NCBI RefSeq assembly: GCF_000178835.2
Contig: NC_015275.1
Location: 3,183,001-3,247,000, forward strand
Length of the DNA stretch: 64,000 nucleotides
From: Cellulosilyticum lentocellum DSM 5427
GTDB lineage: Bacteria > Bacillota > Clostridia > Lachnospirales > Cellulosilyticaceae
Direction of reading: 5' to 3'
Part shown: positions 1 through 64,000 of the stretch, piece by piece
How the letters are laid out: every line of letters begins with the position of its first letter
How positions within the stretch are numbered: position 1 is the first letter of the stretch
Notes under the pieces: generated by a model
What the model was told of the DNA's origin: nothing
What the model saw: only the letters and a program-made list of their open reading frames with translations
Database searches by the model: none
Translations under genes and position numbers: made by a program

Positions 1-761
1 ATTTGTTGCTTTTTATTACTATCTTCTACTTTATTATTTAATAAATCCAAATTGTACTGAGCTGTTTCAATTTGTAAGTCCATTTGTTTTAAACTTGATT
101 CAAGACTAATAATAGCAGTTTTCATCTGATCAATATTCTGTTTTAAAGTTGTCACCTTATCTTTAGAATCATCTAAGTCTTTTTGTGATAAAGCCCCAGC
201 TTCAAAAAGTTCCTCGTTCACTTTTAAATCTGTTTCAGCTTGTTTTAAATCTTTTTCTAAATTTGATAAGTCTACTTTTTTATTTGTTATACTTGTTTCT
301 GTATCTTTTCTGTTGTTTTTTAATTGTGTCAAAGTAGCCTGTGCGCTTAAAATATCTCCTTTAGAAGCTGCACCAAGTAACTGATTTAAACTCTCTTTAG
401 CTGCTACTAGCTGTGCTTCTAAAGCTTCTAGGTTTTTTTGACTTGAAAGTTCTGCTTCCTGATCTAATACTAAAATCACTTCTCCTTGCTTTACGGTATC
501 GCCTACTTCTTTATTAATGGTAATAATTTTATTACTTGCATCAAGATAAACAGTTTGGCTATCAACTGCTTTTAATTTACCACTTGAAGAAATTTTTGCC
601 TCTATATTATCTTTTTTAATTTTCTCAACTTGTACACGTGGTCCTTCTTTATAACCTCCGATTGTTTCTTCCACTTCTGGTTTATTCATACTTGCAATAA
701 CACCCAATACAATCATAATACCCACTACACTAATAATGATGTACTTCTTTTTGCCTTTCAT
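1..761 (-). CDS. HlyD/RND-type efflux periplasmic adaptor subunit, partial
   Basis: The reading frame is open from the ATG at 761 to the window edge, so the C-terminus is missing. It starts with a short basic segment and a membrane helix (residues about 5-24). A lipoyl/barrel-sandwich half follows, including the stretch VGDTVKQGEVILVLDQEAEL at about 100-120. After that comes a long Lys/Glu/Gln-rich coiled coil, about 120-250. This is the order seen in membrane fusion proteins that link an ABC (MacB-like) transporter to the envelope. AGGAGG lies 6 bases before the ATG. A transporter ATPase and permease would be expected further left, outside the window. The exact substrate cannot be inferred. 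Confidence 0.85.
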   Translation of the reverse strand, partial: MKGKKKYIIISVVGIMIVLGVIASMNKPEVEETIGGYKEGPRVQVEKIKKDNIEAKISSSGKLKAVDSQTVYLDASNKIITINKEVGDTVKQGEVILVLDQEAELSSQKNLEALEAQLVAAKESLNQLLGAASKGDILSAQATLTQLKNNRKDTETSITNKKVDLSNLEKDLKQAETDLKVNEELFEAGALSQKDLDDSKDKVTTLKQNIDQMKTAIISLESSLKQMDLQIETAQYNLDLLNNKVEDSNKKQQ

Positions 762-792
762 ATAATCCTCCTTTAATGCCTTTGTTTTTGCA

Positions 793-851
793 TATAGCTA
801 TAACGCTATACTTACTAACCATTATTATAAGTGACAATCCTTAATTTTCAA
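793..851 (-). promoter_or_regulatory. promoter and palindrome upstream of the HlyD-type gene
   Basis: On the minus strand TTGAAA (846-851) and TATAAT (824-829) are separated by 16 bases, a near-consensus sigma-A promoter. In the 5' leader, TATAGC (793-798) and GCTATA (805-810) form a 6-bp inverted repeat with a 6-base spacer, placed like a repressor site just downstream of the start point. The rest of 852-1076 shows no gene. Confidence 0.55.
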
Positions 852-1076
852 TTAAAATTCAATTAATTAATAAAAAACTTATAATTTTATGGCTATCTTC
901 CCTCACTTTAGTCATTCACTCACTATTTTAACTAGTACTTTTATTCTGTCACCACCTTATCTTTATAACATGTCATTATGTAGCTATAAAGAAGAATTTT
1001 TCAAAAAACAAGCATATTTTATCTACTTTATCATAACTTAATAATAAATACTTATTGTCCATTTTAGGAGGTCTCT

Positions 1077-1337
1077 ATGAAACGTCCCACAAAAAGTAAC
1101 GTGATCGACTATATCCATATTTACAATGTCCTTACCTTAGCTATTACTTTTTTTCTACTATATATAGGCATTAACTTCTTTCTACCTTTTGCCAACTTTC
1201 TTTCGTTTTTAGGACTTGCTTTAGGAAGTTTCTATATTATTGTTTATTTTTTTAGCAAAAAGAGAGTTCACTTAATGATTGCTTTAATTAGCACCATTGT
1301 TTCTATTGCTCTTAGCCTAGCTTTTATCTATATATAA
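1077..1337 (+). CDS. small hydrophobic membrane protein, unknown family
   Basis: This 86-residue protein has three hydrophobic segments, at about 14-34, 37-57 and 65-85, joined by short basic loops such as SKKRVH. An ideal TTAGGAGG site lies 7 bases before the ATG and a rho-independent terminator follows, so it looks like a real single-gene unit. I do not recognise the family. The size and topology resemble many uncharacterised Firmicutes integral membrane proteins. It is divergent from the efflux adaptor gene to its left and convergent with the pullulanase gene to its right. No function is proposed. Confidence 0.65.
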   Translation: MKRPTKSNVIDYIHIYNVLTLAITFFLLYIGINFFLPFANFLSFLGLALGSFYIIVYFFSKKRVHLMIALISTIVSIALSLAFIYI

Positions 1338-1366
1338 TACTTCATCATTCATTTTTGCATAAGCAT

Positions 1367-1409
1367 AAAAAAAGGTGCTATGATTCATCTTATCATAGCG
1401 CCTTTTTTA
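1367..1409. terminator. bidirectional rho-independent terminator
   Basis: An inverted repeat (GGTGCTATGAT pairing with ATCATAGCGCC) is flanked by an A-run on the left and a T-run on the right. It therefore ends transcription from the convergent small membrane protein gene and the pullulanase gene. Confidence 0.9.
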
Positions 1410-1428
1410 AATGCTTAACATCATTTCT

Positions 1429-4400
1429 TTAATGCTTATTTTTCAACCTTCTTCTCACACCAAAAGCAGCTACTACTGCTACTGCAACACCACCTACAAT
1501 GTAAGCTATTGTTTTAGCTTGAGACCTGGTTGTTTCATTTTGACTATCTACTTGTTGATCTGTACTTGTCTCTACTCCTTTTGCCTTTACTAATACCATT
1601 GCACTTCTACTAGGTACCACAACTTCATTACCTACTATGTTCTCTATAGGTACTATACCCGCCACTTGATCATTAACGACTACTTCCCAATCTCCTCTAT
1701 CTAATACTATTTTTTGTTCTTCCTTATTAGCATTAAATAAAACAACAATTTCTTCCCACTCATCTCCATTAGCATGCCCACTTATTTTGTAACCTACCAT
1801 TTCTTCTGTAGGCATTTCAAGGAAAGTTAAATGCTCACTAATTTCTTCTGCTGTAGTCATTCGAAAAGCTGGATGTTTTTTTCTTAACTCTATAAGACCT
1901 CTATAATAATCATACACATCTTTAAATCCAATTTTTCTACTCCAATCTAATTGATTAATCTCATCTCCTGCTGAAAAACTGTTCTCATTACCACCCTTAG
2001 TACGTACAAATTCTACACCTGCATGTAAGAAAGGAATACCTTGTGAAGTAAGTACCATCGCATTACTTAATTTATGAATTTTTAGTCTCTCTTCCATGCC
2101 ATCTTCTGGATTAGTGAGTTCAATCTTATCCCATAAAGTTAAGTTATCATGAGCTGATACATAATTAACTGTTTGACTTGGTGATTTTGCAAAAGGTGCT
2201 TTTGAATAATTTACCTGTGCATAATCAACTTGTGGATGCTTAGTTGCTCCTACAATCCCAAATTTAATTGTTTCTTCAAACCCTGCTCCACCATTTGCGA
2301 ACCCTGAAGCTGTACTTTCAAAAACATGCCCTTTAATACCATCTCTAAAATCATCACTAAAAACAGCTATATGATTTAATTCTCCTGCATTTACTTTAAG
2401 CGCTTGCTTATTTGTAGGTAATGTAGAGGAAGAAGCTGTCCAGCCTTCACCATAAATTAAAATATTAGGATTGATTTTATCTAATTCAGTACGGATTTCA
2501 TTCATTGTATCAATATCTATCAGGCCCATAAGGTCAAATCTAAAACCATCAATCTTATATTCTTTAGCCCAATAAACTACTGAATCTATAATCATTTTTC
2601 TTACCATAGCCCGTTCTGAAGCTATTTCATTGCCACAACCTGAACCATTTGAAAAGCTACCATCTAAATTCTTTCTATAATAATAGTCTGGTACAATAAG
2701 ATTTAAATTGGAGTCTGCACTTTTAGCCGTATGATTGTAAACCACATCCATAATAACACCGATATCATTTTGATGAAGCGTCTGTATAGCCTGTTTAAAT
2801 TCTTTTACTCTTACTTCTCCGTGATAAGGATCTGTGGCATAAGAGCCTTCTGGTACATTATAATTTTGTGGATCATAGCCCCAGTTAAAATCACTTTCTT
2901 CTAACTTGGTTTCATCAATAGAACTATAGTCAAAAGCTGGTAATAAATGAACATGGGTAACCCCTAATTCTTTTATATGATTAAGGCCTGTTTTTACACC
3001 TGTACTAGTTGTCGTGTCAGTTTCTGTTAAACCTAGAAATTTACCTTTATGCGTAATCCCTGAATTCTCGTGAGTTGATAAATCTCTTATATGTAGTTCA
3101 TAAATAATGGCATCTGTTGGGTTTTTAAGCTCTGGTCCCTTTTGTGTTTCCCACCCTTCTGGGTTTGTTTCTGCAAGGTCAATCACCATAGCTCTCATGC
3201 CATTGACTCCAGTTGTTCTTGCATAAGGATCTACAACTTCTCGCCATTCTCCGTTAATACGTACCTTATAAGTATAATAAACAGCATTTTGGTCACCTTG
3301 AATTGTAGCACTCCAAGTACCTTTTTCTTGTTTTGTCATTGGCACTTCTTGTAGCACTTTACCATCATTACCTGCATCATAAAGGATGACTTCGACTTCA
3401 CTGGCTGTAGGTGCCCATAATTTAAAAGCTGTACGTTCTTTTTGATAATTAGCTCCCAAATCGTCTCCCTCATAATAATAAAGCTGGTTAAAAGCTTCTG
3501 TATTAAAAATCTCTCCTGCTGTAGCTATCTTCGCTTCATACCCCTCTTTAGCTACTTCATAAATACCGTTAAAGTCAATGGTTTCAGCTAAGTAAAGCTT
3601 AGCACCTTTAGCTAGTCCACCTTCCATTTCATCTAATAACTCCACTTTATTGATTGCTATTTTCTTCCCAGCTTTAGTCACACTAAAATCCGCTTTAAGA
3701 TCTTCCTTTGTTTCAAAAGGAACATTAACACCTAAACAAATACTTTCCATTGTATCCATGGTTGCCCAGCTCACACTAGGCTTAATGTACATTTCTTCTT
3801 TACTGTATCCCACTTTTTCCTCTCCTTGCTTTAAGTAAATATCAATTTTTCCATTCTCATCAACTTTAGTAGTAGAAATAAAACGATCTATTTCTACATC
3901 TTTATTTTGTACATCTTTTTTATAGAGCCAAAACCCTAACTTACGTATTGATCCTATGTCTTTTACTGTAAAGGTTGCCACCTTACCATAGGCATCTTCC
4001 TTTTCAAAATTATAACTTATCCCCTCTTTACCTTCAGGCCATAACCATAGTTTCCAATCTTCATAATTTCTATCATACCTATTATAATGTACATTCAAGG
4101 TAACTTGCTCTGGCAGTATTACTGTACCACCCAAAAGATTAGGCTCTTCTGTATAAATCGTTTCATCTCCTGACACGAGCCATATTTCATTGATAGCTTC
4201 TGTTGTTGCCACAAAGCGATCATCTGATACGTCTTTTGCCCAATCATTAGTTCTTACAATAAAACCTACCTTATTAGCTGTTTCCTCTAAAGGAATAATA
4301 GCCTTTACACCAAATTCATCTTCTTCAGTAAATTCGGTAACGTTTCCATCTTTTCCGTCAAGCCACATCCATAGATTCCATTCCTCATACTGCTTATCTG

Positions 4401-4524
4401 GTCTGTAATAATGAATAATTAATTGTTTTTCCGTATTGGGCGTAGCTTCCAAGGGCAATATTCCTTGAAACAAATTTAAAATGAGTATACATACTAAAAC
4501 AATCCCCACATATTTTTTCTTCAT
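1429..4524 (-). CDS. pulA: type I pullulanase, secreted and membrane-anchored
   Basis: Hydrolyses alpha-1,6 branch points of pullulan and branched starch fragments outside the cell. The 1031 residues begin with a signal peptide (about 1-27). Two CBM41-like starch-binding repeats follow, at about 33-130 and 140-240, each with the pattern YxxW-LWxW. After a linker come the N-terminal CBM48-type domain (about 345-450) and the GH13 barrel. The type I signature YNVPEGSYATDP is near residue 555. The nucleophile is in GFRFDLMG (about 660), the acid/base in YGEGWT (about 690) and region IV is VSAHDN (about 790). A C-terminal hydrophobic helix followed by RRRLKNKH suggests a membrane anchor without an LPxTG sorting signal. 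AAAGGAGGG precedes the ATG. It is monocistronic. Confidence 0.95.
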   Translation of the reverse strand: MKKKYVGIVLVCILILNLFQGILPLEATPNTEKQLIIHYYRPDKQYEEWNLWMWLDGKDGNVTEFTEEDEFGVKAIIPLEETANKVGFIVRTNDWAKDVSDDRFVATTEAINEIWLVSGDETIYTEEPNLLGGTVILPEQVTLNVHYNRYDRNYEDWKLWLWPEGKEGISYNFEKEDAYGKVATFTVKDIGSIRKLGFWLYKKDVQNKDVEIDRFISTTKVDENGKIDIYLKQGEEKVGYSKEEMYIKPSVSWATMDTMESICLGVNVPFETKEDLKADFSVTKAGKKIAINKVELLDEMEGGLAKGAKLYLAETIDFNGIYEVAKEGYEAKIATAGEIFNTEAFNQLYYYEGDDLGANYQKERTAFKLWAPTASEVEVILYDAGNDGKVLQEVPMTKQEKGTWSATIQGDQNAVYYTYKVRINGEWREVVDPYARTTGVNGMRAMVIDLAETNPEGWETQKGPELKNPTDAIIYELHIRDLSTHENSGITHKGKFLGLTETDTTTSTGVKTGLNHIKELGVTHVHLLPAFDYSSIDETKLEESDFNWGYDPQNYNVPEGSYATDPYHGEVRVKEFKQAIQTLHQNDIGVIMDVVYNHTAKSADSNLNLIVPDYYYRKNLDGSFSNGSGCGNEIASERAMVRKMIIDSVVYWAKEYKIDGFRFDLMGLIDIDTMNEIRTELDKINPNILIYGEGWTASSSTLPTNKQALKVNAGELNHIAVFSDDFRDGIKGHVFESTASGFANGGAGFEETIKFGIVGATKHPQVDYAQVNYSKAPFAKSPSQTVNYVSAHDNLTLWDKIELTNPEDGMEERLKIHKLSNAMVLTSQGIPFLHAGVEFVRTKGGNENSFSAGDEINQLDWSRKIGFKDVYDYYRGLIELRKKHPAFRMTTAEEISEHLTFLEMPTEEMVGYKISGHANGDEWEEIVVLFNANKEEQKIVLDRGDWEVVVNDQVAGIVPIENIVGNEVVVPSRSAMVLVKAKGVETSTDQQVDSQNETTRSQAKTIAYIVGGVAVAVVAAFGVRRRLKNKH

Positions 4525-4625
4525 TACCTTCCCTCCTTTTATAAACAGTTTATCATATTACAAATAATTTGAAAACAACATCTCTTAGCAAAGCGTATAT
4601 TGTAAATTGAAATTCGTAATATATA

Positions 4626-4830
4626 AGTGAAGGTTCTCAGCAGCCTTCACTCTTTTATTTTATAATGAAGGTGATTGGCTGATGGAATTTGAAATTGGGA
4701 CATTACGCCCGTAGTTAAATGTGTCAGCTAGCCTTCATTTTCTTGCATTCGATTCAGCAAGTTGGGACATACAAATGCTCCCGTTTAACCAACGAATATG
4801 AATGGAAACTGAAGAGTTGGAACCAATCAA
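4626..4830 (+). ncRNA. candidate bridge RNA of the IS110 element
   Basis: Three consecutive foldable units precede the transposase. (1) A hairpin AGTGAAGG (4626-4633) / CCTTCACT (4644-4651). (2) A long stem-loop closed by AATGAAGG (4664-4671) / CCTTCATT (4732-4739) and GGCTGAT (4677-4683) / GTCAGCT (4723-4729), with an internal loop and a GGG/CCC tip. (3) A second looped domain, 4746-4813, with a GGGA/TCCC tip. Domains 2 and 3 share TTGGGACAT on the 5' side (4695, 4762) and CCCGT-TTAA on the 3' side. This matches the known order of IS110 bridge RNAs: a 5' stem-loop, then target-binding and donor-binding loops. The assignment is structural inference. Confidence 0.55.
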
Positions 4831-4856
4831 ATATTCTACTATAAGGAGGTATCCCC

Positions 4857-6050
4857 ATGATTGCTGTTGGAATAGATGTTTCAAAATCCAAAAGCACTGT
4901 TGCTATCTTAAATTCCAATGGTTCTTTACTTGTCAAGCCATATACAATGACACATACTCAATCCGATATGTGTGCCTTGGTTGACTATTTATGTACCTTT
5001 GATGAACCCATTACCATTCTCATGGAGTATACAGGTCACTATCACTATCCAGTACTTAAAAAGCTACAACAGGAAGGATTCCCTGTCTGCATTATCAATC
5101 CATATCAAATGAAAAAATATGCCGACGTTGAAATCCATAAAGCAAAAACTGATAAAAAAGATGCTATCAGAATTGCTACATATGCTCTGGAAAAGTCTTA
5201 TAAACTCGTCCCCTATAACTCATTGGAGCAGAAGTATGAAGATCTGAAATTTTTGTCAAGGCAATATAATCAACGAATTTCCTCTGTGTCCTATACAAAG
5301 GTTCAGTTGATTAACCTACTTGACCAGACAATGCCGGGAATTACTCGCTTACTTCCTCTAAAGAGCAGGAATCCTGAACAATGCGTTTTATTACTTTTTA
5401 TCAAACGCTTTAAATCTTTTGATGAAATCAACAAAATCGGCAAAACACGTTTTCTTTCCAGTTATACAACACTTGTGAAGAAAACTTGCGACCGCCACGC
5501 TCCAAGTAAAGGATTGGCAATATATGAGCTTGCCACTAACAGTATTACAACCCGCGGTGAAGACCCATATATTCAGCTTGCTCAAAGTCAATGCGTAGAC
5601 CTTTTAGCAACTTCACAGAATGCAGCAGATGAGATTATCCTGCAAATGCAGACCATGGCTGAAACCATACCTGAATATAAAATCCTCAGGGCTATGGCTG
5701 GCGTAGGTGATAGACTTGGTCCAATAATACTTGCTGAGATTGGTGATATTCGCCGTTTTCATAGTGGTAAAGCTCTTAATTCCTTTGCTGGAAATGATGC
5801 GCCACCTTATCAATCCTGGCAATTCGAGAGCAGAAACCGCCACATATCAAAACGTGGTAGTGCCACCCTCAGAAAAGCTTGTTTTGAGGTTATGCAGGCT
5901 CTCAAACTGACAAAACCTCAAGATGATCCCGTCTACCTTTTTATGTTAAAAAAGGAGCAGGAAGGAAAACCCTACAACGTAGCCAAAATGGCTGGTGTAA
6001 ATAAGTTTCTCCGAATTTACTACGCTCGTGCGATGGAGCTTTATAAGTAA
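4857..6050 (+). CDS. IS110-family transposase (DEDD recombinase)
   Basis: Catalyses site-specific movement of the element through an RuvC-like fold plus a C-terminal serine domain. The 397 residues carry the acidic tetrad as D7 (GIDVSKSK), E57 (LMEYTGHY), D99 and D102 (KTDKKDA). The C-terminal transposase_20 domain begins near residue 270 (AMAGVGDRLGPIILAEIGD) and includes the ES...ISKRGSATLRKA motif with the candidate catalytic serine. Length is typical of the family (about 330-430). The start follows AAGGAGG at good spacing. The gene is intact, with no stop or frameshift. Coding runs within about 50 bases of the likely right end, so guide-RNA sequence must be in the 5' region. Confidence 0.93.
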   Translation: MIAVGIDVSKSKSTVAILNSNGSLLVKPYTMTHTQSDMCALVDYLCTFDEPITILMEYTGHYHYPVLKKLQQEGFPVCIINPYQMKKYADVEIHKAKTDKKDAIRIATYALEKSYKLVPYNSLEQKYEDLKFLSRQYNQRISSVSYTKVQLINLLDQTMPGITRLLPLKSRNPEQCVLLLFIKRFKSFDEINKIGKTRFLSSYTTLVKKTCDRHAPSKGLAIYELATNSITTRGEDPYIQLAQSQCVDLLATSQNAADEIILQMQTMAETIPEYKILRAMAGVGDRLGPIILAEIGDIRRFHSGKALNSFAGNDAPPYQSWQFESRNRHISKRGSATLRKACFEVMQALKLTKPQDDPVYLFMLKKEQEGKPYNVAKMAGVNKFLRIYYARAMELYK

Positions 6051-6168
6051 ATCCGAGTTTATTATCATATATTTTTGAAAAATCTACAATACGTAGGTTT
6101 ATTAAGGTTACCCTTTTTAAAGATGAAATTTCTTAAAATTCTTCTTGACAAACATTAGCAAGATTTGT

Positions 6169-6422
6169 CTTGGCGTTTATGAGAAGTACGTCTGAGAGAA
6201 AATGAGTGGGTATGGGTGCCTTCCGTTGTTCCGGTTCACATTTTTTTGAAACACTAAGTTCACTTATTTAGATGAACGGCAGAACTCACTTCGTTCAAAC
6301 AGCTGCCTAAAACCCATCTAAAACGTTCACTAAGTGCTTCTAAAAGATGCTCCCAAGTCACTACTCCAGGCACCCATACCCACTCATTTTCACAAACATT
6401 ATTGACCTCATAAACATCCAAG
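6169..6422 (-). repeat. long imperfect palindrome, element A (hairpin family)
   Basis: A perfect 23-bp inverted repeat (6198-6220 with 6369-6391) is extended by an outer imperfect pair (6169-6183 with 6407-6422). Inside, CATCTAAA (6316-6323) pairs with TTTAGATG (6267-6274) and a CTGCC/GGCAG tip hairpin follows. Read on the minus strand, its core matches element B at 21 of 23 bases (6314-6336 against 6747-6769) and again on the other arm (6252-6278 against 6808-6834). It does not look protein-coding. It may be a mobile palindrome or a structured RNA. Confidence 0.7.
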
Positions 6423-6691
6423 ACAGTGAAGTAGCGTGGAAAGAAGGCGTAACGACAGTTAAAAAATACTCGAAGCCAGGGACAGGCGCCCAAGGCAATA
6501 ACGTATAAAGCTTCCCATAAGTCTATTTTGCCAAGAAGTAGCTCTGTAAGGAAGCTAGGGAGCCTTACAAGCATTATTGATCTCTTAAGTATTCAAACCC
6601 CTAAGTGAAAAGTGCAGAAAAAAGATAATAACAAGTTTTGTTTTTTCTTGAAAACACTTAATGAAGGCGACTTTACGCGTTATTGCTGGTA

Positions 6692-6887
6692 GAACTGAGA
6701 GAGGGTAGCTGTCCTAGCGGGGTAACTTCGGAGTATTTTCAGTAGGCACTTAGCGAACGTTTTGGATGGTACTTAGTCCACGTGCCCCCGGGAACCGAGT
6801 TTGTGGACGTTCATCCAAAAAAGTGAGCTTAGTGCCTACTGAAAATACGGAGCCAAGCCACGTAGGATAGTCACCCTCTCTCAGTTC
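6692..6887 (+). repeat. long imperfect palindrome, element B (hairpin family)
   Basis: The stem is built from four perfect blocks: 6692-6706 with 6873-6887 (15 bp), 6733-6750 with 6831-6848 (18 bp), 6760-6768 with 6812-6820 (9 bp), and GTCCAC (6776) with GTGGAC (6803). Total size, 196 bp, equals that of element A (194 bp). Where A and B differ within stems the partner base differs too (G-C for A-T at the GGATG/CATCC helix, C-G for T-A in the CTTAG helix). The interval 6423-6691 between them holds no convincing gene. Confidence 0.7.
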
Positions 6888-6950
6888 CGCTCAAATAGCC
6901 TAGTAAAGCCACCGACAAATTTCTATTTGTACAATTCACCAGCCAGATGC

Positions 6951-6992
6951 AAAAAAGCTACTATTCCAGTGAATATCACATGAATAGTAGCT
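6951..6992 (-). terminator. terminator of the infC-rpmI-rplT operon
   Basis: An 11-bp perfect stem (6956-6966 with 6982-6992) on the minus strand is followed by a run of six T, 11 bases after the rplT stop. Confidence 0.92.
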
Positions 6993-7002
6993 TCAAAAAG
7001 CA

Positions 7003-7359
7003 TTATTTTAAGTTAGCTTTAGCTGTTTCAACTAATTGTGTGAAAGCAGCTGGATTTGTGATTGCTAATTCTGATAACATTTTTCTGTTGATGTTAACGT
7101 TAGCATTTTTTAATCCGTTCATGAAACGGCTATATGATAATCCGTTTAAACGAGCTGCAGCGTTAATACGTGCAATCCATAAACGTCTGAATTCTCTTTT
7201 TCTTAATTTACGACCTACATATGCGTAGTTTAATGATTTCATTACAGCTTGTTTAGCTGTTCTGAATTGTTTTGATTTAGCTCCTCTGTAACCTTTAGCT
7301 AATTTTAATACTCTATTACGTCTTTTTTTAGTAGACATTCCGCCTTTAACTCTTGCCAT
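7003..7359 (-). CDS. rplT: 50S ribosomal protein L20
   Basis: An early-assembly protein of the large ribosomal subunit that binds 23S rRNA. In Firmicutes it also represses its own operon through the leader. The 118 residues are the family's usual length. The N-terminus [20 protein letters not shown] and the later [21 protein letters not shown] are diagnostic. It is the last gene of infC-rpmI-rplT, with 22 bases to rpmI, its own GGAGGTTAAGACA site before the ATG and a strong terminator after the stop. Confidence 0.98.
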
Positions 7360-7381
7360 TGTCTTAACCTCCTATCGTATC

Positions 7382-7585
7382 TTATAAATATGGTAAAATT
7401 CTCTTCATTTGTTTTTCGTTTGTGCTATCTACAATACCAGCTTTTCTTAAGTTACGTTTTGTTTTTGTAGATTTTTTAGTTAAAATATGTCTTTTATAAG
7501 CTTTATTACGTTTTAATTTACCAGTTCCTGTAACTTTGAAACGTTTTGCAGCTGCTCTATTTGTTTTTAATTTTAATTTAGCCAT
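7382..7585 (-). CDS. rpmI: 50S ribosomal protein L35
   Basis: A 67-residue basic ribosomal protein starting [20 protein letters not shown], typical of L35. The frame stays open 14 codons further upstream to 7627. I chose the ATG at 7585 because AAGGAGG lies 9 bases before it and family members begin at this point. It is the middle gene of the infC-rpmI-rplT operon and is likely regulated with L20 through the long infC leader. Confidence 0.97.
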
Positions 7586-7634
7586 GATAAATGATCCTCC
7601 TTTATTCATTTGATTATTTTGTATCAAAAGGTAA

Positions 7635-8138
7635 CTATTTTGGTGCTACCACGATAACCATTGCTCTACCTTCTAATTTAGGTTTTTGTTCTGCTACTCC
7701 CACTTCTTCTACTAAAGCTATTGCCTGTTCAAGAAGCTCATTACCTCTATGAGTATGCATCATTTCACGCCCACGGAATACAACTGAAATTTTCACTTTA
7801 TCCCCTGCTTTAAGGAATTTAGCTGCATTTTTCATCTTCGTTTCAAAGTCATGTTTTTCAATACTAGCAGAAAGTCTTACTTCTTTAACGCTAACAACTT
7901 TTTGTTTTTTACGCGCTTCTTTTTCTTTCTTTGCTGCATCAAATTTGTATTTACCATAGTCCATGATTTTACAAACTGGTGGTTTTGCTTGCGGAGCAAT
8001 TTTAACTAAGTCTAAGTTTTTCTCAGCTGCCATTTTTTGTGCTTCTTTGCCAGCAACAATACCAATTTGTTCGCCATCAGCTCCTACTAGTCTTACTTCT
8101 TTGTCACGAATTTGTTCGTTGATCATTAAATCGTTAAT
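7635..8138 (-). CDS. infC: translation initiation factor IF-3, AUU start
   Basis: IF-3 binds the 30S subunit, prevents premature 50S joining and checks the start codon and initiator tRNA. The N-terminal domain ([12 protein letters not shown], about residues 5-75), the linker rich in [10 protein letters not shown] and the C-terminal domain ([18 protein letters not shown] onward) are all present. A GTG at 8145-8147 overlaps the AGGAGG site and cannot serve as start. An ATT at 8136-8138 sits 8 bases after AGGAGG, which is the normal position. An AUU start that IF-3 itself discriminates against is the classical autoregulatory device of infC. The next ATG (8126) is too far from the site. First gene of the operon. 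Confidence 0.95.
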
Positions 8139-8410
8139 AACGGGCACCTCCTAAATTGTGTTTGCCTAAATTTATTATTTTAATCACCCTTTAAGCGATG
8201 GGTGAGCCGCTTTTAATAATATACCCTTATTAGTATATTTATTTGCTATATCAACTAAATAAGGTGGATAGCCGAAACTATCCACCTCTCTAAAAATCCA
8301 TACTAAATGAAATATAATCATGTCTTAATTAGTATGACCTTACGAACTCTTTTGTTGTAAGGTGAGAAGAATAGCTTCTACTTCGTCTGGCAATCATTTG
8401 CCTTAAAACC
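8139..8410 (-). promoter_or_regulatory. long structured leader of the infC operon (L20-leader-like)
   Basis: About 270 untranslated bases precede infC. They contain a CCTTAC/GTAAGG hairpin (about 8340-8366), a CATACTAA/TTTAGTATG hairpin (about 8300-8335), a terminator-like GGTGGATAG (8263-8271) / CTATCCACC (8278-8286) stem followed by a T-rich tract, and TCACCC/GGGTGA near 8185-8205. Known infC-rpmI-rplT leaders in Firmicutes are L20-binding attenuators. Position and architecture fit that, although I did not match the exact L20-binding site. Confidence 0.7.
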
Positions 8411-8416
8411 TCATTT

Positions 8417-8445
8417 ATCTTAACATGCATTATTTTATTTGTCAA
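8417..8445 (-). promoter_or_regulatory. sigma-A promoter of the infC operon
   Basis: On the minus strand TTGACA (8440-8445) and TAAGAT (8417-8422) are 17 bases apart, giving a start point near 8410. Confidence 0.85.
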
Positions 8446-8477
8446 CTTTTATTTTACGTAAAATATTTATTTCTATC

Positions 8478-10451
8478 TTATTTGTTTTCTTCAATTTCCA
8501 TGTGTTTAAGATAATTGAATTTTGTTTTGATTTCTTCATCTACACGATTAACGAAGCTTTCAAGACTTTGTACGCCTTCATCACCTTTTTGACGGCTACG
8601 AACAGAAACTGTTTTGTTTTCCATTTCTTCTGCACCGACAACAACAATATAAGGGATTCTTTCCATACGTGCTTCACGGATTTTGTATCCAATTTTTTCT
8701 GTACGATAGTCAGCTTCTACTTTCAAGATACCATGATCTTTAAACGCTTTAACAACTTCTGCTGCATAGTCTGCATATTTATCAGAAAGTGGAAGCACTT
8801 TAACAGCCACTGGTGCAAGCCATGTTGGGAACTGTCCTGCATACTTTTCAATAAGCATAGCAAGTGTTCTTTCATAGCAGCCAATAGATGTACGGTGAAT
8901 GATAAGTGGATGTTTTTTCTCACCATCTGCATCAATATAAGTCATACCAAGCCTTTCTCCAAGAGCAAAGTCGATTTGTACAGTAATGATTGTATCTTCT
9001 TTACCATGTACATTTTTAAATTGAATATCAAGTTTTGGTCCATAGAAAGCAGCTTCACCTACAGCTTCTTCATAATTAATTTGTAAGTGATCTAATATAT
9101 TTCTCATGAGACCTTCTGTTCTTTCCCAAGCCTCTGGATCATTAATATATTTTCCAGTATTTGCTGGATCCCATTTAGAGAAACGGTAGCTGATATCATT
9201 TTCAATGCCAAGTGTTGCCATCATGTAATTGATTAGCTCAATAACACCTCTAAATTCATCTTCTAATTGTTCTGGTGTACATACAAGATGCCCTTCAGAA
9301 ATAGTGAACTGTCTGACACGAATAAGACCATGCATTTCACCTGATGATTCATTTCTAAATAAAGTAGAAGTTTCACCATAACGAATTGGGAGATCACGAT
9401 AGCTGTGTTGTTCTGCATTATAAACTGTGAATTGGAATGGACATGTCATAGGACGAAGTGCAAATACCTCTTTATCCTTTTCTTCATCTCCAAGTACGAA
9501 CATACCATCTTTATAGTGATCCCAGTGACCTGACATTTTGTAAAGATCACTTTTAGCCATAAGAGGTGTTTTAGTTAATACATAACCTCTTTTTTCTTCC
9601 TCATCTTCTACAAAACGTTGAAGGGTTTGAACAATTCTAGCACCTTTTGGCATAAGTAAGGGTAGACCCTGACCCACTTTTTCATCTGTTGTAAAAAGTT
9701 TAAGTTCACGACCAAGCTTGTTGTGATCACGTTTTTTAGCTTCTTCTAAAGCTTCAAGATGAGCTGCTAAATCTGCTTTTTTAGTAAATGCTGTTGCGTA
9801 TATACGCGCAAGCATTTTGTTCTTTTCATTCCCTTTCCAGTAAGCACCTGCTGCTGATAAGATTTTGAACGCTTCTACAGGTTTTGTACTCATAAGGTGT
9901 GGTCCTGCGCAAAGATCAACAAAGTCGCCTTGTTTGTAAAAAGTGATTTTCTCACCTTCTGGAAGCTCACGTATTAATTCTACTTTATATGGTTCTTCTG
10001 CTTCTTCCATTAATTTAATAGCTTCTTCTCTAGGAAGTTCAAATCTTTCAATAGGAAGTTTTTCTTTAACGATTTTCTTCATTTCAGCTTCAATTTTTTC
10101 AAAATCTGCTTCTACAAAGTGTCTTTCTGTATCAAAATCATAATAAAAACCATCCTCAATAGCTGGTCCAATTGCAAGTTTCACTTCTGGGAAAACCCTT
10201 TTTACAGCCTGAGCTAAAATATGAGCTGCTGTATGACGGAATGCCCATTTTCCTTCCTTATCATTAAATGTAAGGATTTCAAGGTTGCAATCTCCATTAA
10301 GTTCTGTTCTAAGGTCTACCATTTCCCCATTTACTTTACCTGCACATGCCATTCTTGCAAGTCCTGCGCTAAGTTCTTCTGCTACGCCAAGGACAGTAAT
10401 GCCTTTTTGACACTCTTTAACACTGCCATCTTTTAATGTAATTTTAATCAT
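8478..10451 (-). CDS. thrS: threonyl-tRNA synthetase
   Basis: Charges tRNA-Thr. The 657 residues contain, in order, a TGS domain (about 1-62), the HxxxH editing domain with HTAAHILAQAV (about 70) and CAGPHL (about 180), the class II catalytic core (about 240-535; motif 2 near MHGLIRVRQFTISEGH, with zinc ligands in RPMTCPF) and the anticodon-binding domain (about 540-640). The frame is open to a TTG at 10469, but that codon lies in the AAAGGAG ribosome-binding site. The ATG at 10451 has correct spacing and the usual MIKITLKDG start. The gene is preceded by a T-box leader, so expression should respond to uncharged tRNA-Thr. Confidence 0.98.
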   Translation of the reverse strand: MIKITLKDGSVKECQKGITVLGVAEELSAGLARMACAGKVNGEMVDLRTELNGDCNLEILTFNDKEGKWAFRHTAAHILAQAVKRVFPEVKLAIGPAIEDGFYYDFDTERHFVEADFEKIEAEMKKIVKEKLPIERFELPREEAIKLMEEAEEPYKVELIRELPEGEKITFYKQGDFVDLCAGPHLMSTKPVEAFKILSAAGAYWKGNEKNKMLARIYATAFTKKADLAAHLEALEEAKKRDHNKLGRELKLFTTDEKVGQGLPLLMPKGARIVQTLQRFVEDEEEKRGYVLTKTPLMAKSDLYKMSGHWDHYKDGMFVLGDEEKDKEVFALRPMTCPFQFTVYNAEQHSYRDLPIRYGETSTLFRNESSGEMHGLIRVRQFTISEGHLVCTPEQLEDEFRGVIELINYMMATLGIENDISYRFSKWDPANTGKYINDPEAWERTEGLMRNILDHLQINYEEAVGEAAFYGPKLDIQFKNVHGKEDTIITVQIDFALGERLGMTYIDADGEKKHPLIIHRTSIGCYERTLAMLIEKYAGQFPTWLAPVAVKVLPLSDKYADYAAEVVKAFKDHGILKVEADYRTEKIGYKIREARMERIPYIVVVGAEEMENKTVSVRSRQKGDEGVQSLESFVNRVDEEIKTKFNYLKHMEIEENK

Positions 10452-10514
10452 TATTTCTACTCCTTTCAAATTTAAACTATTTTAACCCATGAATGATTAT
10501 TTAATTAAAAGAAC

Positions 10515-10830
10515 CTAAAAAACCCCGTCCCTTTTTAAATAATCATCTTATTTAAAAAGGGACGGGGATATGTATTCCCGCGGTTCCACCCTTGTTACTT
10601 TGCTTGGCTAAGTTATATGAATGCTTCCTCCCTATAAAGAACTATTCATTCATGCTTAAACTTACCAAAGTTAAAGTCACTCGCTTTACTGACGATAACG
10701 GGGTCACCGAATTGTTTTACAATCACTCCGAGGTAGTCTTCACTTATAGTCTTTAAAGATGCTCCCACCACTGCATCTTCTCTCTGAAAAAGCTTTTATA
10801 AGTTACTCGTCTCATCATTGTTTTTTGGTA
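10515..10830 (-). promoter_or_regulatory. T-box leader (tRNA-Thr sensing) of thrS
   Basis: The T-box core GGGTGGAACCGCGGG is at 10577-10591 on the minus strand. It is followed by a strong terminator stem (10523-10541 with 10549-10567, then six T). The AGAGAGAAGATGCAG segment near 10790-10805 fits the base of Stem I. ACC at 10702-10704 in the context GGTGACCCC is the likely specifier codon, a threonine codon matching the downstream synthetase. Binding of uncharged tRNA-Thr would favour the antiterminator. Confidence 0.95.
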
Positions 10831-10911
10831 TTCACTAATAAATATAAATATTATAGGTATTAACAAATTCTTCTTATTTAAAATAAGTTATTCGTCATTC
10901 TTAATGTAATT

Positions 10912-10940
10912 ATTCTAATCAATTGATGCCGTTATGTCAA
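10912..10940 (-). promoter_or_regulatory. sigma-A promoter of the thrS T-box transcript
   Basis: Minus-strand TTGACA (10935-10940) and TAGAAT (10912-10917) are 17 bases apart. The transcript would start near 10905. The stretch 10941-11228 beyond it holds only a short possible coding remnant. Confidence 0.85.
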
Positions 10941-11114
10941 TATTGTTTGATTGTTATTTCTAGGAATCTATTTCCTTATTTATATCATTTCTTTTAATAT
11001 ACCATATGTCCAATACTTACTATGCTCAAAGTTACTGTTCTTTATCTTAGAGCTTAGAATCATATCAATATTAATCTATTGCCACTACTAATTTCCTCTA
11101 TTGACCCTGAAAAC

Positions 11115-11219
11115 TCTTAAATAATAAAAGATTTATCTGAATATCAAAAAAGAGTAAACCTTATTATGCAAGCTTTACCCTCTTTTACCGGATTGGATAG
11201 TGATTTTATTTTAGATTAA
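11115..11219 (+). other. possible short coding remnant
   Basis: A stop-bounded open stretch encodes about 32 residues ending PSFTGLDSDFILD, with no ribosome-binding site and only an internal ATG. The composition is protein-like rather than random, so it may be the tail of a lost gene. I do not recognise it and the call is weak. Confidence 0.2.
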
Positions 11220-11228
11220 GTAACTTAA

Positions 11229-11576
11229 TTAAACTACTGTTTTAGGATTCGAACCATATTGATTATTACTACTATCCCCCTCAGTACAGACTAAAACTAA
11301 TAACCAAATTGGACCAACTAAAGGAATTAGGGCTATAAACCACCACCAACCTGATTTTCCTATATCATGTAATCTTCTTATACAAACCGCTATTCCTGGT
11401 ATAAGTACGGCTAGCGAATAAATAGTACTTAATATACTGGTCTTAAGAATTGTCGCTAAAAACCCAAGGACAATTCCTATAATAATGTTAATCAAAAAGA
11501 ACATCCAGTATTCCTTTCTTCTTGCTCTACCACTAAAATCTGCATATTTTTTTAAAACACCTACATACCACTCCAT
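11229..11576 (-). CDS. DUF805 family membrane protein
   Basis: A 115-residue protein with the DUF805 pattern: an N-terminal WYVGVLKKYADFSGRARRKE followed by the EYW motif, then three to four hydrophobic helices, and RRLHDIGKSGWWWFIALIPL between helices. The C-terminus is short and polar (GDSSNNQYGSNP), as is common in the family. Members sit in the cytoplasmic membrane and their role is unknown. No clear operon partner is present: 112 bases separate it from ytxC and T-box DNA lies downstream. Confidence 0.88.
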   Translation of the reverse strand: MEWYVGVLKKYADFSGRARRKEYWMFFLINIIIGIVLGFLATILKTSILSTIYSLAVLIPGIAVCIRRLHDIGKSGWWWFIALIPLVGPIWLLVLVCTEGDSSNNQYGSNPKTVV

Positions 11577-11688
11577 TTATTTTCCCCCAATAATCACTAT
11601 CAATCTCCTTTATTATACACTAAATCCTCTAAATATATAATATATTTTTTATTATTTAAATATTGTAAAATCAATAAACATTTACACA

Positions 11689-12525
11689 TTAATTACTGCA
11701 CCACATGCACCCCTTGCAATAGTTAATATTATCATCAAAAATAATTTCTAATGTCTTTAGAAACTGCTGTTCTCTGGCTTTTGCTCTTTGATGAATAATA
11801 AGCTGCTTAGGACTAATCGATATAAGGATATGCAAAATATAATCTTCCCTTGTTAACGTACTATCTAATAACAGTTCCTTACAGTATTGCCCTATATAAA
11901 AGCCTGTCATATTTTTCATGTCTTTATTATAAAGTTGAGGCGCCCCTTCTGTATTATAAATAAGATGTAGTATTTCCTCTAATGGTACACTTAAAATGCT
12001 CATATCTCTCATAAGCTTAATAAAAGTTACAACCTCTTTCTTCATACTATAATCCAAAACAAATTGTTCCAATAAATCGCTTAATAGAATCTGATATTTT
12101 TGAGTTCTAAATTGTATCCAACCTTCTATATTAAATATGCTTGTTTTTTTTATTTCCTGTAAAATAGGTACATATAATAAATAATAGGTAAAAGAAGAAA
12201 AGCCTTCTTGCCTTGATAGGTAATTATTATTCATAAAGGCATTCATAATATCTCTTTTATCTATATGTCTCAACTCTTCTTTACTTTTTAAATAGGTTAT
12301 ACAAACTCTACTAATAACTTGTTTTTGAACCAAATCACTCATCACATGAGCCAATTGCTCATCACAAAATTCTTTAGTATCTTCCATCAAACAGGCTACT
12401 TCATAGATACTTCCTATTTGCCTTACTTCTATTTCATTAGCCATTTCTTCTTCTTGCTCTAGTTCTTCTAGTTTCTCTAATAGTTCTTTTTTATACCTGG
12501 ATGTATAGAGCATATAACAGCACAT
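11689..12525 (-). CDS. ytxC: YtxC-like putative sporulation protein
   Basis: The 278 residues have no signal peptide. The centre carries the YtxC-family pattern EGWIQFRTQKY-LL-LVLDY-KKEVVTFIKLMRDM (about 145-190). A short Cys cluster, CKGCMWC, ends the protein; I have not seen a known metal site that this matches. In Bacillus subtilis ytxC lies beside thrS, and here too it is just upstream of thrS on the same strand, which supports the call. The biochemical role is unknown. The similarity is recognised by eye, so moderate certainty. Confidence 0.65.
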   Translation of the reverse strand: MCCYMLYTSRYKKELLEKLEELEQEEEMANEIEVRQIGSIYEVACLMEDTKEFCDEQLAHVMSDLVQKQVISRVCITYLKSKEELRHIDKRDIMNAFMNNNYLSRQEGFSSFTYYLLYVPILQEIKKTSIFNIEGWIQFRTQKYQILLSDLLEQFVLDYSMKKEVVTFIKLMRDMSILSVPLEEILHLIYNTEGAPQLYNKDMKNMTGFYIGQYCKELLLDSTLTREDYILHILISISPKQLIIHQRAKAREQQFLKTLEIIFDDNINYCKGCMWCSN

Positions 12526-12577
12526 GGCTTATACCTCGATAGTTGTAGTTCTTATTATATAGTATATAACTTTAAGC

Positions 12578-12606
12578 TTGACATCTTGCATTATCCTATA
12601 TAATAT
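12578..12606 (+). promoter_or_regulatory. orphan consensus promoter
   Basis: TTGACA (12578-12583) and TAATAT (12601-12606) are separated by exactly 17 bases on the plus strand. No plus-strand gene follows; a terminator hairpin begins about 35 bases after the predicted start point. Confidence 0.55.
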
Positions 12607-12612
12607 TTCATG

Positions 12613-12682
12613 AATGATGTTTTATGTTATTGTCTATCATTAAAAATAACCTATCAGGTTATTCTGACAGGTTATTTTTAAT
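12613..12682 (+). ncRNA. candidate ~70-nt small RNA
   Basis: Predicted from a promoter at 12578-12606 and an intrinsic terminator at 12640-12682 with no gene between. The unpaired 5' part (12613-12640) would be the seed region. No known family was recognised. Confidence 0.35.
12640..12681. terminator. rho-independent terminator after hslO
   Basis: TAAAAATAACCT and AGGTTATTTTTA form the outer stem and TCAGG/TCTGA the inner part, with A- and T-runs on both sides. It works for hslO on the minus strand and for the orphan promoter on the plus strand. Confidence 0.85.
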
Positions 12683-12690
12683 TGTATAAA

Positions 12691-13566
12691 TTAGATTTGC
12701 TCAATGAGTTCCTCTAATTCTTCTTTGGTAAATTGATATTTGTTACTGCAGAAAGGACATACAAGCTCTGCTTTTTCATCTTCCTTTGCAATTTCTTCTA
12801 AGTCTTTTTTCCCAACACTAATAAGGGCTCTTTCCATACGTTCTTTAGAACAGTCACAATTAAACCTTACTTCTGTTGTATCCATGATTTCAATCTCACC
12901 TAAAAGATTTTCTAAAACATACTCGATAGACTGTCCTTTTTCTAAACACGCCGTTAAAGATTTAAACCCCTTGATTTTTTTCTCTAATTGAGTAATGGCA
13001 TCATCATCTGCATCAGGTAACACTTGAATAATAATACCTCCTGCTTGTCTAATACTATAATCTACATCCACTAAAACACCTAACATAACGACTGAATTAG
13101 TTTGTTCTGATACAGCGAAGTAAAAGCTAATGTCTTCTGCAATTTCACCAGAAAGCATAGGTACCTGGCCTGAGTAAGGTTCCTTAAGACCAAGATCCTT
13201 CATCACAGTCATATTGGCATTTCCTACAGCACCTGCTACATCTAGTTTACCAAACTCATTGAGTGGCAAGTCTACATGAGGATTATAAACATATCCTTTT
13301 ACATCTCCAGCCCCATTAGATTCAGCAATAATACCACCTAGCGGTCCATCTCCTTTAATAATAATGCTTACACGGTCTTCATCTCTTTTAAGCATGCTTC
13401 CCATCATAGCAACCCCTGTTAATGTTCTACCTAAAGCAGCAGCTGCTACTGGTGTTAATCCATGATTAATGCAAGCAGTATTGACAAGTTCCTTTGTATT
13501 AGTCCCAAAAAATCTAAAGTTTCTTTCTTTATCTATTCCTCTAATCATATAGTCTTTAGTTTTCAT
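12691..13566 (-). CDS. hslO: Hsp33 redox-regulated chaperone
   Basis: A cytoplasmic holdase activated by oxidative unfolding. The start MKTKDYMIRG at 13566 is preferred over the longer frame to 13590, whose TTG falls in the AAAGGA binding site. The 291 residues show the Hsp33 N-terminal core (PVAAAALGRTLTGVAMMGSM, about 38-58). The C-terminal zinc switch is CDC (FNCDCSKERME, about 235) plus CPFC (about 268), so all four zinc cysteines are present. The methyltransferase gene lies 39 bases upstream on the same strand, so the two are probably co-transcribed. Confidence 0.96.
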   Translation of the reverse strand: MKTKDYMIRGIDKERNFRFFGTNTKELVNTACINHGLTPVAAAALGRTLTGVAMMGSMLKRDEDRVSIIIKGDGPLGGIIAESNGAGDVKGYVYNPHVDLPLNEFGKLDVAGAVGNANMTVMKDLGLKEPYSGQVPMLSGEIAEDISFYFAVSEQTNSVVMLGVLVDVDYSIRQAGGIIIQVLPDADDDAITQLEKKIKGFKSLTACLEKGQSIEYVLENLLGEIEIMDTTEVRFNCDCSKERMERALISVGKKDLEEIAKEDEKAELVCPFCSNKYQFTKEELEELIEQI

Positions 13567-13605
13567 TTTATTACATCCTTTCTTTATCAAACTATTTATG
13601 TCCTT

Positions 13606-14355
13606 TTATCCGTTATTTCTTACAATAAAGGTTGCTCTTTCAGAAAGCTCCACTAATGGCTTATTACTATAGTTATCATTCACCTCTAAAACCTCAAGAC
13701 CAGCTTTCTCTAATAAAGCCTTAACTTGCTCCATGCTATACGCTCTTTGATAATGATTCTCTATACTTCTATCATATTTGCCATCTTCATCCTGAATGAA
13801 GAAGCTTACTTCATACTCATTGATTTCCTCTTCTTCATCATAGTAGTTTGTCCAAATATAAGCCGCTTCCTCAGTTTGATCTGCAAAAATTTGATTTCCT
13901 AATACTTCTTTATATTTATACTGTGTATTCATATCAAAAATAAATAATCCTGAGGGTTTTAAAAAACGCTTAACTCTCAAAAAAGACTGTAGTAGTTCTT
14001 CTTCTTCTAATAAATAGTTCATAGAATCACAGCAGCTACAAATAAAATCTACAGGTTCTCCTAATTCAAAACTAGCCATATCTTGTAATAAATATAAAAT
14101 TTCTAATTCATCTTCAAAGGCATGATCTTGAGCCATCATTAGCATTTCTGCTGACAAATCAATTCCTATTACTTCTAGTCCCTTTTTAGCAAACAAAGTC
14201 GTCATTTGACCTGTACCACAGCCAAGCTCACATACCGACTTAGGACTCAAATTGTATTTATTTAAACTAGCTTCTATATAAGAAAACCATTTCTCATAAG
14301 GTGTATCTTCCATAAACAAATCATATACACTAGCAAACTGATTATAGCTTTCCAT
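13606..14355 (-). CDS. class I SAM-dependent methyltransferase
   Basis: The 249 residues have the class I Rossmann methyltransferase motifs: VCELGCGTGQMTTLFAKKG (motif I, about 43-60), an acidic end to beta-2 (EVIGIDLSAEML), and ICSCCDSMNYLL at motif post-I/IV (about 105). The C-terminal half is a beta-rich extension with many acidic residues. This resembles the Methyltransf_25/YodH-like group often found beside hslO in clostridia. The substrate is unknown. The ATG at 14355 is preferred over the GTG two codons earlier because AGAGG has proper spacing to it. Confidence 0.88.
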   Translation of the reverse strand: MESYNQFASVYDLFMEDTPYEKWFSYIEASLNKYNLSPKSVCELGCGTGQMTTLFAKKGLEVIGIDLSAEMLMMAQDHAFEDELEILYLLQDMASFELGEPVDFICSCCDSMNYLLEEEELLQSFLRVKRFLKPSGLFIFDMNTQYKYKEVLGNQIFADQTEEAAYIWTNYYDEEEEINEYEVSFFIQDEDGKYDRSIENHYQRAYSMEQVKALLEKAGLEVLEVNDNYSNKPLVELSERATFIVRNNG

Positions 14356-14609
14356 TTTCACACCTCTTTTACGCCATTTATTCTAACCTTATTATTATAG
14401 CCATTTTTATATTTTTAAGCTAGTCTTTTCATCATATAAAACCAAGTTTATGCTATTGTTATTGTTTTTTAATTTCGTATGTTATGATATCAGTATTAGG
14501 AATATATTAGTAGTAATCTTTTTATATTTCTTCTTCTCCTTTTCATAGCTTATACATATTAAGGAGATATACTAAATTTTAAATTAATCTATAGGAGAGT
14601 GATTTTAAG

Positions 14610-15893
14610 TTGGACCCATCGTTATCGGTACAGATTGTTATTTTAATTATTTTACTTTTAGGCTCTAGCTTCTTCTCGGCTTCAGAAACAGCACTTATGA
14701 GCATTAGTAAAATAGAAGTGCGTTATATGGTTGAGCAAAATATTAAAGGTGCTAAATTACTAGATAAATTACTTGAGGATTCTAACAAACTTCTTAGTGT
14801 TATTCTAGTAGGTAATAACCTAGTTAACATTGCAGCTTCTTCCTTAGCTACTGTCATAGCCATTGATCTTAGTGGCGGATCAGATGGTAGCTTAGGTGTA
14901 GGTATTGCAACTGGTATTATGACCTTACTCATTCTTATTTTCGGTGAAATTACACCTAAATCTTTATCTGCTCAAAATGCACAAAAGATAGCACTGTTAG
15001 TCGTACGACCTATCTCTATCATCGTTACTGTTTTTACACCCGTTGTTAAAATTCTCATGTTTATTACTAATGGTATCATTCGTCTACTTGGTGGCAAACC
15101 TGATGCTACTAAACCTTTTATTACAACAGATGAACTTAGAACAATTGTGACAGTAAGTCACGAAGAAGGTGTCTTAGAGACTGATGAAAAGCAAATGATT
15201 TATAATGTATTTGATTTTGGTCAGTCCTGTGCAAAAGATATTATGGTACCACGTACAGATATGATTTGCGTTGATTTAGATGCAACCTATGAAGAAATTC
15301 TCACTTTATATAAAGAAGAACAATTTTCTAGAATGCCTGTTTATCAAGAAACACATGACCATATTGTAGGTATTCTACATATTAAAGATCTTATTTTAAA
15401 TGTCGTCTCACCACAACACTTTAAAGTAAGCGATTACTTAAGAGAAGCCTATTTTGTTCATGAATTTAAAAATAACAATGAACTTTTTAAAGAAATGCGT
15501 CTTCAAAAAATAGGTCTTGCTATTGTTTTAGATGAATATGGTGGCACCGCTGGTTTAGTCAGTATGGAAGACTTAATTGAAGAAATCATGGGAGATATTA
15601 ATGATGAATACGACTCTGTTCAAGATGACTTCGTTAAAGTTAGCGAAGAGGAATATGTAGTAGATGGTACTTCTCGTATTTCTGAAGTTAATGAAGAGTT
15701 AGGCCTTGATATTATTTCCAATGATTTTGATTCTATTGGTGGTTTTGTTATCGGCTTATTCGATCGTTTCCCTACTGAAGGAGAACAAATTAGCTATAAA
15801 AATATTAACTTTATAGTAGAAGAAACAGTTAATAATCGTATTAATAGCTTGAGACTTTTATTAAAATCAGATATGAATCAAGACGCTATTTAA
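14610..15893 (+). CDS. CNNM/CorC-type hemolysin-like transporter with CBS domains
   Basis: A membrane protein of 427 residues. The DUF21/CNNM domain holds four hydrophobic segments (about 5-190), including SSFFSASETALMSISKIEVR and the GEITPKSLSA motif. A CBS pair follows (about 213-330, starting VPRTDMICVDLD) and then a CorC_HlyC domain (about 345-422). Family members handle Mg2+ or Co2+ efflux. The start is TTG at 14610 with GGAGAG about 10 bases upstream; no ATG in frame fits the N-terminal helix. It is a single-gene unit ending in the terminator at 15938-15983. Confidence 0.92.
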   Translation: MDPSLSVQIVILIILLLGSSFFSASETALMSISKIEVRYMVEQNIKGAKLLDKLLEDSNKLLSVILVGNNLVNIAASSLATVIAIDLSGGSDGSLGVGIATGIMTLLILIFGEITPKSLSAQNAQKIALLVVRPISIIVTVFTPVVKILMFITNGIIRLLGGKPDATKPFITTDELRTIVTVSHEEGVLETDEKQMIYNVFDFGQSCAKDIMVPRTDMICVDLDATYEEILTLYKEEQFSRMPVYQETHDHIVGILHIKDLILNVVSPQHFKVSDYLREAYFVHEFKNNNELFKEMRLQKIGLAIVLDEYGGTAGLVSMEDLIEEIMGDINDEYDSVQDDFVKVSEEEYVVDGTSRISEVNEELGLDIISNDFDSIGGFVIGLFDRFPTEGEQISYKNINFIVEETVNNRINSLRLLLKSDMNQDAI

Positions 15894-15937
15894 GTAAATA
15901 CACTTAACAAAGATTAATTAAATAAATATATGTAACA

Positions 15938-15983
15938 AAAGCCACTTAAGAGATTATTTATTTCTCCTAAGTGGTTCTTTTCT
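15938..15983. terminator. rho-independent terminator
   Basis: GCCACTTAAGAGA (15941) pairs with TCTCCTAAGTGG and is followed by CTTTTCTT on the plus strand. It ends the CorC-type gene and lies just downstream of the convergent SASP gene. Confidence 0.85.
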
Positions 15984-15993
15984 TAAAGCTGCT

Positions 15994-16203
15994 TTATTTG
16001 CTGTTATTGGCTTCTTCTGCAGCTTTGTTAAGCTCTCTCTTTTTCTTAGTCATTAACCCTCCAATACGACCTGTCTCTTTGGCACTAAGAGCCTTCCAAC
16101 CTCCTTCTTGTACTTTATCTAATAAGCCTAGTTCTTCGGCTATTTCTAACTTCATTTTGTCTTCTGGTGATAGTGCATCAAATAGCTTTTCTTTATTTTT
16201 CAT
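15994..16203 (-). CDS. small acid-soluble spore protein, alpha/beta type
   Basis: SASPs coat and protect DNA in spores. This 69-residue lysine-rich protein has the two conserved blocks of the family: KLEIAEELGLLDKVQEGGW (about 18-36) and ETGRIGGLMTKKKRE (about 43-57). The E-GRIGG block is the clearest diagnostic. GAGGAG lies 8 bases before the ATG. Being a likely late forespore gene, it would use sigma-G, but I did not identify a sigma-G promoter with confidence. Confidence 0.85.
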   Translation of the reverse strand: MKNKEKLFDALSPEDKMKLEIAEELGLLDKVQEGGWKALSAKETGRIGGLMTKKKRELNKAAEEANNSK

Positions 16204-16324
16204 ATCATCGACTCCTCTAACTCAATAAAATCTATTAGAGTATGTGGCAATATAAAACTTTTTATACACTTTACTTGTATTTTTATAATTATTAAATTTT
16301 AATCAACAATTACTTCTTTTGTTA

Positions 16325-16353
16325 TTGACTTTTTCATATTAAAATGTTATATT
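16325..16353 (+). promoter_or_regulatory. sigma-A promoter of the dapA transcript
   Basis: TTGACT (16325-16330) and TATATT (16348-16353) are 17 bases apart, placing the start point just before the lysine riboswitch. Confidence 0.85.
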
Positions 16354-16371
16354 CTACACAATTCAATATTT

Positions 16372-16620
16372 TGTAGAGGCGCGGTTGCCAAGAGTAGATT
16401 ATAGGATTTTTACAAGAAAAGATGATTATAGTCAAAAGGGGTAATCGCCGAAGATTAAATAGCTTGTACTATTTATTTCTGGTTGTCTGGTTAATAGCTA
16501 TACAACTGTCATCCTTTATTATACAATAAGGATGGAGTGCTACATATAATCATAAGTTTATTTATATCTATTTTATGATGATTATGCGTGTAGCCAGCCT
16601 CTAGAAGCTGGTTTTTTTAT
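16372..16620 (+). promoter_or_regulatory. lysine riboswitch (L box) with terminator
   Basis: The conserved lysine-aptamer segments appear in order: AGAGGCGCGGTTGCCAAGAG (from 16375), AAAGGGGTAATCGCCGAAG (about 16435), GGTTGTCTGG (about 16483), ACTGTCATC (about 16505) and GGATGGAGTGCTAC (about 16530). A terminator follows at 16592-16618 (CCAGC/GCTGG then seven T). Lysine binding should stop transcription before dapA. Confidence 0.97.
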
Positions 16621-16735
16621 TTGACTAATTTTTGATAACAGTATCTTTCATACGATGCATTGAATAGACTAGTAGCAAAAGATACTTTTTATCAAAGTTA
16701 GTCCTACCACTATAATAAAAACGGAGGATGATACA

Positions 16736-17620
16736 ATGGCAATTTTTAAAGGCGCAGGTGTAGCAATCGTTACACCATTTTATGAAAATGGAGATATTAA
16801 CTTTGGTAAACTAGAGGAATATATTGATTTCCAAATTAGTAATGGTACAGATGCTATTATTATTTGTGGCACCACTGGTGAGGCCTCAACGATGACAGAT
16901 GACGAGCATCTTGAATGCATCAAAGTAGCTGTAGACCGCACTGCTGGCAGAGTTCCAGTTATTGCAGGCACTGGAAGTAATGATACAAGACATGGTATTA
17001 ATTTAACTAGAAATGCAAAAGCTTTAGGAGCAGATGCAACCCTTCAAGTAACACCTTATTATAACAAAGCTACTCAAAAAGGGTTAGTTGAACATTTCAC
17101 AGCCATTGGAAAAGCTGTTGATTTGCCTATGATTCTTTATAGTGTCCCTAGCCGTACAGGTGTGACTATTAATCCTCAAACCGTTTATGAACTTTCTAAA
17201 TATGATTTTGTTCAAGGAATCAAGGAAGCTACAGGCAATATTTCGACTGTTGCTGAGATTGCTGCTCTTTGCGGAGATGATTTCTCTATTTACTCTGGAA
17301 ATGATGATCAGATTATTCCTATTCTTTCTTTAGGTGGAAAAGGTGTTATTTCTGTATTATCTAACGTTGCTCCAAAACAAACTCACGATATTGTTAAACT
17401 TTATTTGGATGGCCACACAAAAGAAGCAAGAGCATTACAGTTAAGATTACTTCCTCTTATTAAAGCACTTTTCTGTGAAGTTAATCCTATTCCTGTTAAA
17501 GCAGCACTTAACTTAATGGGTATGGAAGCTGGTCCATGCAGATTACCTCTTACCACATTAGAAGAAGCTCACTTACCAGGACTTAAAAATGCACTTACAA
17601 ATGCTGGCCTATTAGTATAA
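16736..17620 (+). CDS. dapA: 4-hydroxy-tetrahydrodipicolinate synthase
   Basis: Condenses pyruvate with aspartate semialdehyde, the first committed step to lysine, diaminopimelate and spore dipicolinate. The 294 residues form the expected TIM barrel. The substrate-binding CGTTGEASTM lies at about 44-53, the catalytic Tyr in TPYYNKAT at about 107-114, and the Schiff-base lysine in GIKEATGN at about 162-169. GGAGGATGATACA precedes the ATG. The lysine riboswitch immediately upstream gives feedback control, and dapB follows after 15 bases in the same operon. Confidence 0.98.
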   Translation: MAIFKGAGVAIVTPFYENGDINFGKLEEYIDFQISNGTDAIIICGTTGEASTMTDDEHLECIKVAVDRTAGRVPVIAGTGSNDTRHGINLTRNAKALGADATLQVTPYYNKATQKGLVEHFTAIGKAVDLPMILYSVPSRTGVTINPQTVYELSKYDFVQGIKEATGNISTVAEIAALCGDDFSIYSGNDDQIIPILSLGGKGVISVLSNVAPKQTHDIVKLYLDGHTKEARALQLRLLPLIKALFCEVNPIPVKAALNLMGMEAGPCRLPLTTLEEAHLPGLKNALTNAGLLV

Positions 17621-17635
17621 GAAAGGATGACCCCT

Positions 17636-18400
17636 ATGATAAAATTATTAATGCATGGTTGCAATGGTAAAATCGGGCAAACCATTAGTAGATTGCTGAA
17701 ACAACATGATGACATTGAATTAGTAGCAGGTGTAGACCCTTATTTAGACCTGCCCAATCCTTTCCCTGTGTTCGCTAAAATAGATGAATGTGATGTACCT
17801 GCAGATGTCATTATCGACTTTTCTACAGCTACTGCTGTAAAAGGCCTTATTGATTACTGCGTTTCTCGTCATATTCCTGCTGTTGTTTGTACAACAGGCT
17901 TATCTCCTGAGGATATTGATTACTTAAAAGAGGCAAGTACACAAGTACCTATTTTCTTTTCTGCTAATATGTCCTTAGGTGTTAATCTCCTTATCGCTTT
18001 AGCTAAACGTGCTACTGAGGTACTAGCTGGTAGTGGTTTTGATATTGAAATCATTGAAAAACATCATAATCAAAAAATTGACGCCCCTAGCGGTACAGCA
18101 CTTGCTATTGCTGATGCTATTAATGATACTTTAGATCATAGTTATAACTATCGCTATGACCGCACTACTGTACGTGAAAAGAGACCAAAGAATGAAATTG
18201 GTATTCACGCAATACGTGGTGGCACCATTGTAGGAGAACATGAAATTCTCTTTGCTGGTAATGATGAGTTCATTTCACTTACTCATCAAGCGACTTCTAA
18301 AGAAGTTTTTGCTGTAGGTGCTATTAATGCTGCTAAATTCTTAGTTCATAAGGCTCCAGGTCTTTATAATATGGAACATTTATTAGATGCAAAGCACTAA
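17636..18400 (+). CDS. dapB: 4-hydroxy-tetrahydrodipicolinate reductase
   Basis: Uses NAD(P)H to reduce the DapA product. The 254 residues have an N-terminal nucleotide-binding loop HGCNGKIGQTISRL (about 6-19), the active-site motif EIIEKHHNQKIDAPSGTA (about 139-156) and the C-terminal dimer part. The frame opens at an ATG at 17627 that lies inside the AAAGGATG site; the ATG at 17636 has correct spacing and the normal N-terminus. It is the last gene of the lysine-controlled dapA-dapB operon. Confidence 0.97.
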   Translation: MIKLLMHGCNGKIGQTISRLLKQHDDIELVAGVDPYLDLPNPFPVFAKIDECDVPADVIIDFSTATAVKGLIDYCVSRHIPAVVCTTGLSPEDIDYLKEASTQVPIFFSANMSLGVNLLIALAKRATEVLAGSGFDIEIIEKHHNQKIDAPSGTALAIADAINDTLDHSYNYRYDRTTVREKRPKNEIGIHAIRGGTIVGEHEILFAGNDEFISLTHQATSKEVFAVGAINAAKFLVHKAPGLYNMEHLLDAKH

Positions 18401-18410
18401 ATAAACTCTA

Positions 18411-18464
18411 AAAAAGCCGAGAAGGTTTGTATAACATTTAAGTTCTACAACCTTCTCGGCTTTC
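18411..18464. terminator. bidirectional terminator between dapB and cobalamin adenosyltransferase gene
   Basis: AAAGCCGAGAAGGTT and AACCTTCTCGGCTTT form a long perfect stem with A-rich and T-rich flanks, between convergent genes. Confidence 0.92.
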
Positions 18465-18484
18465 AATTTTATTACCCGTAATCA

Positions 18485-19015
18485 TTAATATTCTATTCCA
18501 GCTCTGGCATCTCTACCTTTTTCCGTTGGATGCTTGATATCATCGATATGACTAATATAATCTGCTTTTTCTGCAATACGAATAGGTAGCTTACGCCCTG
18601 TAAGCACTAACTCCACATCGTCTGACTTATTACAAATAAGTTCATAGAGTTCATCTTCAGAAATAATCCCTGATTCTACAGAATTAAGCACCTCGTCTAA
18701 AATAAGAACATCACATTCTCCAGTATCCATTACTTTACTTGCAAATTTTAAAGCATTAGTTGTTTCACTTCTTAACTCCTGCTTTTCTTCTGGATTTAAT
18801 TGCCAAGTGAACCCTCGTCTTTTTTCAAAATGAAATACCTTGAAATACGGTTCTAAATCCTTTAAGACACGGCATTCACCCGTCATATCATTTTTTAAGA
18901 ATTGAATCATAATAACTTTATAATCATTTCCTATAGCCCTAACACCTAGTCCTATAGCTGCTGTTGTTTTTCCTTTCCCTGTACCATAGTACACTTGGAC
19001 AAGTCCATTCTCCAT
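18485..19015 (-). CDS. cobO: cob(I)alamin adenosyltransferase (CobO/BtuR type)
   Basis: Transfers the adenosyl group of ATP to corrinoid cobalt, making adenosylcobalamin. The 176 residues start with the P-loop VYYGTGKGKTTAAIGLGVRA (about 8-27). The family motifs FLKNDMTGE and LILDEVLNSVESGIIS (about 102-117) and the C-terminal DIKHPTEKGRDARAGIEY (about 159-176) are diagnostic of the CobA/CobO/BtuR group. It is followed by a bidirectional terminator. The metallopeptidase gene is 27 bases upstream on the same strand, so the two may form an operon. Confidence 0.95.
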   Translation of the reverse strand: MENGLVQVYYGTGKGKTTAAIGLGVRAIGNDYKVIMIQFLKNDMTGECRVLKDLEPYFKVFHFEKRRGFTWQLNPEEKQELRSETTNALKFASKVMDTGECDVLILDEVLNSVESGIISEDELYELICNKSDDVELVLTGRKLPIRIAEKADYISHIDDIKHPTEKGRDARAGIEY

Positions 19016-19042
19016 TTTATTGCCTCCTTAGATACCCATACA

Positions 19043-19711
19043 TTATATCATAAAGTTTTGTCCAAATTGCTTAAAGTAATTCATGCGCCTTTTATAATCC
19101 GGCATTTCCTCTTCCATGGCCTTCCAAAAAGCCTGGCTATGATTAAAATGCCTTAAGTGCATTACTTCATGAAGAACCACGTAAGCAATCATATCGGTTG
19201 GTGCACAAAGAATCTTTAAATTATAAGATAGATTACCTTGCCTAGAACAACTCCCCCATCTAGTGGCTTGTTTTCTAATAGTTATTTTATGATATTGTAC
19301 GCCTAAACGTGCTGCATACTCATCTGAAAGTTCTTTTAGATAAATCTTAGCTCGTTCTTTAAAAAACAACTCTACTAATCCTCTTATTTGTTTTTCATCA
19401 CCTGTAGTTTGAATTTTAAATCCACTGGTTTCATTAAAGACTACCTTCCCTTGCTGATTATTTCCATTTTCAAAGGTAACCGGCCAATAATTTCCTAAGT
19501 AAAGAAGTCTTCCTGTCTTTATAAAATCTTGTGTTTCATAAAGTACTTTTTTCTTCTTCAGTGTTGTTTCAATCCACGTTTCATGCTCAGCTACTAGCTT
19601 TTTTATGGCTGTTTGCGACATATATTTAGGCACTTTTACAACAACTCTCAAATCTTTATCAATAGCTATACTTGCTGTTTTTCTCTTTTGTTTGATAATA
19701 ATATATTCCAT
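19043..19711 (-). CDS. YgjP/DUF45-type zinc metallopeptidase
   Basis: The 222 residues carry the zincin signature HEVMHLRHFNHSQAFW (about 175-190): the two histidines and Glu of HExxH plus the downstream histidine. Preceding ATRWGSCSRQGNLSYNLKI is a hallmark of the YgjP/DUF45 (M48-like) group. The N-terminal part is a beta-rich domain with an IKQKRKTASIAI start. Cytoplasmic: no signal peptide. The GTG/ATG pair at 19714/19711 leaves the exact start open by one codon. The substrate is unknown. Confidence 0.9.
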   Translation of the reverse strand: MEYIIIKQKRKTASIAIDKDLRVVVKVPKYMSQTAIKKLVAEHETWIETTLKKKKVLYETQDFIKTGRLLYLGNYWPVTFENGNNQQGKVVFNETSGFKIQTTGDEKQIRGLVELFFKERAKIYLKELSDEYAARLGVQYHKITIRKQATRWGSCSRQGNLSYNLKILCAPTDMIAYVVLHEVMHLRHFNHSQAFWKAMEEEMPDYKRRMNYFKQFGQNFMI

Positions 19712-19833
19712 CACTTTTGATTATTTTTTCCTTATAATTACATTTTTATATAAATTTGTTTAATCTTTTATTCTCCTTTATTATATCATATCTCCAAAAA
19801 TAAGCTATACATATTCTAAATTTTTGTACAACA

Positions 19834-19860
19834 AAGGCGACACCTTGAGAGTGTCGCCTT
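19834..19860 (-). terminator. terminator of the tandem OB-fold gene
   Basis: AAGGCGACAC (19834-19843) pairs perfectly with GTGTCGCCTT (19851-19860), 11 bases after the stop codon. The following T-tract is short (TTTGTTGT). Confidence 0.75.
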
Positions 19861-19870
19861 AATATGTATT

Positions 19871-20542
19871 TTATTCTGCTTCTAGAACTTCAGTACTACT
19901 GCTACTATTACCATTCTCATCTACTGTTTCCATTTTACTAATAGATATTTCATAAGCAATCTTAGTAGCCGTATCGCCTGTTTCTAACTTCTTCTGATAA
20001 ATTCTACTTTGAATACGTCCCCATACTTGAATATGATCTCCTACCGCTAGATTTTGTGCAAACCTTGCATTGCGCCCCCAAGTAATACAAGGAATGTAGT
20101 CTGACTTATGATAAGATCTATTAACTGCTAACAGTAAATCTGTGATTTCTCTACCAAATGGCGTTGTACGATAAATAGGTTCTTTACACACATAACCATT
20201 TAGATAAATATAATTCTTATTTTTAGCTAGCTCTTGCTCTGAAACCTCTTTAACTTCTAATATAAATACCGTTAGTATCAGTCTATTCTTACCTTCTTCA
20301 TATTGATTGTAAGAACGAAATTGTCCTAAAACCTCTAATACCTTTCCTTGTACATTTCCGATAGATGGTAGTATTCTTTCCGAAATGGTAACAGGTAAAA
20401 TATCTGCTGAACTGCTTAATCTAGGTACTTCTAGTTCAAAAGTATAAAACCCCTCACCATAAACCTTATGGCTAAATTTTATATCACTTACTACCTTTCC
20501 GATGAGTACAACCTCATTGTTTTCTAATATGTGTTCTACCAT
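19871..20542 (-). CDS. tandem OB-fold single-strand DNA-binding-like protein
   Basis: The 223 residues hold two SSB-type OB folds: one at about 10-100 (VLIGKVVSDIKFSHKVYGEG) and one at about 107-200 (YLNGYVCKEPIYRTTPFGRE, then IPCITWGRNARFAQNLAVGD and VWGRIQSR). The second is closest to PriB/SSB-like domains. The tail is Ser/Glu-rich but lacks the DDDIPF protein-docking tip of classical SSB. I chose the ATG at 20542 because AAGGAG lies 9 bases upstream; an in-frame ATG at 20599 with AGGA nearby is the alternative and would add 19 residues. It could be a paralogue of the replicative SSB. Confidence 0.75.
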   Translation of the reverse strand: MVEHILENNEVVLIGKVVSDIKFSHKVYGEGFYTFELEVPRLSSSADILPVTISERILPSIGNVQGKVLEVLGQFRSYNQYEEGKNRLILTVFILEVKEVSEQELAKNKNYIYLNGYVCKEPIYRTTPFGREITDLLLAVNRSYHKSDYIPCITWGRNARFAQNLAVGDHIQVWGRIQSRIYQKKLETGDTATKIAYEISISKMETVDENGNSSSSTEVLEAE

Positions 20543-20740
20543 TCCTACCCTCTCCTTATCCTCTATTTGTTCTTTAACAGGTTTGTCTGCCTTTAACATC
20601 TTATTCCTAAAATAAATGATTTATGCTAAATTCAATTATTATTTATTAACTATTCACTTTCTAGCTCATTCTTTCATAGGATATAATAGTCTTTTTATTT
20701 AACACCAAGTTGCTATATTATAAAGAGAGGCACTATTTCC

Positions 20741-20908
20741 ATGGAAACACCTAATTCTGCTTATATTATTAAATTAAAAAGAAAGCTAGCTCATATCATT
20801 ATTCAAAATAACTATAATCTGCTCTCCCCAGAAGTTATCCGTTTAAGTATAGAACTCGATCAATTAATACTTCCTCTATTTATCAAACAAATAGAGGAAG
20901 TAGAATAA
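20741..20908 (+). CDS. Spo0E-like sporulation regulatory protein
   Basis: A 55-residue protein with the Spo0E signature: an amphipathic first helix (IIKLKRKLAHII), a loop with NNYNLLSPEVIRLS, and the second helix with SIELD corresponding to the family SQELD motif followed by QLI. Such proteins dephosphorylate Spo0A~P and hold back sporulation. GAGAGG lies 10 bases before the ATG. It is a single-gene unit, divergent from the OB-fold gene. The Gln to Ile change in the SQELD block is a mild departure. Confidence 0.85.
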   Translation: METPNSAYIIKLKRKLAHIIIQNNYNLLSPEVIRLSIELDQLILPLFIKQIEEVE

Positions 20909-20924
20909 ATCTATTCAATAAATA

Positions 20925-21007
20925 AAAAACTGCTTACTAGCTTAAATCATTTTTAGTTCCTTGCATAGAAACTTATAAAATGCTTTTTCGCGTAAGCAGT
21001 TTTATTT
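20925..21007. terminator. inverted repeat, probable terminator for the Spo0E-like and deacetylase genes
   Basis: ACTGCTTAC (20929-20937) pairs with GTAAGCAGT (20992-21000), with six A to the left and TTTATTTT to the right. The loop is about 54 bases, longer than usual, so the element is less certain than others. Confidence 0.55.
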
Positions 21008-21747
21008 TAACGAACTGGTTGTTGTCTACCTTCATGGTCTAAAGTGTAGGGAACATCCTTCAAAATAAGTTCTGAAATTGGCACGAGGGTATAGCCTTGA
21101 TCAATTAACCCTTTTATAATACTATCTAAAGCTTTTGCAGTATATTTAGCATTATTGTGAAGAAGTACAATAGAACCTGGTCTTAAATTTTTATGCTTAA
21201 CAACTTTATCTATAAGTTGTTGCAAACCATATTCTTTCCAATCTAGAGAGTCCACATCCCACTGCACTGTGTAGTAATTACATTCTTGTGCTGCCTCAAT
21301 AACTGCATTGTTATATTCTCCATAAGGAGGCCTAAACAAATTAGCTTCTTGTCCTGTTACATTTTTTAAAGCCTCATGAGCAGCCATAATATCTTTTTTA
21401 ATAGCATCTTTACTCATCTGGTTCATATGTGGATGTTTATTGGAATGATTAGCAATATCATGCCCTGCATCTGCTAATTTTTTTACCATATCTGGATATT
21501 TTCTAACCCAATCTCCTACAATAAAAAAAGTGGCTTTAACTTGATACTTATCCAAAGTAGCTAATAATTCATCTGTGTCATCTGCTCCCCATGCAGCATC
21601 AAAAGAAAGCGCCACTTTCTTTTCTCCATTAGTATTCACACAGTAAATAGGAAGTTTCTTGGTAGGAGCTCCCAAAACCGGTAAACTACACATGATCGCC
21701 AGTACAATGGCTACTACTCTTTTTAAATACTTTTTAACATTTTTCAA
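21007..21747 (-). CDS. polysaccharide deacetylase, PdaB-like
   Basis: The 246 residues have a signal peptide or anchor (about 8-27) and a NodB fold. Motif 1 is SFDAAWG (about 48-54), in which the usual DD is DA, as in the sporulation PdaB group. Metal-binding HSNKH is at about 101-105, RPPYGEYN at about 138-145, DVDSLDW at about 162-168 and LLHNN at about 193. The product probably acts on cell-wall or spore-cortex glycan outside the membrane. AAGGAGGTAGCAAATTG precedes the ATG. Neighbours are spore-related, but no sporulation promoter was verified. Confidence 0.9.
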   Translation of the reverse strand: MKNVKKYLKRVVAIVLAIMCSLPVLGAPTKKLPIYCVNTNGEKKVALSFDAAWGADDTDELLATLDKYQVKATFFIVGDWVRKYPDMVKKLADAGHDIANHSNKHPHMNQMSKDAIKKDIMAAHEALKNVTGQEANLFRPPYGEYNNAVIEAAQECNYYTVQWDVDSLDWKEYGLQQLIDKVVKHKNLRPGSIVLLHNNAKYTAKALDSIIKGLIDQGYTLVPISELILKDVPYTLDHEGRQQPVR

Positions 21748-21805
21748 TTTGCTACCTCCTTATTACTTATTTAGGTCAGCATTAGTTTTCTCATTTTAAA
21801 ATAGT

Positions 21806-22732
21806 TTATTCCTCATTCTCGCCTTTTAAAATCCAATATCCTTGTTCTTTAGGAGCTAAAATAGCTGTAATAGCTTTATTTTTTAGTTTAGCCTCAAAGA
21901 TTACATCCGCCTTTAGAATATTACTTTTCTCCAACAACTTAATAAGGCCCCTATAATCCCCTTTACTAATTAACTCTGCATGGGGTCTAGAATCATAATG
22001 AGGCATTCCTGTAGAAAGGTGATATTTATCTGGTGGATAATTTTCCAAAAGTTCTTCTATTGCACAATCCGGACTGGGATGACAACGACAATGATGATAG
22101 TCATACACCCACTTTAATTTCAAATCTTGACACAAAGAACAAACTTCTTGTGCATTATAGGTCTTATCATCATTTTCTATAGAAATAAGCTTGCAATCCA
22201 CATACCCCACATTTGCCTTAAATCGCCTTAAGGCTTCCTCCTTATTGCCATAACTTCCTCCTATGTGTAATACCACATTCGATACCCCCAACAATTTACT
22301 CCATCTTGTCTGCTCGTTGATTTCTGCAATAGACCTATTAACTACCTCTTTCTTCGGACTGGCAAGGACATTAAATTGGCTTGGATGAATACTTAATCTA
22401 AGTTGATATTTTTCTTGTAAAGAGTGAATATCTCTTAAATATTGTTGCATCTCGTGGTTTTGCAATACTCTTTTCTCATAAAGTGTTTTGACATAAGGTT
22501 GTGTACAAAAAGGAATTAAATCTGAACTCACTCGATAAACATATATATTATGTTTGATATTATAATCTATAATCTTCTTTAAAAGCCTTATATTATGCCA
22601 CATAACCTCTGTTATTTTTTCCTCATCCTGCTTTTGCACGGCTGATAATCTAAAGTTTCTAAAAGATTCTTTTATAGATAAATTAATACAAGCATAACCT
22701 ACTCTTATTTGTGGCTGTTTTTGTCCTTCCAT
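21806..22732 (-). CDS. uvsE: UV damage endonuclease UvsE
   Basis: Nicks DNA 5' to UV photoproducts, an alternative to nucleotide excision. The 308 residues form a TIM barrel with the family sequence RVGYACINLSI at the start (about 10-20), LSIHPSQFNVLASP (about 115-128), VVLHIGGSYGNKEEAL (about 149-164), SIENDDKTY (about 185) and WVYDYHHCRCHPS (about 207-219), carrying the His/Glu/Asp metal ligands. The strain's spores and DNA-repair genes nearby fit a spore-repair role, though this is inference. Confidence 0.95.
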   Translation of the reverse strand: MEGQKQPQIRVGYACINLSIKESFRNFRLSAVQKQDEEKITEVMWHNIRLLKKIIDYNIKHNIYVYRVSSDLIPFCTQPYVKTLYEKRVLQNHEMQQYLRDIHSLQEKYQLRLSIHPSQFNVLASPKKEVVNRSIAEINEQTRWSKLLGVSNVVLHIGGSYGNKEEALRRFKANVGYVDCKLISIENDDKTYNAQEVCSLCQDLKLKWVYDYHHCRCHPSPDCAIEELLENYPPDKYHLSTGMPHYDSRPHAELISKGDYRGLIKLLEKSNILKADVIFEAKLKNKAITAILAPKEQGYWILKGENEE

Positions 22733-22875
22733 CGCTTCACCTAATTCTGTTTTTTCTTAGTATATACCGACACCTCTTCTATCACACTTGATTCTCCATT
22801 TTCCCTATAAATTACTAATTTTTTTGCATAATAAATCAGCGCACTATCTACTTTTTTCTCGATTTTTTATCCCAC

Positions 22876-22912
22876 AAAAAAATAGTTCTACACGAAGTAG
22901 AACTATTTTTTA
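22876..22912 (-). terminator. terminator of the first NlpC/P60 gene
   Basis: AATAGTTCTAC and GTAGAACTATT form a perfect stem around ACGAA, and the minus strand continues with a T7 run. Confidence 0.9.
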
Positions 22913-22925
22913 TACTTTTTATATT

Positions 22926-23681
22926 TTAAACAACACGTTTATATCCAATAATAGGTGCACAGCCTCTCTGCCATAATGGTTCTGTGCAAACAGATTTTCC
23001 TGGTACTGGTGCATGAATAATTTGACCATTACCTATGTATATAGCTACATGATTAACACTACCATTATAACCGTAAAATACTAAATCTCCTGGCTGCAAT
23101 TGATCCTTGGTTATTTTCTTGCCATTACTCGCATATTGACTACGAGAAGATCTTTGTAACTTCACACCAAACTTTAAAAAGACTTGTTGTGTGAATCCAG
23201 AACAATCTACACCTTTAGTTAAACTATTGCCACCACTTCTATAAGGTGTTCCAATAAATTGCTTAGCATAAGCTACTACTTCTTCACCTTTTGAAATCTT
23301 AACCTCTTCCTTTTTAGGAACTGGGGAAACTTCTTCTTTCACTGGCTGAGGTTCATTCACTACTTCATTTGTTGTAGTTACTTCTTCAGTTTCATCCTTT
23401 TCTTCCTCTAACTGTTCCACCTGCAAACAAGACTTCTCTATATATACTAATTCATCTTCTTCTAATAAGACACCATAGAAGCCATCTACTTCTTCTACTA
23501 TGGTTAAACTTTCACCTTCAAAGACATACCCCGCCTTTTCTCCTAATACATCTGCAGAGTAATAAGCACTACTTTTTTGAGTAACTACTCCTATTTCAAT
23601 TTCTGATGCAAATAGGTTAGTTGTAAACATTGTCATTGCTATTAATAGACCGCCTAAAACACCTAATTGTTTGCCTCTCAT
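22926..23681 (-). CDS. NlpC/P60 cell-wall hydrolase with SH3 domain
   Basis: A secreted D,L-endopeptidase-type enzyme of 251 residues. It has a signal peptide (about 1-25), an SH3-like region (about 28-88), a Glu/Thr/Val/Pro-rich linker (about 90-130) and the NlpC/P60 domain (about 133-250). The catalytic Cys is in GVDCSGFTQQVF, the His in VNHVAIYIGNG and the third polar residue in QIIHAPV. It is a paralogue of the next gene: the catalytic blocks are nearly identical (RSSRSQY, LQPGDLVFYG). It likely cleaves peptidoglycan stem peptides. Confidence 0.93.
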   Translation of the reverse strand: MRGKQLGVLGGLLIAMTMFTTNLFASEIEIGVVTQKSSAYYSADVLGEKAGYVFEGESLTIVEEVDGFYGVLLEEDELVYIEKSCLQVEQLEEEKDETEEVTTTNEVVNEPQPVKEEVSPVPKKEEVKISKGEEVVAYAKQFIGTPYRSGGNSLTKGVDCSGFTQQVFLKFGVKLQRSSRSQYASNGKKITKDQLQPGDLVFYGYNGSVNHVAIYIGNGQIIHAPVPGKSVCTEPLWQRGCAPIIGYKRVV

Positions 23682-23805
23682 ACTGTCCCCCTATATGTAT
23701 TTATTGTTTTATCTATCAATCTCTCAAAGGTTTTATCTGTTATTCATAAAATGATTACAGATTTGTTATTTCTTCTCTTTATAAATATTTAATATCTTTG
23801 CTATA

Positions 23806-24624
23806 TTAATCAACAACTCTTTTACATCCTATTAATGGTTTACCATAGTAAAGGCTACTCATACGTATACCTGTACTTTCATCACTAGCATGAATAATTT
23901 GCCCGTTTCCTGCATAAATCGCTACATGATTGATGTAGCCATCATTTCCATAAAAAACCAAGTCTCCCGGTTGAAGTTCACTTTCTGATATACGATAGCC
24001 ATTACTACTATATTGAGATCTTGAGCTTCTTTCTAAACTAATGCCAAAACGCTTCATAATTTGGCTTGTAAATCCTGAGCAATCTACACCCGTCTCTAGA
24101 TTATTGCCACCATAAACATAGCGGCCACCCAAATAGCCTTTAGCATAATCAACAATTTCTTCACCTAAAGATGATTTACTCGGCACTGCATCTAAACCAT
24201 CCGTATTTAATTGTCCCTTATATATGTATCCTACTGAATCGTCTACTTTTACCTTATAAAATTCATTTTGCTTTTCTAAGACCATTACCATGGTATTAGC
24301 TTTTAAATAAGTTAAAAGAGCCCCCTCACCTGTAGGTTCTTCTCTTAATTTTGTTTCATCACTTAAGGTTGTCGTAATAACTCCTGCTATCTCTACAAGA
24401 TTTTTACTTACGTATTGATTCGTATTACCTTGAATATTAATCAAGTAATTATGTTCATCTACTTCTAAAATACTGACACCCTGACCAGCTGCTTTTACAA
24501 GCTGTTCACCTGCTTCGGTGTTCACCTGTACATCTTGCTTTAAACTACCATATACTGCTGCTTGTGTTTGTGTTGTTATACCTGCTACCAAAATACCTAC
24601 CATTATCAGCTTATGATACTTCAT
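23806..24624 (-). CDS. NlpC/P60 cell-wall hydrolase with two SH3-like repeats
   Basis: Paralogue of the neighbouring gene, 272 residues. A signal peptide (about 1-23) is followed by two bacterial SH3-like segments (about 30-140; DETKLREEPTGEGALLTYLK is the clearest) and an NlpC/P60 domain (about 155-272). The catalytic Cys is in GVDCSGFTSQIM, the His in INHVAIYAGNG and the third residue in QIIHASD. SH3 domains in this family tether the enzyme to the wall. A consensus sigma-A promoter at 24720-24748 drives it. The two hydrolase genes are tandem duplicates on the same strand, 124 bases apart. Confidence 0.93.
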   Translation of the reverse strand: MKYHKLIMVGILVAGITTQTQAAVYGSLKQDVQVNTEAGEQLVKAAGQGVSILEVDEHNYLINIQGNTNQYVSKNLVEIAGVITTTLSDETKLREEPTGEGALLTYLKANTMVMVLEKQNEFYKVKVDDSVGYIYKGQLNTDGLDAVPSKSSLGEEIVDYAKGYLGGRYVYGGNNLETGVDCSGFTSQIMKRFGISLERSSRSQYSSNGYRISESELQPGDLVFYGNDGYINHVAIYAGNGQIIHASDESTGIRMSSLYYGKPLIGCKRVVD

Positions 24625-24719
24625 GGGATCCTCCTAAAGATTGTTTATAGATGATCTGTTAATAAATAATTGCTTTTATTAATTACTTATTTAAAATATT
24701 AACTAATTGTTACAAATTA

Positions 24720-24748
24720 ATTATATATTGTAGTCCTCTTATTGTCAA
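24720..24748 (-). promoter_or_regulatory. sigma-A promoter of the NlpC/P60 gene
   Basis: Minus-strand TTGACA (24743-24748) and TATAAT (24720-24725) are 17 bases apart, a perfect consensus. Confidence 0.88.
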
Positions 24749-24772
24749 CGTTAGTTTAGTACAAAATCACAT

Positions 24773-24811
24773 AAAAAGAGCCAAAAGCTCCTCTTAGCTT
24801 TTGGCTCTTTT
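24773..24811 (-). terminator. terminator of galM
   Basis: AAAAAGAGCCAAAAGCT (24773-24789) pairs perfectly with AGCTTTTGGCTCTTTTT (24795-24811), 10 bases after the galM stop. Confidence 0.92.
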
Positions 24812-24820
24812 TACTAATAT

Positions 24821-25867
24821 TTATCTGTTACTAAATTTAAATGTTGTTTCTTGTCTATAAACTTCACTAGGTTTTAGAATAACCTCTTCCTTAAATACTT
24901 CATTTTTACCAATAGGCTTTCTTTGTGTTTCAAAACACACACCATATCTTCTTTGTTGTTCCTTACCATTTGAAAGCTTTGTTACACCATCTGCGTGATT
25001 CATAGTATAAACAACTACCCCTGGGGCAGTAGTACTAATCTCCATTACTCGTCCTGATATAGGATCATATAATTCTGCAGCTTTTTCGCCTTTATTAAGT
25101 AACCAACAATGATCATAACCATACCCATTTTTTAAATGAGGATTTTCTCGTTCAATATCTTTTCCAATAGCTTTTGGTACTCTAAAATCAAAGGCACTTT
25201 CGTTATCCAAATCTATAAAAGCACCTGTAGGAATAAGTTCTTCATTTAAGTCACAAATCTGACTACTATTAATATACACTTCTTGTCCTAAAACAGAACG
25301 TTTCGCTTCTCCTGACAAGTTAAAATAAGCATGATTAGTAAGATTAACGATTGTTTCCTTATCTGTAGTAGCTTCATAAGTTAAAGTAAGTGTATTATCT
25401 TCTTTTAATAGATAGATGGCTTTTACATGTAAATTCCCTGGGAATCCTTCTTCTCCATCTGGGCTCAAATAACTTAAAGTTAAAATAACAGAATCCTCTG
25501 TTTGCTGCATTTCACCCGTCCAAGCTTTTTTATCAAATCCAACTAAACCACCATGTAATGTGTTTCCATAGGTATTTTTTACAAAATGATAAACCTGATG
25601 ATTTAAAGTCACCTTTGCATCTGCTATTCTACCAGCAATTCTACCTACTGTCGCTCCAAAATTACCGGGATTATTCTCGTAGGTATTTATATCTTCCCAC
25701 TCTAAAATGACATTTTCAAAATGACCTTCTTTATCTGGAACCACTATTTTAGTGAGTGTTGCCCCCCAATTTAACACTTCCACTGTCATTCCCGCTGTAT
25801 TACTTAATTCATATTTTGTAACCTTTTCACCAGAAGCAAAGGTCATGTCCTTACTTACTATTTTCAT
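24821..25867 (-). CDS. galM: aldose 1-epimerase (galactose mutarotase)
   Basis: Interconverts alpha and beta anomers of galactose, supplying the alpha form to GalK. The 348 residues contain the beta-sandwich motifs NPGNFGATVGRIAGRIADAK (about 67-85), GNTLHGGLVGFDKKAW (about 100-115), LTNHAYFNLSGE (about 180-191, catalytic His) and the catalytic Glu in CFETQRKP (about 317). It lies 74 bases downstream of the LacI-type regulator gene on the same strand, with its own AAGGATGGGAG site, so it is probably co-transcribed with it. Confidence 0.96.
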   Translation of the reverse strand: MKIVSKDMTFASGEKVTKYELSNTAGMTVEVLNWGATLTKIVVPDKEGHFENVILEWEDINTYENNPGNFGATVGRIAGRIADAKVTLNHQVYHFVKNTYGNTLHGGLVGFDKKAWTGEMQQTEDSVILTLSYLSPDGEEGFPGNLHVKAIYLLKEDNTLTLTYEATTDKETIVNLTNHAYFNLSGEAKRSVLGQEVYINSSQICDLNEELIPTGAFIDLDNESAFDFRVPKAIGKDIERENPHLKNGYGYDHCWLLNKGEKAAELYDPISGRVMEISTTAPGVVVYTMNHADGVTKLSNGKEQQRRYGVCFETQRKPIGKNEVFKEEVILKPSEVYRQETTFKFSNR

Positions 25868-25941
25868 CTTTGCTAATCTCCCATCCTTATTTTAATTTAA
25901 CCATAATTTAAACAATAAAAATATTATATAACTTTTAACTT

Positions 25942-26969
<1,028 letters not shown>

Positions 26970-27143
26970 ATTTTATTTCACTTTTCTATATCATCTAAGA
27001 CACCTACTGTTAGATTACTTTCATCAATAACTATTGCTTATCATGATAATCCTGTAACAACTGTGTCTATTAACATTTTATTGTCTCTTTTATTTTATTA
27101 TAGTATGACTGTATGTACTTATCAACCTAAATAAGTAAAATAA

Positions 27144-27194
27144 TTATAATATTTTAGTAAAACAACTTGATTTATTTTACTAAAATATTATAAT
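27144..27194 (+). promoter_or_regulatory. galK promoter with double GalR-like operator
   Basis: Perfect 19-base arms (27144-27162 and 27175-27193) flank 12 bases. Each arm contains a near-palindromic TTTTAGTAAAA / TTTTACTAAAA box, the size of a LacI-family operator. TTGATT (27167-27172) and TATAAT (27189-27194), 16 bases apart, put the galK -35 between the boxes and the -10 inside the second. Bound repressor at both would block RNA polymerase. Confidence 0.8.
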
Positions 27195-27225
27195 GAAACT
27201 AACTTAATCAATAGGAGGTATTTTT

Positions 27226-28389
27226 ATGTCACTAGAACAAGCTATACAAAAGTTTAAGGATTTATTCCAAGAAACACCTACTGCTACGTTTTTTGCACCT
27301 GGTCGCGTTAATTTAATCGGAGAACATATCGACTATAATGGCGGCCTTGTTTTTCCTTGTGCTATTTCTCAAGGTACCTACGCTTTTGTAAGCAAACGTG
27401 AGGATAACTTATTTCAAGCTTACTCCATGAACTTTGAATCTTTAGGTCTTGTTTCCTTTAGTTTAGATGATTTAAGCTTCAATCCTAAACATGAATGGTG
27501 TAATTACATAAAAGGCGTACTTGAAACCTTGCAAGAACAAAATCATGAGATTACTTGTGGATTAAATCTAGTTGTTTTAGGTACACTCCCTAATGGTTCT
27601 GGACTTTCTTCTTCAGCTTCTCTCGAAGTGCTTATGTGTAAACTTTGCTCTGATCTTTATGAACTAAACCTTGATCCTGTTCAAATGGCTCTCATTGGCA
27701 AGTACGTTGAAAATCATTATATTGGTGTTAACAGTGGTATTATGGATCAATTTGCTATTGCTTTAGGCGAAAAAAATAAAGCACTACTTTTAGATTGTGC
27801 CCTTCAAAAATATCAATACATTCCCCTTGAACTAGATGGTTACAAACTTATTATTATGAATACGAATAAGCGCCGCGAATTAGCGGACTCTAAATATAAT
27901 GAACGTTTTGCTGAATGTCAAGAAGCCTTAGCTATTTTAAAGAAACATTATACAATAGAGCATCTTTGTGACTTACCTAGTCAGGAACTAGATCATATTA
28001 AGGGTTATTTACAAAATGATACGCTTTACAAGCGTGTAAAACATGTTATTACTGAAAATGAACGTGTTATCACTGCTCATAAAGTCCTTTTTGATAAGAA
28101 TTTGAAGACCTTTGGTGAGCTTCTTACAGCTTCTCACGTTTCTTTAAAAGACGACTACTGTGTAACAGGTAAAGCTCTAGACACACTAGTAGAAGCTGCA
28201 TTAAATGCAGGTGCTATAGGAGCCCGTATGACTGGTGCTGGTTTTGGTGGCTGTGCAATCAGTCTTGTTCCAGAAGAAAAGATTGATAGTTTTATCGAAC
28301 AAGTCGGAAAACAATATCAAGAAGTAATGGAATACGCAGCTTCTTTTTACATTGCTACAGCTAATGCTGGTCCTATTCGTTTAGCTTAA
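27226..28389 (+). CDS. galK: galactokinase
   Basis: Phosphorylates galactose at C1 with ATP. The 387 residues of a GHMP kinase include the galactokinase signature FFAPGRVNLIGEHIDYNGG (about 23-42), the ATP loop GTLPNGSGLSSSASLE (about 122-137), catalytic Asp in NSGIMDQFAIALG (about 170-182) and the C-terminal MTGAGFGGCAISLV (about 335-348). AGGAGG is 7 bases before the ATG. It is the first gene of the galK-galE-galT operon and is driven by the operator-containing promoter at 27144-27194. Confidence 0.98.
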   Translation: MSLEQAIQKFKDLFQETPTATFFAPGRVNLIGEHIDYNGGLVFPCAISQGTYAFVSKREDNLFQAYSMNFESLGLVSFSLDDLSFNPKHEWCNYIKGVLETLQEQNHEITCGLNLVVLGTLPNGSGLSSSASLEVLMCKLCSDLYELNLDPVQMALIGKYVENHYIGVNSGIMDQFAIALGEKNKALLLDCALQKYQYIPLELDGYKLIIMNTNKRRELADSKYNERFAECQEALAILKKHYTIEHLCDLPSQELDHIKGYLQNDTLYKRVKHVITENERVITAHKVLFDKNLKTFGELLTASHVSLKDDYCVTGKALDTLVEAALNAGAIGARMTGAGFGGCAISLVPEEKIDSFIEQVGKQYQEVMEYAASFYIATANAGPIRLA

Positions 28390-28459
28390 ATGTGGTTTTC
28401 ATTGTTTCTTGAATGCTTTATGTTAAAATAAAAATAGAAATAACCTAGGAGGTATGCAT

Positions 28460-29452
28460 ATGAAAATTTTAGTTGTTGGTGGTGCTGGTTATATTGGTTC
28501 TCACGCAGTCAAACAGCTCACAGAAAATCAAATTGATGTTATTGTTATAGATAGTCTTGAAACAGGTCATATCGAAAGTGTTCCTTCAAATGTCCCTTTT
28601 TACCAAGTTGATATTCGAAATAAATCAGCTGTTAAAGAGATTTTAGAAAAAGAAAAAGTAGATGGTGTCATTCACTTTGCTGCGAACTCTTTAGTGGGTG
28701 AATCGATGAGTAATCCGCTTAAATACTATAATAATAATGTAGGTGGCACTGAATCTCTTCTAGAAGCATTAGTAGAAACAGGTGTTAAGTATATAGTCTT
28801 TTCTTCCACTGCTGCTACCTATGGGGAGATTGCAACTATGCCTATTACAGAGGATATGACAACTTGCCCTACTAATACTTACGGTGAAACAAAGCTTGCT
28901 ATTGAAAAGATGCTTAAATGGACCCATGGTGCTCATAACTTAAACTATGTATGCTTAAGATATTTCAATGTAGCAGGGGCTGATTTTAGTGGCACTATTG
29001 GAGAAGCTCATACAACTGAGACTCACCTTATTCCTCTCATTCTTCAAGTTCCTCTAGGACAAAGATCTCATATTACTGTATTTGGTCAAGATTATCCAAC
29101 TGAAGATGGTACTTGCATCAGAGATTATATTCATGTAACAGATTTAGTAAATGCTCATATTTTAGCCCTTAAATATCTTATGAACGGCGGCGAAAGTAAT
29201 ATCTTTAATCTAGGTAGCAATAGTGGCTACTCTGTCCTTGAAATGATCGAAGCTGCTCGCAAAGTAACAGGCCATCCTATTCCTATGCAAATTGGTGAAC
29301 GCCGCGTAGGTGACCCTGCTCTTCTCATTGCTTCTTCTGAAAAAGCAAAACGTGTTTTAGGCTGGGAACCTCAATATACCGCTATTGAAGAAATTATTGC
29401 TTCTGCTTGGAAATGGCATCAAGCCCATCCACATGGCTATAAGGAGGTATAA
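28460..29452 (+). CDS. galE: UDP-glucose 4-epimerase
   Basis: Regenerates UDP-glucose from UDP-galactose. The 330 residues begin MKILVVGGAGYIGSHAVKQL, the Rossmann NAD loop. The catalytic Tyr/Lys are in YGETKLAIEK (about 142-151), preceded by FSSTAATYG. An in-frame ATG at 28454 directly follows AGGAGG and is too close; the ATG at 28460 has correct spacing. It lies 70 bases after galK and 3 before galT, consistent with one operon. Confidence 0.97.
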   Translation: MKILVVGGAGYIGSHAVKQLTENQIDVIVIDSLETGHIESVPSNVPFYQVDIRNKSAVKEILEKEKVDGVIHFAANSLVGESMSNPLKYYNNNVGGTESLLEALVETGVKYIVFSSTAATYGEIATMPITEDMTTCPTNTYGETKLAIEKMLKWTHGAHNLNYVCLRYFNVAGADFSGTIGEAHTTETHLIPLILQVPLGQRSHITVFGQDYPTEDGTCIRDYIHVTDLVNAHILALKYLMNGGESNIFNLGSNSGYSVLEMIEAARKVTGHPIPMQIGERRVGDPALLIASSEKAKRVLGWEPQYTAIEEIIASAWKWHQAHPHGYKEV

Positions 29453-29455
29453 TCT

Positions 29456-30928
29456 ATGTCATCTCTTTGCGACCTTATTAATCGGCTCATTACCATTGCT
29501 ATAGAAAATACTTTAATCACCAAACGTGATGCTATTTATGTACGTAATCGTATTATGGCACTTTATAGGGTAACTGAATATACTGTTCCCTCTGAGAAGT
29601 GTTTCTTAAACTTCTATGAAACTTTAGATGCTCTCGCTGATATAGCTGTTAATAATGGATTCATCGAAGATACCTTAGCCGAAAAAGATATCTTTACTAG
29701 TACGATTATGAATGTTTTTTTACCTTCTCCTCAAGGAATTGAAGACGATTTCTGGAAGGCCTATGAACATAGCCCAACATCAGCAACTTCTTATTTTTAT
29801 CAATTAAGCCAGAATTCAAACTATATTAAAATGAATCGTATTGCTAAAAATGTTGAGTTTAGGACATCTTCTCCTTATGGGTCTTTAGATATCACTATTA
29901 ATCTTTCCAAACCTGAAAAGGACCCAAAGGAAATTGCTAGATTAAAAAATGTACCAGCAAGTCACTATCCAAGTTGTTTGCTCTGCATTGAGAATGAAGG
30001 GTATGCAGGTACTTTGTCACATCCCGATCGTGCTAATCATCGCACTATAGCCCTTCATCTTAACAATAAAGATTGGATGCTTCAATACTCACCTTATCTT
30101 TATTATAACGAACATTGTATTTTACTTTCTCAAACTCATGAACCTATGTCTTTAACTAAAAACAGCTTCTATAATCTATTAGATTTCGTTAAGCTATTTC
30201 CTCATTATTTTATTGGTTCAAATGCTGATTTACCTATTGTAGGAGGCTCCATTTTATCTCATGAGCACTATCAAGGTGGTTGTTATGAATTCCCTATTAA
30301 TCGTGCTACAACCCTCGAAACTTTTACACTTAATACTTACCCTAGTGTTACTGTTGAAATACTCAACTGGCCTCTTACTACTATTAAACTCTCAAGCCCT
30401 CAATTAGAAGATGTCGCTGAATGCACAAACTATATTTATGAAACTTGGAAGACTTATTCGGATGCTGAAGTAAATATTTTAGCTGAAACAGATGGCACTA
30501 GACATAATACCATTACACCGATTGCCAAAAAAACTGGGGAAAATTATGTGATGTATGTTGTACTACGCAACAACCGTACATCAGATGAACATCCTCTAGG
30601 TATCTTCCACCCTCATGCTGATGTACATCATATTAAAAAAGAAAATATCGGTTTAATTGAAGTCATGGGACTTGCCATTTTACCTGGACGTCTTCTTAAC
30701 GAACTAGAAGAAGTTAAGGCATACATACAAGGCCAAGAAGTAGAGGTTAAACCCTATCATCTTCCTTGGGCTGAGGAACTAAAAGCACTTTACGGCGGCA
30801 GTGAAATCAATGCATTTATACAAGCTGCCTTAGGTAAGAAGTTTACTCGTGTATTAGAAGACGCTGGTGTTTTTAAATTAAATCAAGAGGGACTTACTCA
30901 TTTTAGAAAGTTCATTCATACTCTGTAA
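29456..30928 (+). CDS. galT: galactose-1-phosphate uridylyltransferase, class II
   Basis: Exchanges UMP between UDP-glucose and galactose 1-phosphate, completing the Leloir route. At 490 residues it belongs to the long Firmicutes class II enzymes, not the ~350-residue E. coli type. The active-site histidines lie in SHEHYQGGCYEFP (about 268-280). Other family segments are LPIVGGSILSHEH and VMYVVLRNNRTSDEHPLGIF (about 364-383). AAGGAGGT overlaps the end of galE and the start is 3 bases after its stop, indicating translational coupling. A terminator follows. Confidence 0.97.
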   Translation: MSSLCDLINRLITIAIENTLITKRDAIYVRNRIMALYRVTEYTVPSEKCFLNFYETLDALADIAVNNGFIEDTLAEKDIFTSTIMNVFLPSPQGIEDDFWKAYEHSPTSATSYFYQLSQNSNYIKMNRIAKNVEFRTSSPYGSLDITINLSKPEKDPKEIARLKNVPASHYPSCLLCIENEGYAGTLSHPDRANHRTIALHLNNKDWMLQYSPYLYYNEHCILLSQTHEPMSLTKNSFYNLLDFVKLFPHYFIGSNADLPIVGGSILSHEHYQGGCYEFPINRATTLETFTLNTYPSVTVEILNWPLTTIKLSSPQLEDVAECTNYIYETWKTYSDAEVNILAETDGTRHNTITPIAKKTGENYVMYVVLRNNRTSDEHPLGIFHPHADVHHIKKENIGLIEVMGLAILPGRLLNELEEVKAYIQGQEVEVKPYHLPWAEELKALYGGSEINAFIQAALGKKFTRVLEDAGVFKLNQEGLTHFRKFIHTL

Positions 30929-30960
30929 CATCTCCCTTTAATTAATAATAATGTTTTAAT

Positions 30961-31000
30961 CAGCTCAAGATAGTTAATAAACTTTCTTGAGCTGTTTTTT
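30961..31000 (+). terminator. terminator of the gal operon
   Basis: CAGCTCAAGA (30961-30970) pairs with TCTTGAGCTG (30985-30994) and is followed by six T. Confidence 0.92.
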
Positions 31001-31364
31001 ATATTTCTATTAAGAATTTAATCAGCTCGCTACATATATAGAGATATAAAACAAAGTTATAAGCTTACGCCCCCCTAATATCCCATCAGTTCTATTCATA
31101 CGGACAACTCTTCTCGGGGCAGTATTTATAAGCTTTATCTATTTTATAAGTTTTTCACAAAAAAAAGTTTAAAATCAGAGTCTTAAGGTCTTAGTCTCCT
31201 AGCTTAGGGTGCACAGGCCAAGACTTTAGGAGTTCCCACTCATTGATTTAGCTTTCATAACCTACTACCTTCCTCAAAAAGTTCATTAAAATGCTGAGGA
31301 GCCACTGTTATGTCTTTTTAGCCATTGTAATAGGTGATAAAATTAAATACATGAGCCTGATTGT
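31001..31364. other. gene-free structured interval between two terminators
   Basis: No gene is visible. The interval lies between the galT terminator and the oppositely oriented uppP terminator. It contains an inverted repeat around TTATAAGCTTACGCCCC (about 31051) and GGGGCAGTATTTATAAGC (about 31116), and pairings near 31176-31233 that could form a pseudoknot (AGTCTT-GG with CC-AAGACT, CTCCTA with TAGGAG). On the minus strand a T8 run follows. It could hold a small RNA; the strand is unknown. Confidence 0.35.
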
Positions 31365-31412
31365 AAAAAATGCCATGCATAGGATTTAAATATCTATGCA
31401 TGACACTTTTTT
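31365..31412 (-). terminator. terminator of uppP
   Basis: CATGCATAG (31374) pairs with CTATGCATG (31393), with A6 on the left (T6 on the minus strand), 13 bases after the uppP stop. Confidence 0.88.
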
Positions 31413-31424
31413 GTTTATATTTTA

Positions 31425-32258
31425 CTATCCTAAAAAATTAATTCCTAAGGTAATGATTCCGACCACCAAGGTATAATAAGCAAACACTTTATATTTATCT
31501 GTTTTAACCAACCAATCAATCATCTTAATTGAAAGATAACCTACTATTGCTGCCACTACAAAACCAATTACCATTGGTAAGATTTCAACAGGCACGGAAG
31601 TTTCCATTGCTTCTTTTATTTCTACTAGACAGCCTCCTAAAATAGCCGGAATACCTAAAATAAATGAAAATTTAACTGCAAAGTCTTTAGAGAATCCTGC
31701 AATTAATGAACTCCCAATAGTTGATCCTGAACGAGATATTCCAGGAAATAGTGCTATCCCTTGAAATAGACCTATAAAGAGAGCATTGCCATAACTCATT
31801 TCTCTAACAGTCTTTTTACCATTATCCCTTCGATCTGAAATAAATAAAATGGCAGAAGTATATAAAAAGCAAAGGCCTAATAAAAGCAAACCACCCTTTG
31901 CTACAATGCTATCATATACCCACTTAAATGGATACAAAATAACTAGCGGAAGTGTTGCTACAATGAGCATCACAATCATCTTACGTTCATCATTCATTTG
32001 TTTTAAAGTAAACTTTAAAGTAAAAATATCTTTTAGCATACTTAATGCTTCTTTAATAAGAGCCCATATCGTCTCACGAAAGGCCACAAAAATAGCTACT
32101 AAAGTCCCTAAATGCAAAAGTGCCATAATAAAACCTGAGCTCTCAGCCTCTACCTCACTAAAATGCTGAAATAAAGCTAAATGCCCTGAACTTGAAACAG
32201 GTAAAAACTCTGTAATTCCTTGTAATACTCCTTGAATAATCGCTTCAAAAATAGACAT
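31425..32258 (-). CDS. uppP: undecaprenyl-diphosphatase
   Basis: Recycles the lipid carrier of cell-wall synthesis by removing a phosphate from undecaprenyl diphosphate; also confers bacitracin resistance. The 277 residues have about eight membrane helices and the two family motifs GVLQGITEFLPVSSSGHLAL (about 10-29) and GIALFPGISRSGSTIGSSL (about 166-184). The ATG at 32258 is preferred to the one at 32264, which is only 3 bases from AGGAG. It is a single-gene unit with a terminator just after it. Confidence 0.96.
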   Translation of the reverse strand: MSIFEAIIQGVLQGITEFLPVSSSGHLALFQHFSEVEAESSGFIMALLHLGTLVAIFVAFRETIWALIKEALSMLKDIFTLKFTLKQMNDERKMIVMLIVATLPLVILYPFKWVYDSIVAKGGLLLLGLCFLYTSAILFISDRRDNGKKTVREMSYGNALFIGLFQGIALFPGISRSGSTIGSSLIAGFSKDFAVKFSFILGIPAILGGCLVEIKEAMETSVPVEILPMVIGFVVAAIVGYLSIKMIDWLVKTDKYKVFAYYTLVVGIITLGINFLG

Positions 32259-32428
32259 ATTCATTCTCTCCTAACTTCTTTTCCCATGCTACATAGCCTA
32301 TACTATTATAATTTATCTTTAGTACCCTAACTAGTCACTTCACCTTACAATTACCTAACAATAATGTTAGCTTCTTTATATTAGGAACTAAAAATATAAT
32401 CATTTTTATATAGCAATTCTTAACTAGC

Positions 32429-32467
32429 AAAAAGACCAGTTAAGTCATAATAACTTAACTGGTCTTA
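32429..32467 (-). terminator. terminator after tRNA-Pro
   Basis: AAGACCAGTTAAGT (32432-32445) pairs with ACTTAACTGGTCTT; the minus strand continues into TTTTTGC. It lies 4 bases past the tRNA 3' end. Confidence 0.88.
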
Positions 32468-32470
32468 GCA

Positions 32471-32545
32471 TCGGGGTGACAGGACTCGAACCTGCGGCCT
32501 CCTGAACCCAAATCAGGCGCTCTAGCCAAACTGAGCCACACCCCG
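32471..32545 (-). tRNA. tRNA-Pro (anticodon TGG)
   Basis: The 75-base sequence folds into the cloverleaf. The acceptor is CGGGGTG/CACCCCG, the D arm GCTC/GAGC, and the anticodon arm CCTGA-TTTGGGT-TCAGG with TGG. The T arm is GCAGG-TTCGAGT-CCTGT and the discriminator A. No CCA is encoded. It is a single-gene transcription unit with its own terminator. Confidence 0.97.
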
Positions 32546-32654
32546 ACAATAACTTGTCTCTTTTTCAGTCGACTTCATCATTATACCCAAACCCTTTTTA
32601 TATGTCAAGTGATTTTATTCCTTTTATTAAGTATTTTCCCTTTTTCACTTCATA

Positions 32655-32745
32655 TTAAAAAGCTACAAGATTAAGTCGTTCTCATCCTAGCTCATAACAT
32701 TTAAGCTAGGATGAGAAAAGCCTTAAAACTTGTAGCTTTTGTATA
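32655..32745 (-). terminator. long two-tier terminator of the maltodextrin operon
   Basis: An outer stem AAAAGCTACAAG / CTTGTAGCTTTT encloses an inner perfect hairpin (CTCATCCTAGCT with AGCTAGGATGAG, about 32683-32715). It follows the amylase stop by about 10 bases, with T5 on the minus strand. Confidence 0.85.
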
Positions 32746-32754
32746 ACTCTCTCT

Positions 32755-34302
32755 TTATTTTAAGATTACTGTAGACATAGGTGGCAATGTTATTTCACTA
32801 CCTTTTAATGTTGCTTTTTCATTGCCTGTTAGTAAGGAATCTTGAATTTTACTATAGTTATACGTACTCGTATCTAACGTTATCGTTTTAGTTTGATCTC
32901 CTAGATTATGAATAATAATAACTTTAGAATCGTTATAAGTAGTTGTGTACGCACCCATTTGCTTATCTTCTAATTCTATAGGCTCTATTCTACCTCTTGC
33001 AATCTCAGTATTCTGTTGTCTTATATGTAGTGCTTTTTTATAAAAAGCAAACAAGCTATCTTTTTCCTTTTCTTGCTCTTTAACACCTTTTTCTATAGCA
33101 GGTATATTGTCACTTTCAGGAATAGGAGTAGTCATTTCCTCGTCTGACTCTGTTGACCATACCATAGGTGCTCGTTTATTAGCATCATGTCCTGAACCTA
33201 ACATACCAATTTCTTCTCCATAATAAGTAAAACTATTACCTGGCATCATCAAATACATACTAGCAGCCATTTTCTGTTTGATGTTGTCTTTACCAATGAC
33301 CCCAAAATAACGGTCTGTATCATGATTGGATAAGAAATTAGCATCAATATAATTAGCTTTCACCTTACTAATACGCTCTTGCCATTTATACAGACTTTGA
33401 ACAAAGTCTGCACCAGCCCTACCTCTTAAGTTAGAAGTAATACGTCCATCAGCTTTTGCAAACATAAAGTTAAAATAACTATCAATATCTGTCTCATAAA
33501 AGGTCTCAATCATACTACCACTACTAAACACTTCTCCTACCATGTAAACTTCAGGATTAATAGTTTGACAGTATTTATAAAATTCCTTTAAAAAGTTAAT
33601 ACTCTTTGCTTGATCAAAGCAATAATGTCTAACCGCATCTAGCCTAAAACCTACTACACCCTTATCCAACCAATACTTAGCGATGTTATTGATTTCAGTT
33701 ACAACTTCTTTATTTTCCAAATTAAGTGCAGCCATATTATCTGTAAAGGCATACTCATACATATAATTACCAATTCCGGTTGAATGGTAGCCCCCCTCAT
33801 CGTCTAGGCTATTTTTTTCTTCTTCATTTTGTACAAAAGAGTAATAGTTTGCATATTTCCCCGGTTTGCCTGCTTTAACCTCATCCAAAGCCTTTAAAAA
33901 CCAAGGATGTTTGGTAGAGGTATGATTAACAACCAAATCTAAGATTACATTGATTCCTCTCTTGTTGCATTCTTCCATCAAACGATCAAAATCCTCCATC
34001 GTTCCAAAAGTAGAATCTATGGCCATGTAATCTTCTACATTATATTTGTGAGTCGTATCCGATGGCATAATAGGTGTAAGCCAAATACCATCAATACCTA
34101 AATCCACTAGATAATCTAGTTTTGAGGTTACACCATTTAAATCTCCTATACCATCTCCATTACTATCACAAAAGGAGTACACAAAAATCTCATAGTAATT
34201 TCTATATTTATCCTGAATAAGTGGTTCTTCTTTTGCATGACTGCAACCACCTATTAAGCATATAATCATCACAAGTATGATAAAAGACCATCTTTTTTTC
34301 AT
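32755..34302 (-). CDS. GH13 alpha-amylase-family lipoprotein
   Basis: The 515 residues begin with a lipoprotein signal ending LIGGC (Cys20), so the enzyme is tethered outside the cytoplasmic membrane. The GH13 barrel shows region I DLVVNHT (about 121-127), nucleophile in GFRLDAVRHY (about 216-225), acid/base in YMVGEVFSSG (about 250-259) and FLSNHDTDR (about 322-330). It is the last gene of a malE-malF-malG-amylase operon (7 bases after malG), so it probably trims maltodextrins for the transporter. The exact bond specificity is not clear. Confidence 0.93.
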   Translation of the reverse strand: MKKRWSFIILVMIICLIGGCSHAKEEPLIQDKYRNYYEIFVYSFCDSNGDGIGDLNGVTSKLDYLVDLGIDGIWLTPIMPSDTTHKYNVEDYMAIDSTFGTMEDFDRLMEECNKRGINVILDLVVNHTSTKHPWFLKALDEVKAGKPGKYANYYSFVQNEEEKNSLDDEGGYHSTGIGNYMYEYAFTDNMAALNLENKEVVTEINNIAKYWLDKGVVGFRLDAVRHYCFDQAKSINFLKEFYKYCQTINPEVYMVGEVFSSGSMIETFYETDIDSYFNFMFAKADGRITSNLRGRAGADFVQSLYKWQERISKVKANYIDANFLSNHDTDRYFGVIGKDNIKQKMAASMYLMMPGNSFTYYGEEIGMLGSGHDANKRAPMVWSTESDEEMTTPIPESDNIPAIEKGVKEQEKEKDSLFAFYKKALHIRQQNTEIARGRIEPIELEDKQMGAYTTTYNDSKVIIIHNLGDQTKTITLDTSTYNYSKIQDSLLTGNEKATLKGSEITLPPMSTVILK

Positions 34303-34309
34303 GCTTCAC

Positions 34310-35173
34310 CTATCCTTTAACAGCTCCTCCAGTAATACCACTTACATAGTATTTTTGTAAGTATGTAAATAAAAGTACAATAGGAATAGCGATACATACA
34401 CAACCAGCGGCGAACATAGTAAAGTATGGATCCATATTATCTTTTTTACTAACCATTGTAAATAAACCAATAGCTACTGTGTATTTTTCATAATTATCAC
34501 CCATGATGAATTTAGCAAAAATGAAATCCATCCAAGGGGTAATGAAGGCTTGAAGTGCTGTACTTACTAAGATTGGTTTTGAAAGAGGTATAACAATCTT
34601 GGTAAATACTTGTGCTTTAGTAGCACCATCTAACATAGCAGCTTCATCTACTTCTCTGGAAATGGTATCAAAGAAACCTTTTGCTATGTAGAAAGTAATA
34701 CCTGCACCAGCTGAGTATACTAATACTAAAGCCGTTAAACTTTGTGTAAGATTAATTGCTTTTAAGATATAGTACACTGCAATCATGGACATGAATCCTG
34801 GGAACATACCTATGATTAGTGCAAAATTCATATAAGCTTTTCTAAGTTTAAAACGCAATCTAGACATAACATATGCTGTAGACACATTGATAAAGGTACT
34901 TAAAATACATGAGATTACTGCGACAATAAAAGTATTCATAAACCACTTACCAAATGGGAATGTGGTATTAGTAAACAAATTAATGTAATTATTAATAGTA
35001 AAACCTCTAGGAATAATATAATTGACAAAAGCACCTCGCTCTTCTCTAAAAGAGGTAAGGATAATCCATACAATAGGTATTATCCATATAATACTTAAGA
35101 TTGTTAATATAGCATACACTGCTGTGTTACTAATTTTGTTCTTGGCTTGCATACCCATTTTATTTTTGCTCAT
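34310..35173 (-). CDS. malG: maltodextrin ABC transporter permease, MalG type
   Basis: An inner-membrane permease subunit of a carbohydrate uptake ABC transporter (CUT1). The 287 residues have about six membrane helices and the EAA loop EVDEAAMLDGATKAQVFTKI (about 187-206) that contacts the ATPase. The ATG overlaps the malF stop by 4 bases (ATGA), so the two are translationally coupled. No malK-like ATPase is encoded in this operon; CUT1 systems of Firmicutes often share one MsmX-type ATPase encoded elsewhere. Confidence 0.95.
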   Translation of the reverse strand: MSKNKMGMQAKNKISNTAVYAILTILSIIWIIPIVWIILTSFREERGAFVNYIIPRGFTINNYINLFTNTTFPFGKWFMNTFIVAVISCILSTFINVSTAYVMSRLRFKLRKAYMNFALIIGMFPGFMSMIAVYYILKAINLTQSLTALVLVYSAGAGITFYIAKGFFDTISREVDEAAMLDGATKAQVFTKIVIPLSKPILVSTALQAFITPWMDFIFAKFIMGDNYEKYTVAIGLFTMVSKKDNMDPYFTMFAAGCVCIAIPIVLLFTYLQKYYVSGITGGAVKG

Positions 35174-36561
35174 TGGAAATCCTCCTCCTGCTTATTAGAT
35201 GATGTAAAGCGGAAAGCGATCAAGGCAAATATTGCGGATAATACAAAGACTGCAATACCAATAGTCGATGCTCTACTATAATCTTTTCTATCAGCTGTTA
35301 ATCTATAGAGCCATGTAACCAAGAGATCTGTCTTTCCTGCGAAGTAATAATCTGTCGTCATAGGCTCTCCTTTTGTAAGGAAGTAAATAAGATTAAAGTT
35401 ATTTATATTACCAATAAATTGTGTGATTAAATAAGGTGCTGTTACGAAAACAACATATGGCATTGTAATTTTTGTAAATGCCTTCAACTTGGATGCTCCA
35501 TCAATCTCAGCAGCTTCATATAAATCATTAGGGATATTCATTAATATACCTGTAGTTACTAGCATTGTATAAGGAATACCTACCCACAAGTTAACAGTAA
35601 GAACAGATATACGTGCTAATGTTGGATCCGTCAAAAAAGGAACAGCTTTAGAAGTTAATCCCAAATTCTGTAAAGCAACATTAACAACCCCATAATCATT
35701 AAGCATCTGTCTCATGATTAATAAAGAAATAAACTGTGGAATGGCCATTGTTATAACAAATATTGTACGCCACATTTTCTTAAGTTTAATGCCCTTTTTA
35801 TTAATCATAAGTGCCAAGACAATACCAAAGAAATAATTAGAGAAGGTTGCAACAACTGCCCATACTAATGTCCAACCTAGAACCGGTCCAAAAGTTGCAC
35901 CAAATTTCGAACCTTGGTTAAGCATTTCACCAAAGTTTGCAAGTCCTACCCAAGTAAATAATTGTCCTGGTGGTTGGTGATCCATATCATAGTTAGTAAA
36001 TGCTATTAAAATCATATAGCAAAGTGGTAGTACTGTAAACACCATGATACCAATAACAGGAAGTGTCATTAAGGTCACATGGAAACGTTTATCAAATAAC
36101 TCTTTTATTTCTTGCTTCAATGTTGGTACAGGTTTGCCTGCTTCAATCAACTTTTGTAATTTATAAGCGCTATAAACATTACTTACATAAAGTAATATAA
36201 ATACAAGGATAATAGCTAATGTTGCTACGCCATAAATTAAGAACAACATGGAGTTATCTCCTGGTACTGTTCTATTAATTTTAATAACTTCATCATATAC
36301 CTGTGTTTGTGCTTGGGTTCCTAATGTTGTAAATCCTATTAATTTATCTACACCTATAGTAACCATATAATAGATAAATGCTATTTCTGCTATTAAATAA
36401 ATGATTCCTTTTAAAAATTGTTTTCTAGCAATATTTGCACTTCCCATGATCAGGAAGGAAAGCTTAGTTAATGCATCTCCTTTTGCAAATACTGAGAAGA
36501 TATTGGTACTTTGTTTCTTGGGTTTTTGATTTTTAGTTTTTTCAACTGCTACTTCACTCAT
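35170..36561 (-). CDS. malF: maltodextrin ABC transporter permease, MalF type
   Basis: Partner permease of MalG. At 463 residues it is longer than typical ~300-residue CUT1 permeases because of an extended N-terminal part with two extra hydrophobic segments (about 35-65 and 100-130), as in MalF proteins. The EAA loop is EAAEIDGASKLKAFTKITMP (about 345-365). The start follows GGAGGAGCTTGT. It lies 115 bases downstream of malE, with a hairpin in the gap. Confidence 0.95.
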   Translation of the reverse strand: MSEVAVEKTKNQKPKKQSTNIFSVFAKGDALTKLSFLIMGSANIARKQFLKGIIYLIAEIAFIYYMVTIGVDKLIGFTTLGTQAQTQVYDEVIKINRTVPGDNSMLFLIYGVATLAIILVFILLYVSNVYSAYKLQKLIEAGKPVPTLKQEIKELFDKRFHVTLMTLPVIGIMVFTVLPLCYMILIAFTNYDMDHQPPGQLFTWVGLANFGEMLNQGSKFGATFGPVLGWTLVWAVVATFSNYFFGIVLALMINKKGIKLKKMWRTIFVITMAIPQFISLLIMRQMLNDYGVVNVALQNLGLTSKAVPFLTDPTLARISVLTVNLWVGIPYTMLVTTGILMNIPNDLYEAAEIDGASKLKAFTKITMPYVVFVTAPYLITQFIGNINNFNLIYFLTKGEPMTTDYYFAGKTDLLVTWLYRLTADRKDYSRASTIGIAVFVLSAIFALIAFRFTSSNKQEEDFQ

Positions 36562-36605
36562 ACAAGCTCCTCCATTCAGTCAGTATTAGAATAATATGCA
36601 TATAT

Positions 36606-36645
36606 AACAATATTTGCTGCAACTAAAGTCGCAACAAATATTGTT
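36606..36645 (-). promoter_or_regulatory. malE-malF intergenic hairpin
   Basis: AACAATATTTG (36606-36616) pairs with CAAATATTGTT (36635-36645), with inner GC pairs. No long T-run follows. Such hairpins after binding-protein genes usually protect the upstream mRNA or partly stop transcription, giving excess binding protein. Confidence 0.6.
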
Positions 36646-36676
36646 TACTCATATCATTTAGTTTTAAGCAATCCTA

Positions 36677-37987
36677 TTATTGAAGGATATCACTTACAAG
36701 GCTATCAAGTTTAGCTTGCATATCAGCTGCTTGAATGTTACCATCAAATGCATCTTTTGTGAATGCACCTGTTGGAGTCCAGAAGTTACTCATTTTAGGA
36801 ACAGATGGCATTGCTACACCGAATTCAAGTTGAGCAAGTGTTGCTGCTACTGTTGCATCTGAAGTAACTTTTTCATTTGAAGCTGCTGTTTTATTTGTTG
36901 GAAGAAGTTGTCTCATTTCAAATCTCTTAATCTGATTTTCTTCATTTGTTAAGAAGTCTGCAAGTGTCATTGCTGCAACTGGATATTGTGTATTAGATTT
37001 TACACAATATAATTTGTATCCAGCAAATGATTTCATTTGTTTGTCAGCAGATCCTGTATTGATTGTTGGTAATTTAGCCACACCATAACGATCACCTAAG
37101 AATTTTTTGTAATCAGCTGCTTTCCATGGTCCACCTACATATGCACCTAATTTACCAGCTTCGAATTGAGTACCAGCAGCAGCGTCATCTAATGCTGCAG
37201 CACCTTTAGCTTTTAATCCAGCAATGAAGTTAGCCATTTCTAAACCACCAGCATTGTTGAATGTACAAACTGTTTCATCTGCACCTGTTTCACCAAATAA
37301 TTGGCAATCATTTGTTAAGAAGAATGCTCCTGAGAAGTATGCATTACCCATATCAAAACCAAATTTTGTTACACCATCTGGTACTTGTGCATCAAGAATA
37401 GTGTTAAGAGATGCTACATCTTCTGCTTTAAAGATTGATGTATCATAGTATAAGAAGTATGTTTCTGAAGCACTTGGATAACCATAGATTTTTCCATCAT
37501 ATGTAGCTGCAGTAATAGCACCGTCTGAGTCGTTATCTGTTACATTTTTAGCAAAAAGAGTATTTTCATAAATAGCTCCTGATTGAACAAGTGATCCAAG
37601 TTGGTCATGAGCGATTGAGAAAACGTCAGCTGCAGCATCTAAGTCTTTTTGAACTTCGTCTTTAGCTGTATCTTCGCCATTTACACGTAAAGTGATTTCA
37701 ATGTTTTTGTCAGCATATTTTGTTTTAAAAGCATCTGCCATTTGTGTTAACATTTCTTGGTCATCTGCTGCACCCCAAAGAGTAAGTTTTGCGCCATCTT
37801 CTGGTTGTGGTACTTCAGCCTCAGCTGGTGTTTCAGCTGGTGCTTCTGATGGTGCTACTGATTCAGCTGGTGTTTCTGCTGGTGCTGGTGATTCTGATGT
37901 TGGTGTTGTTTTATTACAACCAACCATTGATACACTCATTGCACCGATTAATGCCATACTCATTGCAAGTGATAATTTTTTACTCAT
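36677..37987 (-). CDS. malE: maltodextrin-binding lipoprotein, MalE type
   Basis: Captures maltodextrins for MalFG. The 436 residues start with a lipoprotein signal ending MVGC (Cys24). A Pro/Ala/Glu-rich flexible linker (about 28-60) follows, then a type 1 sugar-binding fold (about 65-430; LTLWGAADDQEMLTQMADAF at the start, GKLGAYVGGPWKAADYKKF about 270). It is the first gene of the operon. Two LacI-type operator-like sites lie 140 and 300 bases upstream. Confidence 0.95.
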   Translation of the reverse strand: MSKKLSLAMSMALIGAMSVSMVGCNKTTPTSESPAPAETPAESVAPSEAPAETPAEAEVPQPEDGAKLTLWGAADDQEMLTQMADAFKTKYADKNIEITLRVNGEDTAKDEVQKDLDAAADVFSIAHDQLGSLVQSGAIYENTLFAKNVTDNDSDGAITAATYDGKIYGYPSASETYFLYYDTSIFKAEDVASLNTILDAQVPDGVTKFGFDMGNAYFSGAFFLTNDCQLFGETGADETVCTFNNAGGLEMANFIAGLKAKGAAALDDAAAGTQFEAGKLGAYVGGPWKAADYKKFLGDRYGVAKLPTINTGSADKQMKSFAGYKLYCVKSNTQYPVAAMTLADFLTNEENQIKRFEMRQLLPTNKTAASNEKVTSDATVAATLAQLEFGVAMPSVPKMSNFWTPTGAFTKDAFDGNIQAADMQAKLDSLVSDILQ

Positions 37988-38125
37988 AAATATCCCCCTT
38001 ATTTTGGACTTTCGCCCATTTAAATAATTAATTACTTCATCTATATCAAACTCTTATAACTATATATAAGCCATAAGAACTTTGATCATAACTTATACTG
38101 ATTTTACCTTTAAATTATTATGATA

Positions 38126-38140
38126 CGGTATCGTTCCCAA
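38126..38140. promoter_or_regulatory. LacI-family operator-like site 1 upstream of malE
   Basis: On the minus strand TTGGGAACGATACCG, which agrees at 12 of 15 bases with the second site at 38283-38297. The core AACGAT is the form expected of MalR/CcpA-type proteins. It is 139 bases upstream of the malE start. Confidence 0.45.
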
Positions 38141-38282
38141 GGTTATGTGCTTTTTTCTAGTTACTCACGCTGTTTTTTGGTTATATACATTACACTAATC
38201 TTATACTATTTTATAATAATAATTTAGTCATATTTGATTTATATCGTAATATCCATTTTTTTGATTTATACAATATAAACAT

Positions 38283-38297
38283 CGAAATCGTTTCCAA
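38283..38297. promoter_or_regulatory. LacI-family operator-like (cre-like) site 2
   Basis: On the minus strand TTGGAAACGATTTCG, close to the catabolite-response element consensus. It lies in the AT-rich 408-base gap between malE and the chemoreceptor gene; no other clear signal was found in that gap. Confidence 0.5.
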
Positions 38298-38395
38298 TTT
38301 CTATATTTTCATTTTATACGTCTTTTATTAAAAAATCAATATATTTTATAATATTTTTCAAATTATTTTTTTATGTATTTTTACCAATAGAATTC

Positions 38396-40462
38396 TTAAT
38401 TAAACATCTTATAACTTTCTTCAAGTTGCTCAACCGTTAGCGCTAATTCATCAGCTAATTGTGTAATACTTTTTGATGCCTCAATTTGTTCAACTGTTTC
38501 AGCACTAACTTCCTCTGTAACACTTACAGCTTCTTCTACAACTTGAGCAATATATTTCATTTTCTTTTCTACTGCTTCTTTCTCTTCTACCACTTTACCA
38601 ATCATATGATGGGCATTATTAAGTGAAATATCCACTTCTTTCATCTTAGTATCAATATCTGTGAATATTTCTGTTACACCATTTACCATTGGTAATTGTT
38701 TATTAAATACTTCTAGGGCCATCATTAATTGTTCTAAAGTAAGCTTTTTCTTTTCTTCGATAATCTGCAGTGTACTCGCTATATTAGATATAGCACTTTC
38801 TGTTTGTACTGAGAGCTTTCTTACTTCATCTGCAACGACAGCAAAGCCTTTTCCAGCTTCTCCTGCTCTAGCTGCTTCAATGGCAGCATTTAATGCAAGC
38901 AAATTTGTTTGTCCATTAACATTTTGAATCATATCCAAAATCTTATGAATTCCTTCTGCTTCTTCACCTAATTCTTGCACACACTCGCTTACTTTCTCAC
39001 TAATTCGAATAGTATTTTGAGCTCCATTATAAAGATCCGTTAGGCGTACTTTAGTCGCTTCACTCATACTCATTGTTTGTTTAGAAGCTTCCCTAATGTG
39101 TTCCATCGAATCTGTTACTTTATTAATATTATTCGAAAGTACATTAATAAGTGTAACAGATTCTTCTATTTCCTTGTTCTGAGTTTGTGCACCTAATGCT
39201 ACAGATTCAATTGTCTTTCCTACTTCTGTTGCTGATAAACTTGTATCTTGTGCCATATCTTGAAGTGAATGCGTATGCTCATATACAGAAGAAGTAACTG
39301 CTTTAGCTTTACCTATCATACTATCTAAGGTATTTAGCATACTCGTAAAACCTTTTACTAAAATATGCATTTCTACATTGTTATATTCTAATTCTTGTTC
39401 TAATTCCTGTTTAAAGCTAAGTTGTCCTTTCTCTACACGCATCATATATGAAGCCATTTTAACAATAGGCTTTGTAATTTTTCTACTAATAAGAATGCTT
39501 ATCAAGATAACCACTAATAGTATGACACCTACAACAATAAAGATTACTCTACTATCATCATGGTAGTCTTTTAATAAATTATCCATAGCTGCACTACTAG
39601 TAATTCCCCAACCATTACTGGTCTTTACGAAGCTTACCAAATTATCAGAAAGATTAAGTGTTTCTGTTGTATTTGATGATTCTCTCATATAAGTAATAAG
39701 CTTTTCATCAATAACACCATTATTATTGCTTGTAATAACTTGATTTTGAGCATCTACAATCATCATAGATATATCCTTTTTAAGATCTGCTAATTCTAAT
39801 AGCTCATTTAAATAATCTTTATTCACAAGGGCAATTAATAATGTATCATTAGAGTTTAGCATTTTTCTAACCAAATAAATATTTCGTTCTCCATCAGCCT
39901 CTAATGTAAACCAATAAAATTCAGAAGTTGGTATTTCTTGAACTTTTGTATAAGCTTCGCTTGCAGAAAAAGCTTCTACATCAAAATCAAAAGAGATATT
40001 AGCTTCTTGATAAATCTTCTTATCATTAACCAATACGCAAAAGCCTAAAATAGCTTGTTGTGTTTTCAAAGTGCTTCTTACTCTTTCCTTAACATCTCCA
40101 AAATAAGTAGATGCTCCTACCATATCATTTTGTTTGACTTTCTTTATGTAATTCTGTAACTTTTGAAAGCCTACAATATCACCCATAGTAGTCCTAGCCA
40201 CAGAAATATAGTTTTCTATATTATAACTGAGCTGCTCCACTATTTTTTGAGAATAATCTCCAACGACATTTTGAGTAGAACGAGTTGTAATATTCATACT
40301 CATCGCCATAATAATCAACGTAGGGATTAAGCTAATGACTATAAAAATGGCTATGAGTTGATTTTTCAATTTAAGCTTGTGACGATTCACTTTTAATGAT
40401 TTTACGGTATCGTTATTGGTATCGATTCCATGCTTTTTCAAAAAAAAAGGCTTCTTCTTCAT
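38396..40462 (-). CDS. methyl-accepting chemotaxis protein
   Basis: A transmembrane chemoreceptor of 688 residues. There is a first membrane helix (about 36-58), an extracellular Cache-like ligand domain (about 60-300), a second helix (about 306-328), HAMP (about 330-385) and a cytoplasmic signalling domain. The conserved hairpin tip contains [20 protein letters not shown] and [15 protein letters not shown] (about 515-550). The basic N-terminus is unusual in length. It lies upstream of the maltodextrin genes on the same strand, so it may sense sugars, but this is inference. Confidence 0.95.
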
Positions 40463-40662
40463 AAGCTACCCCCATTTCTCAATGTTCTTCGACTGTAGAA
40501 TTTAGTTTCCTTACTTAAAAATATAATTTAATCACTCAATTTATGCTTATTATATAATTTTGAATATAAATTGTAAATAGTTATTAAAAAAATAGTTATA
40601 TTTTCACAATTATTATCTTATGTTTAAATGAAAAGTTATACTTAATCATATAATCTTTTTAT

Positions 40663-40702
40663 AAAATAGACCTATCTTCTAGAAAGAAGATAGGTCTATT
40701 TT
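40663..40702. terminator. terminator overlapping the end of hisJ
   Basis: A perfect 18-bp stem (40663-40680 with 40685-40702) around a 4-base loop. The 5' arm on the minus strand also codes for the last residues of HisJ (KIDLSS). Confidence 0.85.
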
Positions 40703-41476
40703 AACCTGTTCTGCACAATGTGCGTCTGACCCCAATATTAATGGCAAATGCTCTTTTTTTATAAGTTCTAAAAGTCTTCCAGAAGGATAAGTCTCCTTGC
40801 AGAACTCTTTCTTTAATCCAGCCATATTAAAATCGATCTCATACTTTTTTTCTTTAAGAGCTGTAACGATTGCTTGAAACAAACATTCATTTTCATATGC
40901 CATAGGATATTTTTTATTAAAAATACGAACTAACGTAGGATGTCCGATTCGCTTAGGTTTATATTTCCCTAAGTCAGCTTCTATAGATTTAAGAACTGTC
41001 TCAAAATATAAATCATAAATTTTTTCTAGGCTTTGTATCTTAGTAAGGAGTGTTTCAAAGTCTGGCAAGTAATCTATCGCATAATACTGATTTTCAAATT
41101 TCACAAAATGCACTGATAAAACACCGTCTTCGATAGTTGTAGCATACTGATTTAAAGCATCTGTAATCTTATTCTCATAGCCCTCTATATAGTCTACTTC
41201 AAAACCTAAATGAATCGCTATACGTTCTTTATAATTCACTTTTACTCTTCCGATGGCTTCTATATAGGCTGGGATTTCTTCTTCTAACAATGTACACTCT
41301 CTTCGAAATGTCTCTGTAGTAACACCCTCTGGCATAGGAAAGTGCTCTGTAAACGTTATTTCTCTTCTTCCTTCCTTTATCGCCTTCTCTACATAGCTTT
41401 CTAAAGTATCTTTAGTCCCATGAGGACAAAATGGTGTATGCATATGGCCATCTCTTATACTTAGATTATCGTACAA
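40679..41476 (-). CDS. hisJ: histidinol-phosphatase, PHP family
   Basis: Dephosphorylates L-histidinol phosphate in histidine synthesis. The 265 residues show PHP metal-binding motifs: DGHMHTPFCPHG (about 9-20), ITFTEHFPMP (about 39-48), LGFEVDYIEGYE (about 85-96), LSVHFVKFE (about 119) and LGSDAHCAEQVK (about 249-260). The K-type HisJ layout fits the Bacillus enzyme. No other histidine genes are present here, so function is judged on sequence alone. It is immediately downstream of a GH13 gene (60 bases), perhaps in one transcript. Confidence 0.9.
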   Translation of the reverse strand: MYDNLSIRDGHMHTPFCPHGTKDTLESYVEKAIKEGRREITFTEHFPMPEGVTTETFRRECTLLEEEIPAYIEAIGRVKVNYKERIAIHLGFEVDYIEGYENKITDALNQYATTIEDGVLSVHFVKFENQYYAIDYLPDFETLLTKIQSLEKIYDLYFETVLKSIEADLGKYKPKRIGHPTLVRIFNKKYPMAYENECLFQAIVTALKEKKYEIDFNMAGLKKEFCKETYPSGRLLELIKKEHLPLILGSDAHCAEQVKIDLSSF

Positions 41477-41536
41477 ATCTTTTCCCCTCTCTATATTTAT
41501 CTTTTTCTCATAGCTTACCTTATTTTCTTATCTTCT

Positions 41537-42889
41537 TCAAGAATAATTTCCTTCTAAAACAGTACTTGAAAATGGAGGCATATTTATTCCCACGTTTCCT
41601 CCTATTGGAGTATAATACTTTTCATCGTGTAATAAATCTTTTAGTTTACTTTCTTGCCCCACTTTAAAATATAATGTTACTTCTTGCTCTGCTAAGTTTA
41701 GCACAACAAATACTCTCTTATTATGATATACACGTGCAAATACTAGCTGTTCATTTTTGACTAATACTTGTTCATATAAACCATTACAAATAACTTCTGA
41801 ATTTTTTCTTATCCTTGCAAGCCCCCTAATATGTTCTACTATATTTTGATCTTCTTGCAATAACTCTTTTAAATTAAGGCAAGGTCTTAGCACCTCATCT
41901 CCTCCATTTGCCTTGTCACCTAGTATTCCCCACTCACTTCCATAATAAATAGAGGGGATTCCTGGCATAGTAAAAAGTAATGTATATACATTTGTCAAAT
42001 GCTCTTTTTTCTTTAAACTACTAGTAATGCGATTAACATCATGATTATCTATAAAGTTATATAATAATAAGTCTTTATATATTCCTCCTTGCCCAAATAA
42101 ACGATTTAAAGAATAGTTGATCTCAAAATAATTTTTATCATTATGACTTGAGTAGATTCCCTTATAACATTCATAGTTAGTTGCTGAATGCAATAAGCCA
42201 CTTCTCGCTATACGTGAGTACTCTCCATGTATCATTTCTCCCATCAACCAAAACTCTTGATCTTGTTCTAAACAAAATGCTACAAGCTTTCCTAAAAATT
42301 CTTGATCCATGCAATAAGCCACATCTAATCTTAAGCCATTTATTTGAAATTCTTCTATCCAGCTTTTAACCGCTCCGAAAATATGCCTAATTACCTCTGG
42401 ATGTGTTAAATTGAGTTTTACTAAATCAAAATGTCCTTCCCAGCCTTCATAATAAAACCCATCATTATATGGACTATTTCCATCAAAATTAATATTAACA
42501 AACCAATCCTTGTAAAGAGACTGTTCTCTTTTTGCTTGTAAGTCTTTAAATGCCCAAAAGTCCCTCCCTACATGATTAAAAACCCCATCTAAAACAACTT
42601 TAATACCTGCAGCATGTAGCTGATTACAAACTTCCTTGAAATCTAAATGACTACCTAATCGTCTATCTATTTGATAGTAATCCATTGTATCATAACCATG
42701 ACGACTTGATTCAAATACTGGTCCAAAATAAATAGCATTTACACCTAAATTTTTCAGATGTGGTATCCATTCTATTACCCGGGAAATGCGATTTTCTACT
42801 ATCAAGTCTTTACTATTTTCTCTTGGTGCTCCACAAAATCCCAGAGGATAAATGTGATAAAATATTGCCTCTTTAATCCATTCTGCCAT
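41537..42889 (-). CDS. cytoplasmic GH13 glycosidase (maltodextrin-degrading type)
   Basis: The 450 residues have no signal peptide, so the enzyme acts inside the cell. GH13 motifs: region I DGVFNHVGRD (about 100-109), nucleophile in LRLDVAYCMD (about 194-203), acid/base in WLMGEMIHGEY (about 222-232) and FIDNHDVNR (about 285-293). It lacks the N-terminal domain of typical cyclomaltodextrinases. It probably degrades imported maltodextrins. GAAAGGGG precedes the ATG. A TetR-family gene sits 55 bases upstream on the same strand. Confidence 0.9.
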   Translation of the reverse strand: MAEWIKEAIFYHIYPLGFCGAPRENSKDLIVENRISRVIEWIPHLKNLGVNAIYFGPVFESSRHGYDTMDYYQIDRRLGSHLDFKEVCNQLHAAGIKVVLDGVFNHVGRDFWAFKDLQAKREQSLYKDWFVNINFDGNSPYNDGFYYEGWEGHFDLVKLNLTHPEVIRHIFGAVKSWIEEFQINGLRLDVAYCMDQEFLGKLVAFCLEQDQEFWLMGEMIHGEYSRIARSGLLHSATNYECYKGIYSSHNDKNYFEINYSLNRLFGQGGIYKDLLLYNFIDNHDVNRITSSLKKKEHLTNVYTLLFTMPGIPSIYYGSEWGILGDKANGGDEVLRPCLNLKELLQEDQNIVEHIRGLARIRKNSEVICNGLYEQVLVKNEQLVFARVYHNKRVFVVLNLAEQEVTLYFKVGQESKLKDLLHDEKYYTPIGGNVGINMPPFSSTVLEGNYS

Positions 42890-42944
42890 TTTTCTACCCC
42901 TTTCATCTATCTCATTAGCTTCTGTTTATATCAAACTTATCCTT

Positions 42945-43511
42945 TTAAGAGAAGATACCATGCATAAATTGATGTGTTGCCTTTCTAATAAGATTATCCT
43001 CTTCTAAAGAATCCTCGTTGTCATGCAATTCAATATAAGCATTGACCATTCCTAAGTAAGTAATGGCATAAGTTCTTTGCCTTCCCTTCATATTACCATG
43101 TTGTATAGACGCTTTAGTAAAAAGTTCCTCTAATACTCGAATCTGTTCATTAACAAGTGGCCTTGCCACTTTATATCCATCGCTAGCCGGAGGATAAAAC
43201 CTCATGGCTAGTAGCATACGGTAAAAGATTCTGTTCTCTTTTGCATAGTCAAAATAAGCTTGTGTAAGCCGATACATTGTTAAAGGTAAATCGCCTTTAT
43301 ACTCTGCTGCTTGGCTAAGCCTTTTTATCAGTCCTTCATGTTTCAACGTTAATAAGGACTGAAGTAATCCCTCTTTACTTCCAAAATAATGATATAAAGT
43401 TGGCTTAGTTATTCCCGCTTCATTTACAATTTCTTGTACACCTACTGCATCATACCCCCTATCTGAAAAGAGTTCTAATGCACAGGTTAGAATTTTTTCT
43501 TTGTTATCCAT
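42945..43511 (-). CDS. TetR-family transcriptional regulator
   Basis: The 188 residues start with a TetR HTH: ILTCALELFSDRGYDAVGVQ (about 7-26), then EIVNEAGITKPTLYHYFGSK (about 27-46). A helical effector domain follows. A perfect 16-base palindrome in its own promoter (43571-43586) indicates autoregulation. The GH13 and hisJ genes downstream on the same strand may share its control. The ligand is unknown. Confidence 0.93.
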   Translation of the reverse strand: MDNKEKILTCALELFSDRGYDAVGVQEIVNEAGITKPTLYHYFGSKEGLLQSLLTLKHEGLIKRLSQAAEYKGDLPLTMYRLTQAYFDYAKENRIFYRMLLAMRFYPPASDGYKVARPLVNEQIRVLEELFTKASIQHGNMKGRQRTYAITYLGMVNAYIELHDNEDSLEEDNLIRKATHQFMHGIFS

Positions 43512-43570
43512 GGATTCTCCCTATTTTTATATGACTCTACTATTTTTCTCTATCATATGATATGTTTCAC

Positions 43571-43586
43571 TATACCACTCGGTATA
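43571..43586. promoter_or_regulatory. TetR-type operator in its own promoter
   Basis: TATACC-ACTC-GGTATA is a perfect palindrome. On the minus strand it overlaps the spacer between TTACAA (-35-like, about 43593-43598) and TATAGT (-10), so bound repressor would block initiation. Confidence 0.75.
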
Positions 43587-43599
43587 CTAATTGTAAATA

Positions 43600-43645
43600 A
43601 AAAAATAAAAGGTATATAAAATTTTTACTTTTATATACCTTTTAT
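43600..43645 (-). terminator. terminator of ptsI
   Basis: AAAAGGTATATAAA (43607-43620) pairs with TTTATATACCTTTT (43630-43643); the minus strand continues into a T7 run. It is 15 bases after the ptsI stop. Confidence 0.88.
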
Positions 43646-43659
43646 CGATATTAATTATT

Positions 43660-45273
43660 TTAGTGATTCATTAAGATTTTTTTAGCATTTAAAATAGAGG
43701 TTGCGCTCATAGAAAATTCATCTAGTCCATACTCAAGGAGTGTTGGAATAGCTGCTTCATCTCCTGCCATTTCTCCACACATGCCAACCCATTTACCATG
43801 TTTATGAGCACCTTCAATTGTCATTTTAATAAGTCTTAAAACAGCAGGGTGCATTGGGTTATAAAGATAAGAAACTTTTTCGCTCATTCTATCTGCTGCT
43901 AAAGTATATTGAATAAGGTCATTTGTTCCAATTGAGAAGAAATCAACATATTTTGCTAGTTCATCAGCCATAACTGCTGCTGCTGGAATCTCAATCATAA
44001 TTCCCCACTCAATCTCATTTGAGTAAGCAATTCCTTCTGTATCAAGTTCCTTTTTACATTCATCTACCACAGCTTTTGCTTGTTCAAATTCCTCAATTCC
44101 TGAAATCATTGGGAACATGACTGCTAACTTACCATACACAGACGCTCTTAAAAGTGCTCTAAGCTGTACTTTAAAAATACCTGTTTGATCTAAACATAAA
44201 CGAATCGCTCTATAACCTAAAAACGGATTCATTTCTTCTGGTAATGGTAAATAGGGAAGTGTTTTATCTCCACCAATATCTAGTGTCCTAATAACAACTT
44301 TCTTATCTTTCATAGTCTCAAGAACATATTTGTAGGCTTCAAATTGTTCTTCTTCTGTAGGAGCAGCATCTCTGTCCATGTATAAGAATTCTGTTCTAAA
44401 GAGACCTACACCATCTCCACCGTTTTCTAATACTTGATCTGCATCTTTAGGTTTACCGATGTTACCACATACTTCAATATGTTTGCCGCTCTTATCAACA
44501 ACTTTTACATTAAGAAGCTTTTTAAGTTCTTCCTTCTCAGCTGCAAAAGCTTCGATTTTAGCTTCATAGGCCTTGATAGTTGCTTCATCTGGATTAATAA
44601 TAGCTATTCCTTCAATGCCATCTACAATAACTCTATCACCATTTTTAACTACACTTGTAATATCACCAAGACCAACAACAGCCGGAATTTCAAGTGTTCT
44701 TGCCATAATGGCAGAGTGAGAAGTTCTACCACCAATATTAGTAATAAATCCTTTTACTTTTGTTTTATCAAGTTGTGCTGTATCAGATGGAGTTAAGTCA
44801 TGTGCTACTACAATCGTATTATCCTCTGAAATCTCTAAACCAACTGTATGTCCAGCTAAATTAGCTAGCATACGTTTAGAGACGTCTTTAATATCTGCTG
44901 CACGCTCTCTAAGGTAAGCATCATCAATAGCTTCAAATAAACTTACAAGGCTATTTGAAACTGTTTCAACGGCTTTTAAAGCATTGATACTATTATTTTT
45001 TATCTCAGCTTCTACAGAGCCTACAAACTCTGGATCCTCTAAGATAAGAAGATGTGCATCGAAAACAGCAGCTTCATGCTCACCTACATTTTCTAATGTT
45101 TTTTGTTTGATTTTCTCAAGTTGCTCTTTGCATAATGCTACTGCTCCTTGAAGTTTTTCAAGTTCTACTGCTATATCTGTAACTTTTTCATCTGTGATAA
45201 TAAGTTCTTTCTCTTCATAGACAAAAACATTACCAATTGCATAGCCTTTGGAAGCTGCAATACCTTTTTTCAT
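43660..45273 (-). CDS. ptsI: PTS enzyme I (phosphoenolpyruvate-protein phosphotransferase)
   Basis: Transfers phosphate from PEP to HPr, the entry step of the sugar phosphotransferase system. The 537 residues show the N-terminal HPr-interacting domain, the phospho-His segment GGRTSHSAIMARTLEIPAVV (about 184-203) and the PEP-binding barrel with DGVGLFRTEFLYMDR (about 287-301) and FSIGTNDLIQYTLAADR (about 447-463). It follows ptsH by 24 bases as an operon. A shorter C-terminus than E. coli is within the Firmicutes range. Confidence 0.98.
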   Translation of the reverse strand: MKKGIAASKGYAIGNVFVYEEKELIITDEKVTDIAVELEKLQGAVALCKEQLEKIKQKTLENVGEHEAAVFDAHLLILEDPEFVGSVEAEIKNNSINALKAVETVSNSLVSLFEAIDDAYLRERAADIKDVSKRMLANLAGHTVGLEISEDNTIVVAHDLTPSDTAQLDKTKVKGFITNIGGRTSHSAIMARTLEIPAVVGLGDITSVVKNGDRVIVDGIEGIAIINPDEATIKAYEAKIEAFAAEKEELKKLLNVKVVDKSGKHIEVCGNIGKPKDADQVLENGGDGVGLFRTEFLYMDRDAAPTEEEQFEAYKYVLETMKDKKVVIRTLDIGGDKTLPYLPLPEEMNPFLGYRAIRLCLDQTGIFKVQLRALLRASVYGKLAVMFPMISGIEEFEQAKAVVDECKKELDTEGIAYSNEIEWGIMIEIPAAAVMADELAKYVDFFSIGTNDLIQYTLAADRMSEKVSYLYNPMHPAVLRLIKMTIEGAHKHGKWVGMCGEMAGDEAAIPTLLEYGLDEFSMSATSILNAKKILMNH

Positions 45274-45297
45274 ATGTTCTTCCTCCTAAGCTAGCAA

Positions 45298-45558
45298 TTA
45301 TTCTTGGAAAGTGCCGATGAAATCTGCCATATGTTTAGCTGCTGCTTCTTCGTCTTCACCTTCAGCTACAACTTGAAGTTCTGCTCCTGATGTAAGTCCC
45401 ATTGCTAAAAGAGCGATTAAGCTTTTTGCGTTTCCTTCTTTATCTCCATATACTAATTTAATATCTGATTTAAATTGTGATGCTTCTTTACAGAATAAAG
45501 TAGCTGGTCTTGCATGTAACCCTTGTTGATTGATAAGTTTAGTGTTTAAAGTAGTCAT
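45298..45558 (-). CDS. ptsH: phosphocarrier protein HPr
   Basis: The 86-residue small carrier has the phosphorylatable His15 in NQQGLHARPAT and the regulatory Ser46 in GNAKSLIALLAMGL. Ser46 is the HPr kinase site of low-GC Gram-positive bacteria, so HPr-Ser-P/CcpA catabolite control is possible. GGAGAAATC precedes the ATG. A promoter-like TTTATA/TATAAT pair with 17-base spacing lies about 90 bases upstream. First gene of ptsH-ptsI. Confidence 0.98.
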   Translation of the reverse strand: MTTLNTKLINQQGLHARPATLFCKEASQFKSDIKLVYGDKEGNAKSLIALLAMGLTSGAELQVVAEGEDEEAAAKHMADFIGTFQE

Positions 45559-45767
45559 GATTTCTCCTATCCTCGTTCTAGTCTATTTTTTGTTTATTTT
45601 TGTAGTATATTTTATCCTAAAATATATTTAATTATAACTGGTATTAGTTTTATTATAAACAAACATTTTTTTACATTTTTATTAACAAAGTGTTAATACA
45701 GCTATGCTATTTTCTATTTATTTTTCTTTATAAAGTTAATTTACACAAAAACTATCTTTATAAATAG

Positions 45768-45800
45768 CAAAAAGTGACTACATTTTATGTAGCCACTTTC
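45768..45800 (-). terminator. terminator of the rubrerythrin gene
   Basis: AAAGTGACTACAT pairs with ATGTAGCCACTTT (one mismatch); the minus strand ends with CACTTTTTG. The rest of the 45559-45854 gap holds only the ptsH promoter region. Confidence 0.8.
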
Positions 45801-45854
45801 CAATGTTAAATTTCCTTATGGGGTAAAATACAAGGTTTAAGTTAAATGTATTAA

Positions 45855-46403
45855 TTATTTACCGAAGTATCTATTTAAAAGACCTTCGAAAGCTTTACCA
45901 TGACGAGCTTCATCTTTAGCCATTTCATGTACTGTATCATGAATAGCATCTAATCCTAATTGTTTTGCAAGTGTTGCTAATTCTTTTTTACCTGCTGTTG
46001 CTCCATTTTCAGCTGCTACACGCATTTCAAGGTTTTTCTTTGTTGAATCTGTAAGCACTTCACCTAATAATTCAGCGAATTTTGCAGCATGTTCTGCTTC
46101 TTCATGTGCTGCTTTTTCCCAGTAAAGACCGATTTCTGGATAACCTTCTCTGTGTGCAACTCTAGACATAGCTAAGTACATACCTACTTCTGTACATTCA
46201 CCTTCAAAGTTAGCTCTTAAACCTTCAATGATTCTTTCATCTACGCCTTTAGCTACTCCTACTACGTGTTCATCAGCCCAAACAAGGCCTTCTGTTGCTT
46301 GTTCTTTAAATTTATCTGAACCTGCTTTACAAATTGGGCAAGCTTCTGGAGCTGCTTCACCTTCATAAACATAACCACATACTGTACATACATATTTTTT
46401 CAT
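45855..46403 (-). CDS. reverse rubrerythrin (rubredoxin domain first)
   Basis: A diiron peroxidase protecting anaerobes from hydrogen peroxide and oxygen. The 182 residues place the rubredoxin-type Fe(Cys)4 domain at the N-terminus ([20 protein letters not shown], about 6-25). The ferritin-like four-helix domain follows (about 45-180; [50 protein letters not shown]). This order is the reverse of classical rubrerythrin and is known from clostridia. A good promoter is at 46484-46511. It is monocistronic. Confidence 0.95.
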
Positions 46404-46483
46404 TTTTATTTCCTCCCATTTTTGAAAAATTTCGTAGATAATTTTTATTTCTAAGTAATAATAATTATCCTTTGGATATATTT

Positions 46484-46511
46484 ATCATACCACATCTAAA
46501 ATATTTGTCAA
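46484..46511 (-). promoter_or_regulatory. promoter of the rubrerythrin gene
   Basis: Minus-strand TTGACA (46506-46511) and TATGAT (46484-46489) are 16 bases apart. The leader is about 75 bases. An AT-rich imperfect repeat near 46450-46465 could be a PerR-like site but does not match the consensus well. Confidence 0.8.
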
Positions 46512-46621
46512 TGATATTTTTATGTTTTTTTTGATTAAAAGTATTTTTTTCTATTTATTGCACACGCTAATACATAATAATTGAAATGACTTCAATGTTA
46601 TACATTACCGGGAGGGTCTTT

Positions 46622-48121
46622 ATGACAACACAAAACACAAAAAAACTAACACTTACTTCTCTAGTTCTGATGATCTTTACCTCCGTCTACGGCTTTGCGA
46701 ATATGCCTAGAGCTTTTTATCTTATGGGGTATGGTGCTATTCCTTGGTATATTCTAGGAGCTCTAGCTTTCTTCTTACCTTATGCTTTTATGATGGCTGA
46801 ATATGGGGCTGCCTTTAAGCAAGAAAAAGGAGGAATCTATTCCTGGATGAGTGCTTCTATTGGACCTAAATATGCTTTTATCGGCACGTTTATGTGGTAT
46901 GCCTCCTATTTAATTTGGCAAGTTAATGTAGCTTCTAGTATATGGATTCCTTTGTCTAATGCACTATTTGGTGAAGACCGTACTGGCTTTCTTGCCATCG
47001 GTGGTTTAAATAGTACTCAAGTTATTGGCCTACTTGGCGTTCTTTGGATTATTATTGTAACTTATATTTCTTCTAAAGGTATTAGTTGGATTAAGCAAGT
47101 TGCTTCTGTGGGCGGTACTGCCATTATGTTTTTAAATGCCCTCCTTATTCTAGGTGGCTTTATTGTCTTAGCTTTAAATGGTGGTCAATTTGCTGAACCT
47201 ATCCAAACAGCTACACGTGCTTTTTATCAGTCTCCTAATCCCAATTATCAAACTTTACCTTCTATCTTTTCTTTTTTAACCTATGCTATTTTTGCTTACG
47301 GTGGTATTGAAGCTGTTGGTGGTTTGGTAGACCAGACTCATAAAGCTGAAGAAACTTTTCCTAAGGGAGTTGCTATTGCTGCTATTGTTATTTCCATAGG
47401 CTACTCCATAGGTATTTTCTGTAATGGTATCTTTATTAATTGGGATACTGTTCTTTCTAATGAAGGTGTTAATACCGCTAATGTTACTTATATTATCATG
47501 CAAAACTTAGGGTATGAATTAGCTACTGCCTTTGGTGCTGGCACTTCACTAGCTTTAAATATAGGTAATATTGTTGCCCGCCTTACAGGTCTGGCTATGT
47601 TCTTAGCTTTAACAGGTGCATTCTTTACACTTATTTATTCTCCACTTAAACAGCTCATTGAAGGTACTCCTGAAAAATTATGGCCGGGCAAATTAGGTGC
47701 CTTAAAAAATGATATGCCACTTAATGCTATGTATGTTCAAGGTGTTATTGTTTGTGTACTTATCTTATTTGTTTCTTTTGGTGGTGAAAGTGCTTCTGCT
47801 TTTTTTAATACACTTATTAATATGACGAATGTTGCTATGACTATTCCTTATATGTTTTTAGCTATTGCCTTTCCTTTCTTTAAGAAGAAAAGCCACATTC
47901 ATAAACCCTTTGAAATCTATAAAAGCTATGGTATTGCTTTAACAGCAACTATTATTGTAACTTGTGTGATTGGCTTTGCCAATATTTTCTCTATTATCGA
48001 GCCTGCCCTTATTAAAAATAAATTAATGGATACAATCTTTGCAGCTGCCGGACCTATTCTATTTTCTATTATAGCTTATGCATTATATACACAATATGAA
48101 AGAAAATATAATAGCCGTTAA
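46622..48121 (+). CDS. yjeM: APC-family amino acid permease, YjeM-like
   Basis: The 499 residues have about 12 membrane helices. The start LTLTSLVLMIFTSVYGFANM, then PRAFYLMGYGAIPWY and GGIYSWMSASIGPKYAFIG closely follow the E. coli YjeM pattern of the glutamate/GABA-antiporter branch. GGGAGG is 6 bases before the ATG at 46622; the longer frame from 46586 lacks a site. The substrate is not known. It is a single-gene unit, convergent with a small membrane protein gene. Confidence 0.9.
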   Translation: MTTQNTKKLTLTSLVLMIFTSVYGFANMPRAFYLMGYGAIPWYILGALAFFLPYAFMMAEYGAAFKQEKGGIYSWMSASIGPKYAFIGTFMWYASYLIWQVNVASSIWIPLSNALFGEDRTGFLAIGGLNSTQVIGLLGVLWIIIVTYISSKGISWIKQVASVGGTAIMFLNALLILGGFIVLALNGGQFAEPIQTATRAFYQSPNPNYQTLPSIFSFLTYAIFAYGGIEAVGGLVDQTHKAEETFPKGVAIAAIVISIGYSIGIFCNGIFINWDTVLSNEGVNTANVTYIIMQNLGYELATAFGAGTSLALNIGNIVARLTGLAMFLALTGAFFTLIYSPLKQLIEGTPEKLWPGKLGALKNDMPLNAMYVQGVIVCVLILFVSFGGESASAFFNTLINMTNVAMTIPYMFLAIAFPFFKKKSHIHKPFEIYKSYGIALTATIIVTCVIGFANIFSIIEPALIKNKLMDTIFAAAGPILFSIIAYALYTQYERKYNSR

Positions 48122-48160
48122 GAACTCGTTAAAATTATATAATCTTTGTTTTATTAGAAA

Positions 48161-48195
48161 ATAAAAAGACCATTGGAGTACAATGGTCTTTTTGC
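48161..48195. terminator. terminator after yjeM
   Basis: AAAAAGACCATTG (48163-48175) pairs perfectly with CAATGGTCTTTTT (48181-48193); it can serve both convergent genes. Confidence 0.93.
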
Positions 48196-48211
48196 TTGAT
48201 AGCTAAGCAGT

Positions 48212-48403
48212 TTACTTTTCTTCTTGTTCTAATTCGTAAACAATCACCTGTGTATCATGTGACTTATATTGCAAATAAAGAAACAATACTTGAGTAAGTA
48301 TACTGCAAATGATTAGTAACCCTGCTGCCATTAAAAGGATTCTTTTGACCATGATGATTTTATCTTTTTGAACGGAATCATGGCCTTGTCCCTTATTCTC
48401 CAC
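48212..48403 (-). CDS. small single-pass membrane protein, unknown
   Basis: A 63-residue protein with a polar N-terminus, one hydrophobic segment (about 20-44) and a charged tail ending ELEQEEK. It starts at GTG (48403) after AAGGGGG. The size and one-helix topology recall small divisome or sporulation proteins such as FtsL/DivIC, but no motif supports this. It lies downstream of proA by 54 bases on the same strand. Not recognised. Confidence 0.5.
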   Translation of the reverse strand: MENKGQGHDSVQKDKIIMVKRILLMAAGLLIICSILTQVLFLYLQYKSHDTQVIVYELEQEEK

Positions 48404-48457
48404 AGCTCATCCCCCTTAACTCGCTATTCGGTTATTTTCCCTTACTCAGTACTCTGT

Positions 48458-49741
48458 TTATATTAAACGTTTATGGGTAAAACTTTTCTTTCTAGTTGCA
48501 TAATCATTTACTACCTGTCCATGACCACATAATCTATATTTATAGATTAGAAGTCCCTCTAAACCTACAGGCCCCCTAGCATGGAGTTTAGAAGTACTAA
48601 TTCCTACTTCAGCACCAAATCCGTATCTGAATCCGTCACTAAAGCGTGTAGATACATTATGGAATACATTACCCGAATCTACTAGCATCATAAATTTTTC
48701 TGCTGATTCTTGGTTATCAGTCACAATACAATCTGTATGACCTGAACCATAGGTATTAATGTGGTTAATAGCTTCTTCTAAATCATCTACTATTTTAATA
48801 GAAAGAATATAATCTAAATACTCTGTTTTCCAATCTTCTTCTGTTGCAGCCTGTACTTCTATTAATTTTTGGGTACGTTCACAGCCTCTAATAGCTACAC
48901 CTTTAGCTTCTAAGCTTTTCTTCAATTTAGGCAAGAATGCACTTGCAATATCTTTGTGTACTAATAGTGTTTCTAACGCATTACATACAGCCACAGATTG
49001 TGTTTTTGAGTCAGTTACTACCTCTACTGCTAACTCAATATCTGCTGTTTTATCTACATACACATGGCAAATCCCATCAGCGTGTCCCATTACAGGAATA
49101 TTAGTATTCTTCATAATGTAACTTACAAAAGCATTAGACCCTCTTGGAATGAGTAAATCTATGTATTGATCCATTCCCAAGATTTGATTAACATCCTCTC
49201 TACTTTCTAAAAGTACAATCCAGCCCTCAGGTATACCTGCCTTAACGGAGGCTTCTCTTATAATTTCAAAAAGAATACGATTTGTTTCTTTTGCTTCTGA
49301 TCCACCTTTTAACAAAACAGCATTGCCACTTTTTAGTCCTAATGTTGAAATTTGTACTAATGCATCTGGGCGTGATTCAAATATAACACCAATAACCCCT
49401 ATTGGGCATGCTATTCTTGTTAGTATTAGTCCTTCATCTAGCTCTGTTTGCATTTGTACCTTGCCTACTGGCTCCTCAAGTCCAATAAGACTTTTAATAC
49501 CATCTACCACATCTTGTAATTTTTCTTCTGCAAACTTTAATCTTTTCATAAGAGGAGCCTCTAAACCTTGCTCTTCACTATTTTTTAAGTCAATCGCATT
49601 TGCAGCTTTAATACGCTCTACATTTTCTAAGAGAGCTTCACTAATAGCTTGTAATGCCTGGTTTTTTGTAGCTCCATCTATGGCTGCTAACTGAATAGCT
49701 GCTGCCCTAGCCTGTTTAGCTGCTTGAATAATATCCATCAT
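48458..49741 (-). CDS. proA: gamma-glutamyl phosphate reductase
   Basis: Reduces glutamyl-5-phosphate to the semialdehyde in proline synthesis. The 427 residues belong to the aldehyde dehydrogenase superfamily: PIGVIGVIFESRPDALVQIS (about 107-126), LLKGGSEAKETN (about 135-146), the catalytic Cys in SVAVCNALETLLV (about 251-263) and the C-terminal GPVGLEGLLIYKY (about 398-410). The frame extends to 49765, but AAGGAGG precedes the ATG pair at 49741/49738. Its usual partner proB is not adjacent, which is unusual. Confidence 0.96.
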   Translation of the reverse strand: MMDIIQAAKQARAAAIQLAAIDGATKNQALQAISEALLENVERIKAANAIDLKNSEEQGLEAPLMKRLKFAEEKLQDVVDGIKSLIGLEEPVGKVQMQTELDEGLILTRIACPIGVIGVIFESRPDALVQISTLGLKSGNAVLLKGGSEAKETNRILFEIIREASVKAGIPEGWIVLLESREDVNQILGMDQYIDLLIPRGSNAFVSYIMKNTNIPVMGHADGICHVYVDKTADIELAVEVVTDSKTQSVAVCNALETLLVHKDIASAFLPKLKKSLEAKGVAIRGCERTQKLIEVQAATEEDWKTEYLDYILSIKIVDDLEEAINHINTYGSGHTDCIVTDNQESAEKFMMLVDSGNVFHNVSTRFSDGFRYGFGAEVGISTSKLHARGPVGLEGLLIYKYRLCGHGQVVNDYATRKKSFTHKRLI

Positions 49742-49778
49742 GTTCCCTCCTTCGACTTTAAACATCCTACTATAAATA

Positions 49779-49964
49779 ATTGAATGCTTTTATCATATAG
49801 GAATAAAAGCACTCAATTCTAATAACTCTTTGCATCCTATCTATTTCAAAATACATTAGTTTATATGACAGGATAGATGTTGAATGACAACATTACTACA
49901 ATTTAACACTTATATTATATGGTTTATAAATAGATGTCAATTTAATTTAACATCTATTTATAAA
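49779..49964 (-). repeat. cluster of three hairpins between ligA and proA
   Basis: ATTGAATGCTTTTAT pairs with ATAAAAGCACTCAAT (about 49780-49817), ATGTTG pairs with CAACAT (49878-49894), and TTTATAAATAGATGT (49923-49937) pairs perfectly with ACATCTATTTATAAA (49950-49964). The last may end ligA transcription (although there is no clean T-run), and the first may lie in the proA leader. No gene fits the 284-base gap. Confidence 0.55.
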
Positions 49965-50025
49965 GATATTTTGATATTTTCTAATAATTTTCAACTTTTT
50001 ATTATTAATCAACATATTTTCATTA

Positions 50026-51975
50026 TCACTCTATTATTTCGAGAAATTGTGCTTCTGTTAAAATAGGAATACCTAGCTCCTTTGCCTTCTTATTCTTACT
50101 AGAATTTGACTCACTATCATTATTAATCAGATAATCTGTATTTTTACTAACAGATCCCGTTACCTTGCCACCTAATGTTTCTATTTTAGCTTGAAGTTCT
50201 TTTCTATTTTTAAAGTAATTCACATCACCTGTAATAACAAAAGTTTTATTTAAAATAGGTGATTCTTGAGATATCGTAACATTTTCTAGTTTAAAATGTA
50301 TTTCTTTTACTAGGGTTTCTAACATTGCTTTGTTTTCTTCTAAATTGAAGTACTCCTCAAATTCCTTAGCAATAACTGGCCCTACACCATCTATTGTGAT
50401 AAGCTGCTCATAGCGTGCTTTCATCATCTCGTCTAACTCGTTATTAAAATGCTTGCAAATAAGCTTAGCAGTTCCTAATCCTACTTGTGCTATACCTAAG
50501 GCATATACAAAGTTAGCTAACGCTACATCTCTTGATTTATTAATAGATTTAATAAGCTTATCAAAGGATTTCTTTCCTAATCCTTCCATTTCAATAACTT
50601 CAGCTTCATATCGATCTAGATGATATAAGGAAGTGAAATCCTTTAAATAGCCTTTTTCTAGTAACTTCTCAATAGTGGCTTCTGATAAACCTTCAATGTT
50701 CATAGCATCTCTTGTTGTAAAATGAGCAAGTGCTCTTAAACGTTGCGCTTTACAGTTACTATTAGGACAAATAAGTGTTTTAGCCTCTTTTTCTTTCATA
50801 ATCATGGTATGAGCACCACAAACAGGGCAAACTTCTGGTATTTCTACATTAGCACTTTGAGTAAGATTTTCTGCAATTTGAGGAATGATCATATTGGCCT
50901 TATAAACTTTTATGGTATCCCCAATACCTAACTTTAATTCTTCTAAGATACTCAGATTGTGTACACTAGCTCTTTCTACGGTAGTTCCTTCAATCTCAAC
51001 AGGTTCAAAAATAGCTACTGGATTAATAAGACCTGTTCTTGAAGTGTTCCATTCCATTTCTAATAACTTCGTTTCTACAATCTCATCTTGCCATTTGAAA
51101 GCAATTGCATCTTTTGGGAATTTAGCGGTTTCTCCTAATGATGCTGAGTACTCACGATCATTATAAGTAAGTACTAACCCATCTGAAGCAAAGGGTTGAG
51201 ACTTAATCGCTTCCGCAAAGTAAGCTACTGTTTCTTCTATATTATTAGCTGTCACATGCTTATACTCTACTACTTTAAATCCTCTCGCTTTAAGCCATTC
51301 TAATTGCTCTGCTTTTGTTGCTACATCCGGTCCACCCTCTACTAAAGTAAAGGCATATAACCTTACATTTCTACCAGCTGTAATTTGTGGATTAAGCTGC
51401 CTCACACTTCCACTACATAAGTTTCTTGGATTTTTATACTTTTCTTCTTTTTCTCCTAGTCCTTCATTAATACGTTCAAAGTCGCTATAAGTAATAATAG
51501 CTTCTCCTCTTAATACAACACGTTCTTTGTAATCAATAGCAAGAGGTAATTCCTTAAAAGTTTTTGCATTATTAGTAATTTCCTCTCCTACTGATCCATT
51601 TCCTCTTGTTACAGCACTTACAAGCTGTCCTTCTTCATAAATGCAAACAATGGTAAGCCCATCAAGTTTCCATGAAAGTAAACCTTCTTGATTTCCTAAA
51701 AAAGCTTTTAATTTACTTACTTCTTTTGTTTTATCTAAAGAAAGCATCCGTTTAGGATGTGTGATTTTAGGTAAACTGCTAGCTATTTCATAACCTACTT
51801 TTTGTGTTACACTGCCTGCTAATATGATACCCGTTTCTTCTTCTAACCTTTTTAGTTCATCATAGAACTTATCATATTCATAGTTACTCATGACTTCTCT
51901 ATCTTCTTGTTCATAAGCATATGCTGCTTTTCCTAGCACGTCGACTAATTCTTTCATGCGCTCAACAGCCTTCAT
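50026..51975 (-). CDS. ligA: NAD-dependent DNA ligase
   Basis: Seals nicks in replication and repair. The 649 residues show an N-terminal NMN-binding domain (YDKFYDELKRLEEETG, about 34-49), the adenylation lysine in LLSWKLDGLTIV (about 100-111), an OB fold, a zinc finger (CPVCGA ... CPNSNC, about 388-415), an HhH region (about 430-560) and a BRCT domain (about 570-649). The catalytic motif is KLDG rather than the usual KxDG with Ala/Ile. Near pcrA, as in Bacillus. GAGGTGAAACA precedes the ATG. Confidence 0.97.
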   Translation of the reverse strand: MKAVERMKELVDVLGKAAYAYEQEDREVMSNYEYDKFYDELKRLEEETGIILAGSVTQKVGYEIASSLPKITHPKRMLSLDKTKEVSKLKAFLGNQEGLLSWKLDGLTIVCIYEEGQLVSAVTRGNGSVGEEITNNAKTFKELPLAIDYKERVVLRGEAIITYSDFERINEGLGEKEEKYKNPRNLCSGSVRQLNPQITAGRNVRLYAFTLVEGGPDVATKAEQLEWLKARGFKVVEYKHVTANNIEETVAYFAEAIKSQPFASDGLVLTYNDREYSASLGETAKFPKDAIAFKWQDEIVETKLLEMEWNTSRTGLINPVAIFEPVEIEGTTVERASVHNLSILEELKLGIGDTIKVYKANMIIPQIAENLTQSANVEIPEVCPVCGAHTMIMKEKEAKTLICPNSNCKAQRLRALAHFTTRDAMNIEGLSEATIEKLLEKGYLKDFTSLYHLDRYEAEVIEMEGLGKKSFDKLIKSINKSRDVALANFVYALGIAQVGLGTAKLICKHFNNELDEMMKARYEQLITIDGVGPVIAKEFEEYFNLEENKAMLETLVKEIHFKLENVTISQESPILNKTFVITGDVNYFKNRKELQAKIETLGGKVTGSVSKNTDYLINNDSESNSSKNKKAKELGIPILTEAQFLEIIE

Positions 51976-52082
51976 TGTTTCACCTCTTCTTTTAAACCTT
52001 TTATACTTTTATAGTTAAGATATGTGTTATATTTCGTTTTTATTAGTTTCACTTCTATTATAATAGAAAACTCCCCAAAATA

Positions 52083-52116
52083 TAATAGCTCCAAAAAGTA
52101 AAGTTACCTTTTGGAG
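52083..52116 (-). terminator. hairpin after the PsiE-like gene
   Basis: GCTCCAAAAAGTAA and TTACCTTTTGGAGC pair on either side of AG; the T-tract on the minus strand is weak (TATTATATTTT). Confidence 0.65.
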
Positions 52117-52127
52117 CCAAGTCTCCC

Positions 52128-52571
52128 TTAACTTTCCTTAAGCTTAGCCTTAGCAGGATCAATCGGACACCTTTCGCATTTATTACCAAAGTACCTTTTA
52201 ATAATAAATAAAATAGCTATGGCAATAATGCCTAATAATAAATCTATTGCACCACCATGACTAACCACTAATTTTCTAGCAATAGCGAAGAGTAATACAT
52301 CAATCGTACTCCCTACTGTATGCTTGGAAATCATCTTAATAAATTCAACACCGATAATCAGTTGCAATCCAGTCGCTAAATACTCTTCCACAGGCATTGT
52401 AATATCTGGTGCTATTAATGCTACTTTCCCCATAGCAATCAGCTCTGTTCCTAAATTAATAGCGCCTATTAAAATCCCTATAAGAAGTAAGGCACTAATC
52501 AAGATTTCCACATAAGATGCTGCTTTTGCCATGATACTTCTTAATAATTTTTTGGTATTTCCTTCTACCAT
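52128..52571 (-). CDS. PsiE-like small membrane protein
   Basis: The 147 residues have four hydrophobic segments (about 17-40, 48-65, 70-85, 105-128). The block GVEFIKMISKHTVGSTIDVL, followed by AIARKLVVSH, resembles the phosphate-starvation-inducible PsiE family. The tail is polar with two Cys (NKCERCPIDP). Function is unknown. It sits between ligA and pcrA on the same strand. The assignment is by motif similarity only. Confidence 0.6.
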   Translation of the reverse strand: MVEGNTKKLLRSIMAKAASYVEILISALLLIGILIGAINLGTELIAMGKVALIAPDITMPVEEYLATGLQLIIGVEFIKMISKHTVGSTIDVLLFAIARKLVVSHGGAIDLLLGIIAIAILFIIKRYFGNKCERCPIDPAKAKLKES

Positions 52572-52709
52572 ACCTTCTCCTTCAATGCTTTGTTATTAGC
52601 TTTGTTCTAGTTCTCTTTTGATTTTTTATTTATTATCTAACTCTATTTTCTTTATTACTTCTTATTCTCTTGATTTGTATCAATTTGCTATTTACTTTAA
52701 TGGCTTACT

Positions 52710-55055
52710 TTACAGTTTCTTTAATTTAGCAAAACGTGTGCTTAACTGCTTAATATCACCATTTTCAAAAGCAATGGTTACAAAAATATCATTATTCACC
52801 TTATCAACAGATTGAATAGTTCCCTTTCCAAATTTCATATGGCTTATTGTATCTCCTGCTACAAAGTCTGCTACTGGCTCTGGTATATTATCCAGTTTTT
52901 TACCTATATTTCCTAGCATACCAACCTTTTTAAAACTTGGTAAGCCAGGCTTTTCTGGTACCCTTGTGGCAAAACTACGTTTTTCTGGTGCCGTTGCAGT
53001 AGTGGCAGTAAAGCTTCTTTTCTCTACTCCACCTTCAAAACCACCTGTGAAGTTTTTCTTTTCTTCAAAATGAGAGCTTGTAAACGCCTGTCTATTGCCT
53101 CTGCTATCATTTTCCTTATCTAGCTGTGCTAAATTTGTTACTTCTTTGGGAAGCTCTCTAATGAAACGTGATGGCGCACTATATTGAGTACGTCCAAACA
53201 TTGTTCTTTGGTCTGCATAAAGCATAAATAATTTTTCTCTAGCTCTTGTGATTCCCACATAGCAAAGACGTCTTTCTTCTTCTAGCTTATCATCACCTTC
53301 TGTTAAACTCATGTAACTTGGGAATAAGCCTTCTTCCACCCCTGGCATGAATACAACTGGGAATTCTAGTCCCTTAGCACTATGAAGTGTCATAAGGACT
53401 ACTGAGTTACTATCTTCATCATAATTATCAATATCTGCTACTAGAGCTACTTCTTCTAAGAATTCTCCAAGGCTTGGATCTTCCGCTGTTTCCATATAGT
53501 GAATAGTTTTAGAAACAAGTTCATCAATATTACTTAAACGGTCTTCTGCTGTATCACCTTCTGTCATACGAATGTGATTTCTAAACTCTGTTTTTTCTAT
53601 AATTGTTTCAAGTAAAAGCTTAATATCATTTTCTTCAGCTAGTTCTTGTAATTCATCTATTAAACCAGTAAAACCAAGTACCTTTTGACTTGGCCCTGCT
53701 CCTAAAATACCCATTTCTTTGCAGAGTCTGGCTGCTTCTAAAAAGTCCATTTGATTTCGCTCAGCATACTCCTCAATGTTATTAACACTAGCAGCCCCAA
53801 TTCCTCTTTTAGGTACATTAATAATACGCTTAATAGCAATATCATCTTTACTATTACATACAACCTTTAAGTAGCTAACTAAGTCTTTAATTTCTTTACG
53901 TTCATAGAAACGTGTACCACCTAATAAACGGTAAGGAATAGCTCCTGTAATGAGTTTTTCTTCCAGTACACGTGATTGTGCATTAGTACGATATAAAATA
54001 GCAAAGTCTTTATACTCACGTTCCCCATTTTCTATAGCATGAATGATAGTATTAGCAATAGTCTCTGCTTCTTGATATTCGTTATTTGTTGGAATAATAG
54101 AGATATTTTCGCCTTCTTCACTTTCTGTCCAAAGTGCTTTTGCTTTTCTACCTTTATTATGAGCAACCACACTATTAGCTGCATCCAGTATGTTTTTAGT
54201 CGAACGGTAATTTTGTTCAAGCTTAATAACCGTTGCATCAGCAAAGTCTTTTTCAAAACCTAAAATATTAGTAATATCTGCACCACGCCAGCCATAAATA
54301 GACTGGTCATCATCACCTACTACACATAAATTCTGATACCCCTGTGCTAGCATTTCTACAAGCTTGTACTGAGCACCATTAGTATCCTGATACTCATCTA
54401 CTAAAATATAACGGAACTTACTTTGATAATAATCTAATACATCTGGACACTCTTTAAAGAGTAAATAAGTATTAACAAGTAAATCATCGAAATCCATCGC
54501 GTTATTCTCTTTTAATTTACCTTGATACTTCTCATAAATCTTAGCAAGCATTTTTTCTCTATAATCATCCCCAGCATTCATTATTGCTAATTTAGGGGTT
54601 TCTAGTTTATTTTTTTTACTACTAATAGCCCCCATAACAGTTCCTACAGGGAAGTTTTTCTCACTTATATCAAGAGCCTTTAGAGTATCTTTAATAAGCG
54701 TCTTCTGATCGCTTGTATCATAAATAGTAAAGAAACGTGAATAACCTAAACGTTCTCCATACCGTCTTAAAATACGTACACACATAGAGTGGAAGGTACT
54801 TACCCACATTTCATTAACAGCATCTTCAGCCACTAAGTTTCCTATTCTTTCTTTCATTTCCTTTGCAGCTTTATTGGTAAAGGTAATAGCTAAAATAGAC
54901 CAAGGCTTTACCCCTTTATTTTCTACTAAATGAGCAATACGGTGTGTTAGCACTCTTGTTTTTCCTGATCCCGCTCCTGCCAAAATCAGAAGAGGACCTT
55001 CTGTATGCAATACGGCTTCTTTTTGTCTTTCATTAAGTCCTTTTGTAAAATCCAT
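52710..55055 (-). CDS. pcrA: ATP-dependent DNA helicase PcrA
   Basis: A superfamily 1 3'-5' helicase involved in repair and plasmid replication. The 781 residues contain, in order, Q motif GLNERQKEAV (about 5-14), Walker A AGAGSGKTRV (about 27-36), DEYQDTNGAQY (about 223-233), VGDDDQSIYGWRGAD (about 247-261), LEQNYRS (about 278-284) and VVLMTLHSAKGLEFPVVF (about 552-569). The C-terminal basic/Gly-rich tail leads to a Tudor-like fold that binds RNA polymerase (GDTISHMKFGKGTI, about 740-753). Just upstream lies yerC. Confidence 0.98.
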   Translation of the reverse strand: MDFTKGLNERQKEAVLHTEGPLLILAGAGSGKTRVLTHRIAHLVENKGVKPWSILAITFTNKAAKEMKERIGNLVAEDAVNEMWVSTFHSMCVRILRRYGERLGYSRFFTIYDTSDQKTLIKDTLKALDISEKNFPVGTVMGAISSKKNKLETPKLAIMNAGDDYREKMLAKIYEKYQGKLKENNAMDFDDLLVNTYLLFKECPDVLDYYQSKFRYILVDEYQDTNGAQYKLVEMLAQGYQNLCVVGDDDQSIYGWRGADITNILGFEKDFADATVIKLEQNYRSTKNILDAANSVVAHNKGRKAKALWTESEEGENISIIPTNNEYQEAETIANTIIHAIENGEREYKDFAILYRTNAQSRVLEEKLITGAIPYRLLGGTRFYERKEIKDLVSYLKVVCNSKDDIAIKRIINVPKRGIGAASVNNIEEYAERNQMDFLEAARLCKEMGILGAGPSQKVLGFTGLIDELQELAEENDIKLLLETIIEKTEFRNHIRMTEGDTAEDRLSNIDELVSKTIHYMETAEDPSLGEFLEEVALVADIDNYDEDSNSVVLMTLHSAKGLEFPVVFMPGVEEGLFPSYMSLTEGDDKLEEERRLCYVGITRAREKLFMLYADQRTMFGRTQYSAPSRFIRELPKEVTNLAQLDKENDSRGNRQAFTSSHFEEKKNFTGGFEGGVEKRSFTATTATAPEKRSFATRVPEKPGLPSFKKVGMLGNIGKKLDNIPEPVADFVAGDTISHMKFGKGTIQSVDKVNNDIFVTIAFENGDIKQLSTRFAKLKKL

Positions 55056-55090
55056 CTTTCTTTTCTCCTTTAAGTTTGAACTCAGGGAAA

Positions 55091-55114
55091 AATAAAACAG
55101 CCTTTTAAGCTGTC
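55091..55114 (-). terminator. terminator between yerC and pcrA
   Basis: ACAGCC/AGCTGT (55097-55113) forms a short stem, followed on the minus strand by TTTTATTTTT. It suggests that pcrA has its own promoter or receives read-through. Confidence 0.7.
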
Positions 55115-55141
55115 TTATTTGTTTTATGATGAGGCTTTCAA

Positions 55142-55432
55142 TTACTTTTTGCCTACTCTATCTAATATTAATTTATAACCATCTGAACCATAGCTTAAAC
55201 ATCTATTTACTCTACTAATAGTAGCTGTTGAAGCATGAGTAATTTGCTGTATATCTTGATAAGTCTTCTTTTGTTGTAGCATTTTAGCCACTTCTAGGCG
55301 CTGTGCGAGAGATTTAATCTCATTTACTGTACATATATCCTCGAAAAAAGCATAGCATTCCTCCACATTTTCCAGTGTCAAAATGGCTTCAAATAGTTTA
55401 TCTGTTACATCATCTTTGATTTTTGAATTCAT
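55142..55432 (-). CDS. yerC: YerC/TrpR-related DNA-binding protein
   Basis: The 96 residues are the usual length of the YerC/YecD group. The TrpR-like helix-turn-helix reads SLAQRLEVAKMLQQKKTYQD (about 41-60), followed by IQQITHASTATISRVNRCLS (about 61-80). Members are predicted repressors with no known ligand. In Bacillus the gene is also beside pcrA, so synteny supports the call. The PHP gene is 60 bases upstream. Confidence 0.9.
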   Translation of the reverse strand: MNSKIKDDVTDKLFEAILTLENVEECYAFFEDICTVNEIKSLAQRLEVAKMLQQKKTYQDIQQITHASTATISRVNRCLSYGSDGYKLILDRVGKK

Positions 55433-55492
55433 TTCCTACTAATCGCCCTTTCGCCATATTGTTTACTTTATCATTGTACAGTAATAAATTGA

Positions 55493-56215
55493 TTATTTCA
55501 ATCTCTTTTGGGAAATAAAGTCTACAAGTGCTTCTGGATTTGTATTTAATACTAACGTCTCTGGAAAGTCTAGTTCTTCAAGTAGCATAATAGATTCTTC
55601 GAACCCACCTACCACACTCATATGATGTGCATCCGAACCTAAAACAACAGGCATTTCATAGGCTTTACAGTAGGTAAGTAACTCTATTAAACTTTCTCTT
55701 ACCCCAGGTCTAAAGCTAGTTGGTTTTAAAGAAGCATTGTTTACCTCTAAAAGTGTTCCTGTTGCTTTTGCCATTTTTACAATACGTTCAAAATCTAGGG
55801 GATATCTACTATCTCCTGGATGTCCAATGATTGAAATATATGGATTTTGCATCACTTTCTCAAGACCTCTTGTCACAGTCTCCACATCTGCAAAATCAAT
55901 GCATGGTGGATGAAAGCTAGCAATAGCCATATCTAGTTCACCAAGGAGCTCCTCATCTACATCTAAATGTCCCTCATAATCTATGATATTAGCTTCTGCT
56001 CCTCTTAAAATTTTCACACCATCAATCTCATCTGGTAAACTTCTTAAGTTAGCAAAGTGAAAAGCATGCGCTCCACCGGGCATACCTTCAGTATGATCTG
56101 TAGTGGCTATAAGCTTTAACCCTTTTTCACTTGCTGCTTTTATATTTTCTGTAATCGTACTATAAGCATGTCCGCTTGCTATAGTATGCGTATGAATATC
56201 AGCTAAAATTTTCAT
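55493..56215 (-). CDS. PHP-domain phosphatase, YcdX-like
   Basis: A cytoplasmic metal-dependent phosphoesterase with a seven-stranded PHP barrel. Of 240 residues, metal ligands are in DIHTHTIASGHAYST (about 6-20), ATTDHTEGMPGG (about 37-48), GAEANIID (about 72-79), IASFHPPC (about 99-106), IGHPGDSRY (about 134-142) and VLGSDAHH (about 191-198). This is the YcdX pattern, distinct from HisJ encoded at 40679-41476. The substrate is not known. Confidence 0.92.
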   Translation of the reverse strand: MKILADIHTHTIASGHAYSTITENIKAASEKGLKLIATTDHTEGMPGGAHAFHFANLRSLPDEIDGVKILRGAEANIIDYEGHLDVDEELLGELDMAIASFHPPCIDFADVETVTRGLEKVMQNPYISIIGHPGDSRYPLDFERIVKMAKATGTLLEVNNASLKPTSFRPGVRESLIELLTYCKAYEMPVVLGSDAHHMSVVGGFEESIMLLEELDFPETLVLNTNPEALVDFISQKRLK

Positions 56216-56355
56216 TTTTTATATCCCTTCGTTTAAAGTATACTTTATTATAACATAATTTCTCATATAAAAATTGTATTTCGACATATTGCTTATTAGT
56301 TGCTTGTGCTTTATAGTAATAGGAGATTAATTATTAACTGCTTCAGGAGAGTTTC

Positions 56356-57216
56356 ATGAAAAATAATTTTATTAATTACAACCGTATTTTTAGCATTATG
56401 ATTGGCACCTTACTTCTCGCAATCGCCACTAATGGTGTTCTTATTCCTAATCAACTTTTAAGTGGTGGCGTCAATGGTATTTCCATGCTTCTTTATTTTT
56501 TATTTAATGCAAGAGTTAGTATTACTGTTATCTTACTTAACATCCCTATTTTTATACTTGGTCTTATTTTCCTTCGTAAAACTTATTTAACCTACAGCTT
56601 ATTTGGCATGCTTATGCTATCTTTTTGGTTAGAGGTTACACATCCTCTTATTATTACTCAGGGAAATACCCTTTCTACACTTGTTGTTGCTGGCTTTTTA
56701 CACGGTCTGGGTACAGGTATTATTTTCAGAGCTGATGGCTCTACTGGTGGAACAGATATTATTGCTAAAATTATCAATAAATACTTTTCTATTAATATGG
56801 CAACTGTCACCTTATATTTAAATGCTCTCATTGTTGTTTTATCTATTTACTTCTTTGGCTTAGATATAGCAGTATTAACCATTAGTACTATGTTTTTAAG
56901 TAGTCAAGTGGCTAACTTTGTAGTAGATGGTATTAACAGAAAACGTACCTTATACATTATTACAGAAAGTGAACACGCAGATGAACTTTCAAAATGCTTG
57001 CTTAAGGAATTACATCGTGGTGTTACAATGATTCCTGCTATCGGTGCCTATACTTCAGAGTCTAAGTACATTCTATTTACAACTGTTAGTATACGTGAAG
57101 TTGCTAAAGCCAAACAACTAGTGCTGCGTATAGATTCAAAAGCCTTTATGACTGTAACAGAAACCTCACAAGTAATAGGAAATGGTAAGGGCTTTTTGCC
57201 TCTTACCTCACAATAA
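56356..57216 (+). CDS. YitT family membrane protein
   Basis: The 286 residues have five or six membrane helices (YitT domain, about 10-205; GVLIPNQLLSGGVNGISMLL, DGSTGGTDIIAKIINKYFSI). A soluble DUF2179 domain follows (about 220-275; RGVTMIPAIGAYTSESKYIL). This is the common YitT/YvjA architecture of Firmicutes. No substrate is known. It stands alone, divergent from the PHP gene, and ends in a strong bidirectional terminator. Confidence 0.95.
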   Translation: MKNNFINYNRIFSIMIGTLLLAIATNGVLIPNQLLSGGVNGISMLLYFLFNARVSITVILLNIPIFILGLIFLRKTYLTYSLFGMLMLSFWLEVTHPLIITQGNTLSTLVVAGFLHGLGTGIIFRADGSTGGTDIIAKIINKYFSINMATVTLYLNALIVVLSIYFFGLDIAVLTISTMFLSSQVANFVVDGINRKRTLYIITESEHADELSKCLLKELHRGVTMIPAIGAYTSESKYILFTTVSIREVAKAKQLVLRIDSKAFMTVTETSQVIGNGKGFLPLTSQ

Positions 57217-57240
57217 ATGATTTTTCCAGTTTTGCATACT

Positions 57241-57287
57241 AAAAAGCACTTATCTTTAGTTTTTACTTTAAAGATAAGTGCCTTTTT
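57241..57287. terminator. bidirectional terminator between yitT-like gene and trpS
   Basis: AAAAAGCACTTATCTTTA pairs with TAAAGATAAGTGCCTTTTT; it serves both convergent genes. Confidence 0.92.
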
Positions 57288-57332
57288 CTTTTCATATCAT
57301 CCTTATGTTTATTTTACTTTCCTATTTGCTTC

Positions 57333-58340
57333 TTATCTAATAATAGGTGGAAAGCCTACTTTCTTTTGTACTTTTCGCAAAGTCTTAGTAGCTAAATAAC
57401 TTGCTGTTTCTGCATTCTTTTTAATCACACCATCAATATACGCTTTATCGCTAGATAATTCTTTAAATCGATTTTGTAGTGGCTTTAATTCTTCTGCTAC
57501 GGCTTCTCCTACTTTAACTTTAAAATCACCATAACCTTTACCTGCAAATTCATTTGTTACTTGCTCCATGGTTTGACCAGTAATAGCCCCATAGATTGTC
57601 ATTAAGTTACTTACCCCTGGTTTGTTTTCTTCATCAAAACGTACTTCTGTTTCTGAATCTGTTACAGCACGTTTAAACTTACGGATAATGGTATCTGTAT
57701 CATCGATAATACTAATAGAAGCATTGACATCTGTATCTGATTTTGACATTTTCTTAGTAGGGTCTTGAAGACTCATAATTTTAGCTCCTACTTTTGGAAT
57801 ATAAGCCTCTGGTACTTTAAAGGTATCACCATATAGATTATTAAAACGAATAGCAATATCTCTTGTTAACTCTAAATGCTGTCTTTGGTCAATTCCTACA
57901 GGTACTAAATCAGCTTGATATAATAAAATATCTGCTGCCATAAGTGCTGGGTACGTAAATAAACCTGCATTAATGTTATCACTATGTTTTTGAGATTTAT
58001 CTTTAAACTGTGTCATACGACTTAATTCACCCATATAAGTAAAACAATTTAAAATCCAAGCTAGCTCTGCATGGGCAGATACGTGAGATTGCATATAAAT
58101 AATATTTTTCTCAGGATCAAGGCCTGCTGCTATATAAAGCATCATTAATTCTCTTGCATTTTTTCTAAGTACTGCTGGATCTTGTCTTACAGTAATAGCA
58201 TGCATATCTACAATGCAATATAAGCAATTATATTCATCTTGTAAATTCGTCCAATTCTTAAGGGCACCCAAGTAATTTCCTAACGTAATGATACCGGATG
58301 GCTGCATGCCACTAAAAATAACTTTTTTTTGTTCACTCAT
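57333..58340 (-). CDS. trpS: tryptophanyl-tRNA synthetase
   Basis: Charges tRNA-Trp; class I enzyme. The 335 residues have the HIGH-like segment GMQPSGIITLGNYLGA (about 10-25), the Trp-pocket region DLVPVGIDQRQHLELTRDI (about 142-160) and KMSKS (about 195). The ATG at 58340 is preferred over the in-frame GTG at 58349, which overlaps the GAGGTG site. No T-box was found upstream. The C-terminus overlaps no neighbour. Confidence 0.97.
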   Translation of the reverse strand: MSEQKKVIFSGMQPSGIITLGNYLGALKNWTNLQDEYNCLYCIVDMHAITVRQDPAVLRKNARELMMLYIAAGLDPEKNIIYMQSHVSAHAELAWILNCFTYMGELSRMTQFKDKSQKHSDNINAGLFTYPALMAADILLYQADLVPVGIDQRQHLELTRDIAIRFNNLYGDTFKVPEAYIPKVGAKIMSLQDPTKKMSKSDTDVNASISIIDDTDTIIRKFKRAVTDSETEVRFDEENKPGVSNLMTIYGAITGQTMEQVTNEFAGKGYGDFKVKVGEAVAEELKPLQNRFKELSSDKAYIDGVIKKNAETASYLATKTLRKVQKKVGFPPIIR

Positions 58341-58536
58341 TTCGTGCACCTCTTTATCTTTTTATCTTATTTTATGTTATCAGACAACTTCTGCTAAATC
58401 AAGGGAAAACTATAAACTATCATCTATACGAATAATCATTCTTAGAGTATAATGGAGGTAAATTCAACTATATCTACTAACTTGGTAGTAGTTCATGTGT
58501 TTTATAAAAATATTAATTTAAAGAAAGGATTACACT

Positions 58537-59016
58537 ATGAAAAAGATTGCTAGTTTTACTGTTAATCATATTGACTTATTGCCTGGGATTTATACTTCAC
58601 GTGTAGATGCTATTGGCGATTATACTATTACAACTTATGACCTACGTATGAAACGTCCTAATTTAGAACCTGTTTTAAATACTGCTGAAATTCATGCCAT
58701 TGAACACATTGGTGCTACTTTTTTACGTAATCATCCTACTTTTGCTGATGAGACTATTTACTTTGGGCCAATGGGGTGCCGTACGGGCTTCTATCTTATC
58801 TTAAAAGGTAATAGAAATCCTAAAGAAATTGCACCACTTATTACTGAGCTATTTGAATTCATTTCTCATTTTGAGGGAGAAATTCCTGGTGCTACAGCAA
58901 GAGACTGTGGTAACTACTTAGATTTAAATCTTCCAATGGCAAGATATGAAGCTAAACAGTATCTAGAAAATGTACTTCTTAAGCTCACAGATGCTAATTT
59001 AAATTATCCTCAATAG
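58537..59016 (+). CDS. luxS: S-ribosylhomocysteine lyase
   Basis: Converts S-ribosylhomocysteine to homocysteine and DPD, the AI-2 precursor. The 159 residues are standard length. The metal site is H53-xxx-H57 in EIHAIEHIGA plus C124 in ARDCGNYLDL; catalytic C81 is in GPMGCRTGFY. GAAAGGATTACACT precedes the ATG. Its terminator has been split by an IS3 element (59051-60593), which may change 3'-end formation of luxS mRNA. Confidence 0.98.
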   Translation: MKKIASFTVNHIDLLPGIYTSRVDAIGDYTITTYDLRMKRPNLEPVLNTAEIHAIEHIGATFLRNHPTFADETIYFGPMGCRTGFYLILKGNRNPKEIAPLITELFEFISHFEGEIPGATARDCGNYLDLNLPMARYEAKQYLENVLLKLTDANLNYPQ

Positions 59017-59116
59017 TCAATTTTACTATTCAAAAAAGAAGCTACAATACTGATGTGACCCCAAAAAGTTAGACTTTTATTGCGTAACAGATTTTTGATA
59101 AGTCTGTTACGCATTT

Positions 59117-59935
59117 TTATGCTGCTAAGAGGCTAATTCTGTATTGCACAGGACTGAGCCAGTCTAGTTTTTGCTTTATTCTTTTTTCATTGTAATACTT
59201 TATATATCGTTCTATTGCTGATTTTAATTCCTCATAACTATAATACACAACGCCATAATAGATTTCTTGTTTCAGCAAACCAAAAAAATTCTCCATTACT
59301 GAATTATCATGACAGTTTCCTTTTCTTGACATGCTTTGAAATATTTTTTCTTCTTTCAGTCTGTTTGAATAGGCTTTCATTTGATAAGCCCACCCTTGAT
59401 CTGAATGAAAAGTTCTACGATATGGACAATCAGAAGTAATCTCTATTGCTTTTTCTAAAGCCTTCATAACATTCTGAGCCGATGGTTGTCTACCCATTTC
59501 AAAGCTTATTATTTCACCACTACACATATCCATAAAGGGATCTAAATAAAGCTTATGCGTAGTCATATGACCCTTATTATCAATCTCATAATATTTAAAT
59601 TCTGTTGTGTCAGTTGTTATCTTCTGATGAGGTATATTCGTGTTAAAACGTCTTCTAATTCTATTTGGTGCGACAGTTCCAACTTTGCCTTTGTAGGAAC
59701 TGTATTTTCGACTTTTTCTAGTAAATGATGTAACCTGAAGGTTGAACTTCTGCATAATTCTTTGAACCTTCTTCTTGTTTACTATATATCCTTGATTCCG
59801 AAGTTCTCCACACATTCTTCTATATCCATAGTTCTTATTATTTTTATGTATTTCTAAAATCTTATCCTCAATTTCTTTGTTTGGATTTTCTTTATTAAAG
59901 CACTTTTGCCAATACATATATGTAGCCTTAGGCAT
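59117..59935 (-). CDS. IS3-family transposase OrfB (integrase)
   Basis: The rve catalytic domain. Of 272 residues, the HTH_21 region MCGELRNQGYIVNKKKVQRI (about 41-60) precedes the DDE core: TTDTTEFKYY (first Asp, about 107-112), FHSDQGWAYQM (second Asp, about 176) and SVMENFFGLLKQEIYY (Glu, about 215). It ends with IKQKLDWLSPVQYR. The frame continues upstream to about 59977 (KLKDLLSYSQMPK), in the -1 frame relative to OrfA, as expected for OrfAB made by frameshifting. Confidence 0.95.
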   Translation of the reverse strand: MPKATYMYWQKCFNKENPNKEIEDKILEIHKNNKNYGYRRMCGELRNQGYIVNKKKVQRIMQKFNLQVTSFTRKSRKYSSYKGKVGTVAPNRIRRRFNTNIPHQKITTDTTEFKYYEIDNKGHMTTHKLYLDPFMDMCSGEIISFEMGRQPSAQNVMKALEKAIEITSDCPYRRTFHSDQGWAYQMKAYSNRLKEEKIFQSMSRKGNCHDNSVMENFFGLLKQEIYYGVVYYSYEELKSAIERYIKYYNEKRIKQKLDWLSPVQYRISLLAA

Positions 59936-59958
59936 TTGACTGTACGAGAGAAGGTCTT

Positions 59959-60536
59959 TTAGTTTGAATTGTCTTCGGAGACTGTTGATGACCCTAGCAA
60001 GTCTCTCGTTTTTGCTTCGTCCTCTAAACGCAGTCTCCTCAGTTCTTTTAAAAAGGCATTCTCTATTCTAAGTTTAAGTAATTCATCTTCTAATTCTCGT
60101 ACATGCTCCATACTCGTATCTATTGTAAAATCTTTTGTAAGTTGCGTGGCATCTTTTGAGTTAGTCTTGTCCAATGTTTTCCTCCGTCCTTTCTTATGAG
60201 ATCTTAGAGCATCAAGACCTGCCACTTGGAATCTATTTACCCAGTTACAAATCAATGCTGGGTTATTAATTCCTTCTTGAATAGCTAATTCTTGATACGA
60301 AACCTCACTTGTTAAATATAATTCTACAACATGAAGTTTATAATCAAAAGAGTAACATTCTTTTTTCTTGAATGCATTAATCCTGCATCTCCGAATTCCT
60401 TGTATGCATTAATCCATTTGCGTAATTGTGAATTAGAGCCTAATCCATACTTTGTTGAAAGATAAGGTGTTCCACCTTCACCGTTTAGGTATTCTAAAAC
60501 CACTTTCTTTTTAAACTCAAAACTATGTTTTGCCAT
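59959..60536 (-). pseudogene. IS3-family OrfA, interrupted reading frame
   Basis: The N-terminal part (60536 to about 60360) reads MAKHSFEFKKKVVLEYLNGE with an HTH. The C-terminal part (about 60360 to 59959) continues ELYLTSEVSYQELAIQEG, then the second HTH (NWVNRFQVAGLDAL) and a leucine-zipper region. They are in different frames, with a switch at the A6G run (60360-60366). The rest is homologous to intact OrfA of this family. This can be a one-base deletion or programmed -1 frameshifting. Confidence 0.85.
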
Positions 60537-60688
60537 AAAAATACCGACCTCCCAATCGTTAGATTTTTGGTCTAACTTTTGGGGGTCGGTACATACGCTT
60601 AAGTATTGTAGCTTCTTTTTTGTATTTATCTATAAATTGCTTATTTAACTTTTCTTAAATGCTCTTATATCTTTTAAGCTTATCTATT

Positions 60689-62068
60689 TTATTCACTTGT
60701 TTGGCTTTTTAATAATACCTCATGGCTATTTTCTTTATAGCTTCTAAATTCTTTAATTAACACAAAACCAACTATCACTGTACAAATCACATCACTAATT
60801 GGCTGTGCACACCACGCACCTGTTAATCCTCCTATAGAAGAGGCAATATAAATAACAGGAATAAGTACCAATACTTGTCTTAAAAGACTAAGTACTGTAG
60901 CCACCTTCGCTTTTCCAATAGCTTGAAAATAATTTGATCCCATAATAGAAACTGCTAAAATAGGTAAGGTTAGAACATAGATTCTAATTCCAGGCACTGC
61001 AACAGGGGCAATCTCTCCTGTGCCATCAAATATTCTAACAAAGAAGCCCGGCATTATTTCAATAATAATACAGCCTATAGTTAAAATAATAGTTGCTGCT
61101 ATCATGGAAAGAATGCTTGTTTCCTTCGCACGCCTATAGTTTTTAGCGCCATAATTATAGCCAATAATAGGCTGTGCTCCTTGATTAATCCCAAAAATAG
61201 GCATAAGCACTAGCATCGTCACAGCACTTATAACACCCATAGCTGCTACAGCTACTTGTCCTCCTGTACGATTTAATACATTATTCATGACTACTTGTAC
61301 TAAACTGATCGCCATTTGCATAGTTGCTGGTGCCATACCTATAGCAACTATATTTTTAATGACACTTAAGTCACATTTAAAATAGTGCTTTCTTAATTTT
61401 AAGCCTGACTTTCCTTTTGTAAAATGCCATAAGCCAATAATAGCAGTAACAGCTTGTGAAATAATAGTAGCTAATGCTGCTCCCTCTATACCCATTTGAA
61501 TAACAAATACAAATACATAGTCTAAAATAATATTAAGTACGCATCCAATTACCATGCATACAGAAGACATCTTAGGGCTACCATCAGCACGCATAATACT
61601 GGTAAAGCAAAACCCTAATACATTAAATAGAGTCCCCACTAAAAAGATATTTATATATTGAGCTCCGTAAGGTATGGTTTCTTCATTTCCACCAAATAAT
61701 TTCAATAAATGAGGTGCAAAAATAAGTCCTAGTACCATTAAAATAAGTGCCATAAACGTAGCTATAATAAACCCATTTCCTAATGCTTTTTCTGCTTCTT
61801 CTCGTTGATGTTCACCTAACTTAATAGAAATATAAGCAGTTGTTCCTATTCCAATGAGCATGGAAAATCCTAAAATAATAGTCACGATTGGCATAGTAAT
61901 AACAACACCAGCCATAGCAGCATTTCCTACATCGGGAATATTTCCTATAAATCCTCTATCCACTACATTATAAAGTGCATTTACAAGCATTCCAATAATA
62001 GCAGGAATAGAATATTTTAATAATAATCTTCCTATAGAAGTATTTTCTAATTCTTGTTGTCTATTCAC
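60689..62068 (-). CDS. MATE-family efflux transporter
   Basis: The 459 residues have 12 predicted membrane helices in two MatE halves (about 15-175 and 235-400). The segments IPAIIGMLVNALYNVVDRGF, SMLIGIGTTAYISIKLGE and PIFGINQGAQPIIGYNYGAK (about 288-307) are typical of the Firmicutes multidrug/sodium MATE group (MepA/NorM-like). It is the gene formerly sharing the luxS terminator. The unknown DUF4825-like gene lies 73 bases upstream on the same strand. Confidence 0.96.
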   Translation of the reverse strand: MNRQQELENTSIGRLLLKYSIPAIIGMLVNALYNVVDRGFIGNIPDVGNAAMAGVVITMPIVTIILGFSMLIGIGTTAYISIKLGEHQREEAEKALGNGFIIATFMALILMVLGLIFAPHLLKLFGGNEETIPYGAQYINIFLVGTLFNVLGFCFTSIMRADGSPKMSSVCMVIGCVLNIILDYVFVFVIQMGIEGAALATIISQAVTAIIGLWHFTKGKSGLKLRKHYFKCDLSVIKNIVAIGMAPATMQMAISLVQVVMNNVLNRTGGQVAVAAMGVISAVTMLVLMPIFGINQGAQPIIGYNYGAKNYRRAKETSILSMIAATIILTIGCIIIEIMPGFFVRIFDGTGEIAPVAVPGIRIYVLTLPILAVSIMGSNYFQAIGKAKVATVLSLLRQVLVLIPVIYIASSIGGLTGAWCAQPISDVICTVIVGFVLIKEFRSYKENSHEVLLKSQTSE

Positions 62069-62141
62069 CCTGTTTCCCCCTTGTCAATACTTATTACAAC
62101 CTTATTAGTATATGATTATTTTTAAATTTTAGCAAGCTGCG

Positions 62142-63899
62142 CTAATTTGCAGGAATATCCAATTCTTTTATTAGATACTCTATTATCTCAGGCTCAGTTC
62201 CCTCATAAACTATTTGTAACCTTCCCTTTTCAAAAAAGTATACTTTTTTCTTAGTACGACTCGTATTGCTCCCTAGTATCAATTCTTGCAATGATTGCTT
62301 ACTTTTCTCTTGCTCCTCTATACTACTATATTCATAGACTGTTATATAATCCTCTCCTAAATATAATCTTACCCCTTCTGCTTCTATTCCTCCTTGCGCA
62401 ATATGTGTATATCCCTTTAATGATAATGTTTCATTTAAATCATACACCAACTGTGTTAAGCTATAATCTTCATCATCAAGCGTTACTGGTGTTAATAGGT
62501 GTGTTTCTGGATTATAAAATAAGTCTTGTGCTTTTTTTTGCTCATTTGAAATAAATTGTAGTTTTAAAAAGGCTTTACTAAACCAATCTGCTTTGACCTC
62601 TAAATTGCTATTTAATTCTATAGGTGTCAGAAGTGATTTTCGTTTTAACTGTTCTTTTGCCCAACTCATTAATTCTGGAATAGCTTCATCATTTTTCATT
62701 TCAACTTCTATATTACCCAGACTATAACATTCCTCATTTTCGATTGGTGCTACATAAGCATACTCCTGTTCTGATGTTACGCCATAACACCATACCATTT
62801 CTCCGTCAGGTGATATAGAAAACTCCTTGATAGCTGTTGGCATCTCCCATTCTCCCCACTCTTTTATTTTCCCCTCTCGAATTATATATACCTTTCTTCC
62901 ACCACCAAAAGTATTTTCTCTAAACCTTGTTATCCAAGTCGGCTCCTGTATAGATTGATTTCCCAGTATTTCCATTACATAAGTACATGCAAATTTAACT
63001 TGTTCATTGCTTGTCCTATTTTTGCAGATAGCTAACTCTATTAGCATTTCTTCTAATTCAGGTATACTATAAAATTCTAGTAAACGATATGCACTATAAT
63101 AATTGATATAGTCATTATTATATTTTAACCCTTCTACAAACAAACGATATCCATAATCCTTGATTAAATCTTCTCCCAAGTCCTCATCTATATAGGGCAT
63201 TTTATCTTCATTTGCCAATTGACCTACTGGGAAATTGAGTTTAAAAAACTGATCAACTTTTTCTCCTAGCTCTGTACTGTATGTATACTTTTGACCCATA
63301 TATTGTGTAACAGCTTCTTGTTTCAAAAAGCACTCACTATATTTCCTAAACTCTTCTAACGTTCGACTTGCTCTAATATCTTCTTGAAAGTAGCTATCTA
63401 AATCTCCCTTATAAATAAATCGCTCCACAAAATCATTTCCTATATAAGTCTTCATTGTAATTGCATTTAAGTCATTGCACAGACTCATTAATAGGGTACT
63501 ATTTAAAAGCATCATCTGCTCAACTTTGCTTCTATTTATCCCACTAGTATTCGATACCTTTTTATACTGTATTTGTATTCCATACTTTCCTGCCTCATTA
63601 GGCATAATAATCTGCTCTATCTCATTTCCTTCTGGTAAAATACTTATTAGTTCCTTCAACTCTTCTTCATCATTAATAGAGGTACCCTTATATTCAAATA
63701 ATGCTTCAATATCAATTATTAACTCTTGCTCTTCTTCTGGTAAAACTTCTATCATTTCTTGCTCCAAGTGTTCATCTTTTGATTCATACTTTGCTTCTAA
63801 ACGTGGAGTAATGATTATTACAATAAAAATCCCCAGTAAACAAAAAATAACAATGCATAAGCTGATCATACTTTCTTTTATACGCCCTAATTTTCGCAT
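62142..63899 (-). CDS. membrane-anchored protein with DUF4825-like domain
   Basis: The 585 residues begin with a basic segment and one helix (about 10-32). The region ELIIDIEALFEYKGTSINDE (about 58-77) followed by ISILPEGNEIE resembles DUF4825. The rest (about 110-585) is largely extracellular by topology and rich in Glu, Tyr and Leu. No catalytic motif is seen. AGGGGGAGG precedes the ATG. A nearby BlaR1/M56-like regulator, often seen with DUF4825, would lie outside the window. Certainty about the family is limited. Confidence 0.55.
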   Translation of the reverse strand: MRKLGRIKESMISLCIVIFCLLGIFIVIIITPRLEAKYESKDEHLEQEMIEVLPEEEQELIIDIEALFEYKGTSINDEEELKELISILPEGNEIEQIIMPNEAGKYGIQIQYKKVSNTSGINRSKVEQMMLLNSTLLMSLCNDLNAITMKTYIGNDFVERFIYKGDLDSYFQEDIRASRTLEEFRKYSECFLKQEAVTQYMGQKYTYSTELGEKVDQFFKLNFPVGQLANEDKMPYIDEDLGEDLIKDYGYRLFVEGLKYNNDYINYYSAYRLLEFYSIPELEEMLIELAICKNRTSNEQVKFACTYVMEILGNQSIQEPTWITRFRENTFGGGRKVYIIREGKIKEWGEWEMPTAIKEFSISPDGEMVWCYGVTSEQEYAYVAPIENEECYSLGNIEVEMKNDEAIPELMSWAKEQLKRKSLLTPIELNSNLEVKADWFSKAFLKLQFISNEQKKAQDLFYNPETHLLTPVTLDDEDYSLTQLVYDLNETLSLKGYTHIAQGGIEAEGVRLYLGEDYITVYEYSSIEEQEKSKQSLQELILGSNTSRTKKKVYFFEKGRLQIVYEGTEPEIIEYLIKELDIPAN

Positions 63900-64000
63900 T
63901 ATAGACCTCCCCCTATTCTTTATTACATTATGGACCTAATCCCTTCATAAGTTTATAAGCACAGGTACCTTCTCAATCTATATTTATTTTATATATTTTC

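Follow-up and report, generated by a model that had tools for sequence, protein, structure and literature searches.

Paired long hairpins of Cellulosilyticum lentocellum as a candidate mobile DNA element with a conserved apical motif

The window is a 64-kb stretch of the Cellulosilyticum lentocellum DSM 5427 genome. On balance, it probably contains a single copy of a DNA element of mobile, non-autonomous type, in which two convergent long hairpins work as folded DNA and are bounded, in Cellulosilyticum, by short terminal inverted repeats. The element is repeated, has sharp edges and pairs its hairpins convergently. Its stems covary, its asymmetric apical motif carries a covarying 2-bp mini-stem, and the same apex sits on long hairpins of other phyla. 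Judged from the sequence, the element is apparently mobile. No description of it came up in a string search of the literature; subscription papers and bioRxiv lay mostly outside this search, so an earlier description is possible. Repeated stem-loop families have likewise been described in 40 bacterial genomes (PMC2267715), but these are per-species families, and the apical motif was not seen in the part of that source that was compared.

Hairpins A and B and the repeat unit

The original prediction placed two hairpins of opposite orientation at 6198-6391 (A) and 6692-6887 (B). Both are real. According to the sequence and a repeat finder, the arms of A (6198-6221/6368-6391) are complementary at 24/24 positions, and those of B (6692-6716/6863-6887) are 88% complementary. 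Folding-energy z-scores are -8.1 for A (6185-6400) and -10.5 for B (6680-6900), and none of 200 shuffles folded equally well in either case. The predicted coordinates, however, cover only the inner part of each hairpin; the predicted outer stems extend to the limits given in Table 1. A conserved core had also been claimed, and it was confirmed by reading the sequence. The core at 6314-6336 is identical in 21/23 bases to the reverse complement of 6747-6769, and both differences are compensated on the opposite arm, with A-T in A against G-C in B and T-A in A against C-G in B.

Comparison of 33 loci of the same genome revealed that A and B together make up a single repeat of approximately 0.77 kb (6165-6928), one half each. 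Its order is the inverted repeat AAATAGAAATTTGTC, hairpin A, the spacer, hairpin B, and AAATAGAAATTTGTC in inverted orientation. From end to end, the units measure 358 to 1267 bp (n=16). Within the spacer, the stretch 6564-6634 resembles the end of another hairpin subtype, and the unit therefore looks like a mosaic.

The left inverted repeat of the window copy is severed by an IS110-family insertion sequence. A second copy of the element (locus L102) carries an IS110 with identical junctions in its inverted repeat. Since the junctions are the same in the window (4604-6169) and at L102, this insertion sequence seems to target the inverted repeat. Its placement in the two copies looks as though the guide RNA had been programmed for that repeat.

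Table 1. Positions of the repeat unit and of the interrupting insertion sequence in the window
Feature	Position	Strand	Basis
Left terminal inverted repeat, outer part (AAATTGAAATT), severed by the IS110 insertion	4604-4614	+	End search and locus comparison
IS110-family transposase gene of the interrupting insertion sequence, not part of the hairpin element	4857-6050	+	Pfam DEDD_Tnp_IS110, Transposase_20
Left terminal inverted repeat, inner part (ATTTGTC)	6163-6169	+	Locus comparison and end alignment
Hairpin unit A with the outer stems of the predicted fold, TTGTCTTGG/CCAAGACAG and GTTTATGAG/CTCATAAAC	~6165-6426	+	Predicted fold
Apical motif of A, AACTC-ACTTCGT-TCAAACA; the opposite strand can form AC-GAA-GT, a GNA-type mini-hairpin	6283-6301	+	Motif scan and tip analysis
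Spacer separating hairpins A and B	6427-6665	.	Repeat finder and genome matches
Hairpin unit B, inverted relative to A	~6666-6913	-	Predicted fold
Apical motif of B, AACTC-GGTTCCC-GGGGGCA	6783-6801	-	Position by reading
Right terminal inverted repeat AAATAGAAATTTGTC, perfect	6914-6928	-	End searches and locus comparison

Copies in the C. lentocellum genome

Copy number was one of the checks proposed together with the original prediction. The 23-base core has 40 matches in the genome at three or fewer mismatches, against 0 for a reversed control. Counting the window copy, A has 15 near-full-length copies (88-100% identity) and B has 11 (87-100%). Among 46 hairpins listed for this genome, all 15 adjacent pairs converge. 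Adjacent pairs elsewhere are also mostly convergent, with 9/11 in the motif-scan loci and 5/7 in loci of the order, the latter partly chosen for holding two matches. No match to window positions 6050-6950 was found in plasmids.

All 40 core matches lie within 0.18-0.75 Mb and 3.18-4.50 Mb of the chromosome, and none lies in the roughly one half between these regions.

Relatives in the order and covariation of the stems

Ten hairpins were used to build a covariance model covering 87 positions of the apical part. At E <=0.01, 19 of the 246 genomes searched within the order gave a match, the C. lentocellum genome included, as did 13 of the 186 genomes of good quality. In 82 distinct hairpins, all 25 model pairs show two-sided changes, which amount to 542 cells (shuffled mean, 145); the alignment was fitted to the covariance model, which helped these pairing figures. 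One-sided changes that keep the pair number 15 against the 542 two-sided ones, while 138/1992 cells are unpaired and about 21/1992 are G-U. Within the C. lentocellum genome itself, 43 sequences show two-sided changes in 29 of 50 pairs. Further copies thus covary, as the original prediction required, and the same is seen in the KNHs205 hairpins described below.

One family hairpin (L171:215-410) lies in an apparent spacer between 23S and 5S rRNA genes, which were identified by eye. At L203, lipoprotein-like and transglutaminase-like reading frames, named by eye, lie between the two hairpins, with no transposase. In a single case, in Cellulosilyticum ruminicola (L204:2326-4190), two convergent hairpins flank what is left of an IS200-type transposase gene.

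The apical motif and its mini-stem

The apex of the hairpins has the form AACTC-[mini-stem]-TCARACA, in which a short variable stretch lies between the two flanks. Matched flanks are present in 73 of the 82 distinct hairpins, although two of these, with 9 bases between the flanks, look spurious. Exactly seven bases separate the flanks in 64 hairpins, which contain 25 distinct heptamers, and eight bases do so in seven tips. Nine of the 82 hairpins do not have matched flanks. They include B of the window, whose tip retains an intact 5' half and has a decayed 3' TCARACA half; TCAAACA is present in several other B copies. Some of the nine have longer inserted tips, which at L210 and L211 appear by eye to be self-complementary.

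The mini-stem pairs are absent from the covariance model, so pairing within the heptamer is an independent test. Of the 25 distinct heptamers, 22 have a Watson-Crick pair between positions 1 and 7 and 23 between positions 2 and 6; none of 20,000 shuffles, which ignore relatedness, scored as high for either. The first pair can be G-C, C-G, or A-T, and the second C-G, T-A, or G-C. Read on the opposite strand, the heptamer is GC-GNA-GC or a compensated variant, and GNA occurs in 15 of the 25.

Loops of GNA or GNNA on at least two G-C pairs form extraordinarily stable DNA mini-hairpins, and GCGAAGC has a Tm of 78 °C (PMC4686876, in part). The heptamer opposite AACTC..TCARACA resembles these d(GCGNAGC) mini-hairpins in that it reads GCGNAGC or a compensated variant. 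d(GCGNAGC) is known as an oligonucleotide structure, whereas here it would cap a genomic hairpin. We infer that the genomic tip may fold as a GNA mini-hairpin. Natural hairpins with a GAA-type loop are the promoters of the phage N4 virion RNA polymerase, which extrude from supercoiled DNA. They share the GAA-type looped hairpin with the putative tip fold of the present element, but they are much shorter, phage-borne, and serve transcription.

The motif in other phyla and in Clostridium sp. KNHs205

A scan of a bacterial and archaeal collection with the 19-mer AACTCGCTNCGCTCARACA found at least 118 stretches. The matches listed include Marinobacter, Variovorax, Haemophilus, Flavobacterium, Flammeovirga, many Clostridia, and others. 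Also among the matches listed, the flanks of 81 of 125 scorable genome hits are palindromic beyond the 99th percentile for randomly chosen positions, and those of 44 of 125 do not exceed this percentile. In viral contigs, 21 of 86 hits exceed the 99th percentile for palindromic flanks. At 39 of 87 viral loci the 19-mer lies within one recurrent reading frame, and these are therefore not hairpins of interest.

Allowing up to two mismatches, whole-genome counts are far above the reversed control in several genomes (75 to 0, 101 to 2, 64 to 1, and 39 to 0). The corresponding counts are 26 to 7 in the C. lentocellum genome, 96 to 55 in G245, 43 to 21 in G265, 65 to 60 in G266, and 23 to 19 in G262; because the reversed control is high in these five genomes, weak matches there mean little. 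The exact motif occurs in 14 of 398 genomes of the phylum with 94 matches, and the reversed control gave 0 among the matches listed. This patchy, multi-copy spread is as for a mobile element.

Relative to the tip, the second internal loop (CTAAA or TTAAA / TTAACG) of hairpins from other phyla (L302, L328, L338) is on the side opposite to that in the window (6270-6330), as if the hairpin top had been flipped.

In Clostridium sp. KNHs205, 44 exact motif hits in 40 stretches share a unit of approximately 240 bp with sharp edges, and 40 of the 44 hits fall in no reading frame of at least 90 codons. Among 42 of these hits, two-sided changes that keep the pair are found in 32 of 59 pairs (152 cells against a shuffled mean of 31). 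The asymmetric internal loops, including GTGCTTGACAT/ATAGCAC, are fixed while the stems vary. No separate inverted repeat was found in the KNHs205 units, so the arrangement of two hairpins inside inverted repeats may be peculiar to Cellulosilyticum. In one KNHs205 hairpin (L475:1966-2006), some 40 bases contain two complete tips that face opposite ways.

DNA or RNA

The original prediction had left both a palindromic mobile element and a large structured RNA in view. The mobile element fits the near-identical copies at unrelated sites, the sharp edges, and the convergent pairing, while the structured RNA is less well supported in the light of the few one-sided changes and G-U pairs and the decay of young copies.

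This decay is seen in the subfamilies A, B, and Ap (14, 11, and 8 distinct sequences), in which 14 two-sided changes stand against 65 mispaired cells (27 G-T, 22 A-C, and 16 other). In Cellulosilyticum, G-T and A-C mispairs number 41 and 38 when four groups are counted, the mixed group included, and 32 and 41 in all 43 sequences. The mispairs in young subfamilies and the near-equal numbers of G-T and A-C indicate that resident copies decay and that, in the C. lentocellum genome, G-U is not clearly preferred on either strand. Individual copies lose pairing in place, yet compensation is maintained from one subfamily to the next; we therefore favor a mobile element that is non-autonomous and for whose propagation the DNA hairpin is important. 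We read the constraint as acting on propagating copies, probably at the DNA level. Acceptor stems of tRNAs were set aside as a control for wobble pairs, with just 11 distinct tRNAs and an uncertain offset.

Conserved single-stranded letters amid covarying helices are the usual picture of a structured RNA, and the hairpins might accordingly form a non-coding RNA family in which they are transcribed and their conserved loops bind a protein or another RNA. The mispairs of the KNHs205 upper stem also lean to A-C on the given strand (20 against 5 G-T; 34 and 17 over all pairs), that is, to G-U on the other strand. This skew could fit wobble pairs on the opposite strand, although shared ancestry makes it weak. 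Against an RNA family stand the rarity of one-sided kept changes (15 against 542), the roughly balanced mispairs and decaying young copies of Cellulosilyticum, the opposed hairpins in 15/15 pairs of the C. lentocellum genome, and the result of the Rfam scans. These gave no credible match, in line with the earlier failure to recognize a known RNA family. The whole window has 3 Rfam matches, all unrelated. The hairpin region searched at E up to 10 gave 5 sub-threshold hits, the best of which, to a microRNA model from plants, scored 28 bits where the cut-off is 180. Five loci of the C. lentocellum genome gave one tRNA and nothing else, and 18 of the 118 motif loci gave none. Taken together, we consider an RNA family unlikely. 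sRNA-Xcc1 was entertained as a relative; this was a guess, with no Rfam match in the 18 loci scanned, and was dropped.

Two-sided changes with hardly any one-sided ones would also be explained if the symmetry had no function and template switching or mismatch repair simply turned near-palindromes into palindromes. The asymmetric internal loops nevertheless persist, as GTGCTTGACAT/ATAGCAC in KNHs205 and AACTC/TCARACA widely, and young copies in C. lentocellum break rather than heal. Symmetry of this kind leaves the copy number unexplained as well, and as a full account it is highly improbable. A process that restores symmetry may act together with a mobile DNA element. As a hypothesis, the same picture would arise from repair that re-establishes Watson-Crick pairing within a DNA hairpin but leaves larger loops untouched.

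Element ends and target sites

The terminal inverted repeat AAATAGAAATTTGTC or its variants, about 15 bp long, is found at 46 ends in the genome; these come from a fuzzy search, and a few look like chance matches. Directly beyond the inverted repeat of the 46 ends, similarity drops towards background. The bases immediately outside (T 26, A 30, T or C 36) lean to TA followed by T or C. Many of the ends found by searching the genome fall at known copies.

Flanking duplications, another of the proposed checks, did not appear: in 16 full-length copies, shared flanking words were no longer than in mismatched pairings, and words of at least 5 bases occurred in 1/16 against 11%, so that no target-site duplication beyond chance was found, a 2-bp duplication being beyond the resolution of this comparison. 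Insertion beside terminators is not in excess in KNHs205 (toward the element 0.09 of 44 against 0.10 of 195 controls; away from it 0.11 against 0.14). For the C. lentocellum ends the difference is weak (8/46 against 10/168).

MITEs have short inverted repeats, no gene, many copies, a parent transposase, and a target-site duplication. For Cellulosilyticum only, the element could be a MITE of a classical DDE transposon, in which movement depends on the inverted repeats and the hairpins are simply carried along. The 15-bp repeat at 46 ends agrees with this, and the lean to TA and T or C could be a TA target. The absence of a duplication longer than chance speaks against it, as do the KNHs205 units, which multiply as single hairpins without such ends, the conservation of the apical motif across phyla, and the lack of a recognized autonomous relative among the end matches assigned. 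We regard a MITE as decidedly unlikely. The likeness to MITEs as described in the available part of PMC4666352 consists of short inverted repeats, no recognized gene, many copies, and long stem-loops. The present element differs in that no parent transposase was recognized, no target-site duplication was found, and structure is kept while the stem sequence changes. The intrastrand triplex repeats of the same source (PMC4666352, in part) have a different motif and were rejected as relatives.

Candidate mobilizing enzymes

No protein recurs generally beside the hairpins. Among the 118 genome loci, the largest cluster of neighbor proteins is represented at 13 loci, and most of its members (21/32) are reading frames that run across the hairpin itself. 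The next clusters cover 11, 8, and 7 of the 118 loci, so apart from hairpin frames no recurrent protein extends beyond 11 loci.

REPs and REPINs are dispersed extragenic palindromes of 20-40 bp that form inverted doublets, carry a GTAG or CGTC end tag, and are linked to the REP-associated tyrosine transposase, RAYT (PMC3116915 and PMC3733652, each in part). The present element resembles REPINs, as far as these sources describe them, in its dispersed extragenic palindromes, inverted doublets, compensated subfamilies, and non-autonomous nature. Inverted doublets of extragenic palindromes were found here in 15/15 pairs of the C. lentocellum genome, and 40/44 KNHs205 hits are extragenic. The differences lie in size (20-40 bp in those sources, but here inner hairpins of about 195 nt and units of about 240-260 nt), in the GTAG or CGTC end tag, in place of which an apical motif is common to several phyla, and in the tie to RAYT, which is not consistent here.

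A giant REPIN moved by a RAYT would account for inverted, extragenic, dispersed doublets like those in PMC3116915 (as far as consulted), and a RAYT-like gene is present in C. lentocellum, at 80.5 bits (cut-off 80). RAYT matches occur in 20 of 34 genomes, 5 of them over the cut-off. At E 0.001, no RAYT match was found in KNHs205 (G253, 75 motif matches) or in G017, G246, G247, G255, G256, and G260, all of which are motif- or model-positive, whereas G001 and G006 have a RAYT match and neither model nor motif hits. RAYT presence thus does not track the hairpins, and RAYT was rejected as a general mover. In addition, hairpins of 194-262 nt are far beyond 20-40 bp, and inspection revealed no constant GTAG or CGTC end tag. 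A giant REPIN is accordingly very unlikely.

Proposed mechanism

We return to the non-autonomous mobile DNA element. Each hairpin would work as folded DNA, either as a single strand or as an extruded cruciform, and the GNA-capped tip on one strand may start the fold. The fixed single-stranded letters, namely AACTC / TCARACA and the second internal loop, would be recognized by a putative enzyme supplied in trans. The long stem would merely position these letters, and its sequence may therefore change if both arms change together. The constraint would fall on propagating copies, while a resident copy would have no site-specific job and would decay.

More tentatively, and with somewhat less than even confidence, we propose that the hairpins belong to a superfamily of mobile DNA hairpins that spans phyla and whose only common feature is a folded signal at the apex (AACTC / TCARACA, the GNA-capped mini-stem, and the second internal loop). 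Its members would be copied by a putative, probably widespread enzyme that reads DNA structure, and a DNA-level process during copying would keep the stems symmetrical. REP-type palindromes are linked to a single enzyme family and to a tag of linear sequence at their end, whereas the shared signal here appears to be a folded tip that is kept across phyla while the stems are free to change. Such a tip would be a handle for finding the mobilizing enzyme. Dozens of natural variants would also make it possible to ask if copying acts on folded DNA and not on RNA or a linear sequence.

A second repeat and other features

Five large forms of the element (L094, L098, L103, L116, L119) contain a second repeat of approximately 490 bp. 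Its copies that were scored are 91-95% identical, and inspection revealed a terminator-like hairpin at its end. The copy in L094 lies at 2245-2745. The repeat also occurs free-standing (L165, L166) or beside a hairpin element, L167 is another copy, and a weak relative is present in another genus (L168:302-405). It gave nothing at the Rfam gathering score in the loci scanned, and it may be a multi-copy non-coding RNA. No match to the 1.3-kb form L094 was found in phage and plasmid records.

Elsewhere in the window, a lysine riboswitch (16366-16550) and a T-box leader (10555-10827) are ordinary Rfam matches.
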